Part shown: in pieces, positions 1 to 21,082 of the stretch
How the letters are laid out: each line of letters starts with the position of its first letter
Numbering within the stretch: the first letter of the stretch is position 1
IMG/VR virus record: IMGVR_UViG_3300023184_000599
Coordinates: 1-21,082 of that record
DNA length: 21,082 bases
Reading direction: 5' to 3' (one strand)
Origin: a virus
The notes under the pieces: model-generated
What the model was told of the DNA's origin: nothing
Databases searched by the model: none
What the model saw: the letters and a program-made list of their open reading frames with translations, nothing else
Translations under genes and position numbers: made by a program

Positions 1-72
1 CTTCCAGATCCCGTCCGCTTTATATCGGATCGAGTAGGTCTTCTGGCCCGCTCGTTTATAAATCGAGGCCAT
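1..72 (-). CDS. int: Phage integrase (tyrosine recombinase), N-terminal fragment
   Basis: Only the first 24 codons are inside the window; the gene runs off the left edge. The reading from the ATG at 72 down to 70 begins MASIYKRAGQKTYSIRYK, which resembles the N-terminal arm-binding (SAM-like) domain start of phage tyrosine recombinases, where a 'MASIyKR...W.vRY' opening is common. The catalytic R-H-R-Y part is not visible. The identification is supported by context: a tRNA 3'-end fragment and short repeats lie just upstream, as expected of attP next to int. An AGGA sequence sits only 2 nt before the ATG on this strand, and a 16-bp palindrome lies 8 bp upstream, so autoregulation is possible. 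The role would be site-specific integration and excision. The alternative is an unrelated protein with a similar start. Confidence 0.7.
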   Translation of the reverse strand, partial: MASIYKRAGQKTYSIRYKADGIWK

Positions 73-80
73 GTCCTAAA

Positions 81-96
81 CGTAGCATCTGCTACG
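81..96. promoter_or_regulatory. Perfect 16-bp inverted repeat upstream of integrase
   Basis: CGTAGCATCTGCTACG has perfect 7-bp arms (CGTAGCA/TGCTACG) around a 2-bp centre. It ends 24 bp from, and begins 8 bp from, the integrase start codon, so a bound protein would cover the likely promoter or leader of int. The half-site CGTAGCA recurs at 230-236 to the right of the tRNA fragment, so it may instead be an integrase or excisionase arm site. Which protein binds is not known. Confidence 0.5.
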
Positions 97-101
97 ATTG
101 C

Positions 102-110
102 CTAGCAAGA
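102..110 (+). repeat. CTAGCAAGA, possible integrase arm-type site (left)
   Basis: CTAGCAAGA matches the core of the GTAGCAAGTG and GTAGCAAATG repeats at 220-240 on the other side of the tRNA fragment. Its position on the int side of the presumed crossover would fit a P-arm site. Evidence is motif similarity and placement only. Confidence 0.35.
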
Positions 111-160
111 AAAATACACGCAATGAATACGCATACTCATACTGACGAAAGTAGCCAAGA

Positions 161-187
161 TTGGAGGTTCAAATCCTCTCGGGCGCA
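161..187 (+). other. Putative attachment-site core: tRNA 3'-end fragment
   Basis: The segment folds as a tRNA T-arm plus acceptor 3' strand: stem GGAGG (163-167), loop TTCAAAT (168-174), stem CCTCT (175-179), acceptor strand CGGGCGC (180-186) and discriminator A (187). The loop has the invariant TTC-A pattern. No matching 5' acceptor strand GCGCCCG, D-arm or anticodon arm lies within 100 bases upstream, and CCA does not follow, so it is not a tRNA gene. Temperate phages commonly carry such a fragment in attP so that integration restores the host tRNA 3' end. A GCGCCCG acceptor occurs in several tRNAs (for example some Arg isoacceptors), so the isoacceptor is unresolved. Confidence 0.7.
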
Positions 188-219
188 AGACATACAGGCC
201 AACGGGTTAGGGGAATCCG

Positions 220-240
220 GTAGCAAGTGCGTAGCAAATG
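220..240 (+). repeat. Tandem GTAGCAARTG repeats, possible integrase arm-type sites (right)
   Basis: GTAGCAAGTG (220-229) and GTAGCAAATG (231-240) are direct repeats 11 bp apart, about one helical turn, with a single mismatch. They lie about 35 bp right of the tRNA fragment. Short direct repeats flanking a core are the usual arrangement of arm-type sites bound by the N-terminal domain of tyrosine recombinases. Confidence 0.45.
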
Positions 241-385
241 ATCCTAGTGTAAGTAAATTTCACGGCGGAAAAGAACTTCCCCAGCGCGGATCCGCAGGCT
301 GGTTTTATAGTCAAAATTTAACGCACCCCCGCGCCGCCGAGGCCGGATCAGAGGCCCAGTGGATCCGCCCTATGAGGACTATCTG

Positions 386-538
386 ATGGACTATCAGCTA
401 GCCAAAGATCTGTTCGGCATGGCGGCCGTGTTGGTTGGTTGGGTGGTGCTGTTTGGGGTGGCGGTAAGCGGGTTGGTGTTTGCCGTGGCCTTCGTCTGCT
501 GGTTTATCGACAAGTGCCGCAAGGAGTGGGATCTGTGA
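386..538 (+). CDS. Small membrane protein (50 aa)
   Basis: The frame begins MDYQLAKDLFGMAAVLVGW and ends with a basic/acidic tail IDKCRKEWDL. Residues about 10-41 form one long, uninterrupted hydrophobic run rich in Val, Leu, Phe and Gly, enough for one long or two short membrane spans, so the product is most likely an inner-membrane peptide. GAGGA at 374-378, 7 nt before the ATG, supports the start. The next gene starts with GTG inside this stop codon (GTGA overlap), placing it first in a chain of tightly coupled small genes. The family is not recognised. Such early membrane peptides in phages can be superinfection-exclusion or host-interaction factors, but that is inference from size and topology only. 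Confidence 0.65.
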   Translation: MDYQLAKDLFGMAAVLVGWVVLFGVAVSGLVFAVAFVCWFIDKCRKEWDL

Positions 539-636
539 ATTTTGCTGGAAGCCACATGAGCGCCCCCGCGCTCGTAAAAGCGACTAGCAGCCTTGCCGGG
601 GCGTTCTATCCGCTGCCGGTTGAGGTGACTTTGTGA
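535..636 (+). CDS. Very short hypothetical protein (33 aa)
   Basis: A GTG start at 535 overlaps the preceding stop by 4 nt, with AAGGAG at 521-526, spaced 8 nt, giving good translational evidence. The product reads V(M)NFAGSHMSAPALVKATSS and ends VEVTL; it has no recognisable domain or membrane span. The same frame stays open upstream to an ATG at 439, but that start lies inside the membrane-peptide gene and lacks a ribosome site, so the short form is preferred. The stop at 634-636 overlaps the next gene's GTG. Function unknown; it could be little more than a coupling element in the operon. Confidence 0.5.
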   Translation: MNFAGSHMSAPALVKATSSLAGAFYPLPVEVTL

Positions 637-803
637 AGGATTATTCATCCAGATCTGTGGGCGCTGGGGAGTGGTCGTCGGCCATGGCGATGATCCAGCT
701 TCAAAAGGATTACAAAGATGCGATCAAGAGGCTGGCCGAGCTGGACGCAAAAATGGCAGTGCTTTGGCAAAAGCACATGCTGGATCAAGGAGACGCAAAG
801 TGA
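633..803 (+). CDS. Small helical hypothetical protein (56 aa)
   Basis: A GTG start at 633 overlaps the preceding TGA by 4 nt. From about residue 18 to the end the protein is predicted mostly helical, with heptad-like leucine and alanine spacing (for example IQLQKDYKDAIKRLAELDAK), suggesting a short coiled coil. The ribosome site is weak, so translation probably depends on coupling to the preceding gene. The stop overlaps the next gene's GTG, again as GTGA. No family is recognised. The coding case rests on the exact overlaps at both ends and on the sensible amphipathic composition. Confidence 0.6.
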   Translation: MKDYSSRSVGAGEWSSAMAMIQLQKDYKDAIKRLAELDAKMAVLWQKHMLDQGDAK

Positions 804-1147
804 GCGCCCTTTCCGCAAAGTTCGCATTACTTTGGAAAGCCTACAAAGGCCCAGAGCTGATCGCTGAGCACAAGTTCCACCCAACTCGCAAGTGGCGTTT
901 TGACTGGGCGATGAAGCAAGGACGTTGCGCTGTGGAGATTGATGGCGGTGTGTTTATCCGCGGCCGCCACAGCCGTGGCGCCGGGATGATGAAGGACGCC
1001 GAGAAAGGCCGAGCGGCTTGTGATCTGGGCTGGCGCGTGTGGCATTTCACGTCGGCTTGCGTAACGCCTGCGGCCGTAAAGCAGACGGTCGAGTCATTCA
1101 GATTATCCAATGCCCATCCCTTTCAGTCGAAGGGCTTAGCCAAATGA
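800..1147 (+). CDS. PD-(D/E)XK-like small nuclease (VSR/DUF559-like)
   Basis: This 115-aa protein starts at GTG 800 with AAGGAG at 787-792, spaced 7 nt, and overlaps its neighbours by 4 nt on both sides. Its centre reads HPTRKWRFDWAMKQGRCAVE followed by IDGG, then a GRHSRGAGMMKDAEKGRAA block and LGWRVWHFT. This order, an acidic Asp (35) in the 'RFD' strand, Glu46-x-Asp48 in the next strand, then an invariant-looking GRH and a D-EK helix, matches small phage endonuclease-like proteins of the PD-(D/E)XK superfamily related to VSR and DUF559. It probably cuts or nicks DNA in phage recombination or host-DNA attack. The substrate cannot be told from sequence. A longer frame from 671 exists but overlaps the previous gene heavily. 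Confidence 0.72.
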   Translation: MSALSAKFALLWKAYKGPELIAEHKFHPTRKWRFDWAMKQGRCAVEIDGGVFIRGRHSRGAGMMKDAEKGRAACDLGWRVWHFTSACVTPAAVKQTVESFRLSNAHPFQSKGLAK

Positions 1148-1266
1148 ATCCCAAAAAACCCGATTGGCTTATTGAAGAGGAAGAGGACCGAAAGCGCACC
1201 TACATGCTCGACGAGGTGATGAGCCGACGGGATCAGGAACGGGACGAGCCGGAGGACGAGTCGTGA
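1144..1266 (+). CDS. Highly charged small protein (40 aa)
   Basis: The ATG at 1144 overlaps the nuclease stop (ATGA). The product begins MNPKKPDWLIEEEEDRKRTY and ends EPEDES. It is very rich in Glu, Asp, Arg and Lys, with no hydrophobic core, so it is likely disordered or a short helix that works by binding a partner. The same frame extends upstream to 1039, but that part overlaps the nuclease gene and lacks a start signal. Function is unknown. Small acidic phage proteins sometimes act as DNA mimics or inhibitors, but nothing specific supports that here. Confidence 0.55.
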   Translation: MNPKKPDWLIEEEEDRKRTYMLDEVMSRRDQERDEPEDES

Positions 1267-1478
1267 TGCCCACCCGTGCTTTTCTATTTATGGAGACGGC
1301 CACGCTACGGGCCGAAAACAAGGCGCTAAAGAATTTAAAGATCGCCGTGCAACTGGGCGACTTAACCGAAGCGCAAAAGCTGGCCCGCCAACACGACGAC
1401 GCATGGGTGCGGGCTGAGGATTCTTTCACATCCAGCGGCTCACCGCATGCGACTAACGATTTTTGCGATGACGAGTAA
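1263..1478 (+). CDS. Small helical hypothetical protein (about 71 aa)
   Basis: Start is either GTG 1263 (GTGA overlap with the preceding stop) or ATG 1266, the next codon. The middle, METATLRAENKALKNLKIAV, followed by LGDLTEAQKLARQHDDAW, is a leucine/alanine-rich helix likely to form a coiled coil; the C-terminal 20 residues are polar. No domain is recognised. It ends the six-gene overlap chain; a 50-nt A-rich untranslated leader follows before the SSB-like gene, so a new translational unit begins there. Confidence 0.6.
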   Translation: MMPTRAFLFMETATLRAENKALKNLKIAVQLGDLTEAQKLARQHDDAWVRAEDSFTSSGSPHATNDFCDDE

Positions 1479-1528
1479 TCGCAAACCAAGAAACAACAAC
1501 AAAGAAACAAAAAAAGGAGATTGAGAAT

Positions 1529-2014
1529 ATGGCAATAATGGCATCACGCGGTGGAACATACACTCCGGCCCCCGAGGGGTCGCACGACGCAGTTTTCTGC
1601 GACGTGGTGGATCTAGGAATGGTAGACGGCACGTACGGCAAGAAGCATCTAGTGCAGGTGGTGTGGCAGTTGGCGGTGAAGATGGAAGACGGGCGGCCGT
1701 TTACTGTCTCACGTCGCTACGGCCTCTCGCTGCATGAGAAGGCAGCGCTGTACAAGGATCTAAAGTCGTACGGCAAGAAGGCACCGCCGGCGAATCTCGA
1801 TCTGGAAACGCTAATCGGCAAGCCATGCACGGTGCTTGTGGTGCATGCCGAGCGCGACGGCTCAACCTTTGCTAACGTGCAGGCGCTACTGCCTGCGGGT
1901 GCGAAGAAGCTGACAGTCGATAAGGACTTCCTTCGCAAAAAGGACAGATCCGCAACTGGCTTAGCAACGGTCATCGGAACTGATGACGGCGACGGCAACA
2001 CAGTGCCGTTCTAA
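1529..2014 (+). CDS. Putative phage single-stranded-DNA-binding protein (OB-like)
   Basis: The 161-aa product has a beta-rich body. The segment around SHDAVFCDVVDLGMVDG and LVQVVWQL, then the SRRYGLSLHEKAALYKDL stretch and GKPCTVLVVHAERDGSTFAN, is typical of a widespread phage family found beside recombination and replication genes. The C-terminus, DDGDGNTVPF, is an acidic tail ending Pro-Phe, like the protein-interaction tip of bacterial SSB (DDDIPF). AGGAG at 1515-1519, 9 nt before the ATG, is a strong ribosome site in an A-rich leader. It probably coats single-stranded DNA and recruits partners, perhaps the nuclease at 2190 and the primase-helicase. Direct DNA-binding residues are not identified; the assignment is by family resemblance, tail and position. 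Confidence 0.6.
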   Translation: MAIMASRGGTYTPAPEGSHDAVFCDVVDLGMVDGTYGKKHLVQVVWQLAVKMEDGRPFTVSRRYGLSLHEKAALYKDLKSYGKKAPPANLDLETLIGKPCTVLVVHAERDGSTFANVQALLPAGAKKLTVDKDFLRKKDRSATGLATVIGTDDGDGNTVPF

Positions 2015-2033
2015 GAAAGCGAAAAACCTAATT

Positions 2034-2075
2034 GCCGGGCTGGGTGGTCACGCTTTGTGACCACCCTCCTCCGGC
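2034..2075 (+). terminator. Strong hairpin after the SSB-like gene
   Basis: A perfect 10-bp stem GGGTGGTCAC (2042-2051) and GTGACCACCC (2057-2066) encloses GCTTT. It is extended by a second perfect 5-bp stem GCCGG (2034-2038) and CCGGC (2071-2075) across a small internal loop. It starts 20 nt past the stop codon. No U-tract follows (AGAAAGAAATCC), so it is not a textbook intrinsic terminator; it may instead be an RNA-stability or processing hairpin, or a partial terminator. Confidence 0.6.
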
Positions 2076-2091
2076 AGAAAGAAATCCTATT

Positions 2092-2187
2092 ATGAATTAC
2101 GATCTATTGATTCGGTTGGTTGGAACGGTGGCGGTGGTGGCCTTGTTCGTTATGGCATGGCCAATCCTACGGAGCTGGAAGGACTAG
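2092..2187 (+). CDS. Tiny membrane peptide (31 aa)
   Basis: The frame reads MNYDLLIRLVGTVAVVALFV and ends ILRSWKD. Residues about 5-24 make a single membrane helix with a short basic C-terminal tail, the usual look of a single-span inner-membrane peptide. It lies between a strong hairpin and the nuclease gene, and its AAGGACTAG end supplies the ribosome site for the nuclease start at 2190. Ribosome-site evidence for its own start is weak (AAAGAAATCC). Family unknown; a second tiny membrane peptide lies at 386-538, so the phage may carry several. Moderate confidence, because the case is hydrophobicity plus position. Confidence 0.5.
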   Translation: MNYDLLIRLVGTVAVVALFVMAWPILRSWKD

Positions 2188-2189
2188 TC

Positions 2190-2990
2190 ATGGCAATGCT
2201 AGTCCCAACAGCAAAAACGGAATCCGCCCACTACTACCTCAAAACAGGAGAGAATTGCCACGGCACACTGCGCGAGGCTCGCAAGGTGGGAGCGTTCCCC
2301 AGCGTGACGACGATCCTCGGCGCTACGCTGGCTCGCCCTGGGCTTGAGAACTGGAAGGTGGCAAAGGGTATCGAAAGCTCACTGACTTTGCCTAGGCGCG
2401 AGAACGAGCTGGACGCAGACTTCGTCAAGCGAGTCGTTCACGACATGGGCATCGAGACGTCCGCGGCCGCCGAGAAGGGCACCGCAGTGCACGCCTTAGC
2501 GGAGCAGGTGATGGCAAAGCAGCCGCGGCCGCAGTTGTCGTCGGAGATGTTGCCCTTCTGGTTTGCGCTTGAGAAATGGCGCGATGAGAAGATCACCAAA
2601 GTCTACAATCAGGAGTTCGTCGTGGTTAACGAGCAGGACGGCTACGCCGGCCGGTGTGATATGACGGCGGAGCACAAGGACTACGGCACCGTGATTGTGG
2701 ACTTTAAGACACGCGGCCGGAGCAAGCCGGTGGGTAAGAAGACGGTCGGCATTATTCCTACACGCGAAGGGGACATCCTACAGCTCGGCGCCTATCGCCA
2801 CGGGACGTTTGCCGACGAGGAGGCGAGTGACGTGGTGTGCTTGTCGGTGCTGATCGACAACCAGACAGGCGAGATCACTGAGCACGCCTGGACATGTGCC
2901 GAAGCGGTGAAGGGCTACGAGGTGTTTTGCCATCTGGTAGCGGTGTGGTGCTGGTTAAAGAAATACGATCCAAGGGAGGTAGCGGTATGA
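2190..2990 (+). CDS. RecB/Cas4-like PD-(D/E)XK exonuclease
   Basis: With the ATG at 2190 (AAGGA at 2178-2182, 7 nt away) the protein has 266 aa. The RecB-family nuclease motifs are in order: His101 in KGTAVHALAEQ, Glu142 in YNQEF, Asp157 in GYAGRCDM, Asp171-x-Lys173 in IVDFKT, and Gln198-x3-Tyr202 in LQLGAY. The last is the QxxxY signature of RecB/Cas4/AddB nucleases. There is no four-cysteine iron-sulfur cluster as in true Cas4, and no helicase. Such phage nucleases resect double-stranded ends for recombination or degrade host DNA. Neighbours (SSB-like protein upstream, primase-helicase downstream) fit a recombination/replication module. An in-frame ATG at 2157 would overlap the upstream membrane peptide and is less likely. 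Confidence 0.82.
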   Translation: MAMLVPTAKTESAHYYLKTGENCHGTLREARKVGAFPSVTTILGATLARPGLENWKVAKGIESSLTLPRRENELDADFVKRVVHDMGIETSAAAEKGTAVHALAEQVMAKQPRPQLSSEMLPFWFALEKWRDEKITKVYNQEFVVVNEQDGYAGRCDMTAEHKDYGTVIVDFKTRGRSKPVGKKTVGIIPTREGDILQLGAYRHGTFADEEASDVVCLSVLIDNQTGEITEHAWTCAEAVKGYEVFCHLVAVWCWLKKYDPREVAV

Positions 2991-3163
2991 GTATTGAAAT
3001 CTGGAAAGACGAATCGGTGTTGGAGCAGTTGGTAAACAAGATCAGAGCGCTTGAGTTTGAGCTGACCATTGCGAAGCGTGACCGTGACCAGGCGATGTCT
3101 GGAATGGTGGCGGCTGAGATTAGAGAGAACGAGCTGATTGATAAAATGAGGGTGGGGTTGTGA
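2987..3163 (+). CDS. Small coiled-coil protein (58 aa)
   Basis: The ATG at 2987 overlaps the nuclease stop (ATGA), with GGGAGGT spaced about 8 nt. The product, MSIEIWKDESVLEQLVNKIR then ALEFELTIAKRDRDQAM, is almost entirely heptad-like and highly charged, so a coiled-coil dimer is likely. It has no catalytic signature. The stop overlaps the next gene's GTG. A longer in-frame ATG at 2894 lies inside the nuclease gene and is not supported. Function unknown; it may be an adaptor for neighbouring DNA-processing proteins. Confidence 0.6.
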   Translation: MSIEIWKDESVLEQLVNKIRALEFELTIAKRDRDQAMSGMVAAEIRENELIDKMRVGL

Positions 3164-3438
3164 AGCGCGTATTTAAGAAAGGTCGCCCTTACAAAGAAGG
3201 GCAGAGCCAATCCACAACGCGGCCAACGATTCGTCGAATGATGGAGCTAACAACTCGGCTTAGGCGGGATCTGTTCCTGCCTAGTACCTACAAACTGGCG
3301 GCCGAGTTGGAGTGCTCGTACAAGACGATCGGCCGAGACATCGATCTGCTGAGGGACTTTATGGGCTACCAGCTAGAATGGCACGCGCGTGCGTTCCAGT
3401 ACCGGCTGGCGGCCCCGCTACCGAAGGCGGTGTTATGA
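3160..3438 (+). CDS. Small winged-helix (HTH_11-like) DNA-binding protein
   Basis: The 92-aa protein begins at GTG 3160 (GTGA overlap). The N-terminal 25 residues are basic (KRVFKKGRPYKEGQ). Residues about 28-75 look like a winged helix of the DeoR/HTH_11 kind found at the N-terminus of WYL regulators: a first helix IRRMMELTTRL, then LPSTYKLAAELECSYKTIGR with the recognition helix around SYKTIGRDIDLLRDFMG, and a wing EWHARAFQYRLA. It has no effector domain. A role as an early-gene or replication regulator is reasonable; its operator is unknown. Confidence 0.68.
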   Translation: MKRVFKKGRPYKEGQSQSTTRPTIRRMMELTTRLRRDLFLPSTYKLAAELECSYKTIGRDIDLLRDFMGYQLEWHARAFQYRLAAPLPKAVL

Positions 3439-3563
3439 CCCTCGCCCAACTAATCGAGCTATTCGACGCACGGATCGTCGCCACTTACACCCCGGCACAA
3501 TACGCCAGAGAGTGCGCAAGGGCGAAGGCTGATCGGGTGCGCTGGGGAATAGGGCAGTGGTGA
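3435..3563 (+). CDS. Small hypothetical protein (42 aa)
   Basis: The ATG at 3435 overlaps the winged-helix stop (ATGA) and the stop overlaps the next GTG (GTGA). The product, MTLAQLIELFDARIVATYTP then AQYARECARAKADRVRWGIG, is amphipathic and basic at the C-terminus. No family is recognised. It lies at the left boundary of the AT-rich HNH-helicase cassette and still has the base composition of the upstream genes. Confidence 0.5.
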   Translation: MTLAQLIELFDARIVATYTPAQYARECARAKADRVRWGIGQW

Positions 3564-5392
3564 GAAGATCCTTTAACAAGTCAGAGCGTAGGGCGGCCTA
3601 CCTTTTTTCGGGCGGTCTTTCAATGCAAAGCGGAACGGAATTAGGGTCAAAATTCCATGCCGATCATATCTTGGCCCATTCACAAGGAGGCAAGACAGAC
3701 ATGAGCAATATTCAAACAATGACAGCAACCGAAAACCTAATCAAGGGAACGGGGCCACAGCTTAGATCGTGGCAAAAAGACGCGCTGCAAACCCTTGCCG
3801 TCCATGAAGGGAAGTATTTTAACCTAGAGGTTGTGTATGGCGCTGGTAAGACGCTTTTTGGCATCGAAGCCTTTAAACAAATGAGGACCACTAGCGACTT
3901 GCTAGTTATTGTTTGTCCAACTCTAGCCATTGTTGATGGCTGGGTTACTGATGCCGCCAAACACGGCATTCAACTAGACGGGAGCTGGTCTGGCAATGGA
4001 TTGTCTAGTGATTATCACGGCATTGCAATGACCTACCAATCTCTCCTAAGGAATGTCGAGGGATTACTTTTGCTGCAGAAAAAAGGCTTTCGCTTGATTG
4101 TTGCGCTTGATGAATGTCATCACAACGGGAGCGACAAGGCAACGGGCCTAGCGATTAAGACCGCGTTCCAGGATGTTCGCAGGATTTTGAATTTAAGCGG
4201 AACATTTTTTAGGCATGACGATTCTCTTATTTATGGGGGTTCGCTTGAGGGTGATTGTTACAAGACTCATTTTCAATATTCCTATCTTGACGCATTGCGA
4301 GACGACATTGTGCGTCCGTGTAAATTTGACCTGATTAATGCATACGCAATTATTGAGAGACAGGACGGTAGTCGTTTTGATATTAAATCAGAAGACTCCG
4401 AGGACGGATTGGGTTACTTGGTGTCGGCCGAATCCGTTATCGCGGAAACTATTAAAAAGCTTATTGATGAACTAAAATACAAACAGAGCATTAAACCAGA
4501 CGCAGCCGTCTTGCTTGTTGCAAAGGACATCTATCACGCGGTCGCGCTTGCAAGGGAATGGCGAAGGCAGTATGGGTCAGAAGCGTCTGTCGTAACTTCC
4601 GACGATTCAGAGGCAAGTCAGAAACTAGATATCTTTAAGCGTGGCATCGGCGTTTGCTTGATCTCTGTAAAAATGGTTAGCGAGGGAGTCAATATTCCAA
4701 GAATCTGTATTATTGGAATTTTATCAAACTGCACTACTGCTCTGTTTTTCAGGCAACTGGTAGGCAGGGGAATCAGAAAGCAAAGCAACGACGCACCTTC
4801 GATGGAATGCACTGTTATTGCGATTGGAACGGTTGAGAACAAAAAGCACGCTGAAGAAATTGAGATGGACGTTAAAATTTGTTTTGAGGAGGCGAAGGTC
4901 AAGCGAGATATGGCGGAAGTCGAAAACCGAAATCGGCAAGCCTGCACCGTTGTTTCGTCTGGGATCACTGGTGTTGAGACAATTATATCTGGTGAAAAAA
5001 TTAAAGAGAATATGGATGCTCTGATTAAAACTGTCTCGGGGCAAACCAATCTACCGTACCAAGCTGTTAACCTTGTTTTAAGCCGTGCATCAGATCTTGG
5101 CATTCTTAATGGATTCAGCGGAATTAGGCAAAACGAAGACTCTTCCGCTTACTGCGAAAGCCGGGCCGCCATAACAAAGGAAAGAGATGATCTCTCGCCA
5201 AGGATAAACTCAAGAGTTGGTTATCTGGCAAGGTTAACAAGCGAGGAGCACAGAGATATTCATAGGAGGCTTAACGCAAAAATCGGAGTGCAAGGAATCG
5301 ACGACCCAAACCTAAATTATGAAAAATTAGAGAAAAAATATTCTCTCGTTATGAGTGAAATTGCACAGGCGGAAAAATGGAGCGGTAAATGA
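3560..5392 (+). CDS. HNH endonuclease fused to SF2 (DECH) helicase
   Basis: Numbering from GTG 3560, the 610-aa product has two parts. Residues 31-63 carry an HNH nuclease: ADHILAHSQGGKTDMSN and ATENLIKG give Asp35-His36, Asn50 and Asn59 in the usual spacing, without zinc cysteines. Residues 66-410 form an SF2 helicase: Q-motif-like LRSWQKDAL, motif I GAGKT (94-98), motif II DECH (184-187), motif III SGT (213-215), motif V around SEGVNIPR, motif VI QLVGRGIR (399-406). About 200 further residues are unassigned. It may unwind DNA and cut it, as in restriction-like or defence systems, or serve replication; order and fusion are seen, role is inference. The gene is AT-rich compared with neighbours. 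It overlaps the genes on both sides by 4 nt. GTG 3557 is an alternative start. Confidence 0.82.
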   Translation: MRRSFNKSERRAAYLFSGGLSMQSGTELGSKFHADHILAHSQGGKTDMSNIQTMTATENLIKGTGPQLRSWQKDALQTLAVHEGKYFNLEVVYGAGKTLFGIEAFKQMRTTSDLLVIVCPTLAIVDGWVTDAAKHGIQLDGSWSGNGLSSDYHGIAMTYQSLLRNVEGLLLLQKKGFRLIVALDECHHNGSDKATGLAIKTAFQDVRRILNLSGTFFRHDDSLIYGGSLEGDCYKTHFQYSYLDALRDDIVRPCKFDLINAYAIIERQDGSRFDIKSEDSEDGLGYLVSAESVIAETIKKLIDELKYKQSIKPDAAVLLVAKDIYHAVALAREWRRQYGSEASVVTSDDSEASQKLDIFKRGIGVCLISVKMVSEGVNIPRICIIGILSNCTTALFFRQLVGRGIRKQSNDAPSMECTVIAIGTVENKKHAEEIEMDVKICFEEAKVKRDMAEVENRNRQACTVVSSGITGVETIISGEKIKENMDALIKTVSGQTNLPYQAVNLVLSRASDLGILNGFSGIRQNEDSSAYCESRAAITKERDDLSPRINSRVGYLARLTSEEHRDIHRRLNAKIGVQGIDDPNLNYEKLEKKYSLVMSEIAQAEKWSGK

Positions 5393-5946
5393 ACGAACAA
5401 GAGGCGGGGGTCTTGGTTGAGGCCCTGTGGAGCGCCGTCAGTCGTGGGGGCAAATCGCTAGATCAAATACCAACCATGGTAAGGAGGTTGCTTGAGACGG
5501 GCGCTTGGAAGAAAAGAACAATTCGCACTGGGAAGGTGGTCGAGCATTCTTCTTTTTATAGCTTCTTAACTTCACCGCCTCTCAGCGGATGCGGCTACGA
5601 CCCAGCCAAAATAGTTAAACTAATATCTGGGGATGTAGAGACCCTAACCTTGTGGCGGGAGGCGATGAAGGCAAAAAGAGGGCGAAAGGTCAAAGATATC
5701 GTTGACAATGTCAACGATATTAAGAGAACAGATGGCAATTCACGAATTTACACTCTTTCACGCCTAAAGGCTCAACGGCCAGATTTATTTGCTAAGATTA
5801 AGGTAGGAGAAATTTCGGCTAATTCGGCCGCCATTGAGGCAGGATTTAGAAAGATTCGGACACCCTTAATGCTGCTTCGTTCATTCTGGAAAAAAGCAAC
5901 GCAAGCCGAGCGTGACCAATTCCTATCGGAGGTCGCATGTCCGTAA
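5389..5946 (+). CDS. Putative DNA-binding partner protein (185 aa) of the HNH-helicase
   Basis: The ATG overlaps the helicase stop (ATGA). The C-terminal third, GNSRIYTLSRLKAQRPDLFA then KVGEISANSAAIEAGFRK and TPLMLLRSFWKKATQAERDQ, matches a helical segment met in many phage and cyanobacterial proteins and in ParB-like contexts ('GTSR.YtLrRL...p.l...v..GelSanaAaieAGFRk.pTp'). The N-terminal 90 residues are helical and unassigned. AT-richness and overlap link it to the helicase gene as one cassette. The gene contains a perfect 11+3+11 palindrome (5696-5720). It probably binds DNA; whether it guides, restrains or simply neighbours the HNH-helicase is unknown. Confidence 0.62.
   Translation: MNEQEAGVLVEALWSAVSRGGKSLDQIPTMVRRLLETGAWKKRTIRTGKVVEHSSFYSFLTSPPLSGCGYDPAKIVKLISGDVETLTLWREAMKAKRGRKVKDIVDNVNDIKRTDGNSRIYTLSRLKAQRPDLFAKIKVGEISANSAAIEAGFRKIRTPLMLLRSFWKKATQAERDQFLSEVACP
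5696..5720. repeat. Perfect 25-bp palindrome inside the partner gene
   Basis: ATATCGTTGAC (5696-5706), AAT, GTCAACGATAT (5710-5720): 11 of 11 arm positions match. It encodes a near-symmetric peptide IVDNVNDI, so coding constraint may contribute, but this length is unlikely by chance. It could be an operator or a centromere-like site. Confidence 0.55.
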
Positions 5947-6116
5947 AACGAAACGATTGGGCATTGAGGGTGCTGGATCGGGGGCTGGAATACCTTGCCG
6001 AAAATAATATGCGCCTGGCAAAGCAGCAGTTCAGCGTGGTGCGATTAATCCTCAAGGAGCTAGGCGATCGGGCGAAGTTTTACAGAAAGCGAGATATGGA
6101 GGCTAAGAAGAAATGA
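5937..6116 (+). CDS. Small basic helical protein (59 aa)
   Basis: The ATG at 5937 lies 10 nt inside the preceding gene, with GGAGG at 5928-5932. The end overlaps the primase-helicase start (ATGA). The product, MSVKRNDWALRVLDRGLEYL then AENNMRLAKQQFSVVRLILK, ends in KRDMEAKKK. It is basic and fully helical, likely binding nucleic acid or the replication protein encoded next. Composition returns toward that of the rest of the phage here. No family is recognised. Confidence 0.6.
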   Translation: MSVKRNDWALRVLDRGLEYLAENNMRLAKQQFSVVRLILKELGDRAKFYRKRDMEAKKK

Positions 6117-8077
6117 ATTTACCACCAAAGACACAGGCTTTGATTTTGAACGGAGCGAGTAAAGGCGAGCGGAACACGACGCTGTTCAATCTATGCTGCC
6201 AATGGCGTGACTCTGGCATGACGCAGGACCGCGCTTACGACGAGGCGGAGGTCTGGGCACTACGCAACGGGCTCGGCCATAAAGAGGCAGAAGGCTGCAT
6301 ACGATCCACCTACACTAAGCCAGCCAGGGAGCGGTGGGAGCCGCGGGCCCGCTATTCGCTCAACGGTCACAACGGATTGACGATTGTTAAAAATGATATG
6401 CCTGTGCCGCCTATGCCTACGAGCGTGGAAGAGACGCCGGTGGCTATGTTCCTTTCGGCGGCGTTCGACTTAGGCGAGAACATCAATATCTGCCGATCAA
6501 TCAAAGACGGCGACCGCGAGCGGCCGGACGGCTCGGGTGAAACAAAGACGCGCGAGGAGTGGCTAGAATCGTTTAAGGATGATGGCCTAGCGGATTGGCA
6601 GGGCAGCGCAGTAGGTGTGTACGTTTCAATCAATCCGAACAACGGCAACGGGCGGGCGGCGGATAACGTAACCAGATGGCGGCATGTGTTGGTGGAGTTC
6701 GACGAATCGACGGTGGAGGAGCAGTGGGCGATTATTAAAAAAAGCGGTCTGCCTACCACTTGCATTATTAAGAGCGGCGGCCGTAGTCTTCACGCCTGGG
6801 TAGAGATTAACGCGGAGAGTGCCGAGCAGTTTAAAGAGCGGGTGGACTTTATCTACAAGCACCTAGAGCACTCAAAGCCAGACACTGCCAACAAGGACGC
6901 GGGGCGGTTATCTCGCCTACCCGGTGCGATGCGTACGGCCACTAACCAGCGGCAGGATCTAGTGGAGTGTGAGCGGCCGACGGTGACTTACGCCGAGTGG
7001 CGGGAGCGGGTGCTGTTTGGCGACATACCCGAGGCGTATTGCTGGGATAAGTTAATCAATTTTAAGGAGACTGACGACGTGACGACGCTACTGGGTCGGC
7101 GTTGGTTGTGTGCCGGCGGGTCGTCGCTGTGGGTAGGAAGCAGTGGCTTAGGTAAGTCTGTGCTTTGTTTGCAGGCCGCTATTACTTGGGCGCTGGGTAG
7201 ATCGTTCTTTGGCATCAATCCACGGCGGGAGCTTAAGTCGATTATAATCCAAGCGGAGAACGACGAAGGCGACGTGGCGGAGGCGGTGCAGGGCATTATG
7301 AAGGCCATGGCGCTCACTCCGCAGGAGATTGAGACGATAAAGCGGAACGTGGTGATTGTGCGCGATTGCACCAGCACCGGCGCCACGTTCGTCGATCGCG
7401 TCAGGCGCTTAGCTGAAAAGCATAAGCCTGACTTAGCCTGGGCGGATCCGTTGCTGGCGTTTGTCGGGGGGGATTTATCGAGTCAAGAGACGGCCGGTGG
7501 CTTTCTTCGGAACATGCTTAACCCGCTGGCTATGTCGGCGGGCTTTGCCTGGATGCTCATGCATCACACTCCGAAGCCTACCCGCGACGGCACGGGCTAT
7601 GCTGGCCACGACAAAGCCTACTCAGGCTTTGGATCTAGCGAGCTGACCAACTGGGCCAGAGCGATTCTAATGCTGTCGCCAAGCGGTAAGGACGAGCAAG
7701 GCGTGGACTTATACAAGCTAGAGGTGACCAAGAGGGGTAAGCGATCCAACCTAACGCCGAGGGGCGTGGTGGCTTGTAGCACTGTCCATCCATACGTGCA
7801 CTTACGCCATTGTACTGAGGGCATGGCATGGATCGAGGCCGGCGAGCCCGAGAAGAAGTCGGCAGGGCGGCCGGAGTTGCATGTGGACTTTGCGGACTAT
7901 TGCGATGTCCTTAAAGCAGGGATATCGGCCGGCGATCTACAAAGTCGCATTAGATCAAAATCAAAGGTGGGTGAGACAAAAAGCAGAGATACTACTAAGG
8001 AGTGGGAAGCGGACGGATTGATCAAAAACGTTGGCACTGATAAGGCCAAGAAATACTTACTAAATGACACCAAATAA
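6113..8077 (+). CDS. Primase-helicase: AEP-like primase fused to RepA-like ATPase
   Basis: The 654-aa protein shows, in order: a PriCT-like helical segment (about 8-70, with FNLCCQWRDSGMTQDRAYDE and GCIRSTYTK); an archaeo-eukaryotic-primase-like core (about 165-275, with VLVEFDE at 193-198, SGGRSLHAWVEI at 221-232 and AGRLSRLPGAMR at 263-274); and a RecA-fold RepA/AAA_25 ATPase with Walker A GSSGLGKS (342-349), IIIQAEND, Walker B-like LAWADPLLAF and the MLMHHTPKP stretch. The last 80 residues may form a winged helix. It should prime and unwind at the phage origin. A non-coding, repeat-rich segment follows immediately, fitting an adjacent origin. The start overlaps the previous stop by 4 nt. 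Confidence 0.85.
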   Translation: MNLPPKTQALILNGASKGERNTTLFNLCCQWRDSGMTQDRAYDEAEVWALRNGLGHKEAEGCIRSTYTKPARERWEPRARYSLNGHNGLTIVKNDMPVPPMPTSVEETPVAMFLSAAFDLGENINICRSIKDGDRERPDGSGETKTREEWLESFKDDGLADWQGSAVGVYVSINPNNGNGRAADNVTRWRHVLVEFDESTVEEQWAIIKKSGLPTTCIIKSGGRSLHAWVEINAESAEQFKERVDFIYKHLEHSKPDTANKDAGRLSRLPGAMRTATNQRQDLVECERPTVTYAEWRERVLFGDIPEAYCWDKLINFKETDDVTTLLGRRWLCAGGSSLWVGSSGLGKSVLCLQAAITWALGRSFFGINPRRELKSIIIQAENDEGDVAEAVQGIMKAMALTPQEIETIKRNVVIVRDCTSTGATFVDRVRRLAEKHKPDLAWADPLLAFVGGDLSSQETAGGFLRNMLNPLAMSAGFAWMLMHHTPKPTRDGTGYAGHDKAYSGFGSSELTNWARAILMLSPSGKDEQGVDLYKLEVTKRGKRSNLTPRGVVACSTVHPYVHLRHCTEGMAWIEAGEPEKKSAGRPELHVDFADYCDVLKAGISAGDLQSRIRSKSKVGETKSRDTTKEWEADGLIKNVGTDKAKKYLLNDTK

Positions 8078-8221
8078 ACCTATCGATACTTATTATTTTC
8101 TATCGATGGAAATAGGTGCATCGATGATGGATGGTTATCCCCCCTTTAAGGGGATAAACACCCATCGGATGCTTAGTTTCCACCCATTGAGCATCGATAG
8201 GGGTAATTTCCGAGGATCAAA
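8078..8221. other. Candidate replication origin / late-operon control region
   Basis: This 144-bp gap is the longest non-coding interval right of 385. It contains four ATCGAT palindromes (8082-8087, 8102-8107, 8120-8125, 8192-8197), mostly within larger TATCGAT or GCATCGAT contexts, and a long imperfect hairpin (8118-8172). It is AT-rich at its left side (TACTTATTATTTTC). It lies directly after the primase-helicase gene, a usual origin position in plasmids and phages with this replication type, and just before the first late-type gene. CGAGGA near 8212 is the ribosome site of that gene. No clear sigma-70 promoter was found. Confidence 0.5.
8118..8172. repeat. Long imperfect inverted repeat (55 nt)
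   Basis: Three nested arm pairs are perfect: GCATC (8118-8122) with GATGC (8168-8172), GATGG (8126-8130) with CCATC (8162-8166), and TTATCCCC (8135-8142) with GGGGATAA (8150-8157) around loop CCTTTAA. Small asymmetric bulges separate them. It could extrude as a cruciform at an origin or fold in RNA as an attenuator; it lacks a U-tract. Confidence 0.65.
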
Positions 8222-8692
8222 ATGATCGATCAAGAAGCACTAGAAAGGATGCCTTGCGGATCCCCCCATGTTAGTAGCCAGATCGACGGCCTATCTGACC
8301 TAGTTCGTGAAGGGTATGCGTACTTAGGGGTGACGGTAACCACGTCATCTGTGGCACTAACGACCAAGGTTTTCTATTACCTAATAACTAAGGCGCCAGA
8401 GCATCCGGCGGTTCAAAACATGACTGAGACGCTTGACCAGGCGGTGCTGTCGGTGGTGCTGAACAGGTCGCCCAAGTCTATGACCCAGCATGCCAAGGAC
8501 TTTAACATCACTAAGCAGGCGTTCAGTAAGCGGGTTATGAGTGTGACGGATCGACTGGGTGTGCCAGTTAGATCACAGAAAAGCCAACAGGCCAGAAAGT
8601 CTTACGAGGTTAGAGCAAGGAAACACCACGCAAAGCGGCGGCGTGACATTCCTAAATTCAATTACGCCGCATTAGGAAAACCAAGCAAATGA
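8222..8692 (+). CDS. HTH DNA-binding protein, possible late regulator
   Basis: The 156-aa protein starts at ATG 8222 with a CGAGGA ribosome site. Residues about 80-115 form a sigma-region-4-like helix-turn-helix, with SPKSMTQHAKDFNITKQAFS followed by KRVMSVTDRLGVPV. The C-terminal 45 residues are strongly basic (RARKHHAKRRRDIPKFN). It is the first gene after the origin-like segment and heads a unit leading into the terminase genes, so a role in late transcription or DNA packaging is plausible. It does not show a recognised terminase small-subunit fold. Its stop overlaps the next start (ATGA). Confidence 0.6.
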   Translation: MIDQEALERMPCGSPHVSSQIDGLSDLVREGYAYLGVTVTTSSVALTTKVFYYLITKAPEHPAVQNMTETLDQAVLSVVLNRSPKSMTQHAKDFNITKQAFSKRVMSVTDRLGVPVRSQKSQQARKSYEVRARKHHAKRRRDIPKFNYAALGKPSK

Positions 8693-9150
8693 TCAAACTA
8701 AAAGAAGTAATAAAACAACTAGAGAAGCAACGCAAGGAGGCCATCGAGTGCGTGGCCGATACCATCAACCTGACGGCACAGGCAGGCGTGCTTATCACCA
8801 AGGCAAGAGCCAACGGCGAGAACATGGACGACCTGTTCGATAGCGTAGGCATAACAGGGGAGCAGGCTAAGCGGTATGAGAAGGTGTCTATGTTCCAGCA
8901 TAAGCTTGGAAGCGGAGACCCAGCCTTAGTTCGGCAGGTCATGCTGTTCTCTGAACTACTACCCGACCCCATCAGTAGCTCAGTACCAAGCGAGCCAAAG
9001 CCATTCTTCTGGCCGCTGATAAAGTTTAGTCAGTGGTTTTCTAATCGATCTAAGCATCAGGCGTGGTCGCCCGACATGAGTGCAGAGTTCATGCGCTACG
9101 CAGAGCCGATCGTGTTAAAGTACACTGAGATAAAGGAGCGATCGTCTTGA
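8689..9150 (+). CDS. Hypothetical helical protein (153 aa), DUF3102-like
   Basis: The start overlaps the preceding stop (ATGA). Residues 1-75 are helical, with a segment NLTAQAGVLITKARANGE and VGITGEQAKRYEKVSMFQ that resembles the DUF3102/ParB-accessory pattern of phage and plasmid proteins, in which a helix-turn-helix-like unit ends in 'EQA.RY.kvs'. The last 55 residues include a Trp/Phe-rich part (KPFFWPLIKFSQWFSN). The stop codon lies inside the first CTTGAGTAG repeat. Function is unknown; position suggests late regulation or packaging. Confidence 0.5.
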   Translation: MIKLKEVIKQLEKQRKEAIECVADTINLTAQAGVLITKARANGENMDDLFDSVGITGEQAKRYEKVSMFQHKLGSGDPALVRQVMLFSELLPDPISSSVPSEPKPFFWPLIKFSQWFSNRSKHQAWSPDMSAEFMRYAEPIVLKYTEIKERSS

Positions 9151-9202
9151 GTAGGGGAACGCAGATTTACTTGAGTAGGGGGGTAGAAGACTCCTTGAGT
9201 AG
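9146..9202 (+). repeat. Three CTTGAGTAG repeats with 24-bp periodicity
   Basis: CTTGAGTAGGG occurs at 9146-9156 and 9170-9180, and CTTGAGTAG at 9194-9202: exactly 24 bp from start to start. A degenerate copy CTTAAGTG lies at 9237-9244. Spacers between copies are unrelated, so this is a set of binding sites, not a duplicated gene piece. The first copy overlaps the end of the upstream gene. The array ends 64 bp before the small terminase gene. Confidence 0.75.
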
Positions 9203-9206
9203 AAAT

Positions 9207-9225
9207 AGTCGCGGTGGAAACGACT
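9207..9225. repeat. Small hairpin AGTCG...CGACT beside the repeat array
   Basis: AGTCG (9207-9211) and CGACT (9221-9225) pair around a 9-nt loop, between the third repeat and the degenerate fourth. It is short and may be chance, but its place in a candidate packaging site makes it worth recording. Confidence 0.3.
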
Positions 9226-9266
9226 CCCGTAAATTCCTTAAGTGTGACCCCGTAAGGTAATGGGCA

Positions 9267-9755
9267 ATGGGTAGGCCAATCAACACGGTGGTGCGAGCGC
9301 AGATGGCGGCCACGGGTGTGCAGAGGCGCCAGGCTCAGAATCAATTAAAGAGGGCGGCACAAGCCACCGGCCGCCCGTTGAAAGAGGTGGCCGGATCTGG
9401 ATTAGATTGCGAGATTCTGCGACTTGAATCCTTGGCCGCCACTTTGGGAGAAGGCGCCAAGGACGCCACCGGCCCAGAGCGCTCGGCTTTGATAGGTGAC
9501 TACACCCGAGTGGTGGAGGCGTTGAGGCGTATGAAGTCAGACCGCCCAGACATAGACGAGGCCGAAGGCAAAATGATCCCAGTGGACGAAGCGGACAAGG
9601 TACTAGCCCAAAGGGATAACGCCCTGATCCCGCTGCTTAAAGGTATGGCCAAAAGGTTGGCACCGATCTGCGCTAACCGTCCGGCCGCCGATGTTGAGAC
9701 AGAGGTGGAAAATGAAGTAGGCCAGATAATGCGACAGGTTGAGGCGGCAATGTGA
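9267..9755 (+). CDS. Terminase small subunit, probable
   Basis: The 162-aa protein begins MGRPINTVVRAQMAATGVQR and continues with RQAQNQLKRAAQATGRPL, an N-terminal helix-turn-helix-like region of the kind used by small terminases to bind packaging sites; the remainder is helical and charged. It directly precedes the large terminase and overlaps it by 4 nt (GTGA), the standard order. Length is within the usual 120-200 aa range. AAGG at 9254-9257 is 9 nt before the ATG. The subunit should recognise phage DNA, perhaps the 24-bp-spaced repeats just upstream, and recruit the large subunit. Sequence similarity alone is weak, so the call depends on synteny. Confidence 0.65.
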   Translation: MGRPINTVVRAQMAATGVQRRQAQNQLKRAAQATGRPLKEVAGSGLDCEILRLESLAATLGEGAKDATGPERSALIGDYTRVVEALRRMKSDRPDIDEAEGKMIPVDEADKVLAQRDNALIPLLKGMAKRLAPICANRPAADVETEVENEVGQIMRQVEAAM

Positions 9756-11491
9756 CCAAGGCTCAAGAGGATCTGCGTAAACGCGCTAGAATCCGATGGC
9801 ACTACGAACGACCGCCTGGGGTGATTGAGTGGGCGGAGAAAAACATCCAGCTCGATAGCCGACTGACCGCAAGGCCCGGACTCTACAGCACAACATGGAC
9901 GCCTTACGTTAGGGGCGTACTAGAAGCACTGGCCGATCCCGGCGTGCACACGGTGACCCTTTGCTGGGGATCGCAAACGGGCAAGACTCTAACGCTGGCC
10001 ATCTGGCTGGCTTATCGGATCGCCAACGATCCAGCTCCGGCGTTGCTGGTTATGCCTAACGCGGATCTGGCCAGGTCATACAGCGAGACGCGACTAACCC
10101 CAATCTTTGAGAAGTGTAAGCCAGTGAAGCGACTTTTTCCCAGGGATATGGACGACTTCAAAATCCTAGAAATGCAATTTGCCACGATGACGCTTTCTCT
10201 GGTTGGCAGTAACAGTCCGGCCAATCTTAGTTCACGCCCAATTTGCTTAGCCGTTTTGGACGAGCTGGATTCTTTTGCTGCACCGTCTGAAAAAGATGCG
10301 GCCGCCTACTCGCTGGCCTTAGAGCGGACCAAAGCGTTCCCGCAACGTAAGCACGTCCTAACCTCCACACCGACACTCAACACCGGCGACATCTGGATCA
10401 ACTTTCAAGCAGGCACGCAGGAAACTTTCCACGTCCCTTGCCATGCGTGCACAGAATCTGCGCCGATGGAGTTTGGCCAGATTAAGTGGGACGAAACTGC
10501 AAGATCCGAGGACGGTAAGTGGGACATGAAGCGCGTCACGGAAACTGCCGCCTACCACTGCTCAAAGTGCGACGCCAAGTGGAGCGAGGGCAACCGACGC
10601 AAATCGATCGAGCAAGGCAAGTGGGTAGCGGCTAACAGTTCCGCCGAGGCAGGCCGGCGATCTTTCCGCCTGCCTAGTTGGTACTCGCCCACCATCACCA
10701 TCGCCGACTGCGCAAAAAAGTTTCTTACTGAAAAACATTACCTCCACGGATTGCAGGGGTGGGTGAACGGATGGAGCGCATTACCCTGGGAAGATCAATT
10801 CGACGACGACGAGCTCACTACAATTCCTCCCGGTGCCTTTGCTAAAAAACAAACTTGGGAAACCGACCACATCAAACTAGCGGCGATCGATCGCCAGATC
10901 GACGAGTTTTGGTTTGTCGTGAGGGCGTTTTCTAGGGATGGATCGAGCCGACTGATTGAAGAGGGAAGGCGCCGAACGATTGAGGATGTGGCACACACAT
11001 TGGCAGAGCTGGGCGTGAAACCCATTCACACCTGCATCGACTCAGGATATGAAACGCAGGACACCTACCGATGCGCGGCCCGTTATGGTTGGCTAGCGAT
11101 CAAAGGGGAGGAGCGGCAGTTTTTCTACATTGAGGGCGTCGGCGGCAGATTGAAAAGCGTCCATAGCTCCGATCAGCCGACGGACGCTGGGTGCCGCCTG
11201 CTCCTCCTTTCGTCGCCGTCGTGTCAGGATCTGCTGGCGTGGTTAAGGCGAGGGCAGGGGCCGCTGTGGGAAGTGGCCCACGACGTCAGCCCAGAATACC
11301 GCGAGCACATGGCCAGTCATCGCAAGGCTCATCGCATCAACCGAAAGACCGGCAAAGACGTCTATGAATGGATCCGCGTAAAGGGCAGGCAGGATCACTT
11401 ATACGATTGCGAGACCTACCTAGTCGGTCTGGCTGTTTACGGCAAAGTGATCACCGCAGAGGCCGCCATGGCACAGGACTCTAAACCATGA
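9752..11491 (+). CDS. terL: Terminase large subunit, GpA (lambda A-like) family
   Basis: The 579-aa product starts with V(M)TKAQEDLRKRARIRWHYER and the WAEKNIQL..RLTARPGLYS.TWTPY block typical of the GpA family. ATPase motifs: Walker A GSQTGKT (73-79), and ICLAVLDELD (164-173) as Walker B with Glu171. A zinc-ribbon insert has Cys230, Cys233, Cys270 and Cys273. The RNase-H-like nuclease has acidic residues at Asp380 (AAIDRQ), Asp430 (HTCIDSGYE) and Asp near 555 (DHLYDCETY). Length is near lambda A (about 640 aa). It packages DNA into the prohead and cuts it at cos or pac. The GTG start overlaps the small subunit stop. Confidence 0.93.
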   Translation: MTKAQEDLRKRARIRWHYERPPGVIEWAEKNIQLDSRLTARPGLYSTTWTPYVRGVLEALADPGVHTVTLCWGSQTGKTLTLAIWLAYRIANDPAPALLVMPNADLARSYSETRLTPIFEKCKPVKRLFPRDMDDFKILEMQFATMTLSLVGSNSPANLSSRPICLAVLDELDSFAAPSEKDAAAYSLALERTKAFPQRKHVLTSTPTLNTGDIWINFQAGTQETFHVPCHACTESAPMEFGQIKWDETARSEDGKWDMKRVTETAAYHCSKCDAKWSEGNRRKSIEQGKWVAANSSAEAGRRSFRLPSWYSPTITIADCAKKFLTEKHYLHGLQGWVNGWSALPWEDQFDDDELTTIPPGAFAKKQTWETDHIKLAAIDRQIDEFWFVVRAFSRDGSSRLIEEGRRRTIEDVAHTLAELGVKPIHTCIDSGYETQDTYRCAARYGWLAIKGEERQFFYIEGVGGRLKSVHSSDQPTDAGCRLLLLSSPSCQDLLAWLRRGQGPLWEVAHDVSPEYREHMASHRKAHRINRKTGKDVYEWIRVKGRQDHLYDCETYLVGLAVYGKVITAEAAMAQDSKP

Positions 11492-11513
11492 TTGACACCA
11501 CCCCAACGAAGTC

Positions 11514-11843
11514 GTGGATCGTGCTCTCCTTTTTTCCCTATGGATTCAAGCGTCTAAGAACGCTCAGGCGCTGGTCCTTGCCCTTGAAGCAATCGCCGCC
11601 GGCCAAGCCACCGTCTTTCAAAACGGCGGCCGCACTATGATCTCCGCATCCGTTGCGGGTAAATCGTTCAGCTACCAAGTCACCACCGGCATCACCCCAG
11701 TAGAGGTTGTTAAGGCAGCGTTAGAAGGCTGGCGCCTGACCAACGGCAAGACCGACGCACAGGTTGCAGCAATCTTTACCGGCGATCAAAGCCAAGTCGC
11801 CTACCCGAGATTTGTGGAAAGACCATTCGCAACGGCTTACTAA
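11514..11843 (+). CDS. Small protein in the head-completion (gpW-like) position
   Basis: From GTG 11514 the product has 109 aa: DRALLFSLWIQASKNAQALV, then a repeated-strand part TMISASVAGKSFSYQVTTG and a helix VEVVKAALEGWRL. Helix plus beta hairpin and the place between terminase and portal match small head-completion proteins such as lambda gpW, though gpW is about 68 aa and identity cannot be shown. The frame is open only from 11496, and no clear ribosome site precedes 11514. An ATG at 11488 that overlaps the terminase stop (ATGA) opens another frame, so the true N-terminus is uncertain. Confidence 0.5.
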   Translation: MDRALLFSLWIQASKNAQALVLALEAIAAGQATVFQNGGRTMISASVAGKSFSYQVTTGITPVEVVKAALEGWRLTNGKTDAQVAAIFTGDQSQVAYPRFVERPFATAY

Positions 11844-11844
11844 T

Positions 11845-13503
11845 ATGGCCTTAGGATCAAAAATCATTAGCACCTGGAGCCGCATGCTTCGGGCAGTCGG
11901 CCCCGATACCCGCAAGCGTCGTTTTGTCGAAGCACAGCTAGCCGATACAAGACTCGACGTGTCTGCGGCATCACGCCAAGCCGTCAGTAGTCTCGCCCGG
12001 TGGCTTTGTTACAATGACCCGACGATCCGTGGCGCTATTGATACTATCACCCGCAACACCATTGGCGCTGGCATTAAAGCGCAGAGTCGCACGTCTGACG
12101 AAGGCTGGAACAATGACGCCGAGGCGTGGTTTGATATGTGGTCAGGCACTTGCGACGTCAGAGGAATTTTAGATTGGAACACAATGCAACAGGTGGCCAC
12201 TCGCACCATGTTAAAGGATAACGAGGTGTTTGCTTTGCTCACAGATAATGGCGACGGCTGGCCTATGATCCAGCTAGTCGAAGGACACCGCTGTGAAACC
12301 CCTGGCTATCTTTCAAACGAGCCGAATGTTTTCGACGGCGTACGCCTAAACAAAAACGGTCGCCCGCTTAGTTATTACATTCGCACTGGAAACGACGGCG
12401 AAAAGTTTACCGAAGTCCAGGCCAACGATCTCATCTTACTTGCCGAACGCGATCGAGCCGACGAAGTACGCTCTATCAGTAAACTAGCATCGTGTATTAA
12501 CACCTGCCTTGATCGCTCGGAAATTCTTGAAACAGAAATGCTTGCACTAAAAAGAGCAGGCCAGATCGGTCTCGCTTTGGAATCATCGACCAACTCTGGC
12601 CCTGGCTTTTTTAATCCCACCCAGACCGACGATTTTAATCTTACCACCGATAAGATATTTGGCGGTGGCGCCTTACTTAATGTTCCGATCGGTAAGGTGC
12701 TGCGTGAAATTAAAAACGATCGGCCCAGCCAAAACCTTCAGACTCACATGGATCAGTATCTCAAGGCCATCGCGCAAACACTCGGCCTGCCGTACGCAAT
12801 GATGTGGGATCCATCCACACTCTCTGGACCAAACACTAGACTCATCCTTGGCCAAGCTCAGAGGCGGTTTGATGAAGTCGCCCAGACCGTCATCGTTCAG
12901 TTCATCTCTCGCGTGCGCAAGTGGGCACTGGCCAAGGCAATCAAGCGTGGAGATCTCACCCCGCCTAAAGGCGTAATGCAGTGGTGGGCGGCCGAGTACC
13001 ACACACCAGCGAAGGCTACCATAGACGCCGGCCGCGATAGTGCCGCTGACCGAGAGGACCTCAAGATGGGCCTGACTACGATGGCATCCGTGTACGCCTC
13101 GCGCGGGGAGGATTATCAAACTGCCATTAATCAGAGAATCGCTGAATCTGTTTATATTCAAACCCAGTGTGCGGCCGCTGGAATCGATACCACCGCAATC
13201 CAGATTTTAAACAACGCGCCAGTGGCGCCCCCAGCGATCAACGCCCCATCAGCTCCGTCAGCTCAAGAAGTTACGACCACCCCAGCGCTAGAGGCGAAGG
13301 AAGTGGTCGTGCACCTGACGATGGCCGAGCCAGAGCCTGTGACCATTCCTCAGCCAGTTGCAGAACCCGCCACCGCACCCTCCACAGATACGTACACCAT
13401 GCGCGACGATGCAGATTTCACGCTAACCAAGGCGGAGCAGGAAATGATCGTGTCCGCCCTTGGCATTGGTAAGTACCGTCCGAAACCTAAAAAGCGAAAG
13501 TAG
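11845..13503 (+). CDS. Portal protein, lambda gpB-like family
   Basis: From ATG 11845, one base after the preceding stop, the product has 552 aa (lambda gpB: 533). The body shows the family pattern: an N-terminal DVSAASRQAVSSLARWLCYN then PTIRGAIDTITRNTIGAG, a central LVEGHRCETP and IRTGNDGEKFTEVQ, and a stem region LGLPYAMMWDPSTLSG with RLILGQAQRRFDEV. It forms the dodecameric DNA gate at the head vertex. The last 110 residues include a Pro/Ala/Val/Glu-rich low-complexity stretch (about 468-520) before a basic tail ending RPKPKKRK. A start at 11764 is possible in frame but would overlap the previous gene by 80 nt. Confidence 0.85.
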   Translation: MALGSKIISTWSRMLRAVGPDTRKRRFVEAQLADTRLDVSAASRQAVSSLARWLCYNDPTIRGAIDTITRNTIGAGIKAQSRTSDEGWNNDAEAWFDMWSGTCDVRGILDWNTMQQVATRTMLKDNEVFALLTDNGDGWPMIQLVEGHRCETPGYLSNEPNVFDGVRLNKNGRPLSYYIRTGNDGEKFTEVQANDLILLAERDRADEVRSISKLASCINTCLDRSEILETEMLALKRAGQIGLALESSTNSGPGFFNPTQTDDFNLTTDKIFGGGALLNVPIGKVLREIKNDRPSQNLQTHMDQYLKAIAQTLGLPYAMMWDPSTLSGPNTRLILGQAQRRFDEVAQTVIVQFISRVRKWALAKAIKRGDLTPPKGVMQWWAAEYHTPAKATIDAGRDSAADREDLKMGLTTMASVYASRGEDYQTAINQRIAESVYIQTQCAAAGIDTTAIQILNNAPVAPPAINAPSAPSAQEVTTTPALEAKEVVVHLTMAEPEPVTIPQPVAEPATAPSTDTYTMRDDADFTLTKAEQEMIVSALGIGKYRPKPKKRK

Positions 13504-13537
13504 TTGCTACGGCTCCAACCGGGAGCAGGCTTGAGGC

Positions 13538-13774
13538 ATGGAAGGCTTAGGAGTGTTGAGCGCGGGTCTGATTGTACTTGTGGCTGTTATTTTAGCCGTC
13601 CTTCTTATTCTGATGCCCGTGTTTGTTTTTCAGATATCTAACTCAGCCGACCGAATAGAAAAGGCTATTAAAGAATTTTCCAGCTCAACGGCACGTACCG
13701 AAGCCACCACAAACCAGATTCTTGCCGAACTCCGAAAAACCAACACCCACTTTATTCCGCCACCAGAAGAATAG
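13538..13774 (+). CDS. Small membrane protein with cytoplasmic coiled coil (78 aa)
   Basis: Residues about 5-32 (LSAGLIVLVAVILAVLLILM then PVFVF) are one strong membrane helix. The rest, SADRIEKAIKEFSSSTARTE then TTNQILAELRKTN, is an amphipathic helix with a Pro-rich end. TTGAGGC just before the ATG is a modest ribosome site. It lies between portal and protease, not a usual holin position, and has one span only, so a holin role is possible but unproven. Other options are a virion-associated membrane peptide or an accessory gene. Confidence 0.6.
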   Translation: MEGLGVLSAGLIVLVAVILAVLLILMPVFVFQISNSADRIEKAIKEFSSSTARTEATTNQILAELRKTNTHFIPPPEE

Positions 13775-13801
13775 CCCCACTTTGACACGCCATGCGCGGG
13801 C

Positions 13802-14713
13802 ATGGCCTCAATCAAATTATTTCGTAAAGTATCCGTAATCACTGCCGGACCCGCTTTGGGTCATGGAATGGTCGTAGACGCCGACACCCTCGACCAAGTA
13901 GTCCAGGCAGGTAACGCTGCTGGGCAAGTTAAAGTCCTCAGCGACCACAGCTCCAGCATCTCCAACATCATCGGCTACCTCGAAGGCTTTGCCTTAGACG
14001 GCGGCCGCGTCCGTGCCGATCTCGTCCTCTTTGAATCGCACGACGGCTTTTCCTATTTCAGCGAGATCATTAGCACCCTGCCCACGCAGATCGGCTTTTC
14101 CATCAGCTTCGCCGGAATCCCCAGGGAAGCACAGGACGGCACCGTCCTGGCCAACGTCACAAACTTGTACTCAGTCGATCTCGTTTTAAATCCCGCGGCC
14201 AATCCCACGGGCGTATTTCGCGCTCAGGTTGACAGCGTCCAAACGCTTATGACCGATACAAAAGTTGAAGTAGTAGCAGCGGCAGTTGAAGCCGCGCCCG
14301 AAGTGCTGGCGGCCCCGGCGTTTAATGCAGAGCAAGCCTACACCGCTCTCGCCGCTCGTTTCGACGAACTTGTCGGCAAATTCGCCGCCAAGTTTGAAGC
14401 CGTCGTTGCCGAACCCGAAGTCGTGGCCGAACCCGCCCCCGCGGCCGTTGCTGAGGTTGTGGTCGAAGCGACACCCGAACTTCCCGCCGTGGCCGAAGTA
14501 GCCGTTGAACTCGCCGAGGATCCCAAGATCGTCGCGCTGAACAACGAACTCAGCCGCTTGAAAATTGATCTCGAAGCCAGCCGAGGCACACAACCCCTCG
14601 AGATCGTGGCACCTACCCTTTCACGCGCTGACCTGCTCAAGCAGTTCAACGATGAAAAAAATCCCAGTCGTGCGGCTGTGATTTATCAAAAACTAAACCA
14701 GCTCGCACGATAA
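13802..14713 (+). CDS. Prohead protease with C-terminal scaffold-like region
   Basis: The 303-aa product lies between portal and major capsid, the standard place of the maturation protease. Residues 43-105 read KVLSDHSSSISNIIGYLEGF then DGGRVRADLVLFESHD and IGFSISFAG, matching the core of HK97/lambda-type prohead proteases; His49 and Ser100 are the likely catalytic pair. Residues about 150-245 are an Ala/Val/Glu/Pro-rich run built of degenerate 'VVAEPxxAAVAEV' units, then a helical end (LSRADLLKQFNDEKNPSRAA). A protease joined to a helical scaffold recalls lambda C/Nu3. No strong ribosome site; the start at 13802 is the first ATG. Confidence 0.72.
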   Translation: MASIKLFRKVSVITAGPALGHGMVVDADTLDQVVQAGNAAGQVKVLSDHSSSISNIIGYLEGFALDGGRVRADLVLFESHDGFSYFSEIISTLPTQIGFSISFAGIPREAQDGTVLANVTNLYSVDLVLNPAANPTGVFRAQVDSVQTLMTDTKVEVVAAAVEAAPEVLAAPAFNAEQAYTALAARFDELVGKFAAKFEAVVAEPEVVAEPAPAAVAEVVVEATPELPAVAEVAVELAEDPKIVALNNELSRLKIDLEASRGTQPLEIVAPTLSRADLLKQFNDEKNPSRAAVIYQKLNQLAR

Positions 14714-14734
14714 CCAAGAAAAGAGGATAGATAT

Positions 14735-15610
14735 ATGGCAAACACACTCGCAACGGTCAGTAACGGAAAGTTAGTTTCACAACGGGCGCTCAGCCTGCTT
14801 GTCGAACAATTCCCTTTCCTCACGTCCGCCTACGCGGACTTTTCCGACGCTTCCGCTCGTAAGGGCGATATCGTCACCACCCACTTGATCACTGCGGCAA
14901 CCGCGGTGGCCTACAGCACTGCAAACGGATACGTCGCGGGAGACCGCACGCAGACCGATTGCATCGTGTCCCTGGATAATTTGATCCACAGCACAGTGGC
15001 CATCAATGACTCCGAAGCAGCCAGCTCCTCGATCAACTTGATCGAGCGTTTCGCCGCTTCCGCCGCACACGCGATCGGAAAATCCATGGTGGACACCTTG
15101 CTCGGCACCATCAGCGCAGCGTCCTATACCTCCACGATGACCGTGGCGGCCGACGTTCTCAGCTACCGCTCCATCGTTTCGATGGGTGTGGTGCTTGACG
15201 GAAACAAAGTGCCTAGCGGCAGCCGCTACGCAATCGTGTCTCCGAACAACAAAGCCAGCCTGCTCAACGACACATCGATCGTGGCCAACGCCCAGATCCA
15301 AGGTGATACGGTTCGCACTGGATCAGTTGGAATCGTAAACGGCATCGAAGTGTTCAGCTACCCTTCGCTCCCTTCCGCGATCAGCAAAGGCTTCGCGGCC
15401 CAACAGGAAGCGCTCTTGGTGGCGGCCCGTCTGCCCGAAGTTCCTTCGGACTACCCCGGCTCCATCGAAAACGTAACGGAACCCGTCAGCGGCCTCAGCC
15501 TGCAAATGCGCGAGTTCTATAACCCTACGCTCGGAACGCGTAATCGGTCCTACATCTTGCTCTTCGGATGTGGACGTGGATCGACAGCCTCGCTCGTTCG
15601 GTTGGTCTAA
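14735..15610 (+). CDS. Major capsid protein (HK97-fold), probable
   Basis: The 291-aa product follows the protease/scaffold and has an excellent ribosome site (AGAGGA) and a strong terminator-like hairpin after it, both typical of a highly expressed coat gene. It is rich in Ala, Ser, Val and Thr with few Cys. Segments IHSTVAINDSEAASSSINLI, HAIGKSMVDTLLGTI, and VLDGNKVPSGSRYAIVSPNN then GIVNGIEVFSYPSLP look like the E-loop/P-domain/A-domain order of HK97-type coat proteins related to P22 coat. The last part ends in GTRNRSYILLFGCGRGSTAS. It forms the icosahedral shell. The exact coat subfamily cannot be fixed. Confidence 0.75.
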   Translation: MANTLATVSNGKLVSQRALSLLVEQFPFLTSAYADFSDASARKGDIVTTHLITAATAVAYSTANGYVAGDRTQTDCIVSLDNLIHSTVAINDSEAASSSINLIERFAASAAHAIGKSMVDTLLGTISAASYTSTMTVAADVLSYRSIVSMGVVLDGNKVPSGSRYAIVSPNNKASLLNDTSIVANAQIQGDTVRTGSVGIVNGIEVFSYPSLPSAISKGFAAQQEALLVAARLPEVPSDYPGSIENVTEPVSGLSLQMREFYNPTLGTRNRSYILLFGCGRGSTASLVRLV

Positions 15611-15630
15611 GTCACAGATTCATCTGGGTT

Positions 15631-15658
15631 GCCCAGCGCATCGGGGGGTGCGCTGGGC
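15631..15658 (+). terminator. Terminator-like hairpin after the capsid gene
   Basis: GCCCAGCGCA (15631-15640) and TGCGCTGGGC (15649-15658) form a perfect 10-bp GC-rich stem with loop TCGGGGGG, followed by TTTCCC. The U-tract is short, so termination may be partial, which would set coat expression above that of the glycosyltransferase block downstream. Confidence 0.75.
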
Positions 15659-15676
15659 TTTCCCAACTCAAAAACT

Positions 15677-17818
15677 ATGAATACCCCCCTTATTTCTTTA
15701 GCACTCATCGTCGGCCCCAACGAAGGGGAACTCGTCGCCCGTTTAATCAAATCCTGCGCAGGTCTATGGGACGAAGTCGTCGTCGTCTCCGCTTGCGGTA
15801 AAAATGATGCGCAGGGTGTGCGTATTTGCGCACAGGAGGCTTGTGGCGAGGCTTTAGTCTGGGGCGAGTACCAGAACTCACCCGAGCACGCTGACTGGCC
15901 TCATATTGATAATTTCGCCGCCGCCAGAAACAAAGCCTTTAACCTAGCCACAGGGAAGTACGTTGTCTGGTTCGATGCGGACGACTTGCTGGATCCCGGC
16001 CAGGCTAAACTCCACCGCGACGCCGTCCTCGTCCGTGAACAAGCCAAAGAAGGCTGGGAAATTTTAGTCACCCGGTACGACGTCCAAAATAGCGGCATGC
16101 GGGACAACCGCCGGGAACGTATCTTCCGGCGCCAACCCGACGGCACCCTCCCAGCCATCTGGGAACGAGCCGTCCATGAACGAGTCAAACCCGTCCCTGG
16201 CCTCGGCGTCGGCCTTGCCGATCACCTCGTCGTAATTCACGCACCTAACACCTGTAAGAAAAACTCCAGCGATCGCAACAAACGGATCCTCGGCACCCTC
16301 TTAGAGCATACCGGGATGAATCTTTATTATCTGGCCCAAGAGGGATACCTACGCGGCCTCTACCAAGAGAGCATCGGCCCAACGCTCCTCGGCCTCGAGC
16401 ATCCAGATCTAGGCGAGACGGAACGCTACCAGCTTTTCTGCATGGCAGGAGTCATGTGCGCGGATCACGTTAAAAAGCGCAAATACCTCGGCATGGGCAT
16501 CGCCCGTTGCCCCACCCGTCGCGAAGCCTTTGGCCACCTCGCTACCCTCCTTATCGACGAGGGCAACTTCTCCGAAGCCGTCCGCCTGCTTAATATGATC
16601 GAGACCTTACCGCGTCCCCCAGGCGTCATCTGGAATCTCGACGCGAAGTGGTACGGCCACCTACCCAAGCTACTCATCGAGCAGTGCCTGCGAGCCGTCG
16701 GCCAGACCGCGGATGCGGATCGCTGCCTACGGGAAAACTTCCGGGGGAACTGGGGCCAGATCACCATCGTGTTCAACGGCCCATTCCAAGACGCTTTCCG
16801 CCTGCAGAAATTCTTTATGGATACGTCGGACAATCCGGCCGCCATCCAGTACCTCTTTATCACCGATCCCGGCACGGAGATCGCTGGCAAACGGATCCAC
16901 ATCGTTAAAGATGCAGAGGAGGCCACTGCCGCAGCGCTCGGCAGGATCCTGCTCTTTGTAAAATGTGATAAAGACACCGCCTGCCCGCCCTTGCGCTGGG
17001 ATGTAGATCTGATTACCCAGGGAACTGTCCCGGCCGCAGCCGTCCGCCTACCCGATCCCGTAGATCGCCATGGCAAAATAGTCGTCGGCCTTACCACCAC
17101 CCCCACGCGGATAGGAAAGATCCTGCCCACCATCCAGAGTCTGCTGGCTCAGTCACGCCCAGCCGATCGCATCATTCTTTCCGTCCCAGAAAAACTAGCC
17201 CGCACAGGCGAACGCTTTGGGGATATCCCCGCCGAGCTCCAAGCCCTAGCCGATTTCGGTAAATTAGAAATTAACCGAACTTTAGACCACGGCCCCGCCA
17301 CCAAGTTTATCGGTGCGATGGCGGCCGAGCAGGATCCCACCGCTCAGATCGTCTGGTGCGATGACGATATTCTCTACGGTCCAACAATGTTGCAGGTGCT
17401 CGCCGACGAACAAAACAAAACGCAAAAAGCGGCGCTCGGCATCTGTGGCTTTTTTATGACAGGCTCCACAGGCTACGCCATCGCACCCGACCACCTCGGC
17501 CACGCCGAGATCCTCGAGGGCTTTGCTGGCGTCATCTGTCGGCGATGCGATATGCCCAGCGCAGATCTCTGGCCTGCGATGAGTCCTAAGGAGTTTGCCG
17601 GGCTCGACGCGGTGGGCCGTGCCCACTTCCTTGCGGACGACTTTGTTATGAGTAAGGCACTACAAAAAAATGGAATCAAAACACTTGTCTGTAATACGCC
17701 CGACTTCTCGCGCTCAGGCGGGATCCGTATCCGTCCAGAAGGGCTGGGGGCCGATGCCTTACAAAATAATAAAGCCACTGGGGGCAATCTGGCGGCATAC
17801 GCCTTGCTGAAGGGATGA
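15677..17818 (+). CDS. Bifunctional glycosyltransferase (two GT-A domains)
   Basis: From ATG 15677 the protein has 713 aa. Domain one (about 4-200) is GT2-like: ISLALIVGPNEGELVARLIK, then NFAAARNKAFNLATG and WFDADDLLDP with the metal-binding Asp-Ala-Asp at 100-102. A helical middle (about 200-360) with repeated LL..G pairs looks TPR-like. Domain two (about 467-700) starts IVVGLTTTPTRIGKILPTIQ and has WCDDDILYG (Asp562-564) and an SGGIRIRPEG region. It would transfer sugars from nucleotide-sugar donors to capsid, tail or host-surface acceptors. In-frame codons upstream to 15629 lie in the hairpin, so ATG 15677 is used. Stop overlaps the next start (ATGA). Confidence 0.82.
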   Translation: MNTPLISLALIVGPNEGELVARLIKSCAGLWDEVVVVSACGKNDAQGVRICAQEACGEALVWGEYQNSPEHADWPHIDNFAAARNKAFNLATGKYVVWFDADDLLDPGQAKLHRDAVLVREQAKEGWEILVTRYDVQNSGMRDNRRERIFRRQPDGTLPAIWERAVHERVKPVPGLGVGLADHLVVIHAPNTCKKNSSDRNKRILGTLLEHTGMNLYYLAQEGYLRGLYQESIGPTLLGLEHPDLGETERYQLFCMAGVMCADHVKKRKYLGMGIARCPTRREAFGHLATLLIDEGNFSEAVRLLNMIETLPRPPGVIWNLDAKWYGHLPKLLIEQCLRAVGQTADADRCLRENFRGNWGQITIVFNGPFQDAFRLQKFFMDTSDNPAAIQYLFITDPGTEIAGKRIHIVKDAEEATAAALGRILLFVKCDKDTACPPLRWDVDLITQGTVPAAAVRLPDPVDRHGKIVVGLTTTPTRIGKILPTIQSLLAQSRPADRIILSVPEKLARTGERFGDIPAELQALADFGKLEINRTLDHGPATKFIGAMAAEQDPTAQIVWCDDDILYGPTMLQVLADEQNKTQKAALGICGFFMTGSTGYAIAPDHLGHAEILEGFAGVICRRCDMPSADLWPAMSPKEFAGLDAVGRAHFLADDFVMSKALQKNGIKTLVCNTPDFSRSGGIRIRPEGLGADALQNNKATGGNLAAYALLKG

Positions 17819-18489
17819 ACAAAACTCTCACACTCTCCGGCTACAACAGGCCGGACTATTTTGCCACCACTTTAAAAGCCCTAGCCAAGTGCGATGGGAT
17901 TAGTGAGTACGACGTCGTCGTCGTTCTCGATCCATCCGATAAAACTCCAGAGATAGCAGAATTTTGTAAAGGGCAGGGAGTGCAGGCCATGGTCATGCTC
18001 GATCGTCTTGGCTGCGGCGCCATGATCCGCTACTGCATGGCCTTGGGCTTTAGGGTTAGCGATTACCACATCCACCTTGAAGACGATACCGTGCCCAGCC
18101 CAGACCTCCTACGCTGGTTTGAGTGGGCGCGGACACATGCCCCAAAGCAGACTCTTACAATATCTGGTTACAACCAACACGGGGACGGGGCAGATTCTGG
18201 CGTTGCAGGATTCCGCCACTGGTTCACCCCCTGGGGCTGGGCTACGTGGAAAAGCTCATGGGAAAAATATCTTCTACCTAACTGGGACAATTCTTTCTGG
18301 GATGGCGGTATCCAGCGCGTACGCGAAAACATGGGCGACGGGGAGATCTTCCCCAGGGTAAGTAGGATCCAGAATATCGGCGCCACCCGCGGAGCCTTTT
18401 GTCCTAGCCCGGAATTTCACCAGGAGAACCATCACGCCACCCGCGTGGCCACACAATTAGATAAGCAAACAAAATGGATCCTCACCTAG
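17815..18489 (+). CDS. Glycosyltransferase, GT-A fold, second in block
   Basis: This 224-aa protein starts MNKTLTLSGYNRPDYFATTL, a nucleotide-sugar binding strand and 'R-P-x-Y' turn usual in GT2/GNT1-like enzymes. IHLEDDTVPSPDLLRWFEWA carries the DXD-like metal site (Glu-Asp-Asp 89-91). FRHWFTPWGWATWKSSWEKY is the aromatic acceptor-side motif common to related phage and bacterial sugar transferases. Length is short but complete for one catalytic domain. It overlaps the bifunctional transferase by 4 nt and the methyltransferase by 16 nt, so the three are co-translated and probably modify the same acceptor. Confidence 0.8.
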   Translation: MNKTLTLSGYNRPDYFATTLKALAKCDGISEYDVVVVLDPSDKTPEIAEFCKGQGVQAMVMLDRLGCGAMIRYCMALGFRVSDYHIHLEDDTVPSPDLLRWFEWARTHAPKQTLTISGYNQHGDGADSGVAGFRHWFTPWGWATWKSSWEKYLLPNWDNSFWDGGIQRVRENMGDGEIFPRVSRIQNIGATRGAFCPSPEFHQENHHATRVATQLDKQTKWILT

Positions 18490-19037
18490 CGCACTTACAC
18501 GCTGGGAACGAATTTGGGGAGGATTGGTTTAGCTTTGCTGGAGTCTACCGCAGGATGGTGGCGGCCTGTCCGGCCGACGGCAAGATCGTCGAGGTAGGAA
18601 GCTGGAAAGGCAGGTCTACAGCTTTCCTGCTTGTGGAGGCATGGAACAAATCCCCACGGATAGAAATCTACGCCGTCGATACTTGGGAAGGGAGCGAGGA
18701 ACACGCAGGCGAAGAGTGCATAAAAAACGGCACCCTATACCAAGAGTTTCTAGCTAATGTAAAACCCGTCTCCCGTCAGCTTGTTCCCTTACGCATGCCT
18801 AGTTTAAAAGGTGCTAACTTCTTTCCCGATCAATCGCTCGACTCAGTCTTTATCGATGCCGCCCACGACTACGAAAACGTGAAGGCGGATATCTTGGCCT
18901 GGCTGCCTAAAGTAAAAACAGGCGGTCTTATCGGCGGGCACGATTACGGATGCGGCTGGGCCGGAGTAGATCTAGCCGTCCAACAAACCATGGGAGAAGT
19001 CGAGGCACTAGAAAACTCCTGGCTTAAGCAGCTCTAG
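18474..19037 (+). CDS. Class I SAM-dependent methyltransferase (Methyltransf_24-like)
   Basis: The 187-aa product has motif I VEVGSWKGRSTAFL (residues 39-52), an acidic motif II end IYAVDTWEGSEEH with Asp69, and a C-terminal core SLDSVFIDAAHDYENVKADI with LPKVKTGGLIGGHDYG. This is the pattern of Methyltransf_24 family enzymes found next to sugar transferases, often methylating sugars. No DNA-methyltransferase signature (N/DPPY) is present. It is last in the three-gene modification block. Its stop shares the CTAG at 19034-19037 with the opposite-strand gene. The likely role is capping or decorating a glycan. Confidence 0.8.
   Translation: MDPHLAHLHAGNEFGEDWFSFAGVYRRMVAACPADGKIVEVGSWKGRSTAFLLVEAWNKSPRIEIYAVDTWEGSEEHAGEECIKNGTLYQEFLANVKPVSRQLVPLRMPSLKGANFFPDQSLDSVFIDAAHDYENVKADILAWLPKVKTGGLIGGHDYGCGWAGVDLAVQQTMGEVEALENSWLKQL
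19034..19037. other. CTAG: shared stop codons of two convergent genes
   Basis: The palindrome CTAG supplies TAG to the methyltransferase (19035-19037, plus strand) and TAG to the exported MORN-like gene (19036-19034, minus strand), so the two genes end on the same four bases with no space for a terminator between them. Confidence 0.85.
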
Positions 19038-19294
19038 TTTCTCACCCCGTTGGAGTAGCTAAACTGGGAAAACAGTTTGTTATTTACGATCACCGTCACA
19101 GGCCCATCGAGCACTCCGTCCAAATAAGTAATCTCCGCCCGCCAGTTATCCTCGGCTACAAACGCCAACCCAGAAAACGGCTTCCCCTTCAAACACCACT
19201 TTCCGTTGGCTAGGCTTAGCCGCTTTTCACTTACCGCATCAGCCCCAAGCGCCACGCTACAAATCAAAACAAAGATAAAAAACCACTTAGCCAT
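19034..19294 (-). CDS. Exported MORN-like protein (moron gene)
   Basis: This 86-aa leftward protein is the only complete minus-strand gene I support. The N-terminus MAKWFFIFVLICSVALGADA is a signal peptide with likely cleavage after ALG or ADA; no lipobox is seen. The rest, NGKWCLKGKPFSGLAFVAED then ITYLDGVLDGPVTVIVNNKL and SQFSYSNGVRN, resembles MORN/YwqK-like repeats ('kG.p.sG....y.nG...G'). A plausible promoter lies just upstream (19301-19328). A lone antisense gene with its own promoter in a rightward morphogenesis operon is the usual look of a moron expressed from the prophage. Role may be host-envelope conversion or exclusion; that is inference. Confidence 0.7.
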   Translation of the reverse strand: MAKWFFIFVLICSVALGADAVSEKRLSLANGKWCLKGKPFSGLAFVAEDNWRAEITYLDGVLDGPVTVIVNNKLFSQFSYSNGVRN

Positions 19295-19300
19295 CTACTA

Positions 19301-19328
19301 ATTTTATAGGCCAGCAGGAGGACGGCAA
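19301..19328 (-). promoter_or_regulatory. Predicted promoter of the leftward exported gene
   Basis: Reading leftward, TTGCCG (19328-19323) is followed after 16 bp by TAAAAT (19306-19301), within TATAAAAT. They match the sigma-70 -35 and -10 consensus at 4 of 6 and 5 of 6 positions. The ATG begins at 19294, only 6 bp after the -10, so the transcript would be nearly leaderless; no Shine-Dalgarno sequence is present. Confidence 0.5.
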
Positions 19329-19350
19329 GTTTTGACATAAGGGGTACGAC

Positions 19351-19659
19351 GTGACCGAACTCCAAACCCTTATGACCACAGGCGTGGCCGATATGATCTC
19401 CGCCCTACCCACCACTGCCACCATCTCCGGCCTAGCCGTCCAAGGCGTCTACACCCCCAGCGAACAGACCGCAGAGCTTGGCATGGGCGGATTTGTGAAT
19501 CCGCAAAACGCGGAGTTTGTTTGTCTTACCAGCGCCGTCAGCCTGCCGTCCCTCCTTAGCATCGTCACCGTCGGCGGGGCCGCCAAGCGCCTTACCGGAG
19601 TTCAAGTGGATCAAGGAATCTCCACCCTTATGCTGGCCGATCCAGAGGACGTGCGATGA
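19351..19659 (+). CDS. Head-tail joining protein, probable
   Basis: A GTG at 19351 preceded by AAGGGG gives a 102-aa protein beginning TELQTLMTTGVADMISALPT. The middle (GVYTPSEQTAELGMGGFVNP) and end (GVQVDQGISTLMLADPEDVR) are beta-rich, as in small head-tail connectors of lambda FII or similar families. It is the first rightward gene after the accessory block and overlaps the next gene by 4 nt (ATGA). Synteny, size and composition support a connector; sequence identity to a named family is not certain. Confidence 0.55.
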   Translation: MTELQTLMTTGVADMISALPTTATISGLAVQGVYTPSEQTAELGMGGFVNPQNAEFVCLTSAVSLPSLLSIVTVGGAAKRLTGVQVDQGISTLMLADPEDVR

Positions 19660-20054
19660 GCTTACGTCTAACCAGCGAGGACGGCTTAGCCGCCTATCTC
19701 ACGGCCGCCAGTAAACCCGCCGGACTTTATGTCCAGGCAGGCCACAGGATCTCAGATCTACAGCTACCCGCTTGCATAGTGCACGCCGAATCCAGCGTCC
19801 CAGTGGTGGAAGGATCTCTAGCTACCACCCGCAAAGTCACTTTTACCTGCTCCATCCTTACGCCTTTGGAAGTAGCCAGCACCGTGACTGCTCATCGTAC
19901 GAACTTTGATTGGCTGAATACTAAGCTCACAGCCGTCACCACCATCGCTGGCGCCACCCTTATGGGTGGTTACTTAGGCGAGGAGAGCACTGGATCTAAC
20001 GATAAGGTGATGGAAGATTCTGTAAAATTCACCGCCTTTGTTCAGCCCAGTTGA
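19656..20054 (+). CDS. Tail-terminator/tail-completion protein, probable
   Basis: The 132-aa product follows the joining protein with a 4-nt overlap and a GAGGA ribosome site. It begins MSLRLTSEDGLAAYLTAASK and contains LPACIVHAESSVPVVEGSLA, RKVTFTCSILTPLEVAST then HRTNFDWLNTKL, an alternating helix/strand arrangement as in tail completion proteins of the lambda Z/U or HK97 gp10 type (about 130-190 aa). The order connector, then tail completion, then tail tube fits. No specific residues prove it. Confidence 0.5.
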   Translation: MSLRLTSEDGLAAYLTAASKPAGLYVQAGHRISDLQLPACIVHAESSVPVVEGSLATTRKVTFTCSILTPLEVASTVTAHRTNFDWLNTKLTAVTTIAGATLMGGYLGEESTGSNDKVMEDSVKFTAFVQPS

Positions 20055-20073
20055 CACCTAAAGGAAAATCAAT

Positions 20074-20340
20074 ATGGCAATGACATACGGGGTAACGGCG
20101 GGCATCTCAGAGAATACCAGTAACTCAGACGAGTACGTCTACATCACTGGGACAGATGGCACCGTTGTAAAGCATTTTAAGAAGTATAAGCGTGTCGAGA
20201 CGGTCACAGAAACCCTGCCTGCCAGCTTTGTTTTCCCGGGCGTATCTGGCCCCACCGCTTTCCGCCAAGAGCTCCGCCTGTCGAACACAGACTTTGCCCG
20301 GCTGACTAACACCGCCGTCACTTTCTCCACCATCGCCTAA
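20074..20340 (+). CDS. Small tail-region structural protein (88 aa)
   Basis: AAAGGA precedes the ATG. The protein is rich in Thr, Ser and Val with a likely beta-sandwich core: GVTAGISENTSNSDEYVYIT, then VTETLPASFVFPGVSGPT and ELRLSNTDFARL. It has no signal peptide or membrane span. Position between tail-completion and the next beta-rich protein suggests a virion part. It is not recognisable as a named family. Confidence 0.5.
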   Translation: MAMTYGVTAGISENTSNSDEYVYITGTDGTVVKHFKKYKRVETVTETLPASFVFPGVSGPTAFRQELRLSNTDFARLTNTAVTFSTIA

Positions 20341-20352
20341 GGAAATATATTT

Positions 20353-20673
20353 ATGCCATACAAAGGATTTACTGGAGTAACGAGCATCACAGGCATTGAG
20401 GAATACATTTCCATGACCATCACGGGCGAGCTCACTGAGATCGTTATCGATCCCGGCACTGTAAACACTGCCCCTACCGTGACCACCTACTATAACCCCC
20501 GCTATAATATCAGCGTGGAGGGAATTAGCTCGGGCGCATCCGTTCCCGCTACTTTTGTTATTGGTTCTAATACCTTTGTAAAAACGGCAGAGAATTTTAC
20601 CAAGACCGTTGGTGATGTGGTAAAAGTCAGCGTTACTGGCGTCTATAATCCCAACAGCACGCTAGCCACGTAA
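20353..20673 (+). CDS. Beta-rich tail protein, possible tail tube (106 aa)
   Basis: AAGGAAA precedes the ATG by about 8 nt. The product, MPYKGFTGVTSITGIEEYIS, then TITGELTEIVIDPGTVNTAP and FVIGSNTFVKTAENFTKTVG, is almost all strand and turn, rich in Thr, Val and Ile. Tail-tube proteins are often about this composition, though many are longer (130-250 aa). It sits just before a gene in the usual chaperone position. Assignment by synteny only. Confidence 0.45.
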   Translation: MPYKGFTGVTSITGIEEYISMTITGELTEIVIDPGTVNTAPTVTTYYNPRYNISVEGISSGASVPATFVIGSNTFVKTAENFTKTVGDVVKVSVTGVYNPNSTLAT

Positions 20674-20686
20674 GAGTAAGGCGGCG

Positions 20687-21082
20687 ATGAATCGCCACTT
20701 TGCAGAATCATTCCTCAATCGCGAGGACCACAAAGTCTTAGGTCTGCCTCTGCGACCTCTCAGTCTTTGGCACATGTTTAACCTGGAGGTGGCCCAGTCT
20801 CCCTATTTTACTGGCGGCAATTTTCCTAGTGCCAGGGATCTACGCCTAGCGGTTAACATCTGCCGATCCGTATTCCCGCGCCTGCCCGATTTATCGGATA
20901 AAAGCCTGCTCTGGGACTGGCTAAAAAGTTGGCGTTGCGAGTTTCTGATTGAGACGACTAAGTTTCGCGCCTACCTAGATGATTTTAATGCGTTGCCCCA
21001 GCTCTGGCAGCCGGAGAGAAAACAGAGCAGCGGCCGGGAAGCTACGGGCTTACCCTGGTCACTGGCCATTGTGGCCAGCGTC
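20687..21082 (+). CDS. Tail-region protein, 3'-truncated by window end
   Basis: The frame opens at ATG 20687 and runs without a stop for 132 codons to the window edge. It begins MNRHFAESFLNREDHKVLGL and continues PLRPLSLWHMFNLEVAQSPY, then SARDLRLAVNICRSVFPRLP. The composition is helical with many aromatic residues. After a tube-like gene this is the position of a tail assembly chaperone (lambda gpG-like), but no frameshift signal is visible within the window. A GGCGAT-GA-ATCGCC inverted repeat (20683-20696) covers the start codon. Confidence 0.6.
   Translation, partial: MNRHFAESFLNREDHKVLGLPLRPLSLWHMFNLEVAQSPYFTGGNFPSARDLRLAVNICRSVFPRLPDLSDKSLLWDWLKSWRCEFLIETTKFRAYLDDFNALPQLWQPERKQSSGREATGLPWSLAIVASV

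Follow-up and report, generated by a model that had tools for sequence, protein, structure and literature searches.

In a phage group known from metagenomes only, the gene for the major capsid protein (MCP) is followed by a gene for a two-domain glycosyltransferase (GT1), and, in the window analyzed here (the whole stretch of 21,082 nucleotides), by genes for a second glycosyltransferase (GT2) and a methyltransferase (MT). Judging from profile, fold, and gene neighborhood comparisons, this cassette probably glycosylates virion proteins from within the late operon; we place the probability of the whole scheme, from initiation by GT1 to control of its expression by a hairpin, at roughly two in three. 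The MCP-adjacent cassette is read in this way because GT1 is soluble, resembles protein glycosyltransferases, and is constant behind the MCP gene, and the acceptor would most likely be the capsid protein itself.

An enzyme cassette within the head-gene operon

The 3 open reading frames coincide exactly with a block that the first-pass annotation had marked as 3 overlapping enzyme genes flanked by the major capsid gene and the head-tail connectors, and this placement was borne out by the reading frames and by profile matches on both sides, the downstream one weak (Table 1). GT1 and GT2 overlap by 4 nt, and GT2 and MT by 16 nt. These are not chance reading frames: full-length homologs occur across dozens of contigs, and their changes fall mainly at third codon positions. 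Hydropathy analysis detected no transmembrane segments in GT1, GT2, or MT. The predicted structure of the MCP (pLDDT 43) was too poor for placing serine or threonine sites, and the slightly higher content of these residues in the clades that carry the glycosyltransferase (0.20 and 0.19, versus 0.17) is uninformative.

Table 1. Features of the cassette and its borders, with the evidence for each.
Feature	Position	Strand	Evidence
MCP gene	14735..15610	+	PHROG 283/267 major head protein, 5e-22/7e-19
Covarying hairpin GCCCAGCGCA-TCGGGGGG-TGCGCTGGGC, G-run loop	15631..15658	+	Covariation, RNAalifold
GT1, whole gene, 713 aa, two-domain glycosyltransferase	15677..17818	+	Pfam, fold, invariant acidic sites; universal after capsid gene in two clades
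GT1 domain 1, aa 1-212, GmaR/SunS/ThuS-type GT-A	15677..16312	+	GmaR 22ao, SunS/ThuS fold, invariant D100/D102/D103
C-run complementary to the G-run loop	15684..15689	+	Just past GT1 start codon; possible pseudoknot over start site
GT1 TPR segment, aa 213-358	16313..16750	+	TPR protein matches, fold, helical hairpins
GT1 linker, aa ~359-455, decayed GT-A remnant, acidic motif lost	16751..17041	+	hhalign against clade-B homologs
GT1 domain 2, aa ~462-713, KfiA-like GT-A	17060..17815	+	KfiA fold, heparosan synthase B, invariant D562-D564
GT2, 224 aa, GnT-I/GT13-like glycosyltransferase	17815..18489	+	Pfam GNT-I, PDB GnT-I, invariant EDD motif
MT, 187 aa, Methyltransf_24 SAM methyltransferase	18474..19037	+	Pfam, 6.1e-19
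Head closure Hc1-like gene (hc1), downstream edge of exchangeable cassette	19351..19659	+	PHROG 82, weak, 0.02

Domain architecture of GT1

GT1 has four parts, in this order: a GT-A domain, a TPR segment, a decayed remnant of a GT-A domain, and a further GT-A domain. Two GT-A domains with separate acidic sites and a TPR-like middle had been recognized from the start; profile and fold comparisons confirmed them and added the truncated remnant. Glycos_transf_2 matched aa 79-109 (1.2e-9), while a second glycosyltransferase match at aa 558-677 was sub-threshold. Across 24 homologs, the acidic sites D100/D102/D103, D562-D564, and D654-D655 were invariant.

The front half of GT1 resembles enzymes that glycosylate proteins. 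By sequence, GmaR (22ao) matched aa 4-210 at 2.5e-9, and the best Foldseek matches of domain 1 were SunS and ThuS (3.6e-13), with Z-scores of 16.3 (rmsd 3.0 over 170 residues) and 17.8, respectively. We propose that domain 1 is an initiating protein glycosyltransferase. Consensus and designed TPR proteins matched aa 215-326, where the model shows helical hairpins, and the TPR segment aligned with those of SPINDLY and OGT at a Z-score of about 14; its proposed role is recognition of the acceptor. The order of these parts is that of GmaR of Listeria, a flagellin GlcNAc-transferase for which a role of the TPRs has been proposed (PMC9638930): both proteins are cytoplasmic and carry an N-terminal glycosyltransferase domain followed by TPRs. 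However, GmaR ends in an antirepressor domain and has flagellin as its acceptor (PMC9638930), whereas GT1 continues with the GT-A remnant and the second GT-A domain.

The remnant aligned in hhalign with the second GT-A domain of distant (clade-B) homologs, at a collinear position (probability 76%, E 2e-5, 33% identity), while control comparisons gave probabilities of 2.5% or less. Domain 2 aligned with KfiA at a Z-score of 17.1 (rmsd 3.1, 182 residues, 26% identity) and matched heparosan synthase B at 1e-3. It shares its fold with these enzymes, which make capsular polysaccharide (KfiA being the K5 GlcNAc-transferase), but is fused to a front half of the protein glycosyltransferase type. We propose that it adds a second sugar.

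Distribution and block exchange

A GT1 homolog lay directly behind the MCP gene in all 74 IMG/VR loci of the close clade A that had enough downstream sequence, and one gene later in all 65 such loci of the distant clade B; in clade C, it was found behind the MCP gene in 0 of 28 loci. The slot behind GT1 varied, with glycosyltransferases, SAM methyltransferases, and NAD (sugar) epimerases in about 15-20 combinations. Hence, the idea that the trio travels beside capsid genes held for GT1, which is constant, but not for GT2 and MT, which belong to a variable cassette. Two profile scans of bacterial genome contigs with the GT1 alignment found no related loci; weak plasmid matches, such as one to a 34-kb plasmid of Isosphaeraceae, were rejected as not phage-like.

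In several phage pairs, the clearest ones, the rear half of GT1 was swapped together with GT2 and MT as a single block, and the front half remained with the head genes. Between loci L021 and L034, nucleotide identity was mostly 45-67% over the MCP gene and the GT1 front half, 73-91% from the GT1 rear half through MT, and 46-63% from hc1 onward.

Coevolution of the front half with the MCP was also considered, but is not firm: divergence tracked that of the MCP with r 0.60 for the front half and r 0.43 for the rear half, and zero falls within the subsampling interval of this difference. A trend of this kind is also expected from physical linkage.

In an alternative reading, the target is the LPS or capsule of the host, which the enzymes would modify either late in infection or in lysogens and so block readsorption or superinfection. 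The first-pass annotation had preferred decoration of the virion to O-antigen conversion. A virion protein is indeed the more likely target, given the lack of a membrane segment, the relatives among protein and peptide glycosyltransferases with TPR-type domains, and the position of GT1 behind the MCP gene throughout two clades; we consider modification of the host surface unlikely, though not negligibly so. Tyrosine integrases are encoded by most large contigs of the family (20 of 25), so lysogenic effects on the host surface may occur. The cassettes also contain enzyme types characteristic of polysaccharide loci, namely Glycos_transf_2 enzymes, epimerases, and a heptosyltransferase-like protein, and the last of these, a weak match in some clade-B cassettes, is found in LPS-modifying loci as well. 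Moreover, the KfiA-like rear domain and GT-A folds similar to those of GT1 (TarS, TarP, RmlT, and WrtF) act on polymers such as teichoic acids and polysaccharides. Against this stand the position of the cassette inside the head operon directly behind the MCP gene, the TPRs of GT1 and its likeness to GmaR and SunS, and the absence of a membrane anchor. Among the annotated cassette neighbors there was no flippase and no GtrA- or GtrB-like gene; a gtrABC locus combines these partners with a membrane-embedded, serotype-specific Gtr, whereas the neighbors of the trio are head genes and genes for soluble enzymes.

Comparison with known glycosyltransferases and phage loci

SunS and ThuS, the best structural matches, are peptide S-glycosyltransferases, and like the GT1 front half they combine a GT-A domain with a helical domain. 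Together with the report of a prophage-encoded glycocin (PMC6391423), this likeness raises the alternative that the acceptor is not a virion protein, but a host protein that is switched off or a glycocin-like peptide made by the phage. We consider this improbable: no genes for a precursor peptide, a transporter, or immunity were noticed among the slot ORFs examined, and the adjacency to capsid genes is fixed. SunS and ThuS differ from GT1 in having a single glycosyltransferase domain, and they modify small bacteriocins.

GT2 matched Pfam GNT-I at 8.5e-6, just below the curated cut-off, and the GnT-I structures 2am3 and 1fo8 at 5e-5. The match to GnT-I covers aa 86-190 and includes the invariant EDD motif (E89-D90-D91); unlike GnT-I, which is a membrane enzyme of the eukaryotic Golgi, GT2 is a short, soluble protein. 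In Microbacterium phage Magritte, genes for a GT2 homolog, another glycosyltransferase, and a UDP-glucose dehydrogenase adjoin those for terminase and portal. For MT, we propose O-methylation of a sugar. It is highly improbable that the glycosyltransferases instead modify bases of the phage genome, as other phage glycosyltransferases are reported to do (Pyle 2024, cited in PMC12619734): although MT matched PHROG 2675, labelled DNA methyltransferase, it is a Methyltransf_24 enzyme that covers only part of that profile, PF00303 (thymidylate synthase/hydroxymethylase-type) was absent from 25 large relatives, some perhaps incomplete, in which controls were detected, and the genes lie in the late operon.

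A virion glycosylation pathway of this layout had been called unusual, but it has a precedent. Cluster O mycobacteriophages encode an O-methyltransferase and three glycosyltransferases between portal and protease; their capsid peptides were under-recovered, and a modification was proposed (PMC4351075). Glycosylation of the capsid reportedly cannot occur without Corndog gp38 (PMC12363180, citing Freeman 2023), and Corndog and Che8 virions are reported to be glycosylated (PMC12363180, PMC4351075). Our comparison covered Corndog gp35-gp38, Firecracker gp33-36, and Catdawg gp33-36, with the sequences of Firecracker and Catdawg analyzed. Like the present cassette, the Cluster O locus combines a Methyltransf_24 O-methyltransferase with several glycosyltransferases in the head-gene operon. 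Unlike it, the locus lies between portal and protease rather than behind the MCP gene, and contains three separate small glycosyltransferases, one of them GT25-like, and no GT-A/TPR/GT-A enzyme. Che8 gp108-gp110, for which capsid glycosylation is reported (PMC12363180), likewise comprise a GT2-type glycosyltransferase fused to Methyltransf_24 and further glycosyltransferases, but their genes sit at the right-hand end of the Che8 record.

The cassette thus shares with the mycobacteriophage loci glycosyltransferase genes beside head genes and a Methyltransf_24 companion, but not glycosyltransferase homology to Che8 gp110 or Corndog gp38. Neither half of GT1 nor GT2 had a profile match to Che8 gp108-110 or Firecracker gp33-36, and because of this lack of homology at the profile level, function is transferred by analogy. 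The kind of system is therefore already known from Cluster O; new are GT1 as its lead enzyme, the swap of the rear half, and the covarying hairpin with its matching C-run.

A covarying hairpin ahead of GT1

A hairpin sits 19-46 nt upstream of the GT1 start codon. It had been taken for a partial terminator; the hairpin is real, but while an intrinsic terminator has a GC hairpin directly followed by a T-tract, here TTTCCCAAC comes next, the site is not listed by the terminator scan, and the stem covaries. Among 38 distinct sequences, all 10 stem pairs were always paired, 9 of them with compensatory changes, and controls scored far lower. RNAalifold recovered the structure, the fold z-score was -3.4, and the G-run in the loop was near-invariant. 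Essentially one copy was found per clade-A locus, and there was no match in Rfam.

A C-run of 5 or more was present in 43 of 45 distinct loci, where synonymous resampling expects 19%. In the alignment, 91% of the loop/C-run cells were paired, with zero compensatory changes; both sides hardly vary. Possibly, the G-run loop pairs with the C-run over the GT1 start site, forming a pseudoknot.

Proposed mechanism and significance

In the proposed virion-protein glycosylation scheme, the N-terminal GT-A domain of GT1, guided by the TPR segment, would start the glycan in the infected cell by transferring a sugar from a nucleotide-sugar donor to a virion protein that has just been made, the capsid protein being the most likely one; by analogy with GmaR, the side chain would be serine or threonine. 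The KfiA-like domain and then GT2 would lengthen the glycan, and MT would O-methylate it. Exchange of the GT1 rear half and the following genes would alter the glycan, while the front half, which would recognize the acceptor, remains next to the capsid gene. The hairpin, whose G-run loop can pair with the C-run, would keep GT1 expression well below that of the capsid protein. More tentatively, capsid glycosylation may be modular, with a GT1 front half that coevolves with the capsid, a glycan-writing block that is swapped between phages and changes the surface glycan, and an undescribed RNA element that sets the enzyme dose relative to capsid.

Knowledge of phage virion glycosylation rests mainly on mycobacteriophages. 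If the proposed scheme is true, the retention, in all genomes sampled, of a glycosyltransferase gene directly after that for the capsid, with the decorating enzymes being swapped, would suggest a widespread trait under diversifying pressure that extends beyond actinobacterial hosts. Compact and soluble protein glycosyltransferases would also become available for study, along with an RNA element through which control of the capsid-to-enzyme ratio could be tested.

As to the host, the matches of TerL and the replication proteins pointed to many unrelated hosts. The only homology of the MCP, 27% identity to a P22-coat-like protein of Verrucomicrobia phage P8625, offers a weak lead to a verrucomicrobial host.

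Gene layout and neighbourhood of the cassette

In this virus record of 21,082 nt, the enzyme genes GT1, GT2 (glycosyltransferases) and MT (methyltransferase) were confirmed as ORFs across 15677–19037, where the first-pass annotation had placed them. From the sequence, their overlaps resemble those of a translationally coupled operon. The cassette is preceded by the major capsid gene (PHROG 283, 5e-22) and followed by an Hc1-like gene, hc1, with a weak PHROG match. A minus-strand ORF before hc1 has a hydrophobic N-terminus, is retained in the closest relatives only, and looks like a moron.

Features of the window and of related loci (L-numbers)
Feature	Position	Strand	Remark
Low-GC island	3500-6000		0.44-0.47 vs 0.55; probably acquired
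Major capsid gene	14735-15610
Hairpin	15631-15658
Hairpin and C-run	15631-15689		candidate RNA element
GT1	15677-17818	+	ORF
C-run	15684-15689
GT2	17815-18489	+	ORF, start overlaps GT1 end
MT	18474-19037	+	ORF, start overlaps GT2 end
86-aa ORF	19034-19294	-	between MT and hc1
hc1	19351-19659		head-closure-like
TPP enzyme pair and radical SAM protein	L070:2677-5658; L247:9569-12461; L233:11338-12498		clade B
Magritte locus	L289:2393-5335		candidate glycosylation locus

A homology search found GT1 homologues absent from INPHARED phage records, and dozens in IMG/VR. Related loci, each counted by its distinct capsid gene, were divided by capsid identity to the window into clade A (>50%), clade B (~47%) and clade C (P8625 type, 27%). 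In clade A, GT1 was present wherever 300 nt or more of downstream sequence was available (72/72 loci), and in two shorter loci, usually 63–70 nt after the capsid stop; part of these loci were retrieved via GT1 itself, and those retrieved by capsid give the same picture. A homologue of the GT1 front half occurs in 65/65 clade-B loci with enough downstream sequence (in the first set ~380 nt downstream of the capsid gene, after an Hc1-like gene), and behind the capsid gene in 0/28 clade-C loci. Of the trio, the GT1 homologue travels with the capsid gene in clades A and B; GT2 and MT are not constant partners.

The slot 3' of GT1 varies, with an architecture count inflated by some ORF-calling noise. 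It holds GT2 with MT, GT2 with another SAM methyltransferase, a lone FkbM-type methyltransferase, a GT34-like protein, a GT7-like protein fused with a sugar epimerase, or Gly_transf_sug. Clade-B slots can carry a methyltransferase accompanied by a heptosyltransferase-like protein, or a radical SAM protein beside a split pair of transketolase/E1-like TPP enzymes. The last combination is uncommon in small phages and perhaps makes an uncommon sugar.

Enzyme architecture and proposed function

A profile of 24 GT1 homologues matched GmaR, the Listeria flagellin GlcNAc-transferase, at aa 4–210 (2.5e-9), consensus TPR proteins at aa 215–326, and heparosan synthase B at aa 509–587. The top Foldseek hits of the GT1 AlphaFold model (mean pLDDT 79) were SunS/ThuS (3.6e-13), and a second structure alignment of this predicted model matched the front domain to SunS (Z 16.3, 170 residues, rmsd 3.0), the TPR part to SPINDLY and OGT (Z ~14), and the rear domain to KfiA (Z 17.1, 182 residues, rmsd 3.1, 26% identity). 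Residues ~359–455 align collinearly with the second GT-A domain of clade-B homologues (hhalign 76%, against at most 2.5% in control comparisons; E 2e-5, 33% identity) and lack its acidic GSDDWD motif. Because of these matches, GT1 reads as GT-A, TPR, decayed GT-A and newer GT-A, in that order. Its invariant acidic residues are D100/D102/D103, D562–D564 and D654–D655.

The central part of GT2, which has an invariant EDD, resembles GnT-I (GT13; Pfam 8.5e-6, just below the curated cut-off; PDB GnT-I entries, 5e-5). MT belongs to Methyltransf_24 (Pfam, 6e-19), and its PHROG label of "DNA methyltransferase" rests on a partial match. Hydropathy indicated no transmembrane segments in any of the three proteins.

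Most likely, the GT1 front half would place the first sugar of a putative glycan onto a virion protein, the GT1 rear half and GT2 would elongate it, and MT would methylate it. The capsid protein is favoured as acceptor because of its adjacency and the TPR/GmaR likeness; the suggested acceptor-recognising role of the TPR part is modelled on the proposal that the GmaR TPR domain recognises flagellin (PMC9638930). The main rival, that the enzymes modify the host surface, is in keeping with a phage group that is largely temperate, judged by integrase content. Glycosylation of DNA is unlikely, since PF00303 genes are absent from 25 large relatives.

Virion glycosylation would have parallels in mycobacteriophages. 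Cluster O phages carry an O-methyltransferase and three glycosyltransferases in the portal–protease interval (PMC4351075), and PMC12363180 reports Corndog gp38 and Che8 gp110 as essential for capsid glycosylation. Methyltransf_24 is common to MT and the Cluster O/Che8 methyltransferases, and Che8 gp108 fuses it to a GT2-type domain, whereas the glycosyltransferases of the window share no profile-level homology with those of Cluster O and Che8. By analogy, the putative system may work like these and be a variant of them. In Microbacterium phage Magritte, a GT2 homologue lies beside a UDP-glucose dehydrogenase and another glycosyltransferase, and terminase and portal follow closely downstream; this gene group is a candidate for a second virion-glycosylation locus among actinophages.

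A conserved hairpin before GT1

The 66-nt gap between the capsid gene and GT1 contains a hairpin, taken at first for a probable partial terminator; no T-tract follows it 3', which speaks against that role, and it has no Rfam match. Its stem forms 10/10 pairs in all of 38 distinct sequences, 9 with compensatory changes. Pairing of the whole structure was 97%, and fell to roughly half when the partner was slid by 1–3 columns. In the loop, five Gs never vary, and 1/45 distinct loci lacks the sixth. Clade-A loci essentially have one copy each, in this gap, apart from an extra one in L026. Strong hairpins behind the capsid gene also tend to occur in clades B and C, without the G-run loop.

A run of five or six Cs at codons 3–5, complementary to the G-run loop, opens GT1 in 43/45 distinct loci despite differing peptides. 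The expected frequency was 19% by synonymous resampling and 0.4% in background windows; as the loci are related and hence not independent, this excess over chance is a lead, not proof. Judged from sequence, hairpin and C-run could form a new cis-acting RNA element.

Block exchange around the capsid gene

Individual locus pairs demonstrate block exchange. At the nucleotide level, L021 and L034 are mostly 45–67% identical over the capsid gene and GT1 front half (80% in one 150-nt bin); their identity rises to 73–91% from ~GT1 codon 440 across GT2 and MT, and falls to 46–63% at hc1; L012 and L013 share the inner edge. Across 53 loci, capsid identities correlated with those of the GT1 front half at r 0.71 and of the rear half at 0.37; for 22 non-redundant loci the values were 0.60 and 0.43, a difference not firm on subsampling. 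Co-evolution of the GT1 front half with the capsid is only suggested.

Elsewhere, L003, L004 and L010 share 97–98% capsid protein identity with the window and have a different terminase (29% identity), that is, the packaging module was exchanged among these close relatives. The low-GC island contains a 611-aa HNH and ResIII helicase gene.
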